From Verrucomicrobium sp. BvORR106 (GTDB taxonomy: Bacteria; Verrucomicrobiota; Verrucomicrobiia; Verrucomicrobiales; Verrucomicrobiaceae): a stretch of DNA of 64,000 nt. Both the position numbers and the translations under genes were made by a program. The notes under the pieces are model-generated. The model saw only the letters and a program-made list of their open reading frames with translations, made no database searches and was not told where the DNA came from. The stretch is taken from contig NZ_BATR01000112.1 in the NCBI RefSeq assembly GCF_000739655.1, positions 1 to 64,000 of the forward strand, given 5' to 3'. Numbering within the stretch: the first letter of the stretch is position 1; every line of letters begins with the position of its first letter. Below are positions 1 to 64,000 of the stretch, piece by piece.

Positions 1-1
1 G

Positions 2-1870
2 GCCGCTCCGGGGAAATGGTCTCGTGCCCTGCTCATTGTTTTCCTGGGATTCTCCTGGCTGCTTCAGGTGTTCCTCCTGGTGGCTGAGTTCAACTTCTTT
101 GCGGAGTTCAACTCCCGGTTCAACACGGTGGCGATCGACTACCTGATCTATCCGCATGAGGTCTTCGCGAACATGTACCAGTCCTTTCCACTCGGGTGGA
201 TTCTCGGGGGTGTCACGGCAGGGGGCTCCGTGATCACCTGGCTGCTGCTGAAGGTGGCCGGCCCAACGCGCCGGCCGACCCGGAGTGTTGGCCAGGCTCC
301 GCGTCGTACGGGTTCGGCGCTGAGCTGGGTGCTGCCGGTGGTGCTGCTGACGGCGACACTGCCACTCGTCCCCTGGCAGCAGAGTCATGACCGGGTGATG
401 AACGAGCTGGGCAACAACGGCCTGGTCGCAGGGGTGACGGCGGCGGTGACCCGAAACCTGGACTACACGGCCTTCTACCCCCACATGGATCGTGAGGCGG
501 CTTACCGCCGGGTCAAGGCGCTGCTGGCCACGCCAGACTCCACCTACGTGGAACCACATGATGTGTACAATCTACGGCGGCAGGTGCATGGCCGTCCCGG
601 TGCCAAGCCTCTGAATGTGTGTCTGCTCATGGAGGAGAGCCTGGGCAGCGAGTTCTGGGGCAGTCTGGGGCGCACCAAGAAGGACGGCACTCCGCACACG
701 CTAACGCCCCACCTGGACCGACTGGCCGACGACGAAGGCTGGCTCTTTGACAATCTCTGGGCCGATGGCAACCGGACCATCCGCGGGTTCGAGGGTATTC
801 TGGCGAGCTTTCCGCCCCTGCCCGGGGACAGCATTGTGGCCCGTGACCGTACGGAGAACGTGGAGACTCTGGGCCGGGTGATGACCCGCCAGGGGTACGA
901 GACGCTCTTCATGTATGCTGGTCGCAGCCTGTTCGACGGAATGGGTCCCTTTGCCATCAAGAACGGATGGAAGCGCTTCCTGCATCAGGGCAACTTTGAA
1001 AAGCCGGTTTTCACGAATGCCTGGGGCGTTAGCAACGAGGACCTCTATGCCCGCGCCATTCTGGAGATGCGGTCACTGCACCAGACGGGCAAGCCGTTTC
1101 TCCTGACGATGTTGTCGGTCTCGAATCACGTGCCATTCACCTATCCTTCCACCGGGCCGTCGCCTCTGGACGCTCTGCACCCTGAAGCTGAGAGACCTGC
1201 CCCGGACTATGCACAGGGGAGAATTTCCCAGAACCCTGATGAGCATCGGCGGGAGTTTGCCGTGCGTTATGTGGACTGGTGTCTGGGCCGTTTCTTCCAG
1301 GAGGTGAAGAAGGAGCCGTTCTGGCAGGACACAATCTTCGTCGTGGTGGCAGATCACGGCGCGCGCGTGTATGGCAGCCAGGCGGTGCCGATCAAGAGCT
1401 ATGAGATCCCCATGCTCATCCTCGGCCCGGCGGTGGTCAAGCAACCTGAACGTCACTCCATGCTGGCCTGCCAGCTGGATGTGGCGCCGACGCTGCTGGG
1501 GCTCACGGGGCAGCCCTATGAATCTCTCTTCTTTGGCAGGGATCTGCTGAACACGCCGGAAGTGCCCTTTGCCAAGGTGCTCATGCACCACAACCGGGAG
1601 GTCGCTTCCTACCGGAACGAGCAAATGGTGGTGTTCGGGCTCAACCAGAGCATGGAGTTCTTTGGCGGGAACCCCAAGAGCGGCAAGATGGCGCCCCTGC
1701 CTGGGATGAGTGCGGCCAGTGCTCCGATGGTGGAGGATGCGACGGCGCTCTTTCAAGTGGCGGATGATCTCTACATGAACCGACGCTACCGGATCGACGG
1801 TGTTGAGCCGTCAACGGGGCGTGCAGAGGCTGACAAGAATCGCGTGGCCAGAGTGAAAGAGAGCCGGTGA
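2..1870 (+). CDS. LtaS-like membrane sulfatase/phosphoglycerol transferase family protein (5' end missing)
   Basis: The reading frame is open to the left edge, so the N-terminus is missing; a GTG at 68 is only an internal candidate start. The first ~80 residues hold membrane-spanning hydrophobic segments, followed by a large extracytoplasmic alkaline-phosphatase-superfamily domain. Visible motifs are the metal-site stretch LLMEESLGSEFW, the NRTIRGFE stretch that carries the nucleophilic Thr in LtaS-type enzymes, and VVVADHGARVYG with the C-terminal metal ligands. Known relatives transfer phosphoglycerol or phosphoethanolamine groups to envelope glycans, or act as arylsulfatases. The Thr rather than a Cys-x-Pro-x-Arg sulfatase site favours the phosphotransferase branch. 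The substrate cannot be read from the sequence. Confidence 0.82.
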   Translation, partial: AAPGKWSRALLIVFLGFSWLLQVFLLVAEFNFFAEFNSRFNTVAIDYLIYPHEVFANMYQSFPLGWILGGVTAGGSVITWLLLKVAGPTRRPTRSVGQAPRRTGSALSWVLPVVLLTATLPLVPWQQSHDRVMNELGNNGLVAGVTAAVTRNLDYTAFYPHMDREAAYRRVKALLATPDSTYVEPHDVYNLRRQVHGRPGAKPLNVCLLMEESLGSEFWGSLGRTKKDGTPHTLTPHLDRLADDEGWLFDNLWADGNRTIRGFEGILASFPPLPGDSIVARDRTENVETLGRVMTRQGYETLFMYAGRSLFDGMGPFAIKNGWKRFLHQGNFEKPVFTNAWGVSNEDLYARAILEMRSLHQTGKPFLLTMLSVSNHVPFTYPSTGPSPLDALHPEAERPAPDYAQGRISQNPDEHRREFAVRYVDWCLGRFFQEVKKEPFWQDTIFVVVADHGARVYGSQAVPIKSYEIPMLILGPAVVKQPERHSMLACQLDVAPTLLGLTGQPYESLFFGRDLLNTPEVPFAKVLMHHNREVASYRNEQMVVFGLNQSMEFFGGNPKSGKMAPLPGMSAASAPMVEDATALFQVADDLYMNRRYRIDGVEPSTGRAEADKNRVARVKESR

Positions 1871-1904
1871 GTGAGGGGAGGCAACGCAGGGTTTTGACCT
1901 CGCA

Positions 1905-2294
1905 CTACTCCTTGGGAATCTGCGTCCAGGCGTGTTCCTTCCGCTCCAGGGTGAAGTGAAATTTCTCGCCTTCAAACTCGGTAACCAAATCTAGGATGAG
2001 CTTCTTTTCTGATTGCTCGATGATGCGGGCAGTGATGCGTTGCTGCCCTCCATCACCAGGCACATAGATCTGTTTTTTCTCGGGATCGAACTGGATGTAT
2101 CCTTTGATAAGAAACTCCACACGCTGAAGGTAAGTGAGCTCGAAGAGTTGCTGCGGGAGGGCGAGGTAGATTTCTCCCAGACTGGTGAATTCGTAACTGG
2201 TCGTCGCAAGGAAATTGTCGGGCAGCGTTTCCGCCGCGGACACCATCGGGGCAGTTGTCAGGAAGAGCGCAAGGAGCAGAGGGGAACGTCTCAT
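1905..2294 (-). CDS. small secreted protein of unknown function
   Basis: A 129-residue protein with a clean signal peptide (MRRSPLLLALFLTTAPMVSA, then AETLP). The mature part is about 108 residues, mixed beta-like, with the periodic phrase FEGEKFHFTLERKEHAWTQI near the end. No family was recognised. It is the last gene of a leftward group with the genes at 2355-2972 and 3022-3339; about 60 bp separate it from its neighbour and the 3' end faces the convergent sulfatase-fold gene across 34 bp. Secretion is inferred from the signal peptide; no catalytic motif is visible. Confidence 0.6.
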   Translation of the reverse strand: MRRSPLLLALFLTTAPMVSAAETLPDNFLATTSYEFTSLGEIYLALPQQLFELTYLQRVEFLIKGYIQFDPEKKQIYVPGDGGQQRITARIIEQSEKKLILDLVTEFEGEKFHFTLERKEHAWTQIPKE

Positions 2295-2354
2295 GGGGGC
2301 GGCTGATGGGGTTGTTTAACTTAAAGACGCCAGGTTCAGATCCATTCCTTGGCA

Positions 2355-2972
2355 TTATTTGGCACGGACCACCGGGGTGCTCGGTGGAGGGCTCTTGGCG
2401 GTGATCGTGATCTTAAGTGCGTTGCTCTTCAGATCGAGCCCGGGCACCATTTCGTAAAGCTTCTGGATGGCTGGCGAAATCTTGGGCTCTGCCAACATCT
2501 GCTCGTCGCCGAAGTAGTACTGCACACCTTTCCTGGACGTCTGGTAGTAGAATCGAATGAGGTAAGTGCCTGGAGGGAGCTGGGGGAGCAGTTGAGATTG
2601 CCACGAGCCGAAGAAGCCTGATTCGTAGGGATTGAATTCCTTGCCGGAAGGCACGGTGACAAAGTCCTCGATTCGAAGCTCGTTCATGTTGCCACATCGT
2701 GACTCGGGAGAAATCTTCAGAGGCTTGCCTTGAGAATCCATGAGCTCAAAGCCGCACTTCGGGTACCGCATCCCGTAACTGGATCCATCCAGGCTGCCTA
2801 CCAGCACCACGTCTCTGCCGAGATGATTGCCGATGCGGACCTTCACCTTGGGGTGCTCCCCATGGCGAACCACGGTGTTTTCCGCAGAAATCGAACAGGT
2901 GAACCACGACTCGGCGGCCGAAACGGTCGCTCCGACTGCCACGAGCATGCACAGGACGAGCGGTTTCATCAT
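2355..2972 (-). CDS. secreted protein of unknown function
   Basis: About 205 residues. The frame opens further upstream (to 3059), but the start at 2972 (MMKPLVLCMLVAVGATVSAA) gives a proper signal peptide and removes an overlap with the next gene upstream, so it is preferred. The mature protein looks like an immunoglobulin-fold-type domain: a beta-rich run with VVRHGEHPKVKVRIGNHLG, then LPPGTYLIRFYYQTS, the phrasing of carbohydrate-binding or intracellular-proteinase-inhibitor-like domains. That resemblance is an inference. It sits in the middle of the leftward three-gene set. Confidence 0.58.
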   Translation of the reverse strand: MMKPLVLCMLVAVGATVSAAESWFTCSISAENTVVRHGEHPKVKVRIGNHLGRDVVLVGSLDGSSYGMRYPKCGFELMDSQGKPLKISPESRCGNMNELRIEDFVTVPSGKEFNPYESGFFGSWQSQLLPQLPPGTYLIRFYYQTSRKGVQYYFGDEQMLAEPKISPAIQKLYEMVPGLDLKSNALKITITAKSPPPSTPVVRAK

Positions 2973-3021
2973 CGTGATGGCAGTTCTTAAAGGTTGGATG
3001 GGTCCTACAGCCGGAAACCAG

Positions 3022-3339
3022 TCAGCGTTGCGCTGGGCGGTTCGTCTGAATGGCGGCAACAGTGTCTTCGATCTTTGCCGCCATGCGCTGCATCTTCCGG
3101 TTGCCCAGGAGGAGGGTGGTCAACGACAGGAGGGCGAGAGGCAGCCAGACCATGAGCACCCACTTTCCCCAGGTGAATTGCGTGGCGATGATGGTGCACA
3201 GGATGGCACCAATGCTCGTGCGGATGAGCCAGCGCATCAGCTTGGCGCGAAGATAGTTCCTGGTGCTCAGGAGAACGGCTTCCTTCTGGGCCAACAGTTC
3301 CGCAGTGATGTCAGAAGGATCGGAGTTTGGGGCGGTCAT
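3022..3339 (-). CDS. small two-helix membrane protein
   Basis: A 105-residue protein with a short cytoplasmic N-terminus (ITAELLAQKEAVLLSTRNYL), two adjacent hydrophobic segments at about residues 40-55 and 62-78 (IRTSIGAILCTIIATQF and VLMVWLPLALLSLTTLLL) and a charged amphipathic tail (MAAKIEDTVAAIQ). No family was recognised. It is the first gene of the leftward group, so its upstream gap (3340-3477), shared with the divergent cbpA-like gene, probably holds both promoters. Confidence 0.55.
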   Translation of the reverse strand: MTAPNSDPSDITAELLAQKEAVLLSTRNYLRAKLMRWLIRTSIGAILCTIIATQFTWGKWVLMVWLPLALLSLTTLLLGNRKMQRMAAKIEDTVAAIQTNRPAQR

Positions 3340-3477
3340 ACTCGCGATGTTTTTTTGCTATTGTCTTACAAGGCGAGTGCGGGTCAATATCAATCGGATT
3401 GCGCTGTGGGAATCAAAGTGGGGCGCTGCGGTTTTTTTTGTTCGTGACAGCTTCAAATTCATCCTTCGAGCCGTATC

Positions 3478-4485
3478 ATGTCTGTGGAATTCAAGGACTA
3501 CTACGCAACCCTCGGGGTGGCCCGGGACGCCAAGGAAGAGGACATCAAAAAGGCCTTCCGCAAGCTGGCCCGGAAGCACCATCCTGACGTGGCCGAGGAC
3601 AAGAAGGCGGCGGAGGAGAAGTTCAAGGAGATCAACGAAGCCTATGAGGTGCTCGGCGATCAGGTGAAGCGCCAGAAGTATGACACGCTGGGAGCTGGAT
3701 GGCGGGAAGCCGATCAGCAGCAGGGCCAGACTCCTCCGCAATGGGGCGGGGGACGGCGCTACTCCGCTGCTGGTGGGCAGGGGCATGCGCAGGAGTTCCA
3801 TTTCGACGGCACCGGCTTCAGTGACTTCTTTGAGCAGTACTTTGGGGGCGGTGGTCAGGGAGGGCGGTTTCACGGTTTTGGTGATGAGGAAGGGTTTGCC
3901 GAAGAGATGCACCGCCAGGCCAACCGACCCCGTCGTGGTCATGACGTAGAGGGTGATATTTTGGTCACGCTGGATGAAGTGTTGCACGGAACAGAGCGTC
4001 CGCTTTCCCTAGCCACTACTGATCCCCGGACCGGAAAGCGGGATACGAAGTCCTTCACCGTGCGCATCCCACCTGGAGCCCCGGAGGGCAAGCGGATCCG
4101 CGTGGCGGGCCACGGGGGAGAGGGCGCGGGCGGCGGTGAGGCAGGGGACCTCTACCTGAAGGTGCGCTATGCGGCACATCCGGATTTTCGCACCCGGGGA
4201 GGGGATCTGTACTACGATCTCGATTTGGCACCTTGGGAGGCGGTGCTGGGCACGGAGGTGGTCGTGCGCGGTCTTCAGGGCGGCATCAAGGTGCGCATCC
4301 CGGCTGGCACCGGCCAGGACGGGCAGCTCCGCCTGAAGGGGCAGGGATTGCCTCAAGGAAAGTCTGGCGTGCGTGGCGATCTCTATGTGGTCGCTCACAT
4401 TCAGGTGCCCACTGACCTGAGCGAGCAAGAGCTCGCACTCTGGCAGAAACTGGCGTCCGAGTCCCACTTCAACCCCCGTCCCTGA
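3478..4485 (+). CDS. cbpA: CbpA-like class II J-domain co-chaperone
   Basis: A 335-residue DnaJ-family protein. The N-terminal J domain (residues ~5-70) has the HPD signature in [13 protein letters not shown] and the usual YYATLGV opening. A Gly/Phe-rich linker ([17 protein letters not shown]) follows, then two beta-sandwich C-terminal domains beginning near [17 protein letters not shown]. The CxxCxGxG zinc-finger repeats of true DnaJ are absent, which places it with CbpA/DjlA-type class II proteins. These stimulate DnaK ATPase and bind unfolded clients. The next gene, 7 bp downstream, is a CbpM-like modulator, which strongly supports the cbpA call. Confidence 0.9.
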
Positions 4486-4492
4486 GCAAGCC

Positions 4493-4804
4493 ATGAATCC
4501 GACTGAACCTGCTGATTCTGAAGTCCAAACGGTGCACTCACTGGAAGTGGTGGTGGAGCTGACCCACACCTCTCGCCATCTCGTGGCCGTGTATTGCCGA
4601 CATGGCTTCATTTCTCCCCTGAGTGAGGAGGTGCATGGAGGCTGGACCTTTGACGATGAGGCGGTGAGAAAACTTCGCCGCATGGAGTCCATGCGTGCCG
4701 CGTTTGGCATCAATCTGGCGGGACTGCATCTGGTTGAGGAGCTTCAGCAGGAACTGGAGATGCTGCGGGAGGAGGTGCGCTTCCTGCGGGGGCGGGTGCG
4801 CTGA
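4493..4804 (+). CDS. cbpM: CbpM-like chaperone modulator (MerR-type fold)
   Basis: A 103-residue protein directly downstream of the CbpA-like gene. The pattern is that of CbpM: a small winged-helix-like N-terminus (VAVYCRHGFISPL, then WTFDDEAVRKLRRMESM), followed by FGINLAGLHLVEELQQELEM and a charged helical tail. In known systems CbpM binds the J domain of CbpA and blocks its co-chaperone and DNA-binding activity. The overlap-free, 7-bp-spaced arrangement implies co-transcription and coupled expression. The call rests mainly on context plus this helix pattern. Confidence 0.8.
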   Translation: MNPTEPADSEVQTVHSLEVVVELTHTSRHLVAVYCRHGFISPLSEEVHGGWTFDDEAVRKLRRMESMRAAFGINLAGLHLVEELQQELEMLREEVRFLRGRVR

Positions 4805-4873
4805 TCCCGACTGCCCGGTCGCATCATCTGGGCAGCCGCCTTGCGCGTAACGTGATTGATGCTAGTTGAGAAA

Positions 4874-5734
4874 ATGCCCCGTTCCGCTCCGATCTATTTC
4901 GACTCCCACATGCATACCACCCTGTGCAAGCACGCGTGGGGAGAGCCTGAGGAGTACGCCCGCCATGCGGTGGAGCAGGGGCTTAAGGGCATCATCATCA
5001 CCTGCCACAGTCCGATGCCCCGGGGCTTCTGGCCCGGCGTCCGGATGGCAGACGCGCAGTTCGACGAATACGTCGCGCTCGTGGAGAAATGTCGCCAGCA
5101 GTTCGCGGGTCAGCTGGAGGTTCGCCTGGGATTGGAAAGTGACTACTTCCCCGGTTTCGAAGACTGGGCGGAGACGCTGCACCAGCGGGCGAAGTTTCAC
5201 TACATCCTGGGCTCCGTGCACTGGCAGGGTCCAGAGTACCGATCCCGGTTCGAGCAGAAGGGCCCGGACGCCTTCCGCCGCAGCTACTTCGACAACCTCG
5301 CGGCTTCCGCCGAGACCGGCCTCTTTGACAGTCTGGCTCACCCGGATCTCATCAAGAACTACCACTCCGCTGACTGGAAGTTCGAAGACTGGGAGGGCGA
5401 GGCCGTGAAGGCGCTGGATCGCATCGCCAAAACGGGTGTCGCCATGGAGCTGAATACTTCAGGCGTGCACAAGAGCTATTCTGAAATGAACCCCAGCCTC
5501 CCCATGCTCAAGCTCATGCAGGAGCGGGGCATTCCGGTGGTGCTGGGATCCGACTCCCACAAACCCTCCCGCGTGGCGGAGAGCTTCGTTAACGCCCTGC
5601 GCACCGTGCAGGACGCAGGCTATGACCGTGTCAGCATCTTCCAGAACCGCAAACGGGAGGAACTGCTCATCGCCGACATCCTGCCCACGCTGGGGAAAGG
5701 CGCCGAGACGATGGAGGCGGTGGGAGTTCTTTGA
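4874..5734 (+). CDS. PHP-domain histidinol-phosphatase family protein
   Basis: About 286 residues. The PHP metal motifs are clear: FDSHMHTTLCKHAWG (the H-x-H pair plus a later His), ITCHSPMP, GLESDYFPGFED, LGSVHW, SLAHPDLIK and the closing GSDSHKP. HisJ/HisK-type enzymes hydrolyse L-histidinol phosphate in histidine synthesis, but PHP proteins also act on other phosphoesters and no other his gene is nearby, so the substrate is tentative. Starts at 4856 (TTG) or 4859 (ATG) are possible; 4874 is preferred because GAG lies just upstream and the conserved FDSHMHT follows eight residues later. Confidence 0.82.
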   Translation: MPRSAPIYFDSHMHTTLCKHAWGEPEEYARHAVEQGLKGIIITCHSPMPRGFWPGVRMADAQFDEYVALVEKCRQQFAGQLEVRLGLESDYFPGFEDWAETLHQRAKFHYILGSVHWQGPEYRSRFEQKGPDAFRRSYFDNLAASAETGLFDSLAHPDLIKNYHSADWKFEDWEGEAVKALDRIAKTGVAMELNTSGVHKSYSEMNPSLPMLKLMQERGIPVVLGSDSHKPSRVAESFVNALRTVQDAGYDRVSIFQNRKREELLIADILPTLGKGAETMEAVGVL

Positions 5735-5737
5735 AAT

Positions 5738-5894
5738 AAACCACAGAGGCGCAGAGAGCACAGAGACTGAAACTGAGGTTTAGACAGAATTCACAAAATT
5801 AGGGTTCAGCTTTTGCGCATCGCATTTCCCCAGTCCCATTCTGTTAATTCCGTCTAAAAAGTCATTCCTCTGTGTTCTCTGTGCCTCTGTGGTT
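5738..5894. repeat. 157-bp imperfect palindromic intergenic repeat
   Basis: Fills the gap between the two convergent genes. The outer arms 5739-5766 and 5867-5894 (ACCACAGAGGCGCAGAG against the reverse complement of CTCTGTGCCTCTGTGGT) match with about three differences over 28 bases. An inner pair, TTTAGACAGAATTCACA at 5779 against the complement of TGTTAATTCCGTCTAAA at 5842, extends the palindrome. ORFs across it are short. The outer arm resembles CCACAGAGRCRCAGAG repeats that I recall from many environmental genomes, which is memory and not a search. It may be a REP/MITE-like element that also folds as a terminator for both flanking genes. Confidence 0.75.
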
Positions 5895-5911
5895 AATCCA
5901 TCATGACCATC

Positions 5912-7801
5912 CTACCCCTGACTCCCTCTCCACCGATAAACGTGGTATCCAAACATCTCCTCCGTTCCGGGAAGGTGGGTTAGCATCTCGAACTCCCCAG
6001 ACTGCTTCACGCGCTGGAACATTTCCGGGTGGCGCGGGCCGGTGACGGACTCGCCGCAGAGGTAGATGTAGAGCGGCAGGGAGCGGGCCTGGGCGTCTTT
6101 TACGATCGCTTCCAGCTCTGCGGGAGTCTTCAGTACTCGCACCTCGTGATCGTAGCTTTCCGCCTGTCGGTCGCTCACTCCGAAAGTGCCCGTCAGCGCG
6201 TTGGGTGCCTGGGCGCGGATGAACTCCACGGTCTCGCGAATCGGCTGCCGGTCATGCTCCCGGATCTTCGCGGTAGTATCCCACGTGGTCCAGGCAAAGG
6301 CACCCACGAGGAGGGCTAGCAGGCTAGCTTCCAGCCGGGGCTGGCGTCGCGCCAGAAACTGAACTCCCAGCGGCAGCACCAGCACCATGGGGATCAGGGT
6401 GTAGATCAGGTACCACACCCACATGGGTTGGTGTTTCAAGGCGGTGTGAGTATAGGCTAGTGCACTTGCCACCGTGATGGCCGTAATTCCAAGATAGCGC
6501 GATGCGGGTCGGCGGCAGGCACCGATGAAACCTAGAAGGGCCAGCAGCGGCAGGATGCCGAGTATGAAGATCTTAAAGGGCCAGCCAGCGTGCGTGATCA
6601 CCAACTCCCAACTGGTGCCGGTGTGGAGATCGGGGAGGGGATTGGTGTGCCCCCAGCCGATGGCCCATCCCGAGAGCAGATCTCTCACCCAAGGCCAACC
6701 CATGTCGAGACGGGGAGAGTTGGGATCGTTCAGGTAGAGCAACAACTGAGGCACGCTGGGTGCCATCCACCAGATCACCGGGATAGCGCCCAGAAGGTTG
6801 AAACCCACCAGCCGCAGCAGTTCCCGATGCCGTCCGGAGAGCCAAAACTCCGTGACCAAAAAGAGATTCACCGCCGCCGCCACATACAGTGAGCCTGCGA
6901 AGCACAGGAGGTAACCTGCCTCTGCGAAGGCAAAGACCAGCCACCAGCGCAGCCTGCCATCCCGTGATGCCAGCAGGGCTGCCACCAGATTCAGCGCCAT
7001 GAAGGCCATCATGGTGGAGTAGCCCTTGGACTCTGCCGAATAGCGGATGTGCCACGGAGAGATGGCCAGCAGGGCCGCGGCGGCCAGACCCACGGCGGGG
7101 CCACCCATCTGAAAGCCCAGCCAGCCTACCAAGATGATGGTCACCAGGGACGAGAGGAATGAGGGCATGCGGAGCGCAGCCTCATTGAACGCATCGGCGG
7201 GCGCTCCGGTGACAGCCCGCCAGACGTTCATGGAAACGCGGGAGGCTGCGGCCGTGAAGACGTGGTTGTTTCCATGTCCGTTGTCGAAGAGGGTCTTCTC
7301 CCAAGACGCAGGCTTAAAGATGGTGAGGCCATCCTTGTGCACCCACTCGCCGTGGGAATAGACCCGCAAGGAATACTCCTCGTCATTCCAGAGGCTGTGG
7401 TGCAACCGCGGAGCCCGTTCCCACGCACCCACGAGGGTGATGGCCAGCATCGCCGCCCAGAACCATGCCGGCGCGCCGGCGTTCTTGGAATGCTGAAGCC
7501 CCACCTGCTTGGGCAGCCAGTTGCGGTGCGTCACCAGCAGCAGCGCCGCTCCGACGGCGCTGACGATGCTGGCCCACCAGAGGCCAATGACCCGGAACTC
7601 TGGCACGTCCAGTTCCCGCCCTTTTGCCAGCCGCTTTTGCACCATCTTGCCCCACGGTGTTTCCGCTTCGAGCGTGTACACCACACTGCCCACCAGCAGG
7701 GCGGCCAGCACCAGCAGCAGCACGGCCCCCGACCGCCCATATTGTGTGGTGAGGCGCTGCCATTGCTGGCGCATCCAAGTGAAGGGGGCGGACAAACTCA
7801 T
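5912..7801 (-). CDS. GT39-like polytopic membrane glycosyltransferase
   Basis: About 629 residues with at least ten hydrophobic segments spread along the protein. After two N-terminal helices comes a periplasmic loop with LHHSLWNDEEYSLRVYSHGEW, whose acidic pair after the first helices is typical of the catalytic Asp/Glu in GT-C enzymes of the PMT/ArnT type. These use polyprenyl-phosphate sugars to modify proteins or lipid A in the inner membrane. The start at 7801 (MSLSAPFTWMRQQW) is preferred over an upstream one at 7885, which would overlap the promoter of the divergent gene. The acceptor is unknown. Confidence 0.72.
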   Translation of the reverse strand: MSLSAPFTWMRQQWQRLTTQYGRSGAVLLLVLAALLVGSVVYTLEAETPWGKMVQKRLAKGRELDVPEFRVIGLWWASIVSAVGAALLLVTHRNWLPKQVGLQHSKNAGAPAWFWAAMLAITLVGAWERAPRLHHSLWNDEEYSLRVYSHGEWVHKDGLTIFKPASWEKTLFDNGHGNNHVFTAAASRVSMNVWRAVTGAPADAFNEAALRMPSFLSSLVTIILVGWLGFQMGGPAVGLAAAALLAISPWHIRYSAESKGYSTMMAFMALNLVAALLASRDGRLRWWLVFAFAEAGYLLCFAGSLYVAAAVNLFLVTEFWLSGRHRELLRLVGFNLLGAIPVIWWMAPSVPQLLLYLNDPNSPRLDMGWPWVRDLLSGWAIGWGHTNPLPDLHTGTSWELVITHAGWPFKIFILGILPLLALLGFIGACRRPASRYLGITAITVASALAYTHTALKHQPMWVWYLIYTLIPMVLVLPLGVQFLARRQPRLEASLLALLVGAFAWTTWDTTAKIREHDRQPIRETVEFIRAQAPNALTGTFGVSDRQAESYDHEVRVLKTPAELEAIVKDAQARSLPLYIYLCGESVTGPRHPEMFQRVKQSGEFEMLTHLPGTEEMFGYHVYRWRGSQG

Positions 7802-7917
7802 GTGGTAAAGAAGGACGTTTGACGGTCGGGCGGTTGTCCCTATGATGCCGCAGGCGCGTGATGCGCAACGTGTTTCCGCATTCAAAACTGCAAACCCCAG
7901 AAAGATCCCGATTCAAC

Positions 7918-8451
7918 ATGAGTGACGCGTACGAGTGGGCCGCCCGATTTGGCGAGATGTTCGTGAGCTGCTGCGACGAATACGAAGAGGGCAACACCGA
8001 CTACGATGCGTGGTTTGACGAGGAGGACCTCGCAAATCTGAAGGCCATCGGCTGCAAGCCCCGTGAGTTCTTTGACTTCGTGGAAGATTGCTGCGCGGCG
8101 GAGGGGCTGGAGCCCACGCCGGAATCCGCGTTGTTGATCACTGCCGTCCGTCGCGACTACTTCCTGATCGAGCAGAAGGGCCAGACCAGTACCCATGTGG
8201 TGCCGCCCTCAGAACTCCCGGCCAAGACGGCCGAGTTGGACGGGATCCCCTGGCTGCCTCGCATCATCGCCAAGGCGGAGGCCAAGCTCCGTGGCGAGAT
8301 GGATCCGGACACCATGTTCTTCTGCGGGGGCGACCGGGCGTTCCTGAGCCGTCATCACCTGCATCCCGCGGATTTCCTGCGCGTGGTCTGGGCGGCCAAA
8401 GGCGACACCGCCCGCATTTTGGATTTCGTTAAAACCGGCAAGTTTTCCTGA
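7918..8451 (+). CDS. DUF5069-like cytosolic protein
   Basis: A 177-residue soluble protein without signal peptide. The C-terminal half reads DGIPWLPRIIAKAEAKLRGEM, then a FLSRHHLHPADFLRVVWAAKG run and RILDFVKTGKFS. This resembles the DUF5069 pattern (a 'LPR.I.KA' helix followed by a small 'F...GL...F...V' unit). The N-terminal half is acidic (CCDEYEEGNTDYDAWFDEEDL). I recognise only the family resemblance; the function is unknown. An earlier in-frame start at 7858 exists, but the N-terminus fits best at 7918. A strong terminator follows directly. Confidence 0.6.
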   Translation: MSDAYEWAARFGEMFVSCCDEYEEGNTDYDAWFDEEDLANLKAIGCKPREFFDFVEDCCAAEGLEPTPESALLITAVRRDYFLIEQKGQTSTHVVPPSELPAKTAELDGIPWLPRIIAKAEAKLRGEMDPDTMFFCGGDRAFLSRHHLHPADFLRVVWAAKGDTARILDFVKTGKFS

Positions 8452-8458
8452 AGACGGG

Positions 8459-8492
8459 AAGGCAAGGCGGGGCTAAAGCCTCGTTGCCTTTT
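8459..8492 (+). terminator. rho-independent terminator after the DUF5069-like gene
   Basis: Stem AAGGCAA (8459-8465) pairs with TTGCCTT (8484-8490). After a two-base bulge, CGGGGC (8468-8473) pairs with GCCTCG (8478-8483, one G-U) around a TAAA loop. Four Ts close it. It begins 7 bp after the stop codon. The TTG at 8484, which could be read as a kdsA start, lies inside the 3' arm. Confidence 0.78.
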
Positions 8493-8540
8493 CCCGGCTC
8501 CTTCGTACAATCGCTCTCACCCTATTGCTCCCTTCCTCCC

Positions 8541-9383
8541 TTGCCTGCTGACTTCATTTCCTCCCTCCCCGTCGTTGAAATCGGCCAGGGCGTTCGCTTT
8601 GACGGCGTGCGCCCCGTTTTTATCCTTGGGCCCTGTGTGATTGAAAGTGAGGCCTTTGTCTGGGACATGGCCCGGAAGCTCAAGGTCGTCGCCGACGGCC
8701 TGGGCATCCAGTGGATCTTCAAGGCCAGCTATGACAAGGCCAACCGCAGTGCGGGCAGCAGCTACCGCGGACTGGGACTTGAGGCGGGTTGTGGCATCCT
8801 GGGAGCGATTGGCAAGGAGCTCGGCGTGCCGGTGACCACGGATGTGCACAGTCCGGAAGAAGCGACGAAGGCGGCCGAATGGATCGATTTCCTGCAGATC
8901 CCGGCCTTCCTGAGCCGTCAGACCGACCTGATCCTCGCAGCAGGGTGCACTGGGCGTGCGGTGAACGTCAAGAAGGGGCAGTTCATGGCTCCATGGGATG
9001 TAAAAAACGTGGCCGACAAGCTCTTGAGCGTTGGCTGTGAAAATTTTACATTTACTGAACGCGGAACCACCTTTGGGTATCAGAACCTCGTCGCGGATAT
9101 GAGGTCGCTTTACTGGATGAGAGAACTTGGCTACAGAGTGGTGATGGATGCCACCCACTCCGTTCAGCGACCCGGTGGACTGGGCACTGCTACTGGCGGT
9201 GATGGCAAGCTGGCACCTGTGCTGGCCCGTGCCGCGGTGGCTGCGGGCTGTGATGGGGTTTTCCTTGAAACCCACATCAATCCCGCCGAAGCTCTTTCGG
9301 ATGGGCCCAACCAGATTCCCCTGGCGGATCTCCCGGCGTTGCTTCAACAACTGTTGCGAATCCATGAAATTGCCCGCGAATAA
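8541..9383 (+). CDS. kdsA: 3-deoxy-8-phosphooctulonate synthase (Kdo8P synthase)
   Basis: Condenses phosphoenolpyruvate with arabinose 5-phosphate to Kdo 8-phosphate, the first committed step towards the Kdo of lipid A core. Diagnostic stretches are FKASYDKANRS, SYRGLGLEAG, TTDVHSPEEA, IPAFLSRQTDL, VNVKKGQFMAP, FTERGTTFGYQNLV, DATHSVQRPGG and FLETHINPAEALSDGP. The metal-site position reads LGPCVIES, i.e. Cys, as in the metal-dependent class, rather than Asn as in the E. coli enzyme. No ATG precedes the conserved core. The TTG at 8541 gives a 280-residue protein of normal length; the TTG at 8484 lies in a terminator stem. It heads the Kdo/Lpt gene set. Confidence 0.93.
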   Translation: MPADFISSLPVVEIGQGVRFDGVRPVFILGPCVIESEAFVWDMARKLKVVADGLGIQWIFKASYDKANRSAGSSYRGLGLEAGCGILGAIGKELGVPVTTDVHSPEEATKAAEWIDFLQIPAFLSRQTDLILAAGCTGRAVNVKKGQFMAPWDVKNVADKLLSVGCENFTFTERGTTFGYQNLVADMRSLYWMRELGYRVVMDATHSVQRPGGLGTATGGDGKLAPVLARAAVAAGCDGVFLETHINPAEALSDGPNQIPLADLPALLQQLLRIHEIARE

Positions 9384-10173
9384 AGGCCCCCGCGCTTCCT
9401 GGCACCTTTCCTTGCTGCCCCGCGTGGCATGGCAGTTGCTCCTTCTGGCCACCATGCCGGTGCTTGCCCAAGCCCAGAAGGGCGGGGAGAAGTCTCTGAC
9501 TGGCGCTCCCGATGGAGCGACAGGCGTGGCTGCCGTGACGAGTTCACAGGGCCTGGGGCCGTTTGGCCGCATGCTTCCGGTGGGGCAGCGCAACCTGGAT
9601 GTGAAGATCCCTTCGTTCCGTGATGGCCGGCCCAACTCGCTCATGCGCGCTGGCAGCATGACCCGGCTGGATGAGGATAACATGGCCATCGAGAAAATGG
9701 ACATCCGGATGTTTGGCCCTACCAAGGACCGTGATGTGCGGGTGCAGCTGAAGACTGCCACCTACCACATGCCCAGTGCCACGCTGAGCAGCGAGCAGCG
9801 CAGCCGCATCAGCCGTGAGGACTTTCAGATGGAAGGGGACAGCATGGTCTTCGATACCAAGAGCCAGCAGGGCAAGATGACCGGGAACGTCCGCATGGTC
9901 ATCTTCGACACTGAAAACTTCACCAACGGGGATGCGCTGAACGGCGCGGCACCCGCACCGAACGGCCAGCCCATGGAGATGAACCTGGATGAGGATGCGA
10001 CTGACGGAGCCGCCGCCGAACCAGCTCCAAAAGCATCCACCCTGGACATCAATGCCAAGGCGGTGGAGCGACCCTCCACGCCTCAACCAGCCGGGGGCAC
10101 TCCAGCAACGCCTCCTGCCAAGAGCTCGGCCGCGCCTGCCGTCCCCAAGGCTGAACCTGCGCCTGCCAAATAA
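9364..10173 (+). CDS. lptC: LptC-like periplasmic LPS-transport protein
   Basis: A 269-residue exported protein whose start (MKLPANKGPRASW) overlaps the end of kdsA by 20 bp. A signal sequence ends near LLLLATMPVLAQAQ. The central region has the spacing of an LptC/LptA beta-jellyroll (MAIEKMDIRMFG, DRDVRVQLKTATYHMPSATL, SREDFQMEGDSMVFDTKSQ, GKMTGNVRMVIFD). The C-terminal ~80 residues are Ala/Pro-rich and probably disordered. LptC normally links the LptBFG transporter to LptA and is membrane-anchored; a cleavable-looking signal here is a small oddity. The call depends partly on position between kdsA and lptA. Confidence 0.65.
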   Translation: MKLPANKGPRASWHLSLLPRVAWQLLLLATMPVLAQAQKGGEKSLTGAPDGATGVAAVTSSQGLGPFGRMLPVGQRNLDVKIPSFRDGRPNSLMRAGSMTRLDEDNMAIEKMDIRMFGPTKDRDVRVQLKTATYHMPSATLSSEQRSRISREDFQMEGDSMVFDTKSQQGKMTGNVRMVIFDTENFTNGDALNGAAPAPNGQPMEMNLDEDATDGAAAEPAPKASTLDINAKAVERPSTPQPAGGTPATPPAKSSAAPAVPKAEPAPAK

Positions 10174-10262
10174 TGAGGCGACGTCCGCCCGCTACGCCCA
10201 GCCTCCTGCCCCCTCATGTCTTTTCTTTCTCCACGCGAATGCCCCCCCTCCGCATGCCTCCC

Positions 10263-11372
10263 ATGAAAACACTTTGGACGATGATCGGCCTCGCCGCCCT
10301 TTCACAAGGGTTGTTGGCCCAGACCAACCGGACGCCCGGCTCCGCCTCCCAGAGCCGGGACGAGGCTGCCAAGGCACTGGCTGAGGCCAACCGGGTGCTG
10401 GAGCGGGCCCGTGCCAGTGGCCAGACCGAACTCCAGCGCCGGGCCCGCGAGCAGGCTTCCGACAATGGACGCATGGAAAAGCTCATGGCGGAGGCCAAGT
10501 CCAATGTTGCCCCCTCGAACCAAGCGGCGGAAAAGGCCAGAGCCTCCCAGTCGGATGCGCGCTTGAGCCAGGCGATCTCCACCATCTCACCTGAAGGCAA
10601 GGCGCTTCTGGCGCAAAATGAGGCCCCCATCCCGACGCTGCGGGTGCCGGAGCCAGCGCAGCCGCGTGCTGTGACCACCAAGCCTTCCGTGCTGGCTGCC
10701 GATGGTCCAGGACCCAAGCCGCAACCGCTTAAAGCGACTCCTCTAACCCCGGTGGCCAAGAAGGCTCCGGAACAGACCACGATCACCGCCACGGGGCCGG
10801 ATTCAGCCAGCTTCTTTGATGGCAGCCAGTCCATGGGCGTGTTCACAGGCGATGTAGAAGTGACACACCCGCAGTTCCATCTGACCTGCGACACGCTTGA
10901 GGTCTACATGCTGAAGGAGAATGACAAAAAGGAGGTGAAGCCGGCCGCTAGCGGGGCCACGGCAGGGCAGTTGGCCAAGGAAGGCGCTGCGGGCAAGTCT
11001 GGCTCCATCAGTGAGTCCACTGAAAACAGCAACATCAAGCAAGCGATTGCCAAAGGGCGCAAGGTCGTCATCAACAAGCTGAGCGAGACTGGGGAGATGC
11101 AAATCGGCACCTGCCGCCACGCGACCTATGTGGGCTCCACGGGTGACATGATCATGCGCGACTATCCGCAGGTGCAAAAAGGCACCAACCTGATTCTGGC
11201 GACCGATCCTTCTACGATCATCACCATCCTCAACAACGGACAGCTCAAGGTAAACGGTCCTGCGACCACCAAGATCATCCAGCAAGAGGAGAAGAAGAAA
11301 CCGGCTGCCGCCGCTGCGGTCCCCGGCGTCATCACACCCACTCTCAGCAAGCCCCAAGGAGCACCACAGTGA
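10263..11372 (+). CDS. lptA: LptA/OstA-like LPS export protein with a long helical N-terminal region
   Basis: About 369 residues. A TAATG overlap at 10173 offers an earlier start, but 10263 (MKTLWTMIGLAALSQGLLAQ) gives a proper signal peptide and is preferred. Residues ~25-130 are Ala/Glu/Arg-rich and helical. The OstA-type domain follows: SASFFDGSQSMGVFTGDVEV, FHLTCDTLEVYMLKEND, IAKGRKVVINKLSETGEMQI, CRHATYVGSTGDMIM and TIITILNNGQLKVNGPA. LptA multimers form the periplasmic bridge that carries LPS to the outer membrane. It is about twice the usual length because of the helical region and an insert near residue 230. Confidence 0.8.
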   Translation: MKTLWTMIGLAALSQGLLAQTNRTPGSASQSRDEAAKALAEANRVLERARASGQTELQRRAREQASDNGRMEKLMAEAKSNVAPSNQAAEKARASQSDARLSQAISTISPEGKALLAQNEAPIPTLRVPEPAQPRAVTTKPSVLAADGPGPKPQPLKATPLTPVAKKAPEQTTITATGPDSASFFDGSQSMGVFTGDVEVTHPQFHLTCDTLEVYMLKENDKKEVKPAASGATAGQLAKEGAAGKSGSISESTENSNIKQAIAKGRKVVINKLSETGEMQIGTCRHATYVGSTGDMIMRDYPQVQKGTNLILATDPSTIITILNNGQLKVNGPATTKIIQQEEKKKPAAAAAVPGVITPTLSKPQGAPQ

Positions 11373-12247
11373 GGAAAAAAGGGAAGACAAAGCTTCCAGA
11401 GCCCAGAAACTCTGGCCAGCAGGCCATCGACGAACTCGACCTCGGGGAGGGCGACGAAACCTCAGAACCAGAAGAGGACTTTTTCGCCCGTCAGCAGGAG
11501 AATTTTGACACCTCTGCAAACGGTGAAGTTCTCCTCTTTACTCGCGGTCTGAAAAAGGTCTATGATGGCCGCACTGTGGTAAATGGCGTGGATATTGAAG
11601 TCCGTCGCGGCGAGATTGTGGGCCTTCTTGGTCCCAACGGCGCGGGCAAAACCACCTCATTCTACATGATCGTGGGCCTCGTCCAGCCCAACGACGGCAA
11701 GGTCTTCTTCGAAGGCCTGGACACCACCAATGAGCCCATGTTCAAGCGGGCGCGTCTCGGGATGGGTTACCTGCCGCAGGAAGAGTCGATTTTCCGCAAG
11801 CTTTCGGTGAGGGAAAACATCCTCGCCGTCATGGAGACGCAAAATTATACGCCCGAGGAACGGGAAATGCAGTGCCAGCAACTCATGGAGAAGTTCGGCA
11901 TTGACCACGTGGCGGACAACCTGGCGCTCACCCTCTCCGGTGGTGAGAAGCGCCGGCTAACCATTGCCCGGTCTCTTGTGACCGAGCCCAAACTCATCAT
12001 GCTCGACGAACCGTTCTCAGGGGTTGACCCTCTGGCGGTGGAGGATATTCAGAAAATCATCCTCATGCTCAAAAGCGTCGGGCTGGCCATTCTCATTACG
12101 GATCACAACGTCCGTGAAACCCTCGGGATCGTGGATCGCGCCTACCTCATTCATGAGGGACGTGTGTTGCTTCACGGCACCCGGGACGAGATCGTCAACA
12201 ATCCCCTGGCAAGGGAGCGATACCTTGGCGAAAACTTCAGTATGTAA
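11369..12247 (+). CDS. lptB: LPS export ABC transporter ATPase
   Basis: A 292-residue ATPase starting with GTG in a 4-bp GTGA overlap with lptA; AAGGAG lies 9 bp upstream. Walker A is GPNGAGKTTSF, the signature LSGGEKRRLTIAR, Walker B LIMLDEPFSGVDP and the switch His is in ITDHNVRETLGI. These are the hallmarks of LptB, which powers LPS extraction with LptF and LptG in the inner membrane; lptFG are not in this window. The first ~50 residues form an acidic extension (LDLGEGDETSEPEEDF) absent from typical ~240-residue LptB proteins. Confidence 0.93.
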   Translation: MRKKGKTKLPEPRNSGQQAIDELDLGEGDETSEPEEDFFARQQENFDTSANGEVLLFTRGLKKVYDGRTVVNGVDIEVRRGEIVGLLGPNGAGKTTSFYMIVGLVQPNDGKVFFEGLDTTNEPMFKRARLGMGYLPQEESIFRKLSVRENILAVMETQNYTPEEREMQCQQLMEKFGIDHVADNLALTLSGGEKRRLTIARSLVTEPKLIMLDEPFSGVDPLAVEDIQKIILMLKSVGLAILITDHNVRETLGIVDRAYLIHEGRVLLHGTRDEIVNNPLARERYLGENFSM

Positions 12248-12294
12248 ACTACCACCCATTAAGTGGATGGTGAAAACCACAAGGAGGAACAACC

Positions 12295-12894
12295 ATGCAA
12301 GTGCATAACGTAAACCTGCCAATCACCGTAACGGGCCGCCACGTCAGTGTGACTGAGTCCATGCGTGACTATGCCCAGAAGAAGATCGAGAACCTCCACC
12401 TCGACTACCCGCGAATCATCGACGCCAAGGTGATTCTCGACGTCGAGAAGAAAGAGCGACAAAAGGCTGAAATCATTCTTCACTGCGCCAACCACATCAC
12501 TATCGAAGTGGACAGCGTCAGCAGCGACATCTACGCCAGCATCGATGAGAGTATCTCCAAGCTGGCGCGCCGGATGCGCAAATACAAGACCCGTCTTCTC
12601 AAGACCCATCACCGCCCGCGCAACGGATCCATCAAGCACCTGGCGGAGCACGTTTTCCACGAAGTAGATCTTCACAAGACCGAGGACGATCACATCGAGC
12701 CGGTCATCATCCATCGCGAGAACTTCCGCATGAAGCCTCTCTTTCCGGATGAGGCCATCATGGATCTGGAGCTCAGTGAGCGACCGTTCGTGGTCTTCCA
12801 GAACGCGAACAGCAACCGTCTGGCCATTCTCTTCCGCCGCAAGGACGGGGAGTACGGCATGATCGAACCTGACGCCACCAGCCAGGCGGCATAG
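12295..12894 (+). CDS. hpf: long-form ribosome hibernation promoting factor
   Basis: A 199-residue protein. Residues ~5-105 form the ribosome-binding beta-alpha domain (ITVTGRHVSVTESMRDYAQK, KVILDVEKKERQKAEIILH, DIYASIDESISKLARRMRKY). A linker leads to the C-terminal dimerisation domain (MKPLFPDEAIMDLELSERPF, VFQNANSNRLAILFRRKDG). Long-form HPF pairs 70S ribosomes into inactive 100S dimers in stationary phase. AAGGAGG at 12281-12287 lies 7 bp before the ATG. Its position behind lptB matches the lptB-rpoN-hpf order of proteobacteria, minus rpoN. A strong terminator follows. Confidence 0.95.
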   Translation: MQVHNVNLPITVTGRHVSVTESMRDYAQKKIENLHLDYPRIIDAKVILDVEKKERQKAEIILHCANHITIEVDSVSSDIYASIDESISKLARRMRKYKTRLLKTHHRPRNGSIKHLAEHVFHEVDLHKTEDDHIEPVIIHRENFRMKPLFPDEAIMDLELSERPFVVFQNANSNRLAILFRRKDGEYGMIEPDATSQAA

Positions 12895-12926
12895 GCCGCC
12901 CTTGTGGCAACCAGATCAAGCAATCG

Positions 12927-12955
12927 AACGGCGGCCTGCGGGCCGCCGTTCTTGT
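12927..12955 (+). terminator. rho-independent terminator after hpf
   Basis: Perfect 10-bp stem AACGGCGGCC (12927-12936) with GGCCGCCGTT (12941-12950) around a TGCG loop, then a T-rich CTTGTGTTT. It closes the kdsA-to-hpf transcription unit 32 bp after the hpf stop. Confidence 0.8.
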
Positions 12956-13045
12956 GTTTGGGAGCTGAGTGAGATTTCGAGGTTGGGTATCAGTTGTTTC
13001 TAAAATCCGGCGGTGTACGGGATGAATGCGGAAACTCTCACGGAA

Positions 13046-14788
13046 ATGAAAAAACGGAATCCAATGACGCTGGGCCTGTGCCTTTGCCTTATCACGGTCT
13101 TCAATAGTGGGCTGGCTGCCGGCCAGTCGACAGGGGATCTTCAGGCAAAGGTGAAAGAGTTTGCAGCGGGCTCGGAACCCACGCTGACCCTTCCGCCTGG
13201 TCGATATGTCCTGCCCAAGGAGGGCCTTGTCCTGCGTAAGCTGAAGGGCCGTACCATCATCGCCAGAGGGGTGACGCTGGTGGGCACGGACCTTGATGCC
13301 ACGGCGCTGCAGTTTCAAGAGTGCGTCGACGTCGCGGTGGACGGCCTGACGCTGGACTATGATCCGCTGCCGTTCACCCAAGGGCGACTGATCGCGGTGG
13401 ATCGCACCGGAAGAACGGCGGACTTTCAAGTGAGCGCCGGGTATCCTGAGCTCGAACCTGTCTATCTGGAGGGGAAGAACGTGCACCTGTTCGAGAAAGA
13501 CTCGCTCCGGTGGAAGAATGGGGCTCCGGACTACTACCCCATGAAGATCGAAAGGCTGGCTCCGGACAAGGGCCGGTTGGTCTTTAGCGAGCATGTGGCG
13601 GGACTGGATCAGCTCGCCGTGGGCGACCGCGTGGTGCTCAACGTCCGGAAGAAGCCTGGGGTCTTGGTAGGAAGCGGTTGTGCAAGGGTTCGATTCATCA
13701 ACACCACGATTCACTCTGCACCGGGCATTGGCATCCTGGTCCGTTTTGCGGAGGATGCCGGAATCTATGAGAATGTCAGGGTGGGTCCCGGTCCACGACC
13801 TGAGGGAGCCGGGGAGGATCGCCTCTTCTCCACCTCGGCGGATGCATTCAACGCCGCCTATGCGCGTAAAGGCCCGGTGCTCAGGGGGTGTGACTTCTCC
13901 TTCATGGGCGACGATGCCGTGAACTTGCACGGCGTGATGCTGCCGGTGGTCAAGTGGCTGGATGACCGTTCCTTCGTCTCCATGCGAGCGCACAAGAGCG
14001 AGAGGTTTGATCTTCTGATCCGGCCGGGTGACGAGGTCCGTTTCCTGAAACCGCCGACCTATGCGATGGCAGCGGCTGGCAGGGTTGAAGCAATCTCATT
14101 GTGGGACAAGCCCGACGCGGGCGTGCTGGCCGACATCAAGAAGATCTGGCCGACTTCCAAAGGAGAGGGGGAGGGCGTCTTTTACGTCATCAAGCTGAAG
14201 GAACGGGTGGCAGGCGTGGACCCCGGGGACTTCTGCGACATTCCCGCCACCAGTGCGCCTGGGTTTGAGATTCGGGACAGCGCCTTTCACGATCACCGTG
14301 CGCGCGGACTACGGCTGATGAGCAATGATGGCTTGGTTGAGAATTGCCGGTTTGAACGTCTCAAGGGAGTGGCCATCAGCATCGGTCCTGAGTATGCCTT
14401 CTGGCGCGAAGCGGGATGGTGCAGCGATCTTGTGATTCGTGGAAATCACATCACGGATGTGGGGTTGGGGACCAATCTCCGGCAGGCGGACAACTACACT
14501 ACCGGAGCCATCACCATCATGGGCAGGAGGGATCCTTCGAAGGAGGACAAATCTCATTTTCAGGGGAACGCCCGCATCCTTGTCGCTGGCAACGTGATTG
14601 AAGGTTGCTCCGTCAATGGCATCTCTGTCAGTGCCGCCAGAGAAGTGGAGATCACTGGCAACACGATCCGGAAGGTGAACCTGCTGGACAGTCCGAAGAT
14701 GGCTGCCGACTACGGCTTGGGGGAGCAAAAGCCAATCTCTGTGCCCCATGGTGGAGCGGTGTTGCGGGACAATATGATTGATCAGTAG
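13046..14788 (+). CDS. secreted right-handed parallel beta-helix protein
   Basis: About 580 residues. The frame opens at 13013 and has an ATG at 13022; 13046 (MKKRNPMTLGLCLCLITVFN) gives the best signal peptide but has only a weak Shine-Dalgarno match. The rest carries the short beta-strand turns of a pectate-lyase-like solenoid: GVTLVGTDLDATALQFQECV, VAVDGLTLDYDPLPF, VRFINTTIHSAPGIG, GCDFSFMGDDAVNLHG, and late repeats LVENCRFERLKGVAISIG, LVAGNVIEGCSVNGISVS and VEITGNTIRKV. Such proteins usually bind or cleave uronate- or galactose-containing polysaccharides. The GDDAVN stretch, which recurs in beta-helix glycosidases, suggests enzymatic activity. The substrate is unknown. Confidence 0.75.
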   Translation: MKKRNPMTLGLCLCLITVFNSGLAAGQSTGDLQAKVKEFAAGSEPTLTLPPGRYVLPKEGLVLRKLKGRTIIARGVTLVGTDLDATALQFQECVDVAVDGLTLDYDPLPFTQGRLIAVDRTGRTADFQVSAGYPELEPVYLEGKNVHLFEKDSLRWKNGAPDYYPMKIERLAPDKGRLVFSEHVAGLDQLAVGDRVVLNVRKKPGVLVGSGCARVRFINTTIHSAPGIGILVRFAEDAGIYENVRVGPGPRPEGAGEDRLFSTSADAFNAAYARKGPVLRGCDFSFMGDDAVNLHGVMLPVVKWLDDRSFVSMRAHKSERFDLLIRPGDEVRFLKPPTYAMAAAGRVEAISLWDKPDAGVLADIKKIWPTSKGEGEGVFYVIKLKERVAGVDPGDFCDIPATSAPGFEIRDSAFHDHRARGLRLMSNDGLVENCRFERLKGVAISIGPEYAFWREAGWCSDLVIRGNHITDVGLGTNLRQADNYTTGAITIMGRRDPSKEDKSHFQGNARILVAGNVIEGCSVNGISVSAAREVEITGNTIRKVNLLDSPKMAADYGLGEQKPISVPHGGAVLRDNMIDQ

Positions 14789-14829
14789 GCGTGGTGAGGC
14801 GGTGCCGGGCCATCCTCATTGAGTGGGCA

Positions 14830-14863
14830 AGATTGCCGGACGGCGGCGCCCGGCTTGCAATCT
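14830..14863. terminator. possible bidirectional terminator hairpin
   Basis: AGATTGC (14830-14836) pairs with GCAATCT (14857-14863), with additional CCGG/CCGG pairing inside. It lies between two convergent genes. There is no clear T-run on either side, so the terminator role is tentative. Confidence 0.35.
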
Positions 14864-14883
14864 GGCGACGTGTCCCCCCCGGC

Positions 14884-16530
14884 CTACCTTCTCACTTCAT
14901 TGAACTCATGCTGGTAGAGGAGTGCCACCGGCACCAGCGCAACCGCTTGGGAGAGGGTGTCCGTGATGCCTGAAAGGCTCTGAGTGTGGATGACGGCGGG
15001 GATCATGAGGACCCCCACCAGCAGGGCCGCGCCAAACCAGAACACACAGGTGCGAGAGATGGGATTGCCCGCGGTGCTGGGTTCATGACCCTCATGCAAC
15101 ATCTGGAAAAACATCCTGGCCGCCAAGGCCACGATGATGATGTGGGCGATATCAATCTCCCACTGCAATCCGATGGCGCTGCCGGCGAAATTGTACAGTC
15201 CGTGAGCTGCGCTGACACCCAAGAACGCGAGCAGGAAATTGGTGGCATGATGAAACCGGCTGCGCACCAAAACGTACAGATGGTATCCCAGAATGCCAGT
15301 GAGGGAGAAGTGAAGGACGTTGGCTGTGAGGAGTCGCACTGTGGCCACCTGGGAGTCATGATCGGTGAAGTAGGCGATGTTCTCATTCAGCGCGAAGCCG
15401 AGGCCGACGCAGCCCGCGGTCAGGGCTGCCTGCCGGCCCGAGCGGGCTTTCAGCAAGATTGGCAGGAAGAGCGCAAAGAGCAGAATCTTGCACGCTTCTT
15501 CCGGCATGCCGACGTAGAGCACCCAGTGGACCATCTGCTTGGTTGGGTTGTCGGCGGCGCTGGGCATGGGAGCGTACTCCATGGAAATCTGCAGCCAGTG
15601 CAGAACCATGACACTGGCGACACCGGCCAGCAGGGGGGGCAGATACCTCACCCAACGATGGGGATCAAGCCGACCGGAGTGGACCAGGATGAGATACCAG
15701 ATGGCTGCCGCAAAGAGGGCGAGGGAGACGGCGGAGAACTCTGACCAACGTGCCAGCTCCAGCGCCACCGTGGCCCTGAAGGCCAGCTTCCGGTCATCCA
15801 GCTGGTTGGCGAGCTCCCGGAGCTGGGCGGCATGGGCTTCCGCCACGACCATGGGGTTCGAGGCAAGTTCACGCAGTACCTCCTGATCCTGCTCCTGAAG
15901 GGCCAGTTGCAGAGCCATACGACGGCAGTGTTGCGCATCCACGTACAGTGACTCCTGCAAATAGAAGGGGATGGCTTTGGCCGGCTGCAAAGCAAAGAAG
16001 TAGAAGTCCCCCAAAAACTCGCCGGCGTGCCGGACGGCTGGGCGCTGACCTGCGGCATGGATCAGCATTTCACGTTCTGTCTGCATGTCCATGTCCGGCG
16101 AGGCGAACAGGCAGCGCACATAGGCGCTGAAGAGGGGGTAGGCATCTGCGGAGGATGCGTGCTTCCGTACCACAGGCTCCAGATTGAACTCTCCCAGCTT
16201 CAGCGCTGCGGGGTCGAAAGCCGGGCGATGTCGTGGTTCTGTCTCGGCGAGGATGGCGGCGGTTTGACGAACCCAAGTGGTGAAGCGGTCCGGCTGGGGC
16301 TCTGCAACGATCTCCAGACGGCGGAATTCCTCGGTCATCTGCGCATCTTCCTCCGCTGCCGTGGCTTTGACTGGTCGGGCGGTGGAAGTCCTTACGAGGT
16401 GAACGCAGCTGGCGAGAAAGACGAATACCCCAAGGATGACGAAGACCCCCTTGATGAGGAACCAGCGGTCACGAGTAAGATGGAACGCGCGGGCACGCCA
16501 GGGGCGGGATGATGAGGGAGGGGGCGCCAT
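14884..16530 (-). CDS. PrsW-type intramembrane glutamic protease
   Basis: A 548-residue protein. One N-terminal transmembrane helix (GVFVILGVFVFLASCV) is followed by a ~200-residue soluble region with helical-repeat character, then about seven more helices. The PrsW fingerprint is present: GMPEEACKILLFA (EExxK, residues ~342-346), LGFALNENIAYF (~380), HFSLTGILGYHLY and SAAHGLYNF (~441). PrsW cleaves anti-sigma factors in the membrane of Bacillus, and relatives occur widely without known targets. No anti-sigma gene is adjacent. It has its own upstream gap of ~150 bp and is probably monocistronic. Confidence 0.85.
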   Translation of the reverse strand: MAPPPSSSRPWRARAFHLTRDRWFLIKGVFVILGVFVFLASCVHLVRTSTARPVKATAAEEDAQMTEEFRRLEIVAEPQPDRFTTWVRQTAAILAETEPRHRPAFDPAALKLGEFNLEPVVRKHASSADAYPLFSAYVRCLFASPDMDMQTEREMLIHAAGQRPAVRHAGEFLGDFYFFALQPAKAIPFYLQESLYVDAQHCRRMALQLALQEQDQEVLRELASNPMVVAEAHAAQLRELANQLDDRKLAFRATVALELARWSEFSAVSLALFAAAIWYLILVHSGRLDPHRWVRYLPPLLAGVASVMVLHWLQISMEYAPMPSAADNPTKQMVHWVLYVGMPEEACKILLFALFLPILLKARSGRQAALTAGCVGLGFALNENIAYFTDHDSQVATVRLLTANVLHFSLTGILGYHLYVLVRSRFHHATNFLLAFLGVSAAHGLYNFAGSAIGLQWEIDIAHIIIVALAARMFFQMLHEGHEPSTAGNPISRTCVFWFGAALLVGVLMIPAVIHTQSLSGITDTLSQAVALVPVALLYQHEFNEVRR

Positions 16531-16682
16531 GCTGCTACCAAAGCCTGAGCCGGGCGGAAGTCATCCGGCCTTTTTTAAAAAGCCGGTCATCCTTTTGATT
16601 TAGTTTCACCATCGGGCGGGCCCAAGGGGCTCGGTTCGAGGCATCACCTGATCCTGGAGTGCTCCGGCCCTACAGTCAGGAC

Positions 16683-17693
16683 TCAGTACCACTCGCCCAG
16701 GATGAAGTCTGAAATGCGACGGATGTCCCGGATGGCCACGGCCTGATTTCCCGCGCCTTCCTCCTCAGAGAAATCGAGGCGCTGGGCGATGCGTCCGCCT
16801 TTCCACACGCGGGCCTTGGCATTGTACGGCCCTACTTGGCGTGGATTGCTCCAGGTGTGGATGGCCAAGGTCCGCTCCTGAAGAGCGGCGGCCATGTGCA
16901 TGGGGCCGCTGTCCACACTCACGCACGCGTGGGAGTGACGCAGCAGCCAGATGAGCTCCTCCAGCGTGGTCCGATTGAGCAGGGATGTGACGTGGTTGCC
17001 GTGAATTTGGGGCGGGTTGGCGTACTTGCCAGCCAGCACCACCGGGTGAGGTGCCAGGCAATCGCACAAGGCCTGAATGGCCTCTGTGGTGAGGGACTTG
17101 CCATCACCACGGGAATACGGGTGCAGCACGAGGAAGGTGCCTTCCTTGGGGGCATTCGCCGGCGCGGTGCCCACGGGCAGGGTGAAAGTAATCTCCTCGG
17201 CCGGGGTAGGGATCCCCAGGGCGTTCACCAGCGTGAGGTAGCGGTCCACGGCATGAGCCTTGGAATCCACTTCTACGACGTGCTTGTAGAAGAAGGTGGC
17301 TCCCTCACGAGCATCTGACAGACCCACGATCGGCTTCACGCCGCGGACCTGGCAGATGAGCGCGCTGCGCAGCAGGCCTTGAAAATCGAGGGCGATCTCC
17401 GGCTGCTCACGGGTGCTGGTGTGCAAACTCCGGGCCCAGCTGAAGAGCTTGGGGAAGGTGCTGATCCGGCCAAACTGGCTGCGAGGGAATGGGATGACTT
17501 CCGAGATGTCCGGATTGCCTTCCAGCAGGGGCATCCATTCAGGATTGCACACCCAGCGGATGAGGAGCTCAGGGTGGGTTTTTTTGAGGAAGCGTGCCGC
17601 CGGCAGGGTGTGCACGATGTCTCCCAGCGAACTGGGTTTGACCAAGAAGACTGACTTGTACTGCGCCAGATCCGGCAACGGCTCAACCATCAT
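16683..17693 (-). CDS. GT9-family heptosyltransferase-like glycosyltransferase
   Basis: A 336-residue protein with the GT-B pattern of WaaC/WaaF/RfaQ enzymes: VFLVKPSSLGDIVHTLPAAR at the start, ALDFQGLLRSALI, then the C-terminal donor-site stretch LLRHSHACVSVDSGPMHMAA. These use ADP-heptose to build the inner core of lipopolysaccharide in the cytoplasm. The start overlaps the stop of the upstream phosphoesterase gene by 4 bp (ATGA), so the two are translationally coupled. The sugar specificity is not visible, and Verrucomicrobia may use other donors. Confidence 0.85.
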   Translation of the reverse strand: MMVEPLPDLAQYKSVFLVKPSSLGDIVHTLPAARFLKKTHPELLIRWVCNPEWMPLLEGNPDISEVIPFPRSQFGRISTFPKLFSWARSLHTSTREQPEIALDFQGLLRSALICQVRGVKPIVGLSDAREGATFFYKHVVEVDSKAHAVDRYLTLVNALGIPTPAEEITFTLPVGTAPANAPKEGTFLVLHPYSRGDGKSLTTEAIQALCDCLAPHPVVLAGKYANPPQIHGNHVTSLLNRTTLEELIWLLRHSHACVSVDSGPMHMAAALQERTLAIHTWSNPRQVGPYNAKARVWKGGRIAQRLDFSEEEGAGNQAVAIRDIRRISDFILGEWY

Positions 17694-18412
17694 CTTCCGA
17701 GGGCAAGGCGTTCCGCCAGTATGGGGGGCAGTCCGGCGTCGCAGATCTTCTGCTGCGCCGTGCGCAAGTCGTACTCCAGCCGGCGGATGTTGACCGTCTG
17801 CTTCTCGACATCGTACACGGCGTAAGAGGACCGCCAGTCGCCGTCGCGAGGCTGGCCCACAGAACCCACATTGATAAAGTACTTCACGCCGCGGCGCAGG
17901 GTCGCATCCGTCTCCCGCAGGCAGCGGACGGTGTCATCCTTCTCATACACCCTGGGTGCGTGAGTGTGCCCGTAGAAGCAGAGCTGCGTGAACTGGTAGC
18001 TGAAGCTGGCCATCGCATCGAAGCGATTGGTCACATAGGCCCAGCTGCCGGGGGAATCGAGAGTGGCGTGGACGATGGTGAAGTCCCGCACCTGGCGCAC
18101 CAGCTTCAGATCCCGCAACCATTGCTTCTGGTCAGGGGTGAGTTTCTGTCGGGTCCACAGCAGTGCGCTTTCCGCGAGCGGATTGAGCTCGTCGAGCGTG
18201 CGGTCCTGAGTGGCTTCTTCGTCGTGGTTGCCTTTGACTACCGGGCAATTGAGCGCCTTGACGTACTCCAGGCATTCGCTCGGATTGGCGTTGTAGCCGA
18301 CAATGTCCCCGACACAAACATAATGGGTGCACTCCTGCTCCTGAGCGTCACCCATGACGGTCATCAGGGCTTCCCAGTTGGCATGAATGTCTCCGAAGAT
18401 GGCGTAACGCAT
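17690..18412 (-). CDS. calcineurin-like metallophosphoesterase (YfcE/MJ0936-like)
   Basis: A 240-residue protein with all metallophosphoesterase blocks in order: FGDIHANWEAL, CVGDIVGYNANPSECLE, VVKGNHDEEA, TIVHATLDSP, LCFYGHTHAPRVYEK and INVGSVGQPRDGD. These bind a dinuclear metal centre and hydrolyse phosphodiesters or nucleotides. It is the first gene of a two-gene leftward operon with the heptosyltransferase. The pairing may mean it acts on a sugar phosphate or nucleotide product, but that is inference. Confidence 0.85.
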   Translation of the reverse strand: MRYAIFGDIHANWEALMTVMGDAQEQECTHYVCVGDIVGYNANPSECLEYVKALNCPVVKGNHDEEATQDRTLDELNPLAESALLWTRQKLTPDQKQWLRDLKLVRQVRDFTIVHATLDSPGSWAYVTNRFDAMASFSYQFTQLCFYGHTHAPRVYEKDDTVRCLRETDATLRRGVKYFINVGSVGQPRDGDWRSSYAVYDVEKQTVNIRRLEYDLRTAQQKICDAGLPPILAERLALGR

Positions 18413-18501
18413 GGAAGATGGCGAAGTCTAAACGTGGCGCGGACCGGGTTCAGGTCAAGCATTCGTAGCAGTCTGTGGAGGAAAAATGCTCTCCAGAGGG
18501 A

Positions 18502-19278
18502 CTATTTACGGTGAGGGGGCGGGGTAGGGGGCAGAGGGTGGCCCACTCGCTGGGCGGCCGGGATGTTGAGTTTGCGTTCCAGAATGTCAAGATCTCTGAG
18601 CACAGAGGGGTAGCGGAAGCCCTTGTCATAGTGTCGTTTCAGTATTTCGTACGCCTGCTGCATGTCGCGGGGCTCCCCCAGTTTTACCAGCTCATAGGCG
18701 CCCATGCGCTCATAGAACGGCTTGGCACCGTTCTTCGCGGCCAGCAGAAAGGCTTCCGCCGCGGGCCGGGGATCCTTCAAACGGTCGCGGTAGATCTCTG
18801 CTTCCCGCACGAGCAGCTTGGGGTTGTTCGGATTGTACACCAGACCCTCCTGCACGATGGTGAGTCCGCGCAGGACGTACTCGCGGAATTCCTTGTTCCG
18901 GATGGCTGCCCGCAGGTCCTCGCGTTGCTGGGTGCTGGTGGCGGCATTGTACGCCATGTGCCAGGCGGCCTCATCCCAGTACATGGCCTCCCGCGGCTGC
19001 ATGCGGGTGGTCAGGGTCATGAGGCTGTCCACCCGGCCCCAGTCACGATCCTCAAAGGCGACGTAGGCGCGCAGGTAGGTGATGCTGGCCACCAGCGAGC
19101 GAAGGCCGCCCAAGGCGGCGGCGAATGCCATCTGGCTCACGGACTCCCGCAAGCTCAGGGCCAGGGGGGCATCCCGCAGCTGTGCGGCTTTCAGCGAATC
19201 CGCGACCCGGTCTTCCAGCGGCACCTTGACCACCCCCAGAGCGACCAGCAGGAGCACTCCCAGTATCTTGTTTTTCAT
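18502..19278 (-). CDS. exported TPR-like helical protein, possible ABC-transporter partner
   Basis: A 258-residue protein with an N-terminal hydrophobic segment (KNKILGVLLLVALGVVKVPL). The rest is all-helical with alternating Ala/aromatic spacing typical of tetratricopeptide repeats (VASITYLRAYVAFEDRDWGR, MYWDEAAWHMAYNA, LVREAEIYRDRLKDPRPAAE, FYERMGAYELVKLG). No catalytic motif is visible. It follows the ABC permease by 17 bp, so it is probably the third component of that exporter operon, facing the periplasm. That role is inferred from position only. Confidence 0.6.
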   Translation of the reverse strand: MKNKILGVLLLVALGVVKVPLEDRVADSLKAAQLRDAPLALSLRESVSQMAFAAALGGLRSLVASITYLRAYVAFEDRDWGRVDSLMTLTTRMQPREAMYWDEAAWHMAYNAATSTQQREDLRAAIRNKEFREYVLRGLTIVQEGLVYNPNNPKLLVREAEIYRDRLKDPRPAAEAFLLAAKNGAKPFYERMGAYELVKLGEPRDMQQAYEILKRHYDKGFRYPSVLRDLDILERKLNIPAAQRVGHPLPPTPPPHRK

Positions 19279-19295
19279 GGCAGCGAGGGGACGGA

Positions 19296-20231
19296 TTAAA
19301 GTTCCTTCTCCACAAAAAAGAGGTAGGCCACGCTTGTGTACCCGACGATGTAAAGCAGGGCGATGCCGGACACCTCGGTGAGCACTCCGAGAGGAATGAC
19401 CTCTCCGCGGATGGCGGGCTCTGCCAGGTCAAAAAGCGTGAGGTCGGGGCAGAAGACTGCGATGGCTCCGCTCAGGGACTTCTGCCAGAAGCCGGACATC
19501 TTGTCCAGGAACCACTCCCGCAGCAGCGACTGGCCGTGGCCTGCGATGACAAACGCGATGCCGACCAGGATGGTGAAGAGGGTGGAGCTGGCAAAGCAGG
19601 AGATGAGCAGCGAAACCGCCGCCACGACCGAGGCCTGGAGGAAGATGGCCCACACGGCACTGTGCAGGCTGTAAGTCAGGCCGAAGCGCGAGTTGAGATC
19701 CTTGATGAAGGCGATGTTCTCCGGAGTGGCGGCCTGCTCCTTCTCCAGCGCGGCAATCTGGCTGGAGATGATGAGGGATTGCTTCAGGTATAGCATGAGG
19801 CTGAAGACCAGATCCATCAGCAGCAAACCACCGCCGAGCAGCAGCATCACGCCCAGCAGCTTGCCAATGAGGTACTCGTACCGGGGGACGGGTTTGCTCA
19901 GCGTGGTGTAGAGCGTTCGGTCCTCCAGATCGCGGGGGAGCAGCAGCCCGGTGGCCGCAATGGCGATGATGATGAAGAAGATCTTGAGCGCGCCGAAGGT
20001 CCAGTCCTTGAGCAGCTTCAACTGCTGTTCAGGGCTCACCGCGGGGAAGGCAAAGGCGGCGATCACGATCACCATGCTGATGATCCCCATGAAGACGAGG
20101 ATGCGCATCCGGATCAACTGCGTGACGGTATGCGTGGCCATGGTCCAGATGCGGCCTGGCGAAAAGGAGGAGTAAGCAGAGCGGGAGGGAGCGGAGCTCA
20201 TGAGAGACTGGGGGGCAAAATCATTCGCCAT
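19296..20231 (-). CDS. ABC-2-type transporter permease
   Basis: About 311 residues with six hydrophobic segments: two near the N-terminus (LVFMGIISMVIVIAAFAF, IFFIIIAIAATGLLLP), a pair in the middle and two at the end (IALLYIVGYTSVAYLFF). The stretch RDLEDRTLYTTLSKPVPRYE is typical of ABC-2 permeases of the CcmB/NosY-like group. The ATG at 20231 overlaps the ATPase stop; a GTG at 20234 and an ATG at 20201 are alternatives. Together with the next gene upstream it should form an ATP-driven exporter. The substrate is unknown. Confidence 0.78.
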   Translation of the reverse strand: MANDFAPQSLMSSAPSRSAYSSFSPGRIWTMATHTVTQLIRMRILVFMGIISMVIVIAAFAFPAVSPEQQLKLLKDWTFGALKIFFIIIAIAATGLLLPRDLEDRTLYTTLSKPVPRYEYLIGKLLGVMLLLGGGLLLMDLVFSLMLYLKQSLIISSQIAALEKEQAATPENIAFIKDLNSRFGLTYSLHSAVWAIFLQASVVAAVSLLISCFASSTLFTILVGIAFVIAGHGQSLLREWFLDKMSGFWQKSLSGAIAVFCPDLTLFDLAEPAIRGEVIPLGVLTEVSGIALLYIVGYTSVAYLFFVEKEL

Positions 20232-21108
20232 CACCCGTCTGGGTGGTGGACTGGAGGAAAAGTTTTTCGAGGGTGGTGCGCGGCTTGCCCTCGGATATCA
20301 ACTGGCTCTTGCCTCCGGATTCCTGCACCAGGGCGTGAATCCTGGCGAGCAGCTCTGGGGAAGCGTCCTGCAGGATGAGCTCCGTCTGATTCTCCACGGA
20401 GATGAGATCCTCCAGCTTGCCCTCACTGACCATGCGCCCGTTGGACATGATGCCGACGCGGTCGCACACTTCTTGCATCTGCTCGAGCAGGTGAGAGGTG
20501 ACCACTATGGTGATGCCTCTTTCCTTGAGCTCCAGGATGAGATCCCGGATGCGGCGGGAGCCCACCGGGTCCACACCGGCGGTGGGTTCATCCAGAATCA
20601 GGAGCCGGGGCTCATGGATGAGCGCCTGGGCCAGGCCCACGCGCTGGAGCATGCCTTTGGAGTAACCGCCGATCCGACGTTCGGCGGCGTGAGTGAGTCC
20701 GGTGAGCTCCAGCATGGCTTCGGTGCGGCCCTTTAGTTCGGAGCCGCGCAGGCCGCAGAGTTTGCCGTAGAAGTTGAGCGTCTCCCGGCCGCTGAGGTGC
20801 TTGTAGAAGTAGGGGTTCTCCGGGAGAAAGCCCACGTCTTGACGGCTGGCCACTTCCTCACTGTCCCGGCCAAAGATGGTGGCTCTGCCCTGGGTGGCCT
20901 TGAGCAGGCCCAGCATCACCTTCATGGTGGTGGACTTCCCGCAGCCGTTGGGGCCGATGAGCCCGTACACCTCTCCGGCACCGACCGTGAAGCTGAGCTG
21001 CCTGACCGCCAGGAGCGGCTTCTTGGTGAAGCCCGATTTGAACACCTTGGTGAGGTTTTCAACCGTCACGGCAGGCGGGGGGGCGGTGGAGGGAGAGGGG
21101 GTGTCCAT
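20221..21108 (-). CDS. ABC transporter ATP-binding protein
   Basis: About 295 residues from the ATG at 21108; a GTG at 21147 would overlap the acylphosphatase gene. Walker A is LIGPNGCGKSTTMK, the signature GGYSKGMLQRVGLAQAL (a YSKGM variant common in ABC-2 exporters), Walker B RLLILDEPTAGVDP and the H-loop VVTSHLLEQMQE. It partners the overlapping permease. The C-terminal ~70 residues resemble the regulatory tails of NatA-like ATPases. Confidence 0.88.
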   Translation of the reverse strand: MDTPSPSTAPPPAVTVENLTKVFKSGFTKKPLLAVRQLSFTVGAGEVYGLIGPNGCGKSTTMKVMLGLLKATQGRATIFGRDSEEVASRQDVGFLPENPYFYKHLSGRETLNFYGKLCGLRGSELKGRTEAMLELTGLTHAAERRIGGYSKGMLQRVGLAQALIHEPRLLILDEPTAGVDPVGSRRIRDLILELKERGITIVVTSHLLEQMQEVCDRVGIMSNGRMVSEGKLEDLISVENQTELILQDASPELLARIHALVQESGGKSQLISEGKPRTTLEKLFLQSTTQTGDGE

Positions 21109-21118
21109 GGCCAGGTGT

Positions 21119-21394
21119 TCAGGAAACAATGGTAAAGCCTCTGACACCGGTCAGAGGGGCAATGTTGTTCATTTCCACTTCCTTGATGTTGCCGCCCAGC
21201 GAGCTGTTCTGAATGTCCTCAAGGAAGGCGTCGAGTTCCTCCTCATCATAGGAGGTAGCCTGCAGTTCCACCCGCCCGTCAGGCAGGTTCTTCACCCAGC
21301 CGGTGACCTCGAAACCGGAGGCGATGCGCTTGACGGCGTAACGGAATCCAACGCCCTGGACTCTGCCAGAGTAAAATACTTGCTTTGAGGTCAT
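21119..21394 (-). CDS. acyP: acylphosphatase
   Basis: A 91-residue protein of normal length for the family. The signature VQGVGFRYAVKRIA carries the catalytic Arg in a beta-alpha loop, and the second conserved stretch is GWVKNLPDGRVELQA with the catalytic Asn. It hydrolyses carboxyl-phosphate bonds such as acetyl phosphate or 1,3-bisphosphoglycerate. It is the first gene of the leftward group, 10 bp ahead of the ABC ATPase. A functional link to the exporter is not evident. Confidence 0.92.
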   Translation of the reverse strand: MTSKQVFYSGRVQGVGFRYAVKRIASGFEVTGWVKNLPDGRVELQATSYDEEELDAFLEDIQNSSLGGNIKEVEMNNIAPLTGVRGFTIVS

Positions 21395-21489
21395 GGGTGC
21401 GATTGAGAAAAGAGGCGACGCTATTTCATGCCACGTTCCCGTTGGGAAGGCAACATGAGAGCCAGCGATCGAGCGGAAGGGAAGGGAGG

Positions 21490-23082
21490 CTATTTGCCCG
21501 AGCTTGACGGAGCCACGAGCGTCTTCTCCGCCGCCCTGGCAAATGCCTCGGTGGCGGCATCGATCAACAGCACGCCCTGGCCATTGTGAGTGCGCTTCAT
21601 GATCACGAAGCGTTCGGGACCGTCGAGCTGGAAGACGTCCTTGGCCGCCTTGGTGGAGGGCGTAGCTCCCTTGTACCGACTGAGGAGCCCGGTGCGCATG
21701 GCGGAGAAAAAGGCGTCCGCGCCATTGCTATCCTTCCACAGGGTCTGCCAGACGGCATGGTCACGCTTGGCCCCTTCTCCGGCGGAGTAGGTGAGCCACA
21801 TGTCATTGGCCCAGCCGGGCGCGGTGCTGGCGGCTATGGGTTCCGCCACATGTTGCTTGAGCAGGAGCACCATGCCCAGAGGGCCCATGGTATCCTCCCA
21901 AACGGGGGCGGCACCGGCGATCTTTGTCTCAGGAAGACGCAGAGCCAAGGGGCGGAAGGGCTCTTCCGCCAGGTAGAGCTGCGGATCCAGAATCTCGGCG
22001 GACGCGGTGGGGAGGCGGTCGTAGGTGGCATCGACCTGCTCCCACCCGCCGATGCTGTGCATGGCCTGCATGAAATCGAGCCCCATGCCAAAGGGCAGCA
22101 ACTCCAGCTCGCGCAGGAAATTGGGGATGGGGACGGCCCGGGAGGGATCATCTGGATCTTCGCCCACGCCACCGCCGCCGCCCTTGTCCGGGTGACGGAG
22201 GGCGTGGAGGAAGCGGGTCAAGGTGGCATCGCCTGCCAGCAGCGACTCCCGGGCCAGGCGCTGGTCCAGAGTGAGCGGCTTGGCCTCTGGCGGGAAGACG
22301 GCTTTGCCAAAGTGCTTGAACAGGTATCCGTAGGCCAGCGCCAGGGCGTTCTCCCGCTCACTGGCATGTTCGGCGATCAGGAGCGTCTGACTCTCCTGGT
22401 CAAACCAACCCCCGATCTGGTGGGAGAGGAAGGCGGCTTTCAAGGCGATGGCATCGATAGGCTCTGGCACCGCGCCCACGGCAGCGAGCGCTCTGCCAAA
22501 CTGCTTGCCATAGGAGGGAGGAAACTGCTTGGTCAGCCAGGCCGCGATCCGGCTCTCCACTTCTGCCCGGTCCACAGTCAGGGTGGGCAGGGGGATGTCC
22601 TGGATCTCGCGAGTTTTCACCAGTTCGATCCCGATACCGACGAAGTCAGGCGCTTCCCCGCTGGAGGTGGCCTTCATGTCCGGGCTGCAAGGGGGCGTCA
22701 GTGTGGGGTTGCTCCCCGTGAGTGAGGCCAGCTTGTCCAGAAGGGTGGAGTTCTCCTTGCGCAGGATGTCCACCTGCTCCTGAAGGTAGGTTACTTGCGA
22801 CTGCAGGGTTTTGACCTCCTGGGCCGAGCCTGCGGCACCTTCCGCTGCAGGTGCTTCCATGTCCACGGAAGGGTCTAGGCCGGGGAGGCGGGGCGGGGGT
22901 ATGGTGCCGAGTGCTCCACCCGGATCCGCCGCCGGGGTGGAGGGGGGAGTCTGGCCTGGGGAGGGGGAGGATGAGGGGGCTGGAGGGGAAGGTGGAGAGG
23001 GCTTCTGCGTCTGCTGTATCAGCAGGCCAGCACCCACACCCGACGCCACCAGCACAGAAAGAAGAATCAAAGGCCGGGCCAT
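21490..23082 (-). CDS. anchored coiled-coil protein of unknown function
   Basis: About 530 residues starting at MARPLILLSVLVASGVGAGL, which forms an N-terminal anchor or signal. A Pro/Ser-rich stretch (residues ~25-60) and a short coiled coil (VKTLQSQVTYLQEQVDILRK) follow, then a ~390-residue globular region with ITAWL-like helices, LLIAEHASERENALALAYGY and FLREGLELLPFGMG-like phrases. A similar layout occurs in Verrucomicrobia-specific proteins, but no named family was recognised. The upstream start at 23133 is less likely because it hides the signal. It stands alone between acyP and folP. Confidence 0.6.
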   Translation of the reverse strand: MARPLILLSVLVASGVGAGLLIQQTQKPSPPSPPAPSSSPSPGQTPPSTPAADPGGALGTIPPPRLPGLDPSVDMEAPAAEGAAGSAQEVKTLQSQVTYLQEQVDILRKENSTLLDKLASLTGSNPTLTPPCSPDMKATSSGEAPDFVGIGIELVKTREIQDIPLPTLTVDRAEVESRIAAWLTKQFPPSYGKQFGRALAAVGAVPEPIDAIALKAAFLSHQIGGWFDQESQTLLIAEHASERENALALAYGYLFKHFGKAVFPPEAKPLTLDQRLARESLLAGDATLTRFLHALRHPDKGGGGGVGEDPDDPSRAVPIPNFLRELELLPFGMGLDFMQAMHSIGGWEQVDATYDRLPTASAEILDPQLYLAEEPFRPLALRLPETKIAGAAPVWEDTMGPLGMVLLLKQHVAEPIAASTAPGWANDMWLTYSAGEGAKRDHAVWQTLWKDSNGADAFFSAMRTGLLSRYKGATPSTKAAKDVFQLDGPERFVIMKRTHNGQGVLLIDAATEAFARAAEKTLVAPSSSGK

Positions 23083-23240
23083 GGGAAATCGTAGAGCAGT
23101 TGGGGGGATTGTCGATTGAGGAATCTCGCGCACCCTGAGACACTTTCAGAGGAAGGTTGTTGGACAATCAATCCTGTTTTTCGGGCGGAATTTGTCGATT
23201 CCGCGGAATGGTGCTTGAAGGGAGGGACGGGGTGGCCACC

Positions 23241-24113
23241 ATGCACCCGTTTCACCTCCCATGGGCACACGCTGGCGCATCCATCATCAGAATCATGACT
23301 TCAGTACCCGTGGCTGGGTCATGGGGGGTGCTCAATGTCACGCCCGATTCCTTTTCAGATGGGGGCAAGTTCTTTGGCACTGCCCTGGCGGTGGAACGGG
23401 GGCTGGAGATGGCGGAGGACGGGGCGGATGTGCTGGACATCGGTGGGGAGTCCACCCGGCCTGGGGCCGACCCGGTGAGCGTGGCAGATGAAATCAAGCG
23501 GGTGGTGCCGGTCATCAGCGAAATCCGCGGCCGCACCCGGGTGCTGATCTCGGTGGATACGATGAAGCCTGAGGTCGCCCGGGAAGCCCTGGCCGCGGGG
23601 GCTGATATCGTCAATGACGTGAATGCCCTGCGTGAGCCTGGCATGCTGGAGGCAGTGGCTGAAACCTCCGCCGGAGTCATCGTCATGCACATGAAGGGCA
23701 CGCCACGGACCATGCAGGTGCAGCCCACCTATGTAGATGTGGTGCGGGAGGTGCGGGAGTTCTTTCTGGAGCGGCTGGATGCTCTGGCTCAGGCGGGCAT
23801 CGATCCCCTGCGGGTGGCTCTGGATCCGGGATTCGGCTTTGGAAAAACGCTGGCCCATAATGTTGCCCTGCTGAATGCGCTTGAGGATCTGCGCGTGGAG
23901 GACCGTCCCTTCGTTTTGGGCGTTTCCCGCAAGTCACTGCTGGGGGCCCTGGTGGGGGATCTGAGCCTGGACCGCCGTGCGTGGCCCACGGTCGCTCTCT
24001 CCTCATGGATGCGGGAGTCGGGTGGCGAGATCGTCCGCGTGCACGATGTGAAGCCGAACGCCCAGGCCATGCGTATGACAGAAGCCATCATGGGGCCTGC
24101 GCGGCCTGCATGA
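23241..24113 (+). CDS. folP: dihydropteroate synthase
   Basis: Joins p-aminobenzoate to 6-hydroxymethyl-dihydropterin diphosphate in folate synthesis; cytosolic TIM barrel. Signatures are GVLNVTPDSFSDGGKF, LDIGGESTRPGADPV, SVDTMKPEVAREAL, IVNDVNALREPG, VIVMHMKGTPRTMQ, LDPGFGFGKTLAHN, VLGVSRKSLLG and a closing VRVHDVKPNAQAM. Starts at 23157, 23241 and 23295 are possible; 23241 has a purine-rich GGGAGGGACGGGG upstream and gives 290 residues, the usual length. The gene is transcribed alone. Confidence 0.95.
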   Translation: MHPFHLPWAHAGASIIRIMTSVPVAGSWGVLNVTPDSFSDGGKFFGTALAVERGLEMAEDGADVLDIGGESTRPGADPVSVADEIKRVVPVISEIRGRTRVLISVDTMKPEVAREALAAGADIVNDVNALREPGMLEAVAETSAGVIVMHMKGTPRTMQVQPTYVDVVREVREFFLERLDALAQAGIDPLRVALDPGFGFGKTLAHNVALLNALEDLRVEDRPFVLGVSRKSLLGALVGDLSLDRRAWPTVALSSWMRESGGEIVRVHDVKPNAQAMRMTEAIMGPARPA

Positions 24114-24173
24114 TGGGGCGGGTTTCTCCATCTATGCGGCACTTTTCCTGCTTCTGGGTGAATCATTCGCAAG

Positions 24174-25305
<1,132 letters not shown>

Positions 25306-25349
25306 GCCGCGATGTCGCCATTGGGTGACTCGAGTTAGTTAATCATCAA

Positions 25350-25382
25350 AGGCCGGCGGAGGAAACTTCGTCGGCTTTTTTT
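25350..25382 (+). terminator. rho-independent terminator after gap
   Basis: A 12-bp stem (25350-25361 with 25366-25377, several G-U pairs) closed by a GAAA tetraloop and followed by seven Ts. It separates the housekeeping gap gene from the accessory array. Confidence 0.82.
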
Positions 25383-25414
25383 GTGTCTGGGGGAGTGTGT
25401 GAGGTTTGGTTTTT

Positions 25415-26126
25415 TGTTGGCGACTGGAGACTGATGAGCCAGTTTTTGGGGCAAATCGAGCTAACGACAGCATCCAATCTACTCATTCCACGTCACCAGA
25501 TGAAATATGACTTCGGATTCTTTGAGGAGTTCTCTCGTCGACGCAGAAAGCTCTTCGGGTCCCAGGTGGCTGTTGAATCTCCGATGACTGGCTACTTCGG
25601 GTCAGCCCGAGCTGCAAGCGACGAGTTGCAAGGGATCTCTGGACCGGAAGGGGACGTCTTCTGTTCCCAAGGTGCCTATTTCAAAGCTGGAGGCAGTATC
25701 GCTGAGCTGGATTCCGTGTTGAGTACCAAGTTGCCCGCGGACTTTGCGCAATTTCATGAAGAGTATGGGGAAAGTCTGATCGTAACGCGCAGCGAGCCAA
25801 TACTGCTCTACCCGACCTCTCGAGTCGTTGCGGACTATCTGGATGATGTTGATGAAGCATCGCTAGAGGGGCGCTTCTTTCGCTTCGCTTGCTACCAGGA
25901 CCCTCTCTACCTGGGGCTTCGCCTGGATGGGCAAAACAAGGTATGGGAGGTGGTGCGTTGTACCTATGGCTTGCTGTATAGCGAGATGGTCGCTCCACAA
26001 GGGCGGCGTACTGTGGTTGCCCCGTCCTTTTATCAATGGCTCAGGCATTTGGTTGATTCGGACGGTTTCCCGGATGAGATCTATCCTCGCGATGGCTTCA
26101 CTCCATACCATGAGGTGCTTGAGTGA
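25415..26126. repeat. direct repeat unit 1 (SUKH-like gene), partner 28478-29189
   Basis: 712 bp matching a second unit of equal length. Homology starts at TGTTGGCGACTGGAGACTG just before the ATG and stops at the stop codon. From about 25793 to 25979 the copies are identical; the 5' third carries many substitutions. Confidence 0.85.
25434..26126 (+). CDS. SUKH (SMI1/KNR4)-like immunity protein, copy 1
   Basis: A 230-residue soluble protein. The second half has the SUKH layout: KLPADFAQFHEEYGESLIVT, then a beta-rich run RFFRFACYQDPLYLGLRLDG with VWEVVRCTYGLLY, and a final SFYQWLRHLVDSDGF helix. SUKH proteins neutralise nuclease-type polymorphic toxins in the cytoplasm. The family call is from pattern only. 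A second copy lies at 28497-29189; the two are nearly identical at the 3' end and diverged in the 5' part. An AHH-type toxin tip and an imm11-like gene nearby support an immunity role. The start at 25434 is shared by both copies, as are the 19 bases before it. Confidence 0.62.
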   Translation: MSQFLGQIELTTASNLLIPRHQMKYDFGFFEEFSRRRRKLFGSQVAVESPMTGYFGSARAASDELQGISGPEGDVFCSQGAYFKAGGSIAELDSVLSTKLPADFAQFHEEYGESLIVTRSEPILLYPTSRVVADYLDDVDEASLEGRFFRFACYQDPLYLGLRLDGQNKVWEVVRCTYGLLYSEMVAPQGRRTVVAPSFYQWLRHLVDSDGFPDEIYPRDGFTPYHEVLE

Positions 26127-26235
26127 GTGCGGAAAGGTGTAACGTGAACCGTGGGGCACTGAACTCTCAAACGCCGAGGAAGCCCCAAGCCTGGACTCTG
26201 GGTTTCTTCCCCGGAGTTCAAAAAGACCAAACGCG

Positions 26236-26526
26236 ATGAAGGAGATAATTGTCACCAAGGTGATTTTCGACATCTACAACAAATACGATGGCGACTTCGG
26301 ATTGCTCGATGAACGGTGGGCCTCTGAGGGCGATCGAAGGAAAGTTACTTTGCAGCAAACGATGATTTTCTCCGAGTATATGGATAAACTGAGGTGGCTC
26401 AAAGTGCGTGCAATATCTGCGGAGCTTAGGGCGGCAATGGAGGCAAGGCTAATGGAGCTTGAGGACTGCATCGAAAATGAAGTGGCAGAGGAAGTCAGGA
26501 GGCGGGTGCAACAAGAAAGTCCCTGA
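26236..26526 (+). CDS. small acidic helical protein of unknown function
   Basis: A 96-residue, highly charged, probably all-helical protein (KEIIVTKVIFDIYNKYDGDF, then LRAAMEARLMELEDCIENEV). It has no signal peptide and no recognised domain. It lies between the first SUKH-like gene and the toxin tip. Small acidic proteins in such places are often immunity proteins or leftovers, but nothing in the sequence shows a partner. Confidence 0.5.
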   Translation: MKEIIVTKVIFDIYNKYDGDFGLLDERWASEGDRRKVTLQQTMIFSEYMDKLRWLKVRAISAELRAAMEARLMELEDCIENEVAEEVRRRVQQESP

Positions 26527-26647
26527 CGCAGTTCAAGGATCTACGGGGCTTGTTTTGCGCAAGCATCTTGGAGCCGTCGACATCCTTGGTTTCTGCCTGC
26601 TAAAAACAGGTTAGCCTGCCTTGTCTGTACTACGACGGCCTGAGCTG

Positions 26648-26672
26648 TAACGCCACAAGACAGGCTATGCGG
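26648..26672 (+). repeat. cassette-boundary motif, copy A
   Basis: AACGCCACAAGACAGGCTAT followed by GCGG. It shares GCCAC...GACAGGCTATGCGG with copies at 29201 and 30038 and the core AGACAGGCTAT with 27820 and 28447. Here the ATG of the toxin-tip reading frame lies inside it. An inverted partner (TAGCCTGCCTTGT, 26612-26624) sits just upstream. Confidence 0.6.
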
Positions 26673-27191
26673 GGCTTCGCAGCCTTTGGCGAGGTGGTGG
26701 AAAGGTCGGTCAAGAATTCGGTGGATGAAGTGGCAGAGGCTGCGGTAAAGAAAGCGGATGATCTGCTCAGTGACAGTGCAAAGAAGACGGCGCAGGAGTC
26801 GACCTCGCATGCAGATGAGGCGGCTGAAGAGGCCGCAAAGACGACAGCACAACATTCTGCGATACTACGGAAGAATCTTGAAGATGCCGGTCGCCCTATT
26901 CTCCCAAATGAAGACGCGGCACATATTGTCGCGAGCGGTCATCCGCGTCATGCTGAGGCGAGGGGAATCCTTGATCGGGCGGGAATTGGGGTGGATGATG
27001 CAATTAACGGAGGCGGACTCCCGAGTAACACAAAAGTGCCGAATCCTCTTGGGAAAACGACCCGCAACCAGACGCACACGCATTCAAGCATGGACAAAGT
27101 AACTCGAGAATTGCGTCAGGCCGAGCGAGATGGAACAGTTCATGACATGTTGAGTGACATTGAGAGCCGTCGCCAATCAGGTAACTTTTAA
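26667..27191 (+). CDS. orphan polymorphic-toxin tip with AHH-type nuclease domain
   Basis: A 174-residue fragment. Residues 1-75 are Ala/Lys/Glu-rich helix (VVERSVKNSVDEVAEAAVKK), as in the pre-toxin linkers of large secreted toxins. The C-terminal ~95 residues fit the AHH subgroup of HNH/endonuclease-VII-like toxins: EDAAHIVASGHPRHAEARGI, LDRAGIGVDDAINGGGLPSN, then a late THTHSSMDKVTREL. The usual A-H-H-I-V is A-A-H-I-V here, so one motif His is missing and activity is uncertain. No secretion domain is attached: the frame reads upstream without an ATG to a stop at 26601. The ATG at 26667 is the only obvious start. The imm11-like gene 10 bp downstream is the likely partner. Confidence 0.62.
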   Translation: MRGFAAFGEVVERSVKNSVDEVAEAAVKKADDLLSDSAKKTAQESTSHADEAAEEAAKTTAQHSAILRKNLEDAGRPILPNEDAAHIVASGHPRHAEARGILDRAGIGVDDAINGGGLPSNTKVPNPLGKTTRNQTHTHSSMDKVTRELRQAERDGTVHDMLSDIESRRQSGNF

Positions 27192-27201
27192 AGGCACACG
27201 T

Positions 27202-27771
27202 ATGACGATTTACCGAATAGAACCGGATGTTGACAATTATTGCAGCCTCCTGCTAGCCGATCCGGTTATGTCTGCATCCAGTCTGATGGCTTTCGATGGG
27301 ACATCGAGGGCGGATCAGTGGGATCAGCCGATGACTACTGTAGTGGACAATGCTGATGCGCCCCTGCCCGACATTCTGGATATCGGTGCTGGCAATCTCG
27401 TTCTTCATGGTCGAGCCTCTAAGCTCATTAGAGATGAGCTGGCTTGTTACTGCGAGTTGCTGCCTGTGTTTTGGCCGGAAAATAGAGGCGAGGTTGTAAA
27501 CGTTCTCGGACTCAGCGATTGCCTTGACGCCGAGTCGTCCAAATGGGTGATTGGTGCTCAATCCGGTAAGCGGATCAGAATCGAGAAGTATGAGTTCCTA
27601 AAGCACAAAGTTCCCGAGAGAATCGTGTTCAAAATTCCGGAGAGGCGGTTTGAAACTTTCTGCACGGATAGGTTCGCCGAGTTTTTGAAGGTGCATAACC
27701 TTCGGGGAATCAACTTAGTTCCAGTGTGGATAAGTAGCTCCGATTCGCCGCCACCAACCGCGCGTGACTGA
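27202..27771 (+). CDS. imm11/DUF1629-like immunity protein
   Basis: A 189-residue cytosolic protein starting 10 bp after the toxin tip. The pattern resembles imm11-family proteins (Imm11/Imm43-type, DUF1629): an N-terminal strand MTIYRIEPD, a helix LVLHGRASKLIRDELACYCE preceding ELLPVFW, then VVNVLGLSDCLDAESSKWV, and a late strand-helix RIVFKIPERRFETFCTDRFA with GINLVPVWI. Such proteins protect against contact-dependent or type VI-delivered nucleases. The family assignment is by pattern; the pairing is inferred from adjacency. Confidence 0.6.
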   Translation: MTIYRIEPDVDNYCSLLLADPVMSASSLMAFDGTSRADQWDQPMTTVVDNADAPLPDILDIGAGNLVLHGRASKLIRDELACYCELLPVFWPENRGEVVNVLGLSDCLDAESSKWVIGAQSGKRIRIEKYEFLKHKVPERIVFKIPERRFETFCTDRFAEFLKVHNLRGINLVPVWISSSDSPPPTARD

Positions 27772-27775
27772 GCTC

Positions 27776-27979
27776 ATGAATACATATTGTCTGCCTTCTG
27801 TCGGGAGCGGTGTTGCGATGCTAGAAGACAGGCTATTTTCGGCGCCATTTACCAGGGCGCAGGTAAATCAACTCTATGACAACTACATCAATAATCGGCT
27901 CAACAAAGGTCGGGGGACAGTTGCAGAATCGGACTTCTATTTTTCTGAAGCCCAATTCAAAAGAGAAACCGGACGCTAG
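27776..27979 (+). CDS. short orphan reading frame in the toxin array
   Basis: 67 residues (from ATG 27776; a GTG at 27764 overlaps the imm11-like stop). The copy D boundary motif lies inside it and reads as LEDRLFS. The remainder (FTRAQVNQLYDNYINNRLNK) is polar and helical. It may be a remnant of a larger toxin C-terminus rather than a functional gene. Confidence 0.35.
   Translation: MNTYCLPSVGSGVAMLEDRLFSAPFTRAQVNQLYDNYINNRLNKGRGTVAESDFYFSEAQFKRETGR
27820..27836 (+). repeat. cassette-boundary motif, copy D (partial)
   Basis: GCTAGAAGACAGGCTAT, matching the core of copies A, B, C and E but lacking the GCGG end. Confidence 0.5.
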
Positions 27980-28013
27980 TCGTGCTCAGCTAAGGCGAGG
28001 CGCATCAACGCGC

Positions 28014-28433
28014 TTGCCGCTGATTTTATGTTGGGTTGCATTGTGCGCCGGGCTTTCTGACAGAAAGCTTTGTGGTGAATCACCGTCTCAAGTGATAGTC
28101 GTAGATCAAATCCATGGTGCTTGGGCTGACTGTGATGGGAATGAGGCCTTGCTTGTTTTCTACCCCGGGGGCAAGGTTCTTGCGACTCAATCAAAGGTAG
28201 TGGACCTTCCTTTGTCCAATTGGCATGTCGTCGGATCTTGGCGGTCCTTGGGCACTGAAAGATATGAAGTTCGCTGGCCTGATCAAGAACCGCAGGTATT
28301 CAATTTTGATCCCAAATCGCATGACGTTCTCCTCTCTCCACATGGATCATGCTCGATCAAAATGGGCAGTCCTAAGCACCTCGATGCTGTCAGGGCCTGG
28401 GCTGCGAGAGCGAGAGACGATCGGGGCAAATAG
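28014..28433 (+). CDS. small secreted protein of unknown function
   Basis: About 139 residues if translation starts at the TTG at 28014 (MPLILCWVALCAGLSDRKLC, a signal-like run). The frame is open from 27876, where an ATG overlaps the previous reading frame out of frame, so the start is unsure. The mature part has a lipocalin-like rhythm: IHGAWADCDGNEALLVFYPG, WHVVGSWRSLGTERYEVRWP and PQVFNFDPKSHDVLLSP. No named family was recognised. Confidence 0.45.
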   Translation: MPLILCWVALCAGLSDRKLCGESPSQVIVVDQIHGAWADCDGNEALLVFYPGGKVLATQSKVVDLPLSNWHVVGSWRSLGTERYEVRWPDQEPQVFNFDPKSHDVLLSPHGSCSIKMGSPKHLDAVRAWAARARDDRGK

Positions 28434-28446
28434 TCGGTCTATTGAA

Positions 28447-28468
28447 GTGCCAGGAGACAGGCTATTGC
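28447..28468 (+). repeat. cassette-boundary motif, copy E (partial)
   Basis: GTGCCAGGAGACAGGCTATT then GC, sharing GCCAnGAGACAGGCTAT with the other copies. It sits 29 bp before the second SUKH-like start. Confidence 0.5.
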
Positions 28469-28477
28469 AGCAGCTTC

Positions 28478-29189
28478 TGTTGGCGACTGGAGACTGATGA
28501 GCCAGTTTTTGGGGCAACTCGAGCTAACGCCAGCATCCAATCTGCTCATTCCACGTCACCAGATGAAATATGACTTCGGATTCTTTGAGGAGTTCTCCCG
28601 TCGGCGCAGAAGGCTCTTCGGGTCGCAGGTGGCAGTTGAATCTGCAATGACTGGGTACTTCGGTTCAGGCCGGGCCGCAAACGACGAGCTACAAGGGACC
28701 TCGAGACCGGAAGGGGACGTCTTCTACTCCCAAGGTGCTTATTTCAAAGGCGGAGGCAGTATCGCTGACCTGGAATCCACTTTGAGCACCAAGTTGCCCG
28801 AGGACTTTGCGCAATTCCATGAAGAGTATGGGGAAAGTCTGATCGTAACGCGTAGCGAGCCAATACTGCTCTACCCGACCTCTCGAGTCGTTGCGGACTA
28901 TCTGGATGATGTTGATGAAGCATCGCTAGAGGGGCGCTTCTTTCGCTTCGCTTGCTACCAGGACCCTCTCTACCTGGGGCTTCGCCTGGATGGGCAAAAC
29001 AAGGTATGGGAGGTGGTGCGTTGTACCTATGGCTTGCTGTATGGTGAGATGGTTAGTTCACAAGGGCGGCGTACTGTGGTTGCCTCGTCCTTTTATCAAT
29101 GGCTCAGGCATTTGGTTGATTCGGACGGTTTCCCGGATGAGATCTATCCTCGCGATGGCTTCACTCCATACCATGAGGTGCTTGAGTGA
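28478..29189. repeat. direct repeat unit 2 (SUKH-like gene), partner 25415-26126
   Basis: Second 712-bp unit; see unit 1. The copies lie 3063 bp apart in the same orientation, so recombination between them would delete or duplicate the whole toxin/immunity block. Confidence 0.85.
28497..29189 (+). CDS. SUKH (SMI1/KNR4)-like immunity protein, copy 2
   Basis: A 230-residue paralogue of the gene at 25434. Differences cluster in the first ~110 residues (for example ELTPASN for ELTTASN and GRAANDELQGTSRPEGDVFY for ARAASDELQGISGPEGDVFC). Residues ~120-182 are identical, and a few changes occur around residue 183 (YGEMVSSQ for YSEMVAPQ). Such mosaic divergence suggests either gene conversion of the 3' part or selection on the N-terminal region. 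No toxin gene is directly upstream of this copy. Confidence 0.62.
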   Translation: MSQFLGQLELTPASNLLIPRHQMKYDFGFFEEFSRRRRRLFGSQVAVESAMTGYFGSGRAANDELQGTSRPEGDVFYSQGAYFKGGGSIADLESTLSTKLPEDFAQFHEEYGESLIVTRSEPILLYPTSRVVADYLDDVDEASLEGRFFRFACYQDPLYLGLRLDGQNKVWEVVRCTYGLLYGEMVSSQGRRTVVASSFYQWLRHLVDSDGFPDEIYPRDGFTPYHEVLE

Positions 29190-29200
29190 CATGAAGTAAA

Positions 29201-29223
29201 GCGCCACAGGACAGGCTATGCGG
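29201..29223 (+). repeat. cassette-boundary motif, copy B
   Basis: GCGCCACAGGACAGGCTATG then CGG, 11 bp after the second SUKH-like stop. Eighteen of nineteen bases from CCACA to GCGG match copy A. Confidence 0.6.
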
Positions 29224-29346
29224 AACTACCGCTCTTGCATCTCCCTATTCAGACCAGAAGTGATTTGCTTGGAGGGAACTTGTGGACTTGTTTATAGTGC
29301 GAACTTCAAATCCATCGGCAAAAAGGTGCTTTATTCCAATTCAGCA

Positions 29347-30051
29347 ATGAATCGCTTGCGGAACATTTTGATCCTCTCTGTGCTTTGGCTATCCTTGGGC
29401 GGATTAAGTAGCGTGCTTGCTGTGACGGAGTCACTGAGTGAATCGGTTTTGGCAGATCTTGACGGGAGTGTTCGCCTCGTACTGGCGCGGCTTGATCATC
29501 ACGATGGGGAAACAGCTTGGGCAGCCAGCCTTGATGCGAAGACCAAGGTTTGGAAGATGGGTGACACCGCGGATCTTGGGTATGCCATGCTTGTCGTTCG
29601 TGGGCTCGAAGAGCGTAAGAGGAAGGATGAAACTTTTGTTCTGAAGTCCACGCTGCTGGTTGAGGAGCTTCTTAGGAGTTTGGCAAACAGTCCTAATGTG
29701 GCACCTGTTCTCGTGCCTGTACTCCGCAGTTGGATGGCTGACCTTGCGGATGGAAAGTTGCAAGAGCCAAGCCCTGGGGTGATCAGGGCGGTTGCCACCT
29801 ATTTGGTTGTCGTAGATGAGGCTGGGAATCGGGAATTCCTTGAGAAAGTCGCGAAGGATATGGAAGTTCGCGAACAATCCGAGGAGCGCTATTGGCGGAA
29901 TGGTGAGCGGGTGCGCTATGCACTGAAACACAAGGGCGATGGCAGCTATGTTCTGTCAATGCCAATGCACCAATGGTGTGGGAAGATTGTGGAACATGCC
30001 AGGAGAGATGCTGGTGTGAAATCCGCCCAGGGTGAAAATGCCACGAGATAG
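29347..30051 (+). CDS. secreted helical-repeat protein of unknown function
   Basis: About 234 residues from MNRLRNILILSVLWLSLGGL, a signal peptide ending near VLAVTES. The frame opens at 29218, inside boundary motif B, but that extension lacks a signal and is less likely. The mature part is helical (ESVLADLDGSVRLVLARLDH, LLVEELLRSLANSPNVAPVL, IRAVATYLVVVDEAGN). The stop lies inside motif C. No family was recognised. Confidence 0.5.
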   Translation: MNRLRNILILSVLWLSLGGLSSVLAVTESLSESVLADLDGSVRLVLARLDHHDGETAWAASLDAKTKVWKMGDTADLGYAMLVVRGLEERKRKDETFVLKSTLLVEELLRSLANSPNVAPVLVPVLRSWMADLADGKLQEPSPGVIRAVATYLVVVDEAGNREFLEKVAKDMEVREQSEERYWRNGERVRYALKHKGDGSYVLSMPMHQWCGKIVEHARRDAGVKSAQGENATR

Positions 30052-30062
30052 GCTATGCGGAC
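30038..30062 (+). repeat. cassette-boundary motif, copy C
   Basis: ATGCCACGAGATAGGCTATG then CGG, with one transition from copy A in the core. It marks the right end of the array; the TetR operator begins about 35 bp further on. Confidence 0.58.
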
Positions 30063-30094
30063 GCCGCATCATCTCGATGACCAAAAGGCGTGAA

Positions 30095-30120
30095 ATTATT
30101 ATTGACTGATTAGTCCAAAA
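30095..30120. promoter_or_regulatory. TetR-type operator upstream of the tetR gene
   Basis: Palindrome-like TTGACTGATTAGTCCAA (30102-30118) inside a longer stretch ATTATTGACYRATYAGTCCA shared with 30741-30761. It ends 17 bp before the start codon, a position fit for autorepression. Confidence 0.68.
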
Positions 30121-30135
30121 TGCAACATTGGTCCC

Positions 30136-30723
30136 ATGGCAAGGCCAAGAGAGTTTGATCGGGAGCAAGCGCTGGAGGGCGCTTTGGAGCTTTTTTGGCA
30201 GAAGGGATTCAATCAGGCGTCGACTGATGAACTTCTCGACGCCATGCAAATCCGACGTCAAAGCCTCTACAATGCCTTCGGAGATAAACGAAAGCTCTTC
30301 TTGGAAACCCTCGAACGCTATTGTGCGCGGAGCATTTCCGGGCATGTCTCGCTTCTCAACCAATCCACCTCACCGCTCGACGGAATCCAGGATGTCATGT
30401 TCAGCGTGATTCGGGAGGATAACAGCGCACGGCTCAGGGGCTGCATGGGCGTCAACTCAGTCTGCGAGTTTGGAAACTCCGATCCTGAAGTCGCAGAAAT
30501 TCGAGATCGATTTGCATCGATCCTTCAGATACGACTAGTCGCAGCGTTTCGCGATGGCCAAGCCAGTGGAGAGGTTGATCTGAACATGGATCCTAACGAG
30601 GCAGCTACTTTCGTCCAAATGACTCTGAGTGCCCTTCAAGTCGGCGCACGCGTTGGGGCGGACATTGCCACTCTCCGGGCCCAAGCTCAGTTTGCGATCA
30701 ATCGCTTGAGGTCACGTCTCTAA
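30136..30723 (+). CDS. TetR/AcrR-family transcriptional regulator
   Basis: A 195-residue repressor. The N-terminal helix-turn-helix is FDREQALEGALELFWQKGFN followed by TDELLDAMQIRRQSLYNAFG, a standard TetR domain; the C-terminal ~140 residues form the ligand pocket (CMGVNSVCEFGNSDPEVAEI). Identical operator-like palindromes lie before this gene and before the SDR gene 45 bp downstream, so it probably represses itself and the redox operon until a small organic ligand binds. It belongs to the subgroup that often sits beside short-chain dehydrogenases. Confidence 0.9.
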   Translation: MARPREFDREQALEGALELFWQKGFNQASTDELLDAMQIRRQSLYNAFGDKRKLFLETLERYCARSISGHVSLLNQSTSPLDGIQDVMFSVIREDNSARLRGCMGVNSVCEFGNSDPEVAEIRDRFASILQIRLVAAFRDGQASGEVDLNMDPNEAATFVQMTLSALQVGARVGADIATLRAQAQFAINRLRSRL

Positions 30724-30740
30724 CGCTATTTTTTTGACCT

Positions 30741-30763
30741 ATTATTGACCAATCAGTCCATAA
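30741..30763. promoter_or_regulatory. TetR-type operator upstream of the SDR gene
   Basis: ATTATTGACCAATCAGTCCA (30741-30760), matching 18 of 20 bases of the site before tetR. The half-sites TTGAC...GTCCA are conserved. It ends 6-8 bp before the SDR start codon and would block initiation. Confidence 0.68.
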
Positions 30764-30767
30764 CAAT

Positions 30768-31508
30768 ATGCAAACAACAACCCATACACAAACCCCGACA
30801 GCGCTCGTCTTCGGTGGATCACGCGGCATCGGCTCTGCTATCGGCCGCCGTCTGGCCAAAGACGGCTCCAATGTCAGTCTGACTTATGTCTCTTCGCCTG
30901 ATCGTGCGATCGAAACCGTCGCTGCAATCGAGGGCATCGGAAGGCAGGCTTTGGCCATTAAAGCCGATAGTGCGAATTCCGCCGACATCCAGAATGCGGT
31001 CCGGCAAACGGTCGATCGCTTCGGGCGGCTCGACACGGTTGTGGTCAATGCGGGCATTCTGCGAACCGGCGATTTTTCATCTGTTGGACTCGATGAACTC
31101 GACTTGATGCTGAACGTCAATGTTCGCGGAGTGTTTTTGGCCATTCAGGCCGCCGCTGCGCATCTTCATCGCGGTGGCAGGATCATCACGATCGGCAGCA
31201 ACACGGCGGTGAGAAGCGGGCATCCCGGGGCGAGTGTGTACAGCATGACGAAAGCGGCGGTGGCCGTCATGGTGAAAGGCATCGCGGTCGATCTCGCTCC
31301 ACGAGGCATCACGATCAACAATATCCAGCCGGGTCCCATCGCCACGGATATGACGAAGGACCTGCTCGATAGCTTGTCTTCGCTCATCCCTCTCCAGCGA
31401 GTGGGTGAACCCGATGAGATCGCGGCTCTCGTATCCTACCTCGCAAGCCCTGAGTCCGGCTACATGACCGGATCGAGTCTGACCATCGACGGCGGCATGG
31501 CCCTCTAA
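30768..31508 (+). CDS. short-chain dehydrogenase/reductase
   Basis: A 246-residue Rossmann-fold enzyme: TALVFGGSRGIGSAIGRRLA (dinucleotide site TGxxxGIG variant GGSRGIG), VVVNAGILRTG (NAG), TIGSNTAVRSGHPGASVYSM with the catalytic Ser and YxxxK (YSMTK), then NNIQPGPIATDM and a classical-SDR C-terminus. It reduces or oxidises a carbonyl/alcohol with NAD(P)H. An operator directly upstream places it under the adjacent TetR. The substrate is unknown. Confidence 0.92.
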   Translation: MQTTTHTQTPTALVFGGSRGIGSAIGRRLAKDGSNVSLTYVSSPDRAIETVAAIEGIGRQALAIKADSANSADIQNAVRQTVDRFGRLDTVVVNAGILRTGDFSSVGLDELDLMLNVNVRGVFLAIQAAAAHLHRGGRIITIGSNTAVRSGHPGASVYSMTKAAVAVMVKGIAVDLAPRGITINNIQPGPIATDMTKDLLDSLSSLIPLQRVGEPDEIAALVSYLASPESGYMTGSSLTIDGGMAL

Positions 31509-31530
31509 ACACTCACACATTCTTGACGAC

Positions 31531-32043
31531 ATGAATCGATTTCAACTCGGTCTGGGAGCGGCCATAGGGATCTCCCTCGTCGGAGTTCTAGCCGCACAGA
31601 TTCTGGCAACGGAACCGAATTCGGAGGCGGCGTCTCCCATTTATGGGGTGGCGCTCCCCGAAGGATTCCGCCGCTGGGAAATGATCGCGCCAGCACTCGA
31701 GGCAGAGCCTCTCAATGAACTTCGCGTAGTGGTCGGAAATGCGCTGGCGGTCAAGGCGTACGAAAGTGGGACGCTGCCTTTCCCGGACGGCTCCGTTTTG
31801 GTCAAGCTCGCGTGGAAACGTGTTCCGTCACCGGAATTCGAGCCGGCGTCCATTCCCGGCCAGGCCACGACGGTACAGGTCATGGTCAAGGACTCGAAAA
31901 AATATTCGGATTCCGGCGGTTGGGGCTTCGGCCGATTCGTTGACGGCAAACCTGTTGACCGGCTTCAACACCAGTCATGCTTCTCCTGCCATCAAGCGCG
32001 AGTTCAAAACCACGACTTCGTCTTCACCCGATTCGCCAAGTAA
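31531..32043 (+). CDS. cytochrome P460-like exported c-type haem protein
   Basis: A 170-residue protein with an N-terminal signal/anchor (LGLGAAIGISLVGVLAAQIL). The P460 domain shows YGVALPEGFRRWEMIAP, LRVVVGNALAVKAYESGTLP, FPDGSVLVKLAWKR and the terminal haem site CFSCHQARVQNHDFVFTRFA. Related proteins bind an unusual haem and can oxidise hydroxylamine or detoxify NO; many occur in organisms that do neither. It follows the SDR by 22 bp, so it is probably in the same TetR-controlled unit. Confidence 0.82.
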   Translation: MNRFQLGLGAAIGISLVGVLAAQILATEPNSEAASPIYGVALPEGFRRWEMIAPALEAEPLNELRVVVGNALAVKAYESGTLPFPDGSVLVKLAWKRVPSPEFEPASIPGQATTVQVMVKDSKKYSDSGGWGFGRFVDGKPVDRLQHQSCFSCHQARVQNHDFVFTRFAK

Positions 32044-32123
32044 TCATCCCGGCAACAAATCTTCACTCTCCGGCTCGTCTGGGAGGGTATCACCTCGAAC
32101 CTCATTGTCATCGAAAGAAACCT

Positions 32124-33158
32124 ATGAACCAGCTCCTCCAACTCCGTCTCCTTACTCGTGCGGTAGTCCTCACCACCCTGACTCTTCAATTTGCCTTGGC
32201 CGGATATACAAATGCGGAATCACCGACCAGCATCTCGTCAGACCGTCCGGTGAAGCCCATCCCATTTGCTCCGTTGAAACAGATCGATGCGGGAGATCTC
32301 AATGTAGGGTATGTCGATGCCGGCCGGCAGGATGGTTCGGTCGTTATTCTCCTTCATGGTTGGCCTTATGACATCGATAGCTTCGCAGAGGTGACGCCAC
32401 TTCTGGTGGCCAAGGGTTATCGCGTGATCGTGCCTTATCTCCGGGGATTCGGAACCACACGGTTTCTGTCGGACGACACCCCGCGCAATGCAGAGCAGGC
32501 CGCGTTCGCCATGGATACCATCGCACTGATGGACGCCCTGAAAATTGACAAGGCCATCATTGGCGGTTTCGATTGGGGCGCTCGCAACGCAAACATCTTC
32601 GCCGCATTGTGGCCGGAGCGTTGCAAGGCTCTTGTCTCTGTGAGCGGCTACCTCATCGGAAGCCAGAAAGCGAATGAGATGCCGCTCCCCCCGGAGGCCG
32701 AACTCTCATGGTGGTATCAGTTCTATTTTTCCACCGAACGCGGCCGCGCAGGTTACGAGAAATATCGAGGCGACTTCGCCCGTCTGATCTGGAAGTCGGC
32801 ATCGCCGAAATGGCAATTCAGCGACGCTACCTTTAACCGGTCAAAGGTAGCCTTCGACAATCCAGATCACGTCGCGATCACAATCAACAACTACCGCTGG
32901 AGGCTTCAACTCGCCGAAGGTGAGGAAAAGTATAAGGATTTGGAAGAACGTCTTGCCAAATTCCCTGTCATCAAAGTCCCGACCATCACCATGGAGGGGG
33001 ACGCCAATGGCGCACCGCACCCAGACCCCGCCTCGTATGCCAAAAAGTTCTCTGGACCTAGCAAACATATCACGCTTCAAGGCGGCATCGGGCATAATCT
33101 TCCGCAGGAGGCCCCGGAGGCGTTTGCGAATGCCATCATCGAGGTCGACGGATATTAG
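32124..33158 (+). CDS. exported epoxide-hydrolase-like alpha/beta hydrolase
   Basis: About 344 residues from ATG 32124, with a signal-like start (LLTRAVVLTTLTLQFALAGY). The oxyanion-hole stretch is VVILLHGWPYDIDSFAEV, the nucleophile elbow IIGGFDWGARNANIFA places an Asp where esterases have Ser, and a late IGHNLPQEAPEAF supplies the catalytic His. Asp nucleophiles mark epoxide hydrolases and haloalkane dehalogenases. It is the third gene of the TetR-controlled group, 80 bp after the P460 gene. Its product should act in the periplasm on an ester-like or epoxide compound. Confidence 0.82.
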   Translation: MNQLLQLRLLTRAVVLTTLTLQFALAGYTNAESPTSISSDRPVKPIPFAPLKQIDAGDLNVGYVDAGRQDGSVVILLHGWPYDIDSFAEVTPLLVAKGYRVIVPYLRGFGTTRFLSDDTPRNAEQAAFAMDTIALMDALKIDKAIIGGFDWGARNANIFAALWPERCKALVSVSGYLIGSQKANEMPLPPEAELSWWYQFYFSTERGRAGYEKYRGDFARLIWKSASPKWQFSDATFNRSKVAFDNPDHVAITINNYRWRLQLAEGEEKYKDLEERLAKFPVIKVPTITMEGDANGAPHPDPASYAKKFSGPSKHITLQGGIGHNLPQEAPEAFANAIIEVDGY

Positions 33159-33162
33159 ACTT

Positions 33163-33327
33163 GTGTATCTGGAAAAGCAGGACGGTCTGGAGCGGGTGCG
33201 CACCCCGGCGGCACGACGAGAGCAGCTACTTGCGGTGTTCGCCCGCAGCGGCCTGAGCGGGGCGCGCTTCACAAGCGTACCCCGGCCGGGCCGGTGTAAA
33301 AAGGAAACGACTTTTCTCATGGCCTGA
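33163..33327 (+). pseudogene. IS66-like small ORF remnant
   Basis: A 54-codon frame from GTG 33163. The start (ERVRTPAARREQLLAVFARS, then GLSGARF) resembles the helix-turn-helix N-terminus of the small IS66-family protein that precedes tnpB and the transposase. After GARF the match ends abruptly and no transposase follows before the phospholipase D gene at 33415. It is probably a decayed insertion at the right end of the acquired block. The family call is from memory of the motif. Confidence 0.5.
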
Positions 33328-33414
33328 GCGGGACCACCTCACGATGAGCCTACTTCCTCCACCTCCGGATGAGGGGGTAAGCGCGAATCGGGGGAGAAGG
33401 TTAACATTCATCTC

Positions 33415-34755
33415 ATGTCGCGCGCATCGTCTCAAACCGGTAAGGCAGGTAGGTTCAAGGGCTGGACGACCATCCGCTGGGGGAAGCTATCCCTCCGTGG
33501 GTGGGCAGAGCTCCTGGGTCTGGTGGCCGCGACGGCGTGCATCGTGGCCATCCTCTTTGTGCGGCGTGAGTACGTGCCGTACCGACCTGGTCACACCTTC
33601 AACGTGCACGACGCTGCCTTCTTTGGTTCCGCACATGCGGCAGCGGATGCCGTTCCCATAGAGGGCAACAAGGTGACTCTGCTCCATAACGGCAATGGCA
33701 TCTTTCCACCCATGTTGGAAGCCATCCGGGGAGCCCGACACACCGTGAATTTTGAGGCGTTCCTGTTTCATTCCGGGAAGGTGGGAGACCAGTTCATCGA
33801 GGCATTTAATGAACGAGCCAAAGCCGGTGTGGAGGTTCGTATTCTGCTGGATGGCATTGGTTCCGGCACCTCACTGAAGAACAGTGATGTGAAGAGGATG
33901 ACGGACGCGGGTTGCCGGTTCGCCTATTATCATCCCACCCGGGCGCTCCGCCTGGACCGGATCAACCGCCGCACTCACCGTCGGGTGCTTGTGATCGACG
34001 GGAAGGTGGGTTTTACTGGTGGTGCGGGCTTCGCCGACGAATGGCAGGGGGATGGCGCGAAAGTGGACAATTGGCGCGAGATCCACGCAAAACTGGAAGG
34101 TCCAGTCGTAGCCAAGCTCCAGAGCGCCTTCCAGCAACACTGGTTGAGCGAAACAAAAGAGCTGCTCACGGGTGGGCATCACTTCCCCGTGCTGGAGAAG
34201 ACTGGCACGTTGAGAGTGCAGGCGACCAGTTCAAACGAATTCACCGTGGCGGCCCTGCCTCTGATCCAGGCGGTGGCCATGGCTGCGGCGGAGAAGACCA
34301 TCTACATCACGAATCCCTATTGCACCCCGACCGAGGATCAAGTCTGGGTGTTGCGTGAGGCAGTGAAGCGCGGAGTTGATGTACGGATGATCCTGCCGGG
34401 CAAATACAATGACCAGCCTGCTACGAAGGCGGCAGGTCGGGGAAGCTACGGCGAGCTGCTCAAAGCCGGGGTCAAGATCTACGAGTTCAATCCAACCATG
34501 ATCCACTCCAAGATCATGGTAGTGGACGGAATGTTTTCCATGGTAGGCACATCGAACTTGGACGCCAGGTCCTCCCTCATCAATGAAGAGATTGACATTT
34601 CAGTCTATGACGAAAGTTTTGGCGCGGAGATGAACCGTGTTTTCCTGGAGGACTTCAAGAACTCCAGAGAATACACCCTGGAAGATTTCAAGAAGCGCTC
34701 GATCAAGGAGCGTTTCGTGGAGTGGGTGGTAAAGCCATTCCGGTCCCAGCTTTAG
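33415..34755 (+). CDS. phospholipase D-family (cardiolipin synthase-like) protein
   Basis: A 446-residue protein with one N-terminal transmembrane helix (ELLGLVAATACIVAILFVR). Two PLD domains follow: THRRVLVIDGKVGFTGGAGF and MIHSKIMVVDGMFSMVGTSN. The second has the full H-x-K-x4-D motif, while the first reads H-x-R, with Arg in place of Lys. Related enzymes make cardiolipin from phosphatidylglycerol or cleave phosphodiesters at the membrane. The conserved GSGTSLKN and IYITNPYCTP stretches support the synthase branch. Its neighbours do not suggest a pathway. Confidence 0.85.
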   Translation: MSRASSQTGKAGRFKGWTTIRWGKLSLRGWAELLGLVAATACIVAILFVRREYVPYRPGHTFNVHDAAFFGSAHAAADAVPIEGNKVTLLHNGNGIFPPMLEAIRGARHTVNFEAFLFHSGKVGDQFIEAFNERAKAGVEVRILLDGIGSGTSLKNSDVKRMTDAGCRFAYYHPTRALRLDRINRRTHRRVLVIDGKVGFTGGAGFADEWQGDGAKVDNWREIHAKLEGPVVAKLQSAFQQHWLSETKELLTGGHHFPVLEKTGTLRVQATSSNEFTVAALPLIQAVAMAAAEKTIYITNPYCTPTEDQVWVLREAVKRGVDVRMILPGKYNDQPATKAAGRGSYGELLKAGVKIYEFNPTMIHSKIMVVDGMFSMVGTSNLDARSSLINEEIDISVYDESFGAEMNRVFLEDFKNSREYTLEDFKKRSIKERFVEWVVKPFRSQL

Positions 34756-34792
34756 GTTGCCGAACGGTGGGGTATTGTTGGTGCCACTATGG

Positions 34793-36184
34793 TCAAGGTT
34801 GTAGGAAAGTGCCGTTGCTACGGATGACCTCGCTGAGCCAGCGTGCGGAGTCCTTGAGCGTGCGGACCTGAGTGGCGTAGTCGACGTGAATGAGGCCGAA
34901 GCGTTCCCGGTAGCCGCGACTCCATTCAAAGTTGTCTAGAAGCGACCAGTGGAAATAACCGGCCAGCGGAATGCCCTCCGCATGGGCGCGATGCAGCTGG
35001 CGGAGGTAGCGGGTCAGAAAATCGATTCTTTGGGCATCATGCACGCGCCCATCAAGGGCAACCCAATCCATAGAAGAGAGGCCGTTTTCGAAGACGTAGA
35101 GGGGCAGGCGATAGCGCTCATGGAAGAAGCGCGAAGCCCAGTACATCCCTTCAGGGTGCAAGGGCCAACCGGTCAACGTGCGGGGTTCGCCAGGGCGCTC
35201 AGGAAGCACCTTCCATGGGCGATCGACGGCACTTTCAACAATGCGTCCGAAGTAGTAGTTAAACCCAAAGAAATCGAGCGGTTGCTGAATCTCCACGAGG
35301 TCGGACGCGGGCAGGGCGTCCAGAAAAGCAGGTAGGTTCTGACCGAGGACATCGGGATAGCGGCCATGGATCATCGGCTCGGGCCACCAGACGTTGTCCA
35401 GCCAGAGGTCATGGTCTGGCTGCCATTCGGGTTCCAACGTGAGACGTCTTGCTGCTTCAACACAGGCAGGATCGTCCGGCTGGGCGGGAATCCCAATCTT
35501 GGTGGCGATGGCGAAGCCGATCTGCGAGTCTTTGACCCTCTGGCGGATGATGGGGACGGCACGACCATGAGCAAGATTCACGTGATGGACGGCCCGCATG
35601 GTCTCCAGGTGCGGGAGCTTGAGTCCTGGAGCGTGGCTGCCTTCAGAGTAGCCCAATCCGATGAAGATCTGTGGTTCGTTGAAGGTGATCCAGTCCTTGA
35701 CGCGGTCACCCAAGTGGCTTGTCACACGGTCTGTGTAGTCGGCGAAATGGCAGGCGATCTCCCGGTTCAGCCAGCCTCCGCGTACCTGCAGTGCTTGCGG
35801 CAGATCCCAGTGGTACAGGGTCAGGTAGGGGCGAATGCCAGCCTCAAGCAAGCCATCGACCAGGCGAGAGTAGAAATCGAGTCCCGCCTGGTTGATGCTT
35901 CCTGTGCCTTCGGGGAGAATGCGGGACCAGGATACGGAGAAGCGAAATGCATGGAGACCTATTTGCTTCATCAAGGCAATGTCCTCCGGCCAGCGGTGGT
36001 AGAAGTCACACGCGGTGGCGGTGGTATCACCACTGAGGATTCTTCCCGGCTGCCGACAGAAGTCATCCCAGATCGAGGGACCCCGGCCATCGGCGGTTGC
36101 CCCGCCTTCAATCTGGGCGGCTGCCGTGGCGGCACCCCAGACGAAGCGGTCAGGGAATCTAAAGGGCGTCGTCATTTGGTTCAT
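34793..36184 (-). CDS. GH1 beta-glucosidase
   Basis: About 463 residues from ATG 36184, which follows the Shine-Dalgarno-like GTGGGAGACAG; 36220 is a less likely start. The family opening FVWGAATAAAQIEGGATADG is complete. The acid/base Glu is in DWITFNEPQ and the nucleophile Glu in LPLYVFENGLSSMD. The wall regions RFSVSWSRILPEGTGSIN and GYFHWSLLDNFEWSRGY are typical. No signal peptide is present, so it cleaves beta-glucosides or short cello-oligosaccharides in the cytoplasm. It points at the convergent PLD gene with a 37-bp gap. Confidence 0.95.
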   Translation of the reverse strand: MNQMTTPFRFPDRFVWGAATAAAQIEGGATADGRGPSIWDDFCRQPGRILSGDTTATACDFYHRWPEDIALMKQIGLHAFRFSVSWSRILPEGTGSINQAGLDFYSRLVDGLLEAGIRPYLTLYHWDLPQALQVRGGWLNREIACHFADYTDRVTSHLGDRVKDWITFNEPQIFIGLGYSEGSHAPGLKLPHLETMRAVHHVNLAHGRAVPIIRQRVKDSQIGFAIATKIGIPAQPDDPACVEAARRLTLEPEWQPDHDLWLDNVWWPEPMIHGRYPDVLGQNLPAFLDALPASDLVEIQQPLDFFGFNYYFGRIVESAVDRPWKVLPERPGEPRTLTGWPLHPEGMYWASRFFHERYRLPLYVFENGLSSMDWVALDGRVHDAQRIDFLTRYLRQLHRAHAEGIPLAGYFHWSLLDNFEWSRGYRERFGLIHVDYATQVRTLKDSARWLSEVIRSNGTFLQP

Positions 36185-36400
36185 CTGTCTCCCACTGTCG
36201 TGGTGGGATGGTTTCCCCATTGGAACAGTTTTTGCACAGGAGGTGAAGTAAACTATTTGTGCAGCATCATTGAGCAGGCGCTGGTCGAGGCAAGTTGCCT
36301 GGCATTCCGTGCTTGGATGTTCGGTAGTAGGTCAGTACTCAGAAAAAACAGACTTCGTGCAATCCGATTGCGCTCGAGGCTTGTTCCTCAGGCGTGAAGA

Positions 36401-36470
36401 GGTTTACCATCGCTCAAAACTAAATCCTTTAACATGCGTTGCTGAAAGTCCCGTCTCGCCGTGATGGCAT
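36401..36470 (+). pseudogene. decayed copy of the 5' end of the lipoprotein gene at 36869
   Basis: Bases 36403-36462 resemble 36839-36898: TTTACCATC, then AAATCC, AACATG and AAGTCCCGTC against TTTACCATC, AAATCC, AACATG and AAATCCCGTC in the same order and spacing. The copied start reads Met-Arg-Cys-stop, so it is dead. It lies in the 304-bp gap upstream of the GH1 gene, which holds no other feature I can support. Confidence 0.5.
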
Positions 36471-36488
36471 GTAGCGGATTGTTTTCAT

Positions 36489-36653
36489 ATGAAGCCCTTT
36501 ACCAAAGAAGCGATGATCGTACTGAGTTCCTTTGCGGTAGCCGTTTTGGTCGTATCGCTTCTTTTGCGTGAGGCACCTCCATGGATGAAAGCTGGGGCTT
36601 TTGTGTTTCTGTTTATGGGAGGGTCAGCGATTTGTAGGTTGTCATTGCGATGA
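36489..36653 (+). CDS. small two-helix membrane protein
   Basis: A 54-residue frame starting MKPFTKEAMIVL. Two hydrophobic runs (LSSFAVAVLVVSLLL and AGAFVFLFMGGSAI) are separated by the charged REAPPWMK, the look of a small membrane protein. The ribosome-binding site is weak. It lies between the decayed copy and the lipoprotein gene. Its reality is uncertain. Confidence 0.4.
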   Translation: MKPFTKEAMIVLSSFAVAVLVVSLLLREAPPWMKAGAFVFLFMGGSAICRLSLR

Positions 36654-36868
36654 CATCAGACGCGGCCTTTTCAGATCTCGGGCGGATACATGATTTGCGG
36701 GGCCAATTGGATGACACCCTGGCAGGAGTACGGCGTGTGAAGTCATGCCCTCTTCGGGCTGTTGGCTTGTGTAAATACTTGCTCTCCGAAACGAATTGCC
36801 GGGTTTAATTGACACTTGTGCAGTTGCTGAATCAGGCTTTACCATCCGATAAAACAAAATCCCCGAAC

Positions 36869-37999
36869 ATGTATCGCTCAAAATCCCGTCTTGCTGCCCT
36901 CGCCTTACTCCCGATCGCCTTGCTAACAGGTTGTGATTTCCGGCTCTCCACCAACGATTCTTCGGAATCTTCGTCAAGTTCATCATCACGTGGATCGAAT
37001 CGGAAGGAGATCGCCGAAAGCATTGATAAGGAGGAAGCCCTTGATGCGATCCGTCTTCAGTCTGCAACCGATCCGGGAGGGGAGAAGGCTGTAGCCTTTC
37101 GCAAGCAGATGGCGGAGCTCTTGTATGCTCAGAAGTTTGACGAACTGGAGAAGGAAGCGGCTGCTGCGCGAGCCAGCAAGGAGGTGTTCGCGAACGGGAC
37201 CTGGAAAATATCGCAATTCTATTTTGCGTTTGAGCGCAAGAACCGAGACGCACAAGGACTCTGGAACGTAACGGAAGATGCCCTCCAGGCGTGGCAGAAG
37301 GCCTTCCCGAGCTCTGTGACCGCCCGCATCGCCTATGCGGACTTTCTTGTGGACTACGCCTGGCACGCGCGTGGCACCGGCTATGCCGACACGGTTACCC
37401 CTGAAGGCTGGAGGCTGATGAAAGAACGACTCTCTCAGGCGAACAAGGTCCTCGTCGATGCGCGCAAGCTTCCAGAGAAAGATCCCGTGCTGTATTCCGT
37501 CGCCCTGCAGGTCGCCTTGGGAGTCGGCCTGGATAAGGCTGGCTACGAGAAGCTCATGGACGAAGCGTATGCGTTTGAGCCGACCTTCTGGGGTTATGAT
37601 GCGTCCCGGGCCTACTCCTTGCTGCCCCGGTGGTACGGAGAGCCAGGAGAGTGGGAGGCGTTTGCTGCCAAGGCGGCAGCACGTCCAGACGGTCTGGGTG
37701 CGGAAGTGTACGCGCGCATCGTGATGCGTCTGGTGGACTTCCACGAGAACCTCTTCAGGGAATCGAAAGCGTCATGGCCCAAAACCAAAGAAGGAATCGA
37801 GATCCTGAAAAAGAAGTATCCTGAGTCGGTGGAGATCCTCAGCTATGGAGCGCTGCTGGCGACCTGTGCCAACGACAACAAGACTGCCAAAGCGTACTTT
37901 GAGGAACTCGGCGACCGTTACTTGGAGGAAGGCAAGATCTGGCCGTCTAAAGAGAGCTTTGTGCACTACCGCAAGTGGGCTCGTACGGGCAAGTGGTGA
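36869..37999 (+). CDS. lipoprotein with helical repeats
   Basis: A 376-residue lipoprotein: MYRSKSRLAALALLPIALLT then the lipobox Gly-Cys. A Ser-rich linker (SSESSSSSSSRG) follows, then helical repeats with TPR-like spacing (DELEKEAAAARASKEVF, ALQAWQKAFPSSVTARIAYA, VALQVALGVGLDKAGYEKLM, EYGALLATCANDNKTAKAYF-like end). It is probably attached to the outer membrane and used as a protein-interaction scaffold. A TTGACA at 36809 may be a -35 element but no -10 is obvious. A decayed copy of its 5' end lies 470 bp upstream. No named family was recognised. Confidence 0.7.
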   Translation: MYRSKSRLAALALLPIALLTGCDFRLSTNDSSESSSSSSSRGSNRKEIAESIDKEEALDAIRLQSATDPGGEKAVAFRKQMAELLYAQKFDELEKEAAAARASKEVFANGTWKISQFYFAFERKNRDAQGLWNVTEDALQAWQKAFPSSVTARIAYADFLVDYAWHARGTGYADTVTPEGWRLMKERLSQANKVLVDARKLPEKDPVLYSVALQVALGVGLDKAGYEKLMDEAYAFEPTFWGYDASRAYSLLPRWYGEPGEWEAFAAKAAARPDGLGAEVYARIVMRLVDFHENLFRESKASWPKTKEGIEILKKKYPESVEILSYGALLATCANDNKTAKAYFEELGDRYLEEGKIWPSKESFVHYRKWARTGKW

Positions 38000-38037
38000 A
38001 TGTGCGAGGGGTAAGAGCAAGTACGAGAGTGTGTTGC

Positions 38038-38721
38038 ATGCGACGAACGATTGTTTCTCTTTCGCTTTTGGCTGCTGCGGTGTCGGTTCTCCCGGCTCAG
38101 TCCATTCAGGATCGCCTGCGGGATCTGGGGGAAATCCCCATTTCGGAAAGGAGCGCAGAAGAGCGGGAGCGCTACGAGCGACGTCAATACAGGGAGAGGA
38201 TTGTGCAACTTTTGCCCGAGTTGAACAAGGAGCGGCTTCGTGATTTGCCAGACAATTCAGAAGAGCTGCGTGAGCTGTATGCTTACAGGCTAAATTCTAT
38301 CTTTGAGGTCAATTTCCCGTGGCAGGAGCTTATTGATCAAGATATCCTGACCCGCGCGGCGGCGGCGGATGTTTGTGCGGGATTGTTGGTGAAACCCAGG
38401 GATTTCAATGATCGCTCAGGCGTGATCGATTGGGTGTACAATCACTCTGAGGTAAGCTGGGCAAGGCGGATCCTTGATGCGGCCGTTCAGCTATATAAAA
38501 GGGACAAGGGTAGTCTTGAAAGTGTGGACATTCGGTGCATCGCTCGCCTTGCTGCCAAACTCGGTGATGCTAGCCACCTTGATCTTTTGAGTGATATCCA
38601 GAAATCATACAATGTTGGATTGGAAGAGCATATCTTGAAGAAGCGGCTGGGGTTGGATCCGGCAAGCCAAAGCTCCAAGAGCTCAGAGCGACTGGATGAG
38701 AGCAAGTCACCGAAGCGATGA
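38038..38721 (+). CDS. secreted protein of unknown function
   Basis: About 227 residues, starting MRRTIVSLSLLAAAVSVLPA with a signal peptide ending near AQS. The mature part is charged and helical (SIQDRLRDLGEIPISERSAE, ERIVQLLPELNKERLRDLPD, then ILDAAVQLYKRDKGSLES). It ends in a Ser/Lys-rich tail. It follows the lipoprotein by 38 bp and may be co-transcribed. No family was recognised. Confidence 0.55.
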   Translation: MRRTIVSLSLLAAAVSVLPAQSIQDRLRDLGEIPISERSAEERERYERRQYRERIVQLLPELNKERLRDLPDNSEELRELYAYRLNSIFEVNFPWQELIDQDILTRAAAADVCAGLLVKPRDFNDRSGVIDWVYNHSEVSWARRILDAAVQLYKRDKGSLESVDIRCIARLAAKLGDASHLDLLSDIQKSYNVGLEEHILKKRLGLDPASQSSKSSERLDESKSPKR

Positions 38722-38742
38722 GATGATGCGCACCTCCCAACC

Positions 38743-39504
38743 ATGAAAATCCACCACCTCAACTGCGGCATTCTGCATGCCCCACCCAGTCCCAAGGCTT
38801 CATGTCATTGTCTGCTGATTGAGCATGAAAGCAGGTTGGTGCTGGTGGATACCGGGATCGGTCTGGAGGACATCAAACATCCTGTGGAACGGATCGGCCA
38901 GTTTGCGATTGAGGCGGCAGGGTTTCAGTTTCATGAGGAACTGACGGCGGCGCGGCAGGTGGAAAAGCGTGGCTTCAAGATTGCGGATGTGACGGACATT
39001 GTTCTTACACATGGTGATCAGGACCACGCGGGAGGGCTGGCGGATTTCCCCTCGGCCAGGGTGCACGTCTCGGTGGAAGAGTTGGCTGCCATTGAGTCCA
39101 ACTGCGGACGATACTCTGCGGATCAGTTTGCGCATGGGCCCCGATGGGCTGCGCACGGGGGCTCATCTGTTCGCTGGTTCGGGTTGGAGGCGCGGCCGTT
39201 GGCTTTGGTGCCGGGGTGCGAGATTTACCTCGTACCGCTCTTTGGGCACACTCTAGGACATTGCGGGGTGGCGGTTCACGAGGGGGAGCGGTGGCTCTTG
39301 CATGTAGGCGATGCTTATTACCTGAAGGCGGAGCTCTCGACGGATGATCATCCGGTATCCGCGTTGGCGGCGATGCGGGCAGAGGATGACGCGTTGCGGC
39401 GGGCGAGTTTGTCGGAGCTACGTCGCCTGGTAAGGGAACATGCCGCGGAGATTGATATGGTGGGCTACCACGACTTTGGTGAGTTTCCGGCTGGGATGGT
39501 GTGA
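38743..39504 (+). CDS. metallo-beta-lactamase-fold hydrolase
   Basis: A 253-residue protein. The MBL core is HHLNCGILHAP, CLLIEHESRLVLVDTGIGLE, then IVLTHGDQDHAGGLADF and later LVPLFGHTLGHCGVAVHEG with LLHVGDAYY. The metal motif is H-x-D-x-D-H rather than the classical H-x-H-x-D-H. Relatives include quorum-quenching lactonases and thioesterases. There is no signal peptide. The substrate is not visible; it stands 21 bp downstream of an unrelated secreted protein gene. Confidence 0.85.
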   Translation: MKIHHLNCGILHAPPSPKASCHCLLIEHESRLVLVDTGIGLEDIKHPVERIGQFAIEAAGFQFHEELTAARQVEKRGFKIADVTDIVLTHGDQDHAGGLADFPSARVHVSVEELAAIESNCGRYSADQFAHGPRWAAHGGSSVRWFGLEARPLALVPGCEIYLVPLFGHTLGHCGVAVHEGERWLLHVGDAYYLKAELSTDDHPVSALAAMRAEDDALRRASLSELRRLVREHAAEIDMVGYHDFGEFPAGMV

Positions 39505-39896
39505 TATCGGATAGGCGCGGTCCTCGCTGTGATCATCCCGGGAGGGGGCTGACACGGTTTGTAGAACTCACTGCGGAGTTCCGATCTCCTTGGTGATGTA
39601 CCCAGGGTGGTGGCTCGTGCCTCGCCTTACCTGGGCTGGAATGGTTGACGCCTTTGGCGTCAGATGCCCTGATGCACGTAACTACCTTGCTTCGGGTGTT
39701 CGTGAGTTGGGAGCGGTGATTCCTGCGGCGCTGTTCCCGCTTCTGCGGTGTCTGCTTCACACAGGACTCCCGAAAGCGGTCCACCTCACACCGCAGTCCC
39801 AAAATTCCGCTGCGCGGAATCAGGTGTTGGTTGAGCGAGGTGGCTTAGGGCAGCGCTCAGCTTTCTTTGCTTCAAGCACGGCCGAAGGCCAATCCC
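39505..39896. repeat. hairpin-rich noncoding segment, probable dispersed repeat
   Basis: A 392-bp gap with no convincing gene. It contains several perfect short hairpins, for example GACGCC-TTT-GGCGTC (39639-39653), TTCCGC-TGC-GCGGAA (39806-39820) and GGCCGAAGGCC (39882-39892), and a CCCAGG...CCTGGG pair around 39602-39635. The wording 'cccaggGtggtg...cctgggctggaatg' reminds me of repeats seen between genes in related genomes; that is recall, not a search result. Confidence 0.45.
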
Positions 39897-40985
39897 TTAC
39901 GGAATGATGTGCACCTCGTCGCCCACGCGGACCATGCCAAAGACTTTCTTGGCGATTTCGTAGGGGAGGCGGATGCAGCCGTGAGAGGCGGGGCGGCCGG
40001 TCACGTAGCCACTGTGCAGACCGATGGAGCTGCAGTTCAGCCGCATGAAGTAGGGCATGGGGACCTTGTAGATGGTGGAGGTCCAGTCCTTATACTTGTT
40101 GGTGATAACGTAGCGACCGGCAGGGGTGCGATAGCCGGCACGCCCGGTGGAGATCTTGGTGTCGATCTGGCGCACGCCTTCAATTTCCACCCAGGCCTTT
40201 TGATTGCTGAGATCCACGGTGACCAGAATGTGGGGCTCGGACTCGGGTTGGCGGCCCAAGAGGATGCGCATGACGTACAGGAAGCGCTGGTCGGCGGCGA
40301 AGTTGATCGCGTACCGGTAGCTGGGCATCGTGTGCGCCTGCTTGTTGGCACCGTATTCCAACAGGAGGGCGACAGCTTCCACATCGCCGCGGCCTGAGGA
40401 TGCCATGAGCGGGGTGATGTTCTTCTCCCGCTTCAGCTGCCAGCGCAGGAATTCATCGGAGACCGAATTGATAATCTCTGATGAAACGGGGTAGGCGAAG
40501 GGCTTGCCGGGGTTGCCGCCGGCGGCCAGCAGGGCTTTCAGGAGGAAGGGGTGGCGGCGCAGGGACGCTAGTGCGACGGGAGTCTGGCCATCTGCCCCCG
40601 CCATATTGGGATCGGCTCCGTGGAGCAGCAGAAAGATCGCCATAGCGGGCTGACCCGAGCGAAGGGCCAGACACAGGGGGGTGTCCTTCTCAGGCGTGAT
40701 CTCGTTGGGGGAGTAGCCCTCGTTCAGCAGACCAGCCACCAGTTCCTGATCGCCAGCGAGTACTGCCTCATAGATGCCGGGCTGGCCGGGCACCTGATGG
40801 ACCGCGCTGGAAGGCAGAGCCGGGGCGACAGTGGTCGGTAACTCTGTGATCGCGGTGGGCTTGGGCAGCTCCGTCGCGGCACTGGAATGCCGGGTGCTGG
40901 TCTCCATCGACAGCAATTCTTCCGCCTTCAGGCTTGAGATCGCAAGAAGGGGCACGCACAAGGCCGCGAGAGAGAGCGGTTTCAT
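39897..40985 (-). CDS. ankyrin-repeat/YkuD L,D-transpeptidase fusion
   Basis: About 362 residues from ATG 40985 (MKPLSLAALCVPLLAISSLK, a signal peptide). The frame continues far upstream, but that part is antisense to the epimerase gene and is rejected. Residues ~75-245 are ankyrin repeats (GQPGIYEAVLAGDQELVAGL, TPLCLALRSGQPAMAIFLLL, NITPLMASSGRGDVEAVALL). The C-terminal YkuD domain has ILVTVDLSNQKAWVEIEG and the catalytic ASHGCIRLPYEIAKKVFG, with His in IGLHSGY. YkuD enzymes form 3-3 cross-links or attach proteins to peptidoglycan in the periplasm. The ankyrin part presumably chooses a partner protein. Confidence 0.88.
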   Translation of the reverse strand: MKPLSLAALCVPLLAISSLKAEELLSMETSTRHSSAATELPKPTAITELPTTVAPALPSSAVHQVPGQPGIYEAVLAGDQELVAGLLNEGYSPNEITPEKDTPLCLALRSGQPAMAIFLLLHGADPNMAGADGQTPVALASLRRHPFLLKALLAAGGNPGKPFAYPVSSEIINSVSDEFLRWQLKREKNITPLMASSGRGDVEAVALLLEYGANKQAHTMPSYRYAINFAADQRFLYVMRILLGRQPESEPHILVTVDLSNQKAWVEIEGVRQIDTKISTGRAGYRTPAGRYVITNKYKDWTSTIYKVPMPYFMRLNCSSIGLHSGYVTGRPASHGCIRLPYEIAKKVFGMVRVGDEVHIIP

Positions 40986-41177
40986 GAATCGCCGTAAGTG
41001 GGGGTGAGGGACAATGTGAGAAAAAAATCGATCTGCAAGCAGTGTCTCGTCTCTATTCGACGGCGACGGAAGAATGGAGGGTTCAAAAGCCACAAAAAGT
41101 CGGAAAAGTTTACGGCTTGGGTCGGCGTTAGACTTTCTCCCAATTTCCTCAGTTGCCCCTGATTGATCAAGACTCCC

Positions 41178-42089
41178 ATGAAACGCCGCAATTTTCTCCG
41201 AACCGCCACGCTGGGCACCGCCGCCCTCGCCATATCCCCTGCGCCTGGTGCGGAGGCGCCGTTTGCCTTCAAGTACCTCAACAGCTCTGCCATGTATGGC
41301 AATCTGCCGCTGGAGGTGGTGATCGCGGAGACACCCAAGACGGGGGCCAGCAGCCTGGATGTGTGGCCGCGCAAACACGGTACTCAGCGGGAGCAGATGG
41401 ACGAGTTGGGGCATGAGAAGGTGGCGGCTCTGCTGGAGACCCACAAGGTGAAGCTGGACTGCATCACCCGCTACGACCTGGGTCCGTTCAAGCTTCAGGA
41501 TGAGATGCTGGTGCTCAAGAAGTTCGGCGGCAAAGTGCTGGTCACCGGGGGCTCTGGCCCCGTAGGCCTGACCGGCCCAGACCTGAAAAAGGCGGTGCAG
41601 GAGTTTGTGGAGAAACTGAAGCCTCATCTGGCAAAGGCAGGGGAGCTGGGGCTCACCATTGTCATCGAGAACCATATCAAGAACCTCATCGACGCGCCTG
41701 ATTCGATCCGGTGGCTGGCAGAGTTTGGCAAAGAACTTCCTCTGGGCATCGAACTCGCTCCTTACCACCTGCCGCAGGATCCGGAGCTGATCGCCAGCCT
41801 GGTTCGTGAACTCGGTAGTAAACTCTCTGTGTTCCTGGCCTGGGAATATGGGATGGGTTGTATGAAACCGATGCCCAAAGACGAGGAACTGCAGCAGCTG
41901 CCCGGGCGGGGCAAGCTGGACTTCGTTCCCATTGTGAAGGCGCTCAAGGAGATCCGGTTTGCCGGGTACACGCAGGTCTTCATGCATCCCACGCCGCGGG
42001 GCATCCCCATCCTGCCGACGGCGGAGCAAACGACGGCGGAGATCAACCACTCCCGGACCTATCTGGAGAACTGTCTCGCCAAGGCGTAG
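41178..42089 (+). CDS. Tat-exported sugar phosphate isomerase/epimerase-like protein
   Basis: About 303 residues from MKRRNFLRTATLGTAALAIS, a twin-Arg-type export signal (RRNFL). The TIM-barrel pattern of xylose-isomerase-like enzymes follows: VVIAETPKTGASSLDVWPRK, VTGGSGPVGLTGPDLKKAVQ, GLTIVIENHIKNLIDAPDSI, LGIELAPYHLP and a final TQVFMHPTPRGIPI. It begins an operon with a multi-haem cytochrome and a propeller dehydrogenase, so it probably prepares a sugar for oxidation in the periplasm. The divergent YkuD gene starts 193 bp upstream. Confidence 0.8.
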   Translation: MKRRNFLRTATLGTAALAISPAPGAEAPFAFKYLNSSAMYGNLPLEVVIAETPKTGASSLDVWPRKHGTQREQMDELGHEKVAALLETHKVKLDCITRYDLGPFKLQDEMLVLKKFGGKVLVTGGSGPVGLTGPDLKKAVQEFVEKLKPHLAKAGELGLTIVIENHIKNLIDAPDSIRWLAEFGKELPLGIELAPYHLPQDPELIASLVRELGSKLSVFLAWEYGMGCMKPMPKDEELQQLPGRGKLDFVPIVKALKEIRFAGYTQVFMHPTPRGIPILPTAEQTTAEINHSRTYLENCLAKA

Positions 42090-42133
42090 GCCAGCCCTCT
42101 GGCTCCTGCATTCATTACTTTCCCAGTCCCGGC

Positions 42134-43768
42134 ATGCCCTTGCTGCGCTTTCTCACCCCTCTGGCACTCTGTCTGGCTTTCGCCGGTAAATCCGCCGCCC
42201 ATCCAGGGCAGGCGGATCCCGTTGAGTACCCCTTCGTGGCGGGCTTTGACCGCTTCTACTCCGCGGAGGATGATGAGGATCATCTTGCGCAGGGCGGGAT
42301 GCTGCTGCTCCAGGAGTTCAACTGCACCGGCTGCCATGCTGCGCCGAAGGGCTGGGAGGAGCGCCTGGAAACGCGCCCCAAAGTGGCGCTGGATGGAGTC
42401 GGCAGTCGTTTGAGCGCCGACGAACTCTGGCTCTTCATCCGGAGCCCCCAACATCGCAAGAAGGGCACCCTCATGCCGGGTCTGTTCGCCGGCGAGGATC
42501 GGGATCCAAAGGTGGTGGAGGCGCTGACGGTGTACCTCGCCAGCCTGAAGAAGGAGCCCAAGAAATTTCCGCAAGGAGACGTGGAGCGTGGACGCCAGCT
42601 CTACCACACGATCGGCTGTGTGGCCTGCCATGAGCCCGCAGCGCTCACGGATTACAAACCCATCGAGGCCCCGCCTGGGCTGGATGTGGAGAAGCCAGGG
42701 CTGCCCTCGGTGCCCCTGCTGCTGGCAGACAAGTACGACTTTCACGCCCTGGCGGCCTTCCTCCAGGATCCCCTGAGCATCCGCCACGCCGGGCGCATGC
42801 CTGCCACGGAGCTTTCCGACCAGGAGTCGGCCGACGTGGCCGCGTACCTGCAGTTGAACCGCGAACCCTCGAACACCATGGAGCGCACGCTGCTGGCGTT
42901 GCCTCCTCAAACCCCGGAGGAGGGGCGCAAGCAGTTTGTGGCCCAGGGCTGCACGGCCTGCCATGATGCTGGCAAGGTGGAGCCGCTGCCCCGGGTGAAG
43001 CCGCTGAAAGAGGTGCAGGTGACGCAGGGGTGTCTCTCCACCACGAAGAAGGCGGGCATCCCGGACTACGGCATGAGTGATCTGCAGCGTCGCGCAATGC
43101 TGCTGGCGCTGAAAGACGTGCAGGGCACCACGCCACCGCCGCGGTCCACGCTGCAGACCGTGGACGCCTTCCTCATGAAGATGAACTGCTACGCCTGCCA
43201 CGAGTGGCGGGGCACCGGCGGGCTGGAGGAGCCCCGCGCGCAGTACCTGACGGTGTATGATGCGGCGGCGCATTCCCTGGGGGAACTGGGCCGCCTGCCG
43301 CCCAAGCTGGACGTGGCCGGCCGCAAGCTGACGGATGAATGGTTTGCCAAACTGCTCTGGGGTACCGGGGGAGGAGTGCGCAACTACATGACCACCCGCA
43401 TGCCCCGGTTCGGCCAGGACAACTGCGTGGGCTTCCTGCCCGCCCTCAAGGAATCAGCCAAGCCCGAGAAGCCGATCGCGATTGATACCAGCGGTCTGCT
43501 CAAGCATCACCGCTCTGAGCTGGGGCGCGGTCTCATGGGCGTAGGGACCGGGGGCTTGGGCTGTGTGTCCTGTCACGGTCTGAAGGATCGCAAGTCGCTC
43601 GGCGTGCCGGTGATCAATCTCACCCACACGGTCCACCGTCTGACACCAGAGTATTTCAAAGAACTCCTGATCAATCCCCAAGTCACGCAGCCCGGCACGC
43701 TGATGCCGCCGCTCTTTATGGGGCGGAAAAGGCCGACCAGGAGATCGAGCAGCTGTGGACGTATCTGA
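42134..43768 (+). CDS. multi-haem c-type cytochrome, 5' part of a frameshifted gene
   Basis: 544 residues from MPLLRFLTPLALCLAFAGKS (signal peptide). Five CxxCH haem sites are visible: CTGCH, CVACH, CTACH, CYACH and CVSCH. Repeated LYHTIGCVACHEPA-like units identify the Verrucomicrobia/Planctomycetes cytochrome group that accepts electrons from sorbosone-type dehydrogenases. At 43722-43735 the frame is lost in a run of four As: the last 15 residues are out of register, while the next frame continues ADQEIEQLWTYLKELDQSRL without a gap. One added A would restore a protein of about 749 residues. It is either a recent mutation or a sequencing error. Confidence 0.82.
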   Translation: MPLLRFLTPLALCLAFAGKSAAHPGQADPVEYPFVAGFDRFYSAEDDEDHLAQGGMLLLQEFNCTGCHAAPKGWEERLETRPKVALDGVGSRLSADELWLFIRSPQHRKKGTLMPGLFAGEDRDPKVVEALTVYLASLKKEPKKFPQGDVERGRQLYHTIGCVACHEPAALTDYKPIEAPPGLDVEKPGLPSVPLLLADKYDFHALAAFLQDPLSIRHAGRMPATELSDQESADVAAYLQLNREPSNTMERTLLALPPQTPEEGRKQFVAQGCTACHDAGKVEPLPRVKPLKEVQVTQGCLSTTKKAGIPDYGMSDLQRRAMLLALKDVQGTTPPPRSTLQTVDAFLMKMNCYACHEWRGTGGLEEPRAQYLTVYDAAAHSLGELGRLPPKLDVAGRKLTDEWFAKLLWGTGGGVRNYMTTRMPRFGQDNCVGFLPALKESAKPEKPIAIDTSGLLKHHRSELGRGLMGVGTGGLGCVSCHGLKDRKSLGVPVINLTHTVHRLTPEYFKELLINPQVTQPGTLMPPLFMGRKRPTRRSSSCGRI

Positions 43769-43788
43769 AGGAGCTGGATCAATCCCGG

Positions 43789-44382
43789 TTGCCCGAAGGT
43801 CTCCTCCAGACCGGGGACTATGAAATCAAGCCGGAGAAATCTGACCGTCCGGTGGTGTTCCGAACCTTCCTGGAAGGCGCAGGCATGCAGGCGGTGACGG
43901 TGGGCAGCCCGAAGGGCGTGCATGCGGCGTTTGATGCGCTGGAGATGCATTGGGCCGTGGTCTGGAAGGGGCGCTTTGTGGATGCCATGACGACCTGGGA
44001 AGAGCGGGCCATGACGCCAGCCAAGCCGCTGGGCACCCTGGGGCCGGCCCTGCCCGTGCGCATGCCGCTGGCCCGTCTGAAATCTGCCAGCGATCCGTGG
44101 CCAGATGCCTGTGGTGAAGCGGCGGGGTATCACTATCTGGGCTACCGCACCACCAAGGATGGCACGCCTGTCTTCCTCTATGAGGTGGACGGGCTGAAGG
44201 TGCAGGATACCATGATCCCGGCACCTGAAGGAAAGGGCCTGCTCAGGAAGATCACCATCACTGGGGCTGGCGATGCCGCCGCTGCAGGGTGGTATTTCCT
44301 GGGGGTGGACACGAAAGCAAAACCCCAACCGGTGATCCTGAACAAAGGGACGGTGGAGTTCGAGGAATTAATCAAGTTTTAA
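43789..44382 (+). CDS. 3' part of the frameshifted cytochrome gene
   Basis: 197 residues as read from ATG 43789, but the homologous frame extends back to about 43722 (GAEKADQEIEQLWTYLKELD). The content is a haem-free C-terminal domain: LLQTGDYEIKPEKSDRPVVF, FLEGAGMQAVTVGSPKGVHA and AFDALEMHWAVVWKGRFVDA. This is typical of the tail that follows the cytochrome domains in this protein family. It should be fused to the preceding entry in an intact gene. The next gene starts 7 bp downstream, consistent with a tight operon. Confidence 0.75.
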   Translation: MPEGLLQTGDYEIKPEKSDRPVVFRTFLEGAGMQAVTVGSPKGVHAAFDALEMHWAVVWKGRFVDAMTTWEERAMTPAKPLGTLGPALPVRMPLARLKSASDPWPDACGEAAGYHYLGYRTTKDGTPVFLYEVDGLKVQDTMIPAPEGKGLLRKITITGAGDAAAAGWYFLGVDTKAKPQPVILNKGTVEFEELIKF

Positions 44383-44388
44383 CGCGTC

Positions 44389-45894
44389 ATGCGAAAGTAC
44401 ATTTCCACCGGGCTCCCCATGCTGGCTGCCCTTCTCATGGCCCAGCTTCCTGCCGCGGCCCGGGCCGCTGGTGCGAACCCCGCCTACACCGTGACCCCCT
44501 ATGTGCTGCCGGATGGGGTGAAACTGGAGGCGAGCGGCCTGGCCGTGCTGCCGGATGGCCGGCTGGCAGTCTCTGTGCGCAAAGGGGAGATCTGGATCCT
44601 GGATCATCCTGAGGCAGACCCCGCCGACGCCAAGGCCGTGGGGTATCACCTTTACGCCTCCGGTTTGCATGAGCCGCTCGGGCTGCTCTCGCATGACGGT
44701 GCCCTCTACACCGTGCAGCGCTCAGAACTCACCAAGATCCGGGACACAGACGGGGACGGCGTTGCTGACGAATACCTGGCGGTGGCCAAGGGATGGGGGG
44801 TAAGCGGAAACTACCACGAGTATGCCTACGGCCCTGTGCTGGATCGTGAGGGGAACTTCTGGATCACGCTGAATGCCTCCATGGGCGCCCCGGTGAAATT
44901 GGCCGGACACCGCGCCGTGGAGAAACACTGGCGGGGCTGGGCGGTGAGCGTCTCCCCCGACGGGAAGTTGTCTCCCATGAGTGCAGGTCTGCGCTCGCCC
45001 TGCGGGATCGCGGTGAACGCGGAAAACGATGTGTTCTGCACGGACCAGCAGGGGAACTGGTGGAGCACCAATCCGCTGTTGCATCTGCGTAAGGGGGCGT
45101 TCTTCGGCCATGCAGACTCTCTGCCGGACGCCCAGTTGCCCCAGTCACCGGTTGCCGATCCCGGGAAGCTGCCGCAGGGAATCACGGTGGTGGAGGCCTC
45201 CCGCCAGGTGAAGGGGTTCGCGCTGCCGGCCGTGTGGTTCCCGTACGTGAAGGCGGGTCAGAGCCCCACCGGCCTGGTCTGTGACCTTACGGGAGGAAAG
45301 TTTGGCCCGTTCGAGAAACAGATGTTCGTGGGCGAGTTTGTGCTCTCCGGCGTGAATCGTGTTTTTCTGGAGAAGGTGGGGGGTGAGTACCAGGGGGCGG
45401 TATTTCGCTTTCAGGACGGACTGCAGAGTGCCGCCCTCAGCCTGGCCTTCCTCAAGGATGGCTCCCTGCTGGTAGGCGAGTCCAACCGCGGCTGGAACTC
45501 CCAAGGTACCCGCTCCTTTGGCCTGGAGCGCATCCAGTGGACCGGCCAGACACCGTTTGAGATCCAGAAGATGGAGGCGCAGCCCGAGGGCTTCCGCGTG
45601 ACCTTCACCGATGAGGTTGATCCCGCCACCGCCAGCGCGCCTGGCAACTATCAGATGAGCAGCTACACCTATCTCTATCATCAGAAGTATGGGGGAGATG
45701 AGGTGGAGACCAAGCCTGTGGTGATCTCGAAAGTGACCCTGGAACCTGGTGCCAAATGCGTCCTCCTAAAGTGTGAGGACCTGCGGGAAGGTTATGTTCA
45801 CGAACTCGTCATTCCGGGCGTGCGTTCTAAAAAAGGGGCGCAACTCGCTCACCCTGAAGGCTATTACACGCTAAATCGCATTCCAGGGAAATGA
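44389..45894 (+). CDS. beta-propeller dehydrogenase (L-sorbosone dehydrogenase-like)
   Basis: A 501-residue exported protein (MRKYISTGLPMLAALLMAQL then PAAARAAG). The propeller repeats carry the family phrases: EASGLAVLPDGRLAVSVRKG, LHEPLGLLSHDGALYTVQRS, TKIRDTDGDGVADEYLAVAK, YGPVLDREGNFWITLN and PCGIAVNAENDVFCTDQQGN. In Planctomycetes and Verrucomicrobia, such proteins pair with multi-haem cytochromes and are thought to oxidise sugars using a quinone or PQQ-like cofactor. It is the last gene of the operon that begins with the epimerase. The C-terminal ~100 residues are an immunoglobulin-like domain. Confidence 0.78.
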   Translation: MRKYISTGLPMLAALLMAQLPAAARAAGANPAYTVTPYVLPDGVKLEASGLAVLPDGRLAVSVRKGEIWILDHPEADPADAKAVGYHLYASGLHEPLGLLSHDGALYTVQRSELTKIRDTDGDGVADEYLAVAKGWGVSGNYHEYAYGPVLDREGNFWITLNASMGAPVKLAGHRAVEKHWRGWAVSVSPDGKLSPMSAGLRSPCGIAVNAENDVFCTDQQGNWWSTNPLLHLRKGAFFGHADSLPDAQLPQSPVADPGKLPQGITVVEASRQVKGFALPAVWFPYVKAGQSPTGLVCDLTGGKFGPFEKQMFVGEFVLSGVNRVFLEKVGGEYQGAVFRFQDGLQSAALSLAFLKDGSLLVGESNRGWNSQGTRSFGLERIQWTGQTPFEIQKMEAQPEGFRVTFTDEVDPATASAPGNYQMSSYTYLYHQKYGGDEVETKPVVISKVTLEPGAKCVLLKCEDLREGYVHELVIPGVRSKKGAQLAHPEGYYTLNRIPGK

Positions 45895-45940
45895 GGCGGA
45901 CCGGGCCAGTGAAAATTATTTCAAAAAAATTCGCCCCGCA

Positions 45941-45970
45941 TTGAACACACGGGATAGGAGGCACTCTAAT
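45941..45970 (+). promoter_or_regulatory. promoter of sRNA copy 1
   Basis: TTGAAC (45941-45946), 18-bp spacer, TCTAAT (45965-45970). The predicted start near 45977 falls just ahead of the first hairpin. Confidence 0.65.
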
Positions 45971-45976
45971 CTATCT

Positions 45977-46120
45977 GTAGTGTTGTGTGAGTGATTACCA
46001 ACACTGCTGTCTTGAGAGTGATTGGTTGTTGTCAATCAAACCCGCGCAAGCGGGATATGTGTTGAGGTTGATGCCAAAAGGGCTGGGCGAATGGGAGTTC
46101 GCCCAGCCCAACTCTTTTTT
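45977..46120 (+). ncRNA. structured small RNA, copy 1 of a tandem pair
   Basis: About 144 nt between a promoter and a strong terminator. Four hairpins in order: AGTGTTG/CAACACT (45979-45985 with 45999-46005); GATTG/CAATC (46020-46024 with 46033-46037); CCCGC-GCAA-GCGGG with a GNRA tetraloop (46041-46054); and the terminator stem. A second copy at 46255-46397 differs at four positions before the tail. Two of them form a compensatory T-A to C-G change in hairpin 1, and one turns a G-C pair into G-U in hairpin 2. That supports RNA structure over coding. A GTG frame (45987) reads through, but it runs through the terminator hairpin. No known RNA family was recognised. Confidence 0.75.
46080..46120 (+). 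terminator. terminator of sRNA copy 1
   Basis: GGGCTGGGCGAA (46080-46091) pairs perfectly with TTCGCCCAGCCC (46098-46109) around a 6-nt loop, followed after a short AACTC by six Ts. Confidence 0.85.
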
Positions 46121-46218
46121 GGGGATGAGTCACCAATCAAGAGGGTGGTGCTTGTCCGCGGGGAGCGAGACCGTCTGGAGAGAACTGTGAAATCTCTTAT
46201 CTGACAATTTGGGATTCT

Positions 46219-46247
46219 TTGAACACTCTCCATCCTACCCGTACTAA
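46219..46247 (+). promoter_or_regulatory. promoter of sRNA copy 2
   Basis: TTGAAC (46219-46224), 17-bp spacer, TACTAA (46242-46247). The hexamers and spacing resemble those before copy 1, although the spacer differs. Confidence 0.6.
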
Positions 46248-46254
46248 CTCTACT

Positions 46255-46397
46255 GTAGTGCTGTGTGAGTGATTACCAGCACTGCTGTCTTGAGAGTGAT
46301 TGGTTGTTGTCAATTAAACCCGCGCAAGCGGGATATGTGTTGAGGTTGATGCCAATAGGGCTGGGCGAATGGGAGTTCGCCCAGCCCAATTTTTTTT
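46255..46397 (+). ncRNA. structured small RNA, copy 2 of a tandem pair
   Basis: Near-identical twin of the RNA at 45977. Hairpins: AGTGCTG/CAGCACT (46257-46263 with 46277-46283, the compensated pair), GATTG/CAATT (46298-46302 with 46311-46315, one G-U), the same GCAA-capped stem (46319-46332) and terminator. It is 278 bp downstream of copy 1 in the same direction with its own promoter, so it is a separate gene rather than a processing product. Possible roles include a trans-acting regulator pair or a protein-binding decoy; the conserved unpaired segment TGCTGTCTTGAGAGT between hairpins 1 and 2 could be a seed region. Confidence 0.75.
46358..46397 (+). terminator. terminator of sRNA copy 2
   Basis: Same 12-bp stem as copy 1 (46358-46369 with 46376-46387), followed by AA and eight Ts. 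Confidence 0.87.
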
Positions 46398-46457
46398 GTG
46401 ACGGGTTGGTCACTTTGGCTTTACAATGTAATAGCATCGGTGATACAGATCGCATCG

Positions 46458-46649
46458 ATGAAACTTACCCCCGTTATTTTTGCATTCACAGCGCTGTTTG
46501 TTCAGGCCTCTTGTACCACGAGTCCCCATGCCGGGGATATTGTCTCTGAGAAGGTTGTCCACTTTGCGGGGAAAAGGTTTGTGCAGCAGCGCATTGTGCT
46601 GACGACCGATCCCTACGAAACGGAGCTTCGCTCGATCCAGATCCGCTAA
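46458..46649 (+). CDS. small exported protein, possible lipoprotein
   Basis: 63 residues from MKLTPVIFAFTALFVQASCT. The hydrophobic start and a Cys at residue 19 in VQASC suggest a lipoprotein, though the -3 Gln is atypical. The remainder (GDIVSEKVVHFAGKRFVQQR, then IVLTTDPYETELRSI) is beta-like. It begins 60 bp after the second sRNA terminator. No family was recognised. Confidence 0.45.
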   Translation: MKLTPVIFAFTALFVQASCTTSPHAGDIVSEKVVHFAGKRFVQQRIVLTTDPYETELRSIQIR

Positions 46650-46673
46650 GGGGGCTTATGAAGCTGGGGCTCC

Positions 46674-47528
46674 TCAGGGGCGCCCAGCTCGCACCACCTT
46701 CACCCAGGTGGTCTCACCACAGTATGCAGCGGCCTTGGCAGCCAGGGCTGCTGCATCTGTTTCTGACTGTGCTACCGCAAAGACGGTCGAGCCAGAGCCG
46801 GACATGAGGGCGGCGTGAGTCTCCACCTGGTCCAACAGCCACATCTTGAGCGTTGGCAGCAGCGACCATTTTTCAAACACAGGGCGTTCCAGGTCATTCA
46901 CCATGAGCCCCCAAGGACAGATTTGCGGGGCGTAGAGCACTCCTTGAAGCTGGGAGGAGGTGCTCCACTGCTTGTAAGCCCACGGGGTGGGGATGCCGAA
47001 GGGCGGCTTGATCAGCACCACCGGTAGTTGCCAGGGGAAATCTACCGCGGTGAGCACCTCGCCACGTCCAGTGGCATCGCAAACAGCATCATACAGGAAG
47101 AACGGCACGTCAGACCCCAGCTGGGAGCCCAGGGTGACCAGCGTTTCCTGGGAGAGGGGATGTCCAGCGAGCAGGTTGAGCCCGCGCAGCGTCATGGCGG
47201 CATTGCTGCTGCCGCCCCCCAGCCCGGCTCCATGGGGGATCCGTTTTTCCAGATGCAAGCTCCAGGACTGGACCGTCCCCGTCGCTTTCTCGAAGGCGCG
47301 CACGGCCTTCATCACGAGATTCGTCTCATCTGTGGGCAGGGACGTGTCGGTGCAGGTCAGCTCGCTTTTTCCAGCAGTTGCTCCCTCAGAGAAGGACAGG
47401 GTGTCACTCAGGTCCAGCGGGCAGAGGCGGGTGTCGAGAGCATGAAAACCGTCCTCCCGCTTGCCCAGCACCCGCAGGTGCAGGTTGATCTTGGCGGGGG
47501 AGGTGAGCTGGAGAACAGGTGACGACAT
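46674..47528 (-). CDS. ispE: 4-diphosphocytidyl-2-C-methyl-D-erythritol kinase
   Basis: A 284-residue GHMP kinase of the non-mevalonate isoprenoid pathway; it phosphorylates CDP-methylerythritol. The first motif is LTSPAKINLHLRVLGKREDG with FHALDTRL, the ATP loop is IPHGAGLGGGSSNAAMTLRG, and the C-terminal MSGSGSTVFAVAQSE is the third GHMP motif. Start 47528 (MSSPVLQ) fits the family; the frame continues to 47627 without support. The upstream region shares a gap with the divergent metalloprotease gene. Confidence 0.95.
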   Translation of the reverse strand: MSSPVLQLTSPAKINLHLRVLGKREDGFHALDTRLCPLDLSDTLSFSEGATAGKSELTCTDTSLPTDETNLVMKAVRAFEKATGTVQSWSLHLEKRIPHGAGLGGGSSNAAMTLRGLNLLAGHPLSQETLVTLGSQLGSDVPFFLYDAVCDATGRGEVLTAVDFPWQLPVVLIKPPFGIPTPWAYKQWSTSSQLQGVLYAPQICPWGLMVNDLERPVFEKWSLLPTLKMWLLDQVETHAALMSGSGSTVFAVAQSETDAAALAAKAAAYCGETTWVKVVRAGRP

Positions 47529-47723
47529 TACCTTCGTGAATACGCGGTTCAGGCCTCTGGTCAACGAGGATGCTTTCCGATGCGAATGTTCAAAAAAGCC
47601 AGACGAATTATCCAAAAAACTTGTCAAATTCCTGCTTATTCAAGTAGCCTTGGCAAAAATTCACATGGTCCCTAGAGGAGGTTCCATGGGGCGGACATTT
47701 GGCACGTTTTTGTCATTCACGTC

Positions 47724-49304
47724 ATGAAGAATCTCAAGCGACCCCCCGCTAAGAAGTCGCCAGCAAAGAAGGCCGCTCCATCTGCGAGGAAACCCGCTCT
47801 GGTAAAGTCGAAGGCTGTACCTGCCCCCGCCTCAGTTGCGAAGAAGCCGGAGCCCAAGGCTGCCTCGAAGCCGGCAGCGAAGCCCGTCGCGCCTGCGGTC
47901 GTGTCCATCGCCGCCTGGGAAGATGATCCTGAGTCAGGGCTAAAGCTTGCCCACCGTTCTCCGGCCACCCTTACGTTAGGGAGCCTGCCGCTTCAGTTGC
48001 GGGGGGAGGCACCCAAGCCGGGGCTGTACCCACCTGGGACGGACCCTTTTCGCTATTGGAATGCTGCGGACGCCCTGAGACGGGCGCGGGAAGTGTGGCG
48101 CCCGCATCTGCCTGAGACGGTGCAGTGGCAGGGGGGAGCCCCGCTGGAGGTGGATGTAGCGGGCACGAATGATCTCAACGCCTACTACGACCGCAAGACC
48201 ATTTCTTTCTTCATGGGGGAGGTCAAAGGACGCCCCATTCACACCGCCGAAAGCCCGGATATTGTCGCACACGAGTTGGGCCATGCGGTGCTGGATGCTC
48301 TCCGGCCGGATTTGTGGGATGCGGCGCTCGATGAGGTGGCGGCGTTTCACGAGTCGTTTGGCGATATCACCGCCCTGTTGACCGCCTTGCAGCTGGAGTC
48401 AGTGTGTGAGCACGTCATCAAAGAAACAGGAGGGCTCATTTACCAGAATTCCACGCTGTCGCGCATCGCTGTGCAGTATGGCAAGGCGGTGCATGATCTG
48501 AACTCCGGCTCTGCGCCGCCAGACTGCCTGCGGAACGCGGTGAATTCCTTATTCTACCGGGAGCCCATGCACCTGCCTCCCATGGCACCGCATTCTGAGC
48601 TGTCCTCAGATCCTCATTCCTTTTCCCGAGTTTTTACCTCTGGATTCTTCGAGGCCATGGCGGGCATGCTCAAGGTGCATGCCGCAGAGCCGACCGCTGC
48701 AGATCTTCTTTCCGTCGCGAAAGATGCTGCAGCCCTGCTGGCAAAAGCGGTGCGGACAGCAGCACTCAGCGCCGCCTTCTACAGTGAGGTGGCCGCCCAG
48801 GTAATCTGGGCGGATGCCGCGCTGTTCAGCGGCAAGTATGATGAGGTGCTGCGCAGCGCCTTTGTGCGTCGGGGGCTGTTGAGCCTGGAGGCGGTACGCA
48901 GCCTGCGTGCCGAGGCCAACCGGGCGCTCAATACCGGCAAACCGACCCCAGGCGGCGATGAAATGCCGCGCGGCCGGGACATGATGATGCGCGCCACCGC
49001 CTATGGCTTGGGGGAGGGTGCCTTGGTCGTGCGCACTGCTTCGTTCTCACGCCGGGGCATGATTGCTCCAGCGGCACCGGACGCTGGCTCCACGCCGGTC
49101 CCGGGAGTGGAGCAGGCAACACAGTCCTTCCTGGAGACCCTCTTCCGTCGGGGGCGCGTGGATTTCAGCCTTTGCAAGCCGGGTCTGAGCAGCGTGCCCC
49201 ATACGCACGTGAAGCGAAAGACCCACTATCTGGTGGAACAAAATGGCCAGTATCACTTGCGTCGCCGGTGTTTTGATGAAGGGTTCGAGGACTTGATCGT
49301 CTGA
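47724..49304 (+). CDS. thermolysin-like metalloprotease with a histone-H1-like N-terminal tail
   Basis: A 526-residue protein. Residues 1-60 are a Lys/Ala/Pro tail (RPPAKKSPAKKAAPSARKPA) like eukaryotic histone H1 or bacterial nucleoid proteins, with no signal peptide. The catalytic part has IVAHELGHAVLDALRP (HExxH) and DEVAAFHESFGDITALL with the third ligand Glu, the gluzincin pattern of M4-type enzymes. A helical C-terminal domain follows, ending with FVRRGLLSLEAVRSLRAEAN and a tail carrying VEQNGQYHLRRRCFDEG. M4 enzymes are normally secreted; the basic tail and lack of signal suggest a DNA- or RNA-associated cytosolic role, which is inference. Confidence 0.75.
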   Translation: MKNLKRPPAKKSPAKKAAPSARKPALVKSKAVPAPASVAKKPEPKAASKPAAKPVAPAVVSIAAWEDDPESGLKLAHRSPATLTLGSLPLQLRGEAPKPGLYPPGTDPFRYWNAADALRRAREVWRPHLPETVQWQGGAPLEVDVAGTNDLNAYYDRKTISFFMGEVKGRPIHTAESPDIVAHELGHAVLDALRPDLWDAALDEVAAFHESFGDITALLTALQLESVCEHVIKETGGLIYQNSTLSRIAVQYGKAVHDLNSGSAPPDCLRNAVNSLFYREPMHLPPMAPHSELSSDPHSFSRVFTSGFFEAMAGMLKVHAAEPTAADLLSVAKDAAALLAKAVRTAALSAAFYSEVAAQVIWADAALFSGKYDEVLRSAFVRRGLLSLEAVRSLRAEANRALNTGKPTPGGDEMPRGRDMMMRATAYGLGEGALVVRTASFSRRGMIAPAAPDAGSTPVPGVEQATQSFLETLFRRGRVDFSLCKPGLSSVPHTHVKRKTHYLVEQNGQYHLRRRCFDEGFEDLIV

Positions 49305-49314
49305 TCCTTTGTCT

Positions 49315-49665
49315 ATGAAACTCGAGAAGGTAAAGTTTGTCCTCATGGCCCAGGACATGGACCGGGCCGTCGCGTTCTATGCAGACACCTTTGGTCTGCA
49401 AAAGGCCTTTGTCAGCCCTTGGTGGTCGGAGCTTCTGTTTGGCGATGCCATCGTGGCCCTGCACGGAGGAGGGGAGGGGGAACAAACCGTCACCAGCCTC
49501 AGCTTCCAGGTGGATGATGCCGCCGCGGCATGTGGCGTGATCGAAGCTGCCGGCGGGAGCATCGTAGAGCCGCCGGTGCAACGTGAAGGCGAGCCGATCA
49601 AACTCGGACGCTTCGCGGACCCTGAAGGGAACTTGGTAATGCTGACTCAGTACGTTGGGGAGTAG
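49315..49665 (+). CDS. VOC-superfamily (glyoxalase/bleomycin-resistance-like) protein
   Basis: 116 residues from ATG 49315. The vicinal-oxygen-chelate fold shows KFVLMAQDMDRAVAFYADTF, WSELLFGDAIVALHGGGEG, VTSLSFQVDDAAAACGVIEA and the closing RFADPEGNLVMLTQYVG with the metal Glu. Members isomerise, epimerise or bind small molecules such as hemithioacetals or antibiotics. It starts 10 bp after the metalloprotease stop and is likely co-transcribed. Confidence 0.88.
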   Translation: MKLEKVKFVLMAQDMDRAVAFYADTFGLQKAFVSPWWSELLFGDAIVALHGGGEGEQTVTSLSFQVDDAAAACGVIEAAGGSIVEPPVQREGEPIKLGRFADPEGNLVMLTQYVGE

Positions 49666-50283
49666 GGCGCGCGCTCGGCTGCGGGCCGCATAATCGGCCG
49701 TCAATGCGCCTTGGAGGCTCGGGGAGCGCACGCAGCGTTGGGACTCGCGAGGTGCACCCAAACATTCATGCAACATCGCATTCGAGCGACATGGAGGCGT
49801 TGAGGGAGGTGGGAGGAAAAGCGTCTGCTGTCGGCCTTCCCACCTGAGTATCATCGACGTACGGTACCCAACGTAGACTCGCTGGAAGCTCGCCAACGTT
49901 GGGCTTGTAGCAGAATCCTCTTCGAGGAAGAACTTCGACTGAGGGCGCGGGAGTTGCCGGTCCATTGGCGGCCACTCGAAAACCCGCGCGATTGGTCCGC
50001 TCACCTGAGGTTGACAACAACAAACGGTATTGGAGGTGAATGGGCAGAAGCGGCAGCCCTGGGGTGGTTGTGAGCTGAGGAGCGCTGGATGAGAGAGGTC
50101 GTCGGGGCCGCTGCCGCCGTCTTGGGATTGCAGGAAATTACGAGAGCCGCCAAAGCGGTGTCAAGCCACCGACACTCCAAGACGCTTCGCGACATTCGCC
50201 AATGCTGGAGCAGCAAGCCCCGTGTGGCATGGCGAATCAGCGCGTCCTCGTCTTGGAGGCGACGTTCTTCCGTGAAGAGGATA
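49666..50283. other. noncoding region with a diverged hairpin element
   Basis: No gene can be supported in this stretch. Bases 49866-49935 contain a hairpin (CCCAACGT 49867-49874 with ACGTTGGG 49896-49903) and the stretch GGGCTTGTAGCAGAATCCTC. Read in reverse complement, this resembles the hairpin element at 50240-50342, so the two look like old inverted copies of one repeat. Confidence 0.45.
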
Positions 50284-50342
50284 ACGCTGCAAGCCCCCAC
50301 GTAGACCTGCTGCAAGCAGGTCTACGTGGGGGCTTGCAGCGT
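50284..50342. repeat. perfect 27-bp inverted repeat (long hairpin)
   Basis: Left arm 50284-50310 (ACGCTGCAAGCCCCCACGTA, then GACCTGC) is the exact complement of 50316-50342, with only TGCAA between. It lies just past the 3' end of the glycosyltransferase gene (leftward, ending 50352) and could stop its transcription, although no T-run follows on that strand. The length and perfection exceed an ordinary terminator and hint at a mobile-element end or recent palindrome formation. Confidence 0.75.
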
Positions 50343-50351
50343 GGGGAGCCT

Positions 50352-53300
50352 CTACTCCGAGGGAGCGGCCGTGGATGCTGGTTCGGCGAGTAAAGGCATC
50401 GTGCTGGGATTGGCACGGTCATACACCACCACCTTGGTTTTCTTGAACACCATCAGCATCTCGCCTTCATTTTCGAGAGCGAAAAGGATCTCAAAGCCAA
50501 TGTCTCCCCTTCGCTTCAGAGCCACAAAGAGCTCAAGGATTTCAGACTGTGTCCACACGTGGAAGTGGATGTCATCGCAATCCAGTACGCTCTGGTCAGC
50601 CGCCTTCTCTGGTTCGGGATGTTTACTGACATGCTGATGCCATTCCAGGTAGGCATCCCTGCGGGATGTTTCCGGTCCGGCGGAGTAGTCCCGCTCCAGG
50701 TGAGCCAAGGGAGTGAGGGGGCGGGAATAGTCGAAGGTGTAGCGCTTGTCTGGGGCGGAGATGATGAGAATGCCTTCAGGCTTCACCACCCTGAACCAGT
50801 TCTGCACGGCGAGCAGGGGATTTTCCAGGTGTTCAATGACGTCATGGACGATCAGGAAGTCCTGGCTCTCATCTTCAACCGGCTGGAAGGTCTGCACGTC
50901 CACGACAAAGTCTACTTTGACGAAGTCGCGGCCGGCCAGCATCGGATCGCTTCCATATTTGGCGAGCAGTTCATCGGTGGAGGCCTGGTCCGCGTACCGA
51001 AGTTGGACCCCGGCAGGAACCGGGTGCGGAGTGGTCAGCGCGCCGTACTCTATGCCCGTGCCCTTCAGGAACTGCATGCCTGCAGCGCCGCGGTTGAAGT
51101 GCAGGTTTTTGAAAGCATCGTCCGATTTGGAGAACGGAGCGACAGGTCGGCGGATCTTGTAAACCAGCTCGGGCGAGGTGGAGTTTCCGTCGCTGAAGGT
51201 CAGCATCACCGTCAGCAGTGCCTGGCCATTGTTGGGAAGCGGGACCTGATGACGAAAGCCACAGGTCATATCCTCAAGCTTGTAAGTTCCCTCGAGGAAG
51301 TCGGCGACATCCGGACGAATCACAGTGGGAAGGAAGTTGCAGGTCACGCCATCGCTGACGGAGACACTGACAGTCACCTTGTTGCCTGATGTCGAGACCG
51401 CCCAGCCCTCAAACAGAACGGTCGTCGGACTGGAGGACAGACTCTCCATGGCGGATGGGGAGCTCAGCGCCCACATCATGGACCCACTCGTGGGAGAGCC
51501 ATTTGCTTGCGAAGATTTGGAAGCACCTGGCAGGGGGATGAAGTTTCCTGAATCCGTGTCGACTGGGGGCGCACCGGTTGATTTTCCAAGCTGCTGCGGA
51601 AGGGATCGCCCGCCTGGCAGATGCCTCCAGGGTTTGTGCGTCCGCGGCGGGAAGGCGAAGGATCCCGTCTCGTCATCGATTGTCAGGTTTGGATTGTAGG
51701 CGGGATCGTTCTCGATGAGGGCCGCCCACTTCTGGGAAAAATGCCGCAACTCTCCGCGGCCTCGGGTGACGTCATCCGCTGATTTGAACGTGTAGCCGCG
51801 GCTGGCCGATTCATGGTGTTTCACCTTGGCAAAGGGCGTGTACACATTCCGGTAGCCGGCGGACAGGAGCTTGAGGCAGAAGTCGACATCGTTGAAAGCA
51901 ATCGGCAGATTGACATCGTCGAGCCCCGCCACTTCGAGGTACTTGCTGCGCTCCACGACCAGGCAGGCACCGGTGACTGCAGACACGTTGTTCACCACAT
52001 GGGCTCGGCATCCGATTCCCAGATAGTCGCCCGGGCAGTGGCGGTAGTAGTGCGCCGCGACACCGCGGGCACCGAGGAACACGCCAGCGTGCTGAATCAG
52101 TCCGTTGGGGAAGATCAGCTTGGCTCCCACGGCACCAACCCCAGGCCGTATCGCGTGGGAGACCATTTCCCACAGCCAGCCGGGGTGCAGGATCTCCAGG
52201 TCGTTGTTGAGCAGGGCCACCACCTGGCTGTCACAGGAGGCTACGCCCAGGTTGTTGAGCTTTGAGTAGTTGAAGGGCCCTGGGGACTTCAGCACCCGCA
52301 CACAGGGGCGTTTGCTGATTTCATCCAGGTAGTTCAGGACCTCAGGCTCGGTGGATTCATTGTCGATCACCAACACCTCAAAATTGGGGTAGTCGGTGAC
52401 GGAGGTGATGGTATCGACGCAGATTTGCAGCAGTGTTCCCAGATTCCGTGTGGGGATGATAAGGGTCACGGAAGGGGCGGGATCCGGCAGTGGGTGCGTG
52501 ATCCGGAACATGTGGATGGGCAGCACTTCGATCTTGGCCCCGCTGCCACCGGTTCTTTCCAGATGCTCCAGTACGACACGCTTCGCATTTTCAATGGCGT
52601 AGGGTTTTTCATCCGGGCCAGACGCGGTGCTGCCGGGGATGATGCGCCAGTGATAGAGAATGTGGGGAATGTGCCGGATGCGGTCGGGTGAGGTCGCTTC
52701 GATCAAGCGGAACGTCAGATCCCAGTCCTGGGCACCTTCTGTACCGAGTCTAAAGCCGCCGATCTGCCGCACCAGGCTGGTCCTGAAAGCTGCCAAGTGG
52801 CAGATGCAGTTCTGTGCTGTCAGGAGTTCTCGGTTGAACTCAGATTTGAAGTAGGGCTCGAACCGGAAGCCGTGTTCATCAATCTTGTCCTCGTCGGAGT
52901 AGATGAGGTCGGCGTCCGGGTGGTTGATGATCTCCAGCGCGAACAGATAGAGGGCATGCCGTGTGAGCTCGTCATCGTGATCCAGAAAAGCAACGAACTC
53001 CCCGGTGGCCAGTTCTATGGCGCTGTTCGCTGCGGCGGAGATGTGTCCGCATTTCTCACGGAAGACCACCTTGATGCGGGAGTCGAGCGCCTGATACTCC
53101 TCCAGCACCTTGCGGATATGCGGCTTGGTGGAACCGTCATCCGCGATGCAGAGCTCCCAGTGGGGGTATATCTGTTCCCTTGCAGACTCGATGGCCCGGC
53201 GCAGCCAGGGCTCCGCCACATTCCAAACGGGCATGATGATCGAGATCAACGGGCGGCGTGGAAACAGCTTGATGTGCGCCCGCATGGCAAACCAGTCACT

Positions 53301-53585
53301 CTCACCCAGCGTGTCGAATTGTGCCACCCACCGGGCATACCCCTCGTGACCCGGGCGTGCGGACAGGCTCGCGACATGTTGCTGCTGTTGGATCGTGAGC
53401 GTGTGACGAAGGTCGTCGCGTTGCGAGCGAAACTTTGCAGCTTTGGACTGAAGCTTCGCCTTCTCCGCCGCGAGGGCTTTGAGGCGCTGGCGCAGTTCCC
53501 CTTCTTTGGAGTGAGACTTTCCGAAGGGCCGCCTCACCAGTTGAGCAATCTTGCGCCAGGGAGACTTGGAATCTTTGTCGTGCAT
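50352..53585 (-). CDS. large double GT2 glycosyltransferase with C-terminal methyltransferase domain
   Basis: A 1077-residue cytosolic enzyme. Residues ~26-70 form a coiled coil (ELRQRLKALAAEKAKLQSKA). The first GT2 domain begins at LISIIMPVWNVAEPWLRRAI with AFLDHDDELT (DxD-like) near residue 200; the second begins at VTLIIPTRNLGTLLQICVDT (~370) with ALLNNDLEIL (~460) and KVKHHESASRG. After a Ser/Pro-rich linker and a ~110-residue beta domain comes a SAM-methyltransferase-like module with FLIVHDVIEHLENPLLAVQN (~911) and VVKPEGILIISAPDKR. It probably extends and methyl-caps an O-antigen or other rhamnan-type polysaccharide. It follows the triple methyltransferase by 36 bp. Confidence 0.85.
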   Translation of the reverse strand: MHDKDSKSPWRKIAQLVRRPFGKSHSKEGELRQRLKALAAEKAKLQSKAAKFRSQRDDLRHTLTIQQQQHVASLSARPGHEGYARWVAQFDTLGESDWFAMRAHIKLFPRRPLISIIMPVWNVAEPWLRRAIESAREQIYPHWELCIADDGSTKPHIRKVLEEYQALDSRIKVVFREKCGHISAAANSAIELATGEFVAFLDHDDELTRHALYLFALEIINHPDADLIYSDEDKIDEHGFRFEPYFKSEFNRELLTAQNCICHLAAFRTSLVRQIGGFRLGTEGAQDWDLTFRLIEATSPDRIRHIPHILYHWRIIPGSTASGPDEKPYAIENAKRVVLEHLERTGGSGAKIEVLPIHMFRITHPLPDPAPSVTLIIPTRNLGTLLQICVDTITSVTDYPNFEVLVIDNESTEPEVLNYLDEISKRPCVRVLKSPGPFNYSKLNNLGVASCDSQVVALLNNDLEILHPGWLWEMVSHAIRPGVGAVGAKLIFPNGLIQHAGVFLGARGVAAHYYRHCPGDYLGIGCRAHVVNNVSAVTGACLVVERSKYLEVAGLDDVNLPIAFNDVDFCLKLLSAGYRNVYTPFAKVKHHESASRGYTFKSADDVTRGRGELRHFSQKWAALIENDPAYNPNLTIDDETGSFAFPPRTHKPWRHLPGGRSLPQQLGKSTGAPPVDTDSGNFIPLPGASKSSQANGSPTSGSMMWALSSPSAMESLSSSPTTVLFEGWAVSTSGNKVTVSVSVSDGVTCNFLPTVIRPDVADFLEGTYKLEDMTCGFRHQVPLPNNGQALLTVMLTFSDGNSTSPELVYKIRRPVAPFSKSDDAFKNLHFNRGAAGMQFLKGTGIEYGALTTPHPVPAGVQLRYADQASTDELLAKYGSDPMLAGRDFVKVDFVVDVQTFQPVEDESQDFLIVHDVIEHLENPLLAVQNWFRVVKPEGILIISAPDKRYTFDYSRPLTPLAHLERDYSAGPETSRRDAYLEWHQHVSKHPEPEKAADQSVLDCDDIHFHVWTQSEILELFVALKRRGDIGFEILFALENEGEMLMVFKKTKVVVYDRANPSTMPLLAEPASTAAPSE

Positions 53586-53621
53586 AGAATAGGATGAAAG
53601 CTCTGTCGTCAGGCAGGCTGG

Positions 53622-56600
53622 CTATCGTTGGGCGCAAACGCCGAAGGATGGGCCGTTGGGGTGGTTCGGCAGGTCAAAGTTCACGGTGACCCGGCTGAAA
53701 CCAAAGTGAGCAAAGGCATCGAGGATGCTCTGCCGGGTGAGCCACAGGCTGTTGGGAAGCGCTCCGCCACAGAAACCGGTCCATTGAACGGCCTCCTGGT
53801 AGGACTGCCTGGCAAACTCGTAGGTAAAATCCTTGTAAGCAGCCTTCTCCGGATCTGCAAAGCGTCTGGCCAGGTAATCCGTGGTGGGAATGATCGTGCG
53901 ATCATAATAGTGTGTCCAAAGGAAAACCTTGTCAGTCTGGCTGCACACCAGGTCCAGCAGCTCCATGGGGTCGATCATGTGATACAACACCCCGCAGGCC
54001 AGGATGGCGTCATAGTGAGAAGGGGCCTCTTTCAGGTGCCCGACGCAGTCGCCCAGAAGGAAGCTGACCTTGTCGAGCTTGAAGGCCTCCTTGACGCAAA
54101 GGCACTTCAAGAAAGCCCTCCGGTTCGCTTCCACGGCAGTGACGTGCTTTGCGCCCATCTGCTGCAGTGTCCATGAGTGGGCCCCTTCCAACGGCCCGAG
54201 TTCAAGGACATTAAGGTCTTTGAATCCGCTAAATTCTTCAGCGGCCCACTGGATGCGTGGATCGTTGAAGAGTACGGCGGGGCCCGGTTCGGAACTCAGA
54301 CCAGAATCCAGCGGCATGGCTGAAGACCAATCTCCACGGAAGATGTCCAGCATGTTCTGCGAATTTGGCACCCTTGTATCGTAGAAGTTGAGGGCATCGG
54401 CCGGTGGGTTTTGCGATTCGGCAGAGGCTGGCGGGTGTGACTGGCCAGATATCGGGGCCTGAGGTGAAGGGGCGCTCGTGCCGGTGGGCTTGGGCAGGGA
54501 CACCTTTGGTTTCCACTTCGCGGCCTTGGAAACAAATTCCAGGGCAGATTTTCGACGCCGACGGGAGGGAAGAAGGCGACCTGCGAGACCTTTGACGTGA
54601 TCGAGGGACTGTCGCAGACGCTTCTGGCCTTCATCGACCGATCGCGCCCATTGCTCCTTCGCCAGCTTGAGTGAAGCGTTTTTGCGTTCCAGTTTCTGAT
54701 AGGCTTCGGACAAGAGTCCCTGCAGGTGGGCGATGATGGCCTTCTTCTCAGAGTTGAAGGCGGCAATCTGTGCCTTGGCCGTGCGAAGTTCTGCTTGAAG
54801 GGTGCCGCTTTTTCCACTGCTTTCAACTGCAAGGATCCATTGAGTTCTGGCTTCCAGGTAGCTGGTAAGCAACTCTATGCGGTTGTACTCCATGTCATTG
54901 AGCATGGGGCCAAGCAGCTTTAGTGCCTTCTCGACGGAATGCAGTGCTTCTTTGCGTTGCGGGTTCAGGGAGTCACGATGCACGAGAATTCCCAAGCCAA
55001 ATATGCATGGCACGAGAACCAGTTCCCAGTCCGGGTTAGTCGCGACAAAGTCCTCGACCGCCGTAAGCACGCCGTTTTTATCCGCGCTCGACCGACGGGC
55101 GAAGGGATGGAGCCCGGCCGGCAGAAAACCTCCGGCGTGGACAGGCTCCGGTTCCTCAAGGCGGAGGCTTCCTCCCGTGGTGACATCCTGGCGTTCTTCT
55201 GGGGCAATATCCTGGAGACGATAATAGAGATCCCGTCTCGCCCAAGGCCAGCTCACATCATGCAGGAAGATGAGCGGGTGGTCTTGGGGATTAATGGCTA
55301 GACTGCTGATGGCGGTCAGCTCTCGCGACACCGTGGCGTAGTTGTGATCGCCGTCGATGAAATAGACGTCGTGGCGGGGTGAGCGGGCGAGGTAATCCAG
55401 TGAACGGGCCTGATGGAAGAAGGCGTTCACGCCGTCCACTCCTGGGGATGGATGGCTGTCGATGCTGGGGTCCACCCCATGGTATTGTGCACCCAAAGCC
55501 TGGCAGGCCTCGATAAGCCAGTTGCTGGCCTTGCCGTTCTCTACTCCGATTTCGCAGATGGAACCGGGGTTCCAGGCCTCCAGCAAGGGCTGGCAGAGCG
55601 ACTTGAAGTTGGACATCGAGGCCAGTACCGGACCCTCTTCGACGGGGCGCTGGAGTGGGGAGGCAGGGGACTGATTGCGGGCGGGTAGAGTAGCAGGGGA
55701 CTCCTGGGGGAGCTGTCGGGTCTCGAGGCTCCCGGTACGGGCCGTGGGTTTGTGGGCGAAGAGAAAACAGGCAGAGGCCAGCTCGAAATTGGTGGCTTCA
55801 GGGAGTTCGCGGACATAATCCTTGTCCATGTACAGGGAACCGTGCCCGATGAGCTCCTCAATGCGGAGGTTGAGGAAATCTCGCTGGGTCTGCCCCTGGA
55901 GTCCGGTGACCCAGCTTCGCAGGAACCAAGTCAGGGTGTGGACGGGTCCGGTGCCGGGAGTGACCGCCATATTGTCAATAGCCAGGCCAGAATCGAACAG
56001 ATTCTGCAGCCCCTGGGCTGTCATGTTGTAGAAGTGGTTCGGGTAGCCGTGGACAGGCTGCAAGAAGGGGACGGCGCAAATCAGCTCACCGCCGGGCTTG
56101 AGCACCCGGATGATCTCCCGGGCGCACCGGAACGGGTCTTTCACGTGCTCCAGCACGGCAATCGAGAACACCGCATCAAACGAGTTGTCTTTGAACGGCA
56201 GTTCTTCGCCAACGCCCAGCACATCGGTCGAGTCGTACGCGACAATCTCGTAGTTCACCACATTCTGGAAATAGATGGGGCGACGCCCGGCACCACAGTC
56301 AAGGATGATCCCGTCCTCGTACTTCCGGACCAGAGCCATCAATGTTTCGTCGTAGCCATGGCCGCTGATGTTCTCGGTGTCGATAATGGAAAACTGGGCG
56401 CGAAGCTCCGGCGAAAGGTAATCAAGGCACTCCGCCGTTTCCACCATGGGAATGTCGGTGCGCATGAGCGGGCGGATCCGCGCGAGCTTGGCTTGTTTCG
56501 GGGTGCTGATGTCGGAGGCCGGCCGGCGCTGCCCGAAACCAGAAACTTTGCCTACAGAATCAAAATGAGCTCTTCCTGAATCAAAGCTGCCATTGGCAAT

Positions 56601-56693
56601 CAGCTGCCTGACAGAGGGATTGGCGCGAAGATACGCCTCCTCATCAAAATTCTCATGGGTTGCAGCTTCCTGTAGAGGGTACTCCTTGAGCAT
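53622..56693 (-). CDS. polysaccharide-modifying protein with three methyltransferase domains
   Basis: A 1023-residue protein. After a short FDEEAYLRANPSVRQLIANG motif found at the start of many polysaccharide enzymes, the first SAM-methyltransferase holds IILDCGAGRRPIYF (~128) and VFSIAVLEHVKDPFRCAREI. The second begins with ICEIGVENGKASNWLIEACQ (~378) and DVYFIDGDHNY. A coiled coil spans ~620-690 and a basic linker follows (LLPSRRRRKSALEFVSKAA). The third has LNVLELGPLEGAHSWTLQQM (~826) and ILACGVLYHMIDPMELLDL. Three methyltransferases on one chain suggest multi-site methylation of a glycan, as in O-antigen chain-length capping. It leads the operon that continues with the GT2 protein. Confidence 0.83.
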   Translation of the reverse strand: MLKEYPLQEAATHENFDEEAYLRANPSVRQLIANGSFDSGRAHFDSVGKVSGFGQRRPASDISTPKQAKLARIRPLMRTDIPMVETAECLDYLSPELRAQFSIIDTENISGHGYDETLMALVRKYEDGIILDCGAGRRPIYFQNVVNYEIVAYDSTDVLGVGEELPFKDNSFDAVFSIAVLEHVKDPFRCAREIIRVLKPGGELICAVPFLQPVHGYPNHFYNMTAQGLQNLFDSGLAIDNMAVTPGTGPVHTLTWFLRSWVTGLQGQTQRDFLNLRIEELIGHGSLYMDKDYVRELPEATNFELASACFLFAHKPTARTGSLETRQLPQESPATLPARNQSPASPLQRPVEEGPVLASMSNFKSLCQPLLEAWNPGSICEIGVENGKASNWLIEACQALGAQYHGVDPSIDSHPSPGVDGVNAFFHQARSLDYLARSPRHDVYFIDGDHNYATVSRELTAISSLAINPQDHPLIFLHDVSWPWARRDLYYRLQDIAPEERQDVTTGGSLRLEEPEPVHAGGFLPAGLHPFARRSSADKNGVLTAVEDFVATNPDWELVLVPCIFGLGILVHRDSLNPQRKEALHSVEKALKLLGPMLNDMEYNRIELLTSYLEARTQWILAVESSGKSGTLQAELRTAKAQIAAFNSEKKAIIAHLQGLLSEAYQKLERKNASLKLAKEQWARSVDEGQKRLRQSLDHVKGLAGRLLPSRRRRKSALEFVSKAAKWKPKVSLPKPTGTSAPSPQAPISGQSHPPASAESQNPPADALNFYDTRVPNSQNMLDIFRGDWSSAMPLDSGLSSEPGPAVLFNDPRIQWAAEEFSGFKDLNVLELGPLEGAHSWTLQQMGAKHVTAVEANRRAFLKCLCVKEAFKLDKVSFLLGDCVGHLKEAPSHYDAILACGVLYHMIDPMELLDLVCSQTDKVFLWTHYYDRTIIPTTDYLARRFADPEKAAYKDFTYEFARQSYQEAVQWTGFCGGALPNSLWLTRQSILDAFAHFGFSRVTVNFDLPNHPNGPSFGVCAQR

Positions 56694-56836
56694 GGCCCCC
56701 CATAGTCATTTCCCGTGTGGCAGACAAGGAGGAATTCCGATGGATTATGGAAACTTTAGTTGGATGTGGAAATGATTAGAACAGGCACGAGTCGGTGACC
56801 CAGCAGCTGGGGCGGGGATGGGCTCCTAGCAGCACT

Positions 56837-56875
56837 AAACAAAACGGCCCGACCGGTAAAAACCAGTCAGGCCGC
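56837..56875 (-). terminator. terminator of the kamA gene
   Basis: On the minus strand GCGGCCTGACTGGT (56875-56862) pairs with ACCGGTCGGGCCGT (56857-56844, some G-U) around TTTT, followed by TTTTGTTT. It lies 33 bp after the kamA stop. Confidence 0.8.
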
Positions 56876-56907
56876 TTCTGCGATCTGAATCAAGTCGATC
56901 GATGAAC

Positions 56908-58233
56908 CTACCACTTGGCGGACGGAGCCCAAGTCATGGAGAGGCGGTTGGCACCGGTGGCAAAAAGGTTGGCGGACTTGGCGCTTTCAGGTTCCGGGTA
57001 GTCGAACACCTTGCCTTCGTAGTTGCGGATAAGGGTGTGGTGGCTGTCCTTGTTGAGGACGTATTCCGGGTTCACCGGCACCTTGCCGCCGCCGCCGGGG
57101 GCGTCGATGACGAACTGGGGCACGCCGTAGCCGGTGGTGTGGCCGCGGAGGTTTTCGATGATCTCCAACCCCTTGCTCACGCTGGTACGGAGGTGGGAGC
57201 TGCCTTGAATCAAGTCACACTGGTAGAGGTAGTACGGGCGCACGCGGCTCATGAGGAGCTTGTGCACGAGGGCCTTCATCACATCGGGATCGTCGTTCAC
57301 GCCGCGCAGGAGCACGCTCTGGTTTCCCAGGGGAATGCCATGGTTGGAAAGGCGTTCCAGGGCTTCCTTCACCTCGATGGTGATTTCCCGTGGGTGATTG
57401 GTGTGCACGCTCATCCAGAGGGGGTGGTACTTGGCGAGCATGGTGCACAGCTCAGGCGTGATGCGCTGAGGCAGGAAGATCGGTACACGAGAGCCGATGC
57501 GCAGGAACTCGATGTGAGGGATGGCACGCAGGCGCTTGAGAATGGCCTCCAGCTTTGCGTCGGAGAAGAGCAGGGCATCACCACCGCTGAGGAGGACATC
57601 GCGCACCTCCGTGTGGGCCTCCAGATACTTGAAGACCGCCTCGAACTCGGTGTGCAGTTCTTGATCACCCACACCGCTGACCACCCGGCTGCGGGTGCAG
57701 TAGCGGCAGTAGCTCGCGCAGCGGTCCGTCACGAGAAAGAGCACGCGATCGGGGTAGCGGTGCACCAATCCGGGAACTGGCATGTGGGAGTCCTCACCAC
57801 AGGGGTCGGACATTTCATCTGGGTCATCCCAAGTCTCCTCGATGCGAGGGATCACCTGGCGGCGGATGGGGCAGTCGGGATCGGTGGGGTGGATGAGGTT
57901 GAAGAAATGTGGCGTGATCGCCATGGCCAGCTTGTTGCCGGAAAGCAGCACGCCCGCGCGTTCTTCCTCGCTCAGCACCAGGTGTTCCTCGAGCTTGGCC
58001 AGGGAATTGACCCGGTTCTTCAACTGCCACTGGGCACTGTTCCACTCTGCCTCGGACACGTTCTTGTCTTTCCAATAGCCGGGGGCGTGGCTGCGGAACG
58101 CTTTTTCAGGAAGGCTGGATGGGAGCATGGAGTGTTGTGCCGTGATGCTAGAACGGCCGTTGTTGGTGTCAAATTCGTAAGAAGTACGACAGATGCGGCT
58201 GTCGTGGTCACGTTCTGGATCAAAACTTTTCAT
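56908..58233 (-). CDS. kamA: L-lysine 2,3-aminomutase (radical SAM)
   Basis: A 441-residue enzyme that interconverts L-alpha- and L-beta-lysine with SAM, a 4Fe-4S cluster and PLP. The cluster site is VTDRCASYCRYCTRSR (CxxxCxxC) and the PLP Lys lies in VIDAPGGGGKVPVNPEYVL. Other family blocks are DVLLSGGDALLFSDAKLEAI, RIGSRVPIFLPQRIT, WMSVHTNHPREIT and YYLYQCDLIQGSSHLRT. It is full-length for clostridial-type KamA and longer than EpmB. No ablB-type acetyltransferase for the osmolyte N-acetyl-beta-lysine is adjacent, so the role is open. Its gene ends in a strong terminator. Confidence 0.94.
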   Translation of the reverse strand: MKSFDPERDHDSRICRTSYEFDTNNGRSSITAQHSMLPSSLPEKAFRSHAPGYWKDKNVSEAEWNSAQWQLKNRVNSLAKLEEHLVLSEEERAGVLLSGNKLAMAITPHFFNLIHPTDPDCPIRRQVIPRIEETWDDPDEMSDPCGEDSHMPVPGLVHRYPDRVLFLVTDRCASYCRYCTRSRVVSGVGDQELHTEFEAVFKYLEAHTEVRDVLLSGGDALLFSDAKLEAILKRLRAIPHIEFLRIGSRVPIFLPQRITPELCTMLAKYHPLWMSVHTNHPREITIEVKEALERLSNHGIPLGNQSVLLRGVNDDPDVMKALVHKLLMSRVRPYYLYQCDLIQGSSHLRTSVSKGLEIIENLRGHTTGYGVPQFVIDAPGGGGKVPVNPEYVLNKDSHHTLIRNYEGKVFDYPEPESAKSANLFATGANRLSMTWAPSAKW

Positions 58234-58297
58234 GGGGATTGGTTGCGGCGGGATGGAAATGTTTCAGCGTAGGGCTACCCTGTGTTAAAAAGACGCC

Positions 58298-59428
58298 ATG
58301 TTGCAGCACGCCCGCGAAATTGCCCCCTCGGTCTCCTGGGAGATCCTTGTCCGGGTGAAACGCAGCGGCGGTATGTCCGTCAACGAACTGGCGGCGGAGT
58401 TGAAAATGTCCTACATGGGCGTCAAACAACACTGCGATGATCTGCGTAAGCAGGGTTATGTGGATACGTGGCGTCGTGCGAAAGGGACGGGCCGCCCCGA
58501 GAAAATTTATCGACCAGCTCCCAAGCTGGATCTGGTGCTGACCAACTGGGGCAGTGAACTGTGTCTGGGCCTGCTGTCTCATGCTGCTCAGGCGTATGGG
58601 GAGTCTGCCCCAGACCGCCTGCTCTATAGCTACCTCCAGCAGAAGGTGGAGCGCTGGGCGTCGAAGATGAAGGGAAAAACTCTCCGGGACCGCCTGGCGG
58701 AACTGGTGAAGATGCGCAACGCGGACGGATGGATGTCTGAGCTGGTGGTGGACGAGCAGGGCACGCGGTTGCTCGATCACCACAGTCCTCTGGCCGAAGT
58801 GGGGCGCCTTTATCCGAATGTGTGGGAAATGGAGTCGCGGGCACTCACCAAGGTGCTTGGTATCCCCATTGACCGCACGGTGAACGGGACCCGCAGTGAG
58901 ATGAAGCTGATCACCGGCGAGGAGGTGCCTTTGCCTGCGGCGGTACCGGTCTCCACCCTGGCGGAGGCTGTGGCGGCAGTGATGGATCCTGAGCCGGAGC
59001 CTGAGATCGAGGTCGATTCTGAGTCGACATTTGAGCCTGAACCCGTGCTGGACGCAGAGCCGGAGGCGGAACTGCCGCCTGGCCCTGAGCCCCTGCCGGA
59101 ACCGATGCCCATGGTGGCGATTGAAGTAGTGGCCGTCCCCCCATCGGCTCCTGAGCCACTGCCCCTCCCGGCGGCAGAGGAGGAGACCCGGTCATGGCCG
59201 GAGCCCATCACGAATCCTGTGTTTGCCGACGTGCCTGACGTGAAGTTTGAGCCAGAGGAGATCGAGCCACCGCCGTCTGATTTTGCCGAGGCAGGGCCAG
59301 GCAATGCTCCAGAGCCAGAGCCGCAGCCGGCGGAAGTGATCCCCAGTGTGCTGGCACCGAAGCCCAAAGCCGTGACGTCGCCTTCCAAAAAAGGCCAGCC
59401 TGTGCAGGCGGATCTTTTCGACTTCTAG
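58298..59428 (+). CDS. winged-helix regulator with long acidic tail and clamp-like C-terminal motif
   Basis: A 376-residue protein. Residues ~10-70 form an ArsR/SufR-type winged helix (SVSWEILVRVKRSGGMSVNE, then LAAELKMSYMGVKQHCDDLR and GYVDTWRRAKGTGRPEKIYR), and residues ~75-200 a DeoR/SufR-like helical domain. From ~225 on the chain is Pro/Glu-rich and disordered (DPEPEPEIEVDSESTFEPEP). It ends with GQPVQADLFDF, where QADLF matches the QxxLF consensus of DNA sliding-clamp-binding peptides. No Cys ligands as in SufR are evident. It is divergent from kamA with a 64-bp gap and may regulate it. Confidence 0.7.
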   Translation: MLQHAREIAPSVSWEILVRVKRSGGMSVNELAAELKMSYMGVKQHCDDLRKQGYVDTWRRAKGTGRPEKIYRPAPKLDLVLTNWGSELCLGLLSHAAQAYGESAPDRLLYSYLQQKVERWASKMKGKTLRDRLAELVKMRNADGWMSELVVDEQGTRLLDHHSPLAEVGRLYPNVWEMESRALTKVLGIPIDRTVNGTRSEMKLITGEEVPLPAAVPVSTLAEAVAAVMDPEPEPEIEVDSESTFEPEPVLDAEPEAELPPGPEPLPEPMPMVAIEVVAVPPSAPEPLPLPAAEEETRSWPEPITNPVFADVPDVKFEPEEIEPPPSDFAEAGPGNAPEPEPQPAEVIPSVLAPKPKAVTSPSKKGQPVQADLFDF

Positions 59429-59491
59429 CTGCTGTGGATGAGAGGCAGCGCAGGGGATGGTACCCCGCGACTGCCACCCGCACCCAGGCTG

Positions 59492-61393
59492 CTATTTCTC
59501 TATTTCCTTTTCATCACCAGATGGAGGCGGCGTGCCCAGATCGGCGGCGATCTTCTCATGCAGGCGCACCACGTATTCCTGCAGGCGTTTGGGAGTCTTG
59601 GGATCGCGCTTTGGCAGAGCGGCGATGCGGTCTTTGACGGGCAGCGCCTTGTCATCAAGGGCGTCGAGTCCGTTAAGCGCCTCCATGGCAGCCGGTTGGC
59701 TGCTCTGCGTGGGATCTGCCTCCTTCACCAAAAGGTCCAGGCAGGCGGGCAGGTCGGCCGGGCTGCCGTACTGGCCCAGGGCTGAAGCTGCGGCGATACG
59801 TACGCTGGGGGAGACGTCCCTCAACAGGGCCAGCAATTGATCGTGACCAGCTTGAACCCCGGTCACGCCGCGCATTTGAAGCCCGAGCACTCCCCAGTAG
59901 CGCATGAGGGGATGCTCATGTCCAAGTGCGGTGAGAAAAGGAGCCGGATCGGGATTTGTGTATCGAGAGGCTTGAGAGGCCAGGGTAAACACCGCCTCAA
60001 AGGGGTAAGCCGCATCCGTCTTGAAGGCATCACGGGGTGACTGCTGGTTCCCGGAAATTCGCAGCCGCTCGGCTTCTGGGATGAAGCCCAAATCGCGGAT
60101 CTTGCGGGCTTGATCTTCCACCGCCTTCCGTAGTGTATCGAGGCGGGCTTGTTGGTTGGGTTCACTGGCCAGATTGTTAACTTCCCAACGGTCGCTTTGC
60201 AGATCGTAGAGTTCTTCCACCGGCTTGGGTTCCCAGAAGTGACGCTGGTCCTCGTTCAGCTTGCCGGCGATAGCCAGGTCACGCCAAACCCGGGCGGTGG
60301 GCATCTGGAACATGTAGCCGAGATGCTGGCCGTAGGGCAGATGCGGCATGTAGTGCCGGAGGTAAACAAAGCGGCCATCGGTGACGCTGCGGACCAGATC
60401 ATAGCGTTCGTCCATACGACCGCGGAATCCGTGGAGGAACTCTGGGGCTGGCTGGGTGTGAGTCCCGGCAAAGGCGCGTCCTTGCAGGAATGACGGTGCC
60501 TCCTTGCCGATCAGGCTGAGCAGGGTGGGGGCGAGGTCCACGAAGCTGACGAGTCGGTCGGTCGCGCCGCCTTGCTGGTAGCCTTGGGGGGCCAGGTGCG
60601 CATACTGGGGAGGGAAATAGACAATGAGGGGAACCTGCAGGCCGCTGTTGTACGGCCACCGCTTGCTGCGGGGCATGCCTGCGCCGTGATCGCCATAGTA
60701 GAAAACTATAGTGCTTTCTGCCAGGCCGGCGTCCTCCAACTCCTTCAGTCGTCGTCCCACTTCCTGGTCCATCTCCGTGAGTTTGTCATAGTACTGCGCC
60801 CAGTCATGGCGCACTTCCGGCGTGTCTGGGTGGTAGGGTGGGATCGGGGCCGCTGCGGGATCATGCACCAGTTGGTGCCCCGGCGTCCTGATCTGGCTCT
60901 CGTGTGAGATGGTGGTGTTAAAGACCGCAAAGAACGGTTGGCCTGCGGGCCTTTTGTTGTAGTGAGCCTTGGCGCTGCTTTCATCCCAGGTGCCATCAGG
61001 CTTCTCCAGATTGTAGTCCTCCTTGCTGTTGTTGGTGCAGTAGTACCCTGATGCACGGAGGAGCTGCGGGTAAAGTTGGGCTTCAGCAGGCAGGGGCACG
61101 AGGGACCGCATGTGCTCGCTGCCATCTCCTGTGGGGAAGCGTCCGCTGATGATGGTCGTGCGGGCCGGAGCACAGACGGGAGCATTGGACCACGCCTTGT
61201 TGTACCTCAGACTCCGGGCGGCCAGCGCATCCAGGTGGGGAGTCTTGGCATACGTGTCGCCGTAGCAGCCAAGCTGGGGACCGTTGTCCTCACTCGTGAG
61301 CCAGAGAATATTGGGCGGCGCAGCGGCCTGGGATGCGGCACGAGGAATGAACAGAAGCAGGCATAAGAGCAAAAGGGGACGGCGCGGAAACAT
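59492..61393 (-). CDS. secreted sulfatase with C-terminal HEAT repeats
   Basis: About 633 residues from ATG 61393 (MFPRRPLLLLCLLLFIPRAA, signal peptide). The formylglycine site is NAPVCAPARTTIISGRFPT (C-x-P/A-x-R with P at +2 replaced by A). Other blocks are PPNILWLTSEDNGPQLGCYG with the metal Asp, IVFYYGDHGAGMPRSKRWPY and FVDLAPTLLSLIG. It resembles heparan N-sulfatase-type enzymes that desulfate algal or animal glycans. The last ~140 residues show HEAT-like repeats (HPLMRYWGVLGLQMRGVTGV, LLRDVSPSVRIAAASALGQY). An FGly-generating enzyme is not in the window. Such sulfatases are a hallmark of this phylum. Confidence 0.9.
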   Translation of the reverse strand: MFPRRPLLLLCLLLFIPRAASQAAAPPNILWLTSEDNGPQLGCYGDTYAKTPHLDALAARSLRYNKAWSNAPVCAPARTTIISGRFPTGDGSEHMRSLVPLPAEAQLYPQLLRASGYYCTNNSKEDYNLEKPDGTWDESSAKAHYNKRPAGQPFFAVFNTTISHESQIRTPGHQLVHDPAAAPIPPYHPDTPEVRHDWAQYYDKLTEMDQEVGRRLKELEDAGLAESTIVFYYGDHGAGMPRSKRWPYNSGLQVPLIVYFPPQYAHLAPQGYQQGGATDRLVSFVDLAPTLLSLIGKEAPSFLQGRAFAGTHTQPAPEFLHGFRGRMDERYDLVRSVTDGRFVYLRHYMPHLPYGQHLGYMFQMPTARVWRDLAIAGKLNEDQRHFWEPKPVEELYDLQSDRWEVNNLASEPNQQARLDTLRKAVEDQARKIRDLGFIPEAERLRISGNQQSPRDAFKTDAAYPFEAVFTLASQASRYTNPDPAPFLTALGHEHPLMRYWGVLGLQMRGVTGVQAGHDQLLALLRDVSPSVRIAAASALGQYGSPADLPACLDLLVKEADPTQSSQPAAMEALNGLDALDDKALPVKDRIAALPKRDPKTPKRLQEYVVRLHEKIAADLGTPPPSGDEKEIEK

Positions 61394-61467
61394 CCCGCTA
61401 AGACGAAGAGTGGCCCTCTCGAATTGCAACCATTTGCCCATGGGGCGAAACCCTCTATGGTGGGCGC

Positions 61468-62445
61468 ATGCCAGAGCACGTCATCCATCACAAGGTCAAA
61501 CGGCCGTCGTCCATTACCGTGGGCGAGTTCTTTGAGCGAAACAGGGAGGCGCTCAAGCTCAAGTTGATGGGGACGGTCACAGGATTCTCCCGGAAAATCA
61601 ACGAACCTTCCGTGAACCGGCCGGGCTTGGCCCTGAGTGGATTTTTCACCTACTTCGCGTACAAGCGCATCCAGGTCATCGGGAATTCTGAGGTGTCCTA
61701 CCTCAATGGTCTGGCTCCAGAGGAGGCCAGTCGCCGGTTCCGACAGCTGTGCATGGCCGATATTCCGTGCCTCGTGGTCGCGCGGGAGAAGCGACTGAAT
61801 CCCGACTTGATCCGGGTGGCGGATGAGAATGGCATCAGCGTCTTCCAGACCTCCATGGTGACCATGAAGTTCATCAACGCCGCCACCATCCGGCTGGACT
61901 GGGCCTTCGCACCCACCACGGTCATTCACGGGTGCCTGGTGGACGTGCAGGGGGTGGGGGTGCTCATCCAAGGGCCCAGCGGCAGTGGCAAGAGTGAGGC
62001 CGTGCTGGGCCTGCTGGAGCGCGGGGCGAGTATGGTGGCAGATGATGCCGTCCATTTCCGCATGATCGAGGAGCGTGAGATCCATGGTCGGGCTCCTGAC
62101 CTGACCCGCAACCTGATCGAAGTCCGCGGAATTGGCCTGCTCAATGTCGCCGCCATCTTCGGGGTGGGGGCCGTCCGGCTGTCGAAACGGCTGGATCTGG
62201 TCACCCAGTTGGTGCCAGATGCAGATCTAAGTGAAGTCGAACGGTTTGACGCGGGCACTCACACAGTTAACATTCTGGGAATGGATGTTCCGCTTCTTCA
62301 AGTTCCGGTTGTGGCCGGTCGAGATGTGGCTGGACTCATTGAAATCGCCGCCCTAAACCACAAACTGAGAACCTTTGGCTACAATAGCGCTGCGGAATTT
62401 GACCAAAGGCTCTTGAAAAAAATGGCGGATGAGCAATCAGGGTAG
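61468..62445 (+). CDS. hprK: HPr kinase/phosphorylase
   Basis: A 325-residue protein that phosphorylates and dephosphorylates the regulatory Ser of HPr. The N-terminal domain (residues 1-130) ends before the kinase core with IQGPSGSGKSEAVLGLLERG (P-loop), VADDAVHFRMIEEREIHGRA (catalytic Asp) and LIEVRGIGLLNVAAIFG, the family signature. It starts the unit hprK-HPr-ptsI with 39 bp to the HPr start. In this phylum the set is often regulatory only, without sugar-specific EII components, and none is visible here. Confidence 0.95.
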   Translation: MPEHVIHHKVKRPSSITVGEFFERNREALKLKLMGTVTGFSRKINEPSVNRPGLALSGFFTYFAYKRIQVIGNSEVSYLNGLAPEEASRRFRQLCMADIPCLVVAREKRLNPDLIRVADENGISVFQTSMVTMKFINAATIRLDWAFAPTTVIHGCLVDVQGVGVLIQGPSGSGKSEAVLGLLERGASMVADDAVHFRMIEEREIHGRAPDLTRNLIEVRGIGLLNVAAIFGVGAVRLSKRLDLVTQLVPDADLSEVERFDAGTHTVNILGMDVPLLQVPVVAGRDVAGLIEIAALNHKLRTFGYNSAAEFDQRLLKKMADEQSG

Positions 62446-62484
62446 TCTCAGATCGCACTCTTGGCCGTTAGGAAAAAAGACAGC

Positions 62485-62760
62485 ATGAGCACTTGCACCC
62501 AAGAATTTACCATCAGCAACAAACTGGGCATGCATGCGCGCCCTGCAGCGCAATTCGTCAAGAGAGCCAGCAAGTACAAGTGTAATGTCTGGGTGGAGAA
62601 GGATGACGAGCAGGTGAACGGCAAGAGCATCATGGGTCTCATGATGCTGGCTGCCGGTCACGGCGCGAAAATCATCGTCACTGCGGAGGGGGCCGATGCT
62701 GAGGCCGCCGTCAAGGAACTTGGCTCCCTGATCCAAAGTGGGTTTGACGACGGGGACTGA
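62485..62760 (+). CDS. ptsH: phosphocarrier protein HPr
   Basis: 91 residues from ATG 62485, preceded by AGGAAAA. The active-site His is in LGMHARPAAQFVKRASKYK and the regulatory Ser in VNGKSIMGLMMLAAGHGAKI, so both enzyme I and HprK sites are present. HPr passes phosphate from enzyme I and serves as a regulator when Ser-phosphorylated. It lies between its kinase and enzyme I in one operon. Confidence 0.95.
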   Translation: MSTCTQEFTISNKLGMHARPAAQFVKRASKYKCNVWVEKDDEQVNGKSIMGLMMLAAGHGAKIIVTAEGADAEAAVKELGSLIQSGFDDGD

Positions 62761-62867
62761 CGCTGCTTGCATAGGCGCCTCAGTTCACCTTCTTATCCCT
62801 TGCTGGCATGATTCCCGCTAACGCGGGGCTCGTCATGTGTCTTCAAGGGGGTCATTCCTCATCTCTC

Positions 62868-64000
62868 ATGCCCGAAACCGCCATCAAGACCGAGCGCGTA
62901 TTTTTAGGAACGCCCGTCTCAGGCGGCGTGGCCCGCGGGGTCGTGCGCCTCATTGGAGGCGCATTTGAAGAACCCCATCGCCGGGTCATCCCCAAGGGAA
63001 AGATCGACGCAGAGATTGAGTGCTTCTACGCCGCCGTGGAGGCGACGCGGGAGGAACTGGAGGCCCTCATCGCTCGCATGGACGGGGAGGAGGACCGCCA
63101 CTCCAGGGAAATCTTGGAAATGCACACCATGGTGCTGAACGACAGCCTCATCACCGACCAGGTGGAGGAGGCGATCCGGGAGTATCGGGAATGCGCGGAG
63201 TACGCCTACTACCGGGTGGTACGCAAGTGCATCGATTCATTCCAGCGTATCCCCGACTCCTACATGCGCGAGCGTGCGCTCGACATTCGGGACGTCGCCC
63301 AGCGCGTTTTGCGCCATCTCACGGGGGACAAGCGGGAGGATGACCACTCCGACACCCCTGCGGTGTGCATCGCCCACGATCTGACTCCCAGCGAGACCGC
63401 TCAGCTGGATCGCAATCAGGTCCTCGGGTTCGCCGTGGAACTCGGCAGCAAGACTTCCCATACGGCCATCGTCGCCCGGTCGCTCAATCTGCCTGCCGTG
63501 GTGCGTCTGCACGGCATTTGCGAAGAGCTATACAATGGAGATGAGGTGCTACTGGACGGGGACGAGGGTCTGTTAATCCTCAATCCCACCAAGGAAACCC
63601 TGGCTCGCTATCGCAAGCGTGAGGCTGCCGCAGAAAAGCGCGAAGCCGCCCTGTTGGCACAATGCGGCGAGCCCGCCGTCACGCAAGACGACCGCCGGAT
63701 CACCGTCGCAGCCAACGCAGAGTTCGTGGAGGAGATTCCCCACATTCAGGAGTGTGGGGCGGAGGGCGTAGGCCTGTTCCGTACCGAGTTCCTCTACCTA
63801 GAAAATCCAGACGCTCCTGAGGAAAAGCTCATCGAAGTGTACACTGAGGTGGTCAAGGCGATGGCACCCCAGTTGGTGGTGTTCCGCACGCTGGACCTGG
63901 GCGGTGACAAGCTGGACCCCGCGTATGCTGAGGAGGTGGAGCAGAACCCCTTCCTGGGATGGCGGGGCATCCGTGTTTCCCTGGCACGTCCAGAAGTGTT
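62868..64000 (+). CDS. ptsI: PTS enzyme I (3' end missing)
   Basis: From ATG 62868, open to the right edge (at least 377 residues; the family has about 570). The N-terminus reads VFLGTPVSGGVARGVVRLIG. The phospho-His is in ELGSKTSHTAIVARSLNLPA, the PEP-binding domain begins at GVGLFRTEFLYLE, and the last stretch is FRTLDLGGDKLDP with NPFLGWRGIRVSLARPEV. Enzyme I takes phosphate from phosphoenolpyruvate and passes it to HPr. About 107 bp separate it from HPr; it may be in the same transcript. Confidence 0.94.
   Translation, partial: MPETAIKTERVFLGTPVSGGVARGVVRLIGGAFEEPHRRVIPKGKIDAEIECFYAAVEATREELEALIARMDGEEDRHSREILEMHTMVLNDSLITDQVEEAIREYRECAEYAYYRVVRKCIDSFQRIPDSYMRERALDIRDVAQRVLRHLTGDKREDDHSDTPAVCIAHDLTPSETAQLDRNQVLGFAVELGSKTSHTAIVARSLNLPAVVRLHGICEELYNGDEVLLDGDEGLLILNPTKETLARYRKREAAAEKREAALLAQCGEPAVTQDDRRITVAANAEFVEEIPHIQECGAEGVGLFRTEFLYLENPDAPEEKLIEVYTEVVKAMAPQLVVFRTLDLGGDKLDPAYAEEVEQNPFLGWRGIRVSLARPEV

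Follow-up and report, generated by a model that had tools for sequence, protein, structure and literature searches.

A tandem pair of candidate small RNA genes in Verrucomicrobium belonging to a structured RNA family conserved across Verrucomicrobiaceae

Several bacterial small RNAs (sRNAs), such as Qrr, AbcR1/2, and OmrA/B, exist as near-identical copies with distinct promoters; some of these copies are arranged in tandem, and most are Hfq dependent. RepG of Helicobacter is a trans-acting sRNA from a host without Hfq and pairs via its terminator loop. The overall layout of GcvB consists of hairpins separated by single strands, with a terminator. For the R1 region of GcvB, one study (PMC3879156) describes a conserved, GU-rich sequence that lacks structure and has CA-rich targets. 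For the PVC group (Planctomycetes, Verrucomicrobia, and Chlamydiae), a review gives 8 distinct annotated sRNAs, compared with 345 in Proteobacteria (PMC9029176).

Here, two tandem units are described in a 64,000-nucleotide stretch of DNA from Verrucomicrobium sp. BvORR106, referred to below as the window. Throughout, f1 denotes the window's family, Verrucomicrobiaceae, and f2, f3, f5, and f6 denote other families of Verrucomicrobiales; G numbers are sampled genomes (G000 is the window's genome), L numbers are loci, and R1, R2, and R3 are covariance models. Like Qrr, AbcR1/2, and OmrA/B, the units are near-identical copies with distinct promoter-like elements, but, unlike those sRNAs, the window RNA has no Rfam match. 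The likeness to RepG would be that of a trans-acting sRNA in a bacterium in which Hfq found no match; the terminator loop of the window RNA, however, forms a short, tetraloop-like turn and differs from family to family. With GcvB, which is enteric and Hfq dependent, the RNA shares hairpins, conserved unstructured GU-rich stretches (described for R1 in PMC3879156), and a terminator, whereas it differs in phylum and motif sequences, in the lack of an Hfq match in its own genome, and in that no targets were found. Furthermore, the Rfam covariance model of GcvB matched neither the window nor 12 related loci.

6S RNA (RF00013) is likewise a small noncoding RNA found in this bacterial family. Identity with 6S was rejected because RF00013 has no match at these loci and 6S sits elsewhere in relatives: eight f1 genomes carrying the present RNA have a 6S match at another site with an E value of 0.001 or better, three of them over the Rfam cut-off. 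At E 0.001, 6S was found in several sister genera but not in G000-G004; its absence from the window's genome is weak evidence because 61 of 176 candidates were scored, and a divergent 6S may be there in G000-G004.

The preliminary description knew of no RNA family with this layout, and Rfam 15 agrees: neither the window nor any of 12 related loci contains a match at a family's gathering score, and a known Rfam family was rejected. A permissive scan gave chance-like matches, for example, to mir-133; no published account of the RNA was found in the open-licence PMC literature. The RNA is best regarded as a predicted sRNA family that is new but of a known kind, and it stands out for the depth of its conservation in a phylum for which few sRNAs are known.

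Organization of the two units

The units are encoded in a genome of 8.69 Mb in 209 contigs (Table 1). Pfam domains identify the left neighbor of the pair as a DUF7133 protein and the right neighbor, on the opposite strand, as a GHMP kinase, taken to be ispE. The nearest named relative in an ispE search was Verrucomicrobium sp. BvORR034, with an IspE that is 90% identical.

Table 1. Coordinates in the window of the two predicted sRNA units, their elements, and the adjacent ispE-like gene
Feature	Coordinates	Strand	Basis
Copy 1 promoter-like TTGAAC-N18-TCTAAT, A-rich tract upstream	45941..45970	+	sequence read and script
Copy 1 predicted sRNA	45977..46118	+	5' end placed from -10 box, 3' end from T-run
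Copy 1 5' hairpin, GUGA (GNRA) loop, compensated pair 45983-46001	45977..46007	+	fold, covariation, copy comparison
Copy 1 motif 1, conserved single strand GUCUUGAGAGUGAUUGGUUGUUGUC	46009..46033	+	family conservation, unpaired in consensus
Copy 1 middle hairpin, GCAA loop, covarying stem	46041..46054	+	covariation, RNAalifold
Copy 1 motif 2, conserved single strand GUGUUGAGGUUGAUGCC	46059..46075	+	family conservation
Copy 1 intrinsic terminator hairpin (GGGA loop) and T-run	46080..46120	+	hairpin 46080-46109
Copy 2 promoter-like TTGAAC-N17/18-TACTAAC	46219..46248	+	sequence read and script
Copy 2 predicted sRNA	46255..46397	+	both ends predicted
Copy 2 5' hairpin, GUGA loop	46255..46285	+	fold, covariation
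Copy 2 motif 1	46287..46311	+	family conservation
Copy 2 middle hairpin, GCAA loop	46319..46332	+	covariation, RNAalifold
Copy 2 motif 2	46337..46353	+	family conservation, 14-mer scan
Copy 2 intrinsic terminator and T-run	46358..46397	+	hairpin 46358-46387
ispE-like gene, GHMP kinase domains, converging on the sRNA pair (not part of the RNA)	46674..47627	-	Pfam, synteny

Sequence reading and a script both located the two tandem units of the preliminary description, each ∼142 nt long with a promoter-like pair of boxes and a terminator. The -35-like TTGAAC of copy 1, at 45941, is followed after 18 nt by TCTAAT at 45965, and that of copy 2, at 46219, by TACTAA after 17 nt, the register of the preliminary description, or by ACTAAC after 18 nt. 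A generic promoter scan of the window reported neither site. The terminator stems, followed by T-runs, have the 12 Watson-Crick pairs originally described, plus a closing U-G, in both copies (13 counted by the scan). Beyond the promoter boxes, the sequences surrounding the two units are unlike, as judged by eye.

Over 104 aligned bases, the copies differ at the four sites first noted: T45983/C46261, A46001/G46279, C46037/T46315, and A46078/T46356. Copy 1 has U-A at the pair 45983-46001 where copy 2 has C-G, and the compensation is therefore real; the GCAA hairpin is, as stated earlier, unchanged between the copies. A claimed conversion of G-C to G-U at C46037 is weaker than first described, since the helix is predicted only in a single-sequence fold, where it extends into conserved motif 1, and the consensus is unpaired there. 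Folding z-scores are -7.0 for copy 1 and -7.9 for copy 2, with 0 of 200 shuffles as good in each case. The pair is more than a product of chance, and conservation is stronger evidence of this than folding.

Conservation of the RNA family and its structure

A blastn search with copy 1 matched 32 of 57 genomes, comprising 32 of 36 in f1 and 0 of 21 in other families. The covariance-model check on related genomes suggested in the preliminary description was run with R2 on 386 genomes sampled from the order and detected the RNA in 64 of the 68 belonging to f1; a candidate sRNA of this breadth offers a handle on RNA regulation without the usual chaperones, and the covariance models make the family easy to annotate. 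Among these 64 genomes, two clear copies were found only in G000, G001, and G003, which belong to the window's genus, and an incomplete fourth genome of the genus, G002, has one copy.

Outside f1, R2 gave weak matches in seven genomes (E values of 0.0004 to 0.005; five in f2, one in f6, and one in f5), and in each of the seven an exact copy of the 14-mer GUGUUGAGGUUGAU precedes a hairpin and a T-rich end. The first 14 nt of motif 2 are identical in some relatives from four other families. When this 14-mer was used for scanning, 97 of 386 genomes matched, and reading 70 extra or repeated loci yielded three new noncoding candidates, L208 and L209 in f3, the latter weak (E values of 0.024 and 0.062), and L215 in f6; the rest were known copies, apparent coding sequence, or unclear. 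R3, a broader model with some f2 members in its training set, was run on 387 genomes sampled from the phylum and added seven further f2 genomes (E values of 2e-13 to 2e-8), and all seven have AAGGGUGAACAGCAGUUGUC in the place of motif 1. Motif 2 is loose in f2: across nine loci read, GGUUGA occurs in five, the motif is altered in L238 and L241, and none is recognizable in L239 and L240. Genomes of g12, within f2, matched neither model (at least 20 without a match in the R3 search), and an R3 search of 57 loci returned only L215, L209, and one terminator-only match. A hit outside the order, in G555 (E value of 0.006), lacks the motifs and was taken as a chance match; second matches in G206, G024, and G212 (E values of about 0.001 to 0.002), also without motifs, were not counted as copies. 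The copy in G130 is degraded. Comparison shows that the predicted RNA family is kept across Verrucomicrobiaceae and has relatives in four other families of the order.

Additional copies were observed elsewhere in the order. The f5 genome G039 carries a second tandem pair of the family at L150 (positions 1727-1868 and 1930-2071, minus strand). In two f2 genomes, a second, more diverged copy occurs at a distant locus (L246 in G084 and L245 in G110), and these weaker copies nearly keep AAGGGUGAACAGCAGUUGUC.

Family members share the layout hairpin, single strand UUGAGAGUGAUUGGUUGUUGUC, hairpin, single strand GUGUUGAGGUUGAU, and terminator hairpin. In 35 sequences aligned to R1, 92.4% of cells are paired, compared with 35 to 48% in slid controls, and in a 25-row alignment (20 rows outside f1, of which L242 is doubtful, plus 5 f1 rows), 91.1% are paired, compared with 37 to 46%; because the alignments were fitted to the structure, these counts lean toward it. 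In the 35-sequence alignment, both sides vary in 25 of 28 pairs, the covariation score is 0.592 versus 0.057 to 0.106 in slid controls, and 0 of 500 shuffles reach any of five measures. RNAalifold, run on the same model-made alignment, returned 24 pairs in the same three hairpins, 22 of them with double changes, and a consensus in which both motifs are open. The hairpins were misaligned in a first MAFFT alignment (A1), on which RNAalifold gave 11 pairs, and realignment used a model built from 11 members (A2; middle hairpin misaligned in five). The terminator helix is 99.5% paired, and the weakest helix, the inner part of the 5' hairpin, is 78% paired. Loops are often, not always, GNRA: GUGA, GCAA, or GCGA in the 5' hairpin and GCAA or GAAA in the middle hairpin, with GGGA in f1 terminators. 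One locus, L031, is missing the middle hairpin. Comparison thus shows three predicted hairpins under selection, with two intervening stretches that stay unpaired and are strongly conserved.

A TTSAA-type box, 16 to 20 nt, and a CTAA-like box precede 34 of the 35 family sequences, where 1.2 are expected from shuffles, the pattern having been written after the sequences were seen. It fits 3 of 20 divergent loci, and 12 more have the first box alone, at a distance that does not always fit. As is typical of trans-encoded sRNAs, the units have, judged from sequence, their own promoter and intrinsic terminator, as well as a conserved structure without a conserved reading frame. Homologues, covariation, conservation of the promoter-like and terminator elements, and loss of the frame in most relatives all support the original proposal of a tandem pair of structured small RNA genes; each unit looks like an independent gene for an uncatalogued, ∼142-nt noncoding sRNA. 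The two copies differ consistently at six alignment columns in each of the three species of the genus, and the duplication therefore predates these species. Columns 20 and 40 of A1 change in both copies of one species, which would be a faint hint of gene conversion.

Candidate modes of action

The best reading, to which we give a probability of roughly one half, is by analogy a noncoding trans-acting sRNA that exposes two G/U-rich motifs for GcvB-like antisense pairing without Hfq. The RNA would be transcribed and act in trans, with the hairpins holding open the two motifs; C/A-rich sites in several mRNAs would be their imperfect pairing partners, and pairing would alter mRNA translation or stability, as for GcvB R1 but with neither Hfq nor ProQ involved. 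In the genus, the second copy might raise dosage or permit separate regulation, a proposal made because the promoter regions of the copies differ and their cores are nearly the same.

Target searches were made outside the sRNA genes. When up to three mismatches were allowed, the 18-nt motif 1 complement occurred at 55 places in 15 genomes, versus 54 for the reversed control. For motif 2, the exact 11-nt complement occurs at 62 places in six genomes, versus 8 for the reversed control. However, 41 of the 62 places are read as Ile-Asn-Leu by an open reading frame, and the codon-like variants with ATC or GTC replacing CTC occur at 114 places together (mean, 57 each), and therefore motif 2 has no special excess. 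A loose ribosome-binding-site tag marked start codons internal to long frames and is given no weight here. Long antisense targets were accordingly rejected for both motifs, neither of which exceeds its fitting controls; pairing might still use seeds that are short or imperfect. The strongly conserved stretches, of ∼22 and ∼14 nt, are longer than an antisense seed would call for and count against antisense action.

The same 18-mer, three mismatches from the motif 1 complement, was observed at G001:C80:9139-9156 and G003:C1:3364790-3364807, a possible shared target site; it is not among the G000 places listed.

Known RNA-binding partners were sought in the window's genome, the sole genome searched, where no match was found for Hfq (PF17209), CsrA (PF02599), or ProQ (PF04352); among 14 control genomes, these models matched 5, 3, and 1, respectively. 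Roles as an Hfq client, a ProQ client, or a CsrA sponge were each rejected on this ground.

Alternatively, the RNA could bind a protein or the ribosome, with a protein recognizing the hairpin-spaced single strands and being titrated or modulated by the RNA, as CsrA is by sponge RNAs and RNA polymerase by 6S. We consider this possible, at clearly less than even odds. The unpaired motifs are long and strongly conserved while the hairpins drift yet stay paired, and L031, with no middle hairpin, still has the larger part of motif 1 and a version of motif 2; moreover, the target searches showed no excess, and protein binding therefore stays a candidate. Against it, CsrA has no match in the window's genome, and motif 2 is loose in f2, where 5 of 9 loci keep GGUUGA. 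A more specific version, to which we lend rather little credence, holds that this is a core regulatory or housekeeping RNA of Verrucomicrobiales, duplicated in Verrucomicrobium, the two motifs of which bind a dedicated protein or ribosomal partner. If true, it would play the part of 6S or CsrB in a lineage where Hfq, ProQ, and CsrA are not detected.

Gene neighborhood and coding potential

The genes next to the RNA differ between families. Among 30 f1 loci (L002-L031, some incomplete), ispE converges on the RNA in 17, and DUF7133 is present in 8; ispE also adjoins the RNA, on the converging strand, at the f6 locus L215. Eight ispE loci from named contigs (L042-L049, labeled Verrucomicrobium, Prosthecobacter, Verrucomicrobiaceae, or Verrucomicrobia) include R1 matches in L042, L048, and L049, and no RNA was found near ispE in L043-L047, some of them incomplete, with R1 or R3. 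Because five of the eight lack a nearby RNA, the RNA is not always beside ispE. In f2, 10 of 14 loci have a SurA/rotamase gene downstream of the RNA in the same orientation, at a distance of 91 to 352 nt; the L151 member of that gene has SurA-like N-terminal and rotamase domains.

Two other genes were observed near the RNA in f2: an rRNA adenine dimethylase-NUDIX fusion gene at L235-L237, L239, and L240 (domains in L237) and nadA at L151 and L155.

These arrangements bear on whether the RNA is a cis element, either a region at the 3' end of ispE on the other strand or the leader of a downstream gene, which we judge improbable. The terminator facing ispE in f1 and the upstream position in f2 speak for such an element, but the two placements differ between families, the promoter and T-run share one direction, and some f1 ispE loci have no RNA. 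In the f1 ispE loci, the next gene converges and therefore cannot be led by the RNA. As the motifs persist while the neighbors change between families, action in trans fits better than a leader.

Still less probable is a Shine-Dalgarno mimic, in which GAGGUUGAU would pair with the 16S rRNA 3' end and hold 30S subunits. GAGGU-U-GAU can pair with AUC-ACCUC with one bulge, and, against what we take to be the sequence of the 16S 3' tail, a few members beat nearly all shuffles (9 and 6 of 300 as good for the two L150 copies, 15 of 300 for L009, 25 of 300 for L015, and 26 of 300 for L208). Pairing in most members tested, however, is no better than in dinucleotide shuffles, with 143 of 300 as good for copy 1 of the window, and the mimic was rejected for this reason.

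Least credible of all is a short peptide gene in the GTG frame, rejected because a start with an open frame is found in just 8 of the 34 scored rows, seven of them from genera g1 and g2. The frame is open in both window copies, and the synonymous changes of the preliminary description hold for two of the three within it, the third, A46078T, replacing Lys with Ile; on the other hand, it extends through the terminator and has no Pfam match. Across the 34 rows, 21 are open through motif 2, only 8 of these also with an in-frame start, and the spacing between motifs is spread over the three frames (17, 10, and 7 rows). Homologues that kept the GTG frame and lost the stems had been named as evidence against an RNA, and the opposite was seen: stems are kept and the frame is not. 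The RNA is most probably no peptide gene and probably not a leader.

A separate 63-amino-acid reading frame with a lipoprotein-like start lies between copy 2 and ispE (46458-46649, plus strand). It belongs to no Pfam family and has no match in the other f1 loci examined, and it is 78% identical in G001 and 73% identical in G003.
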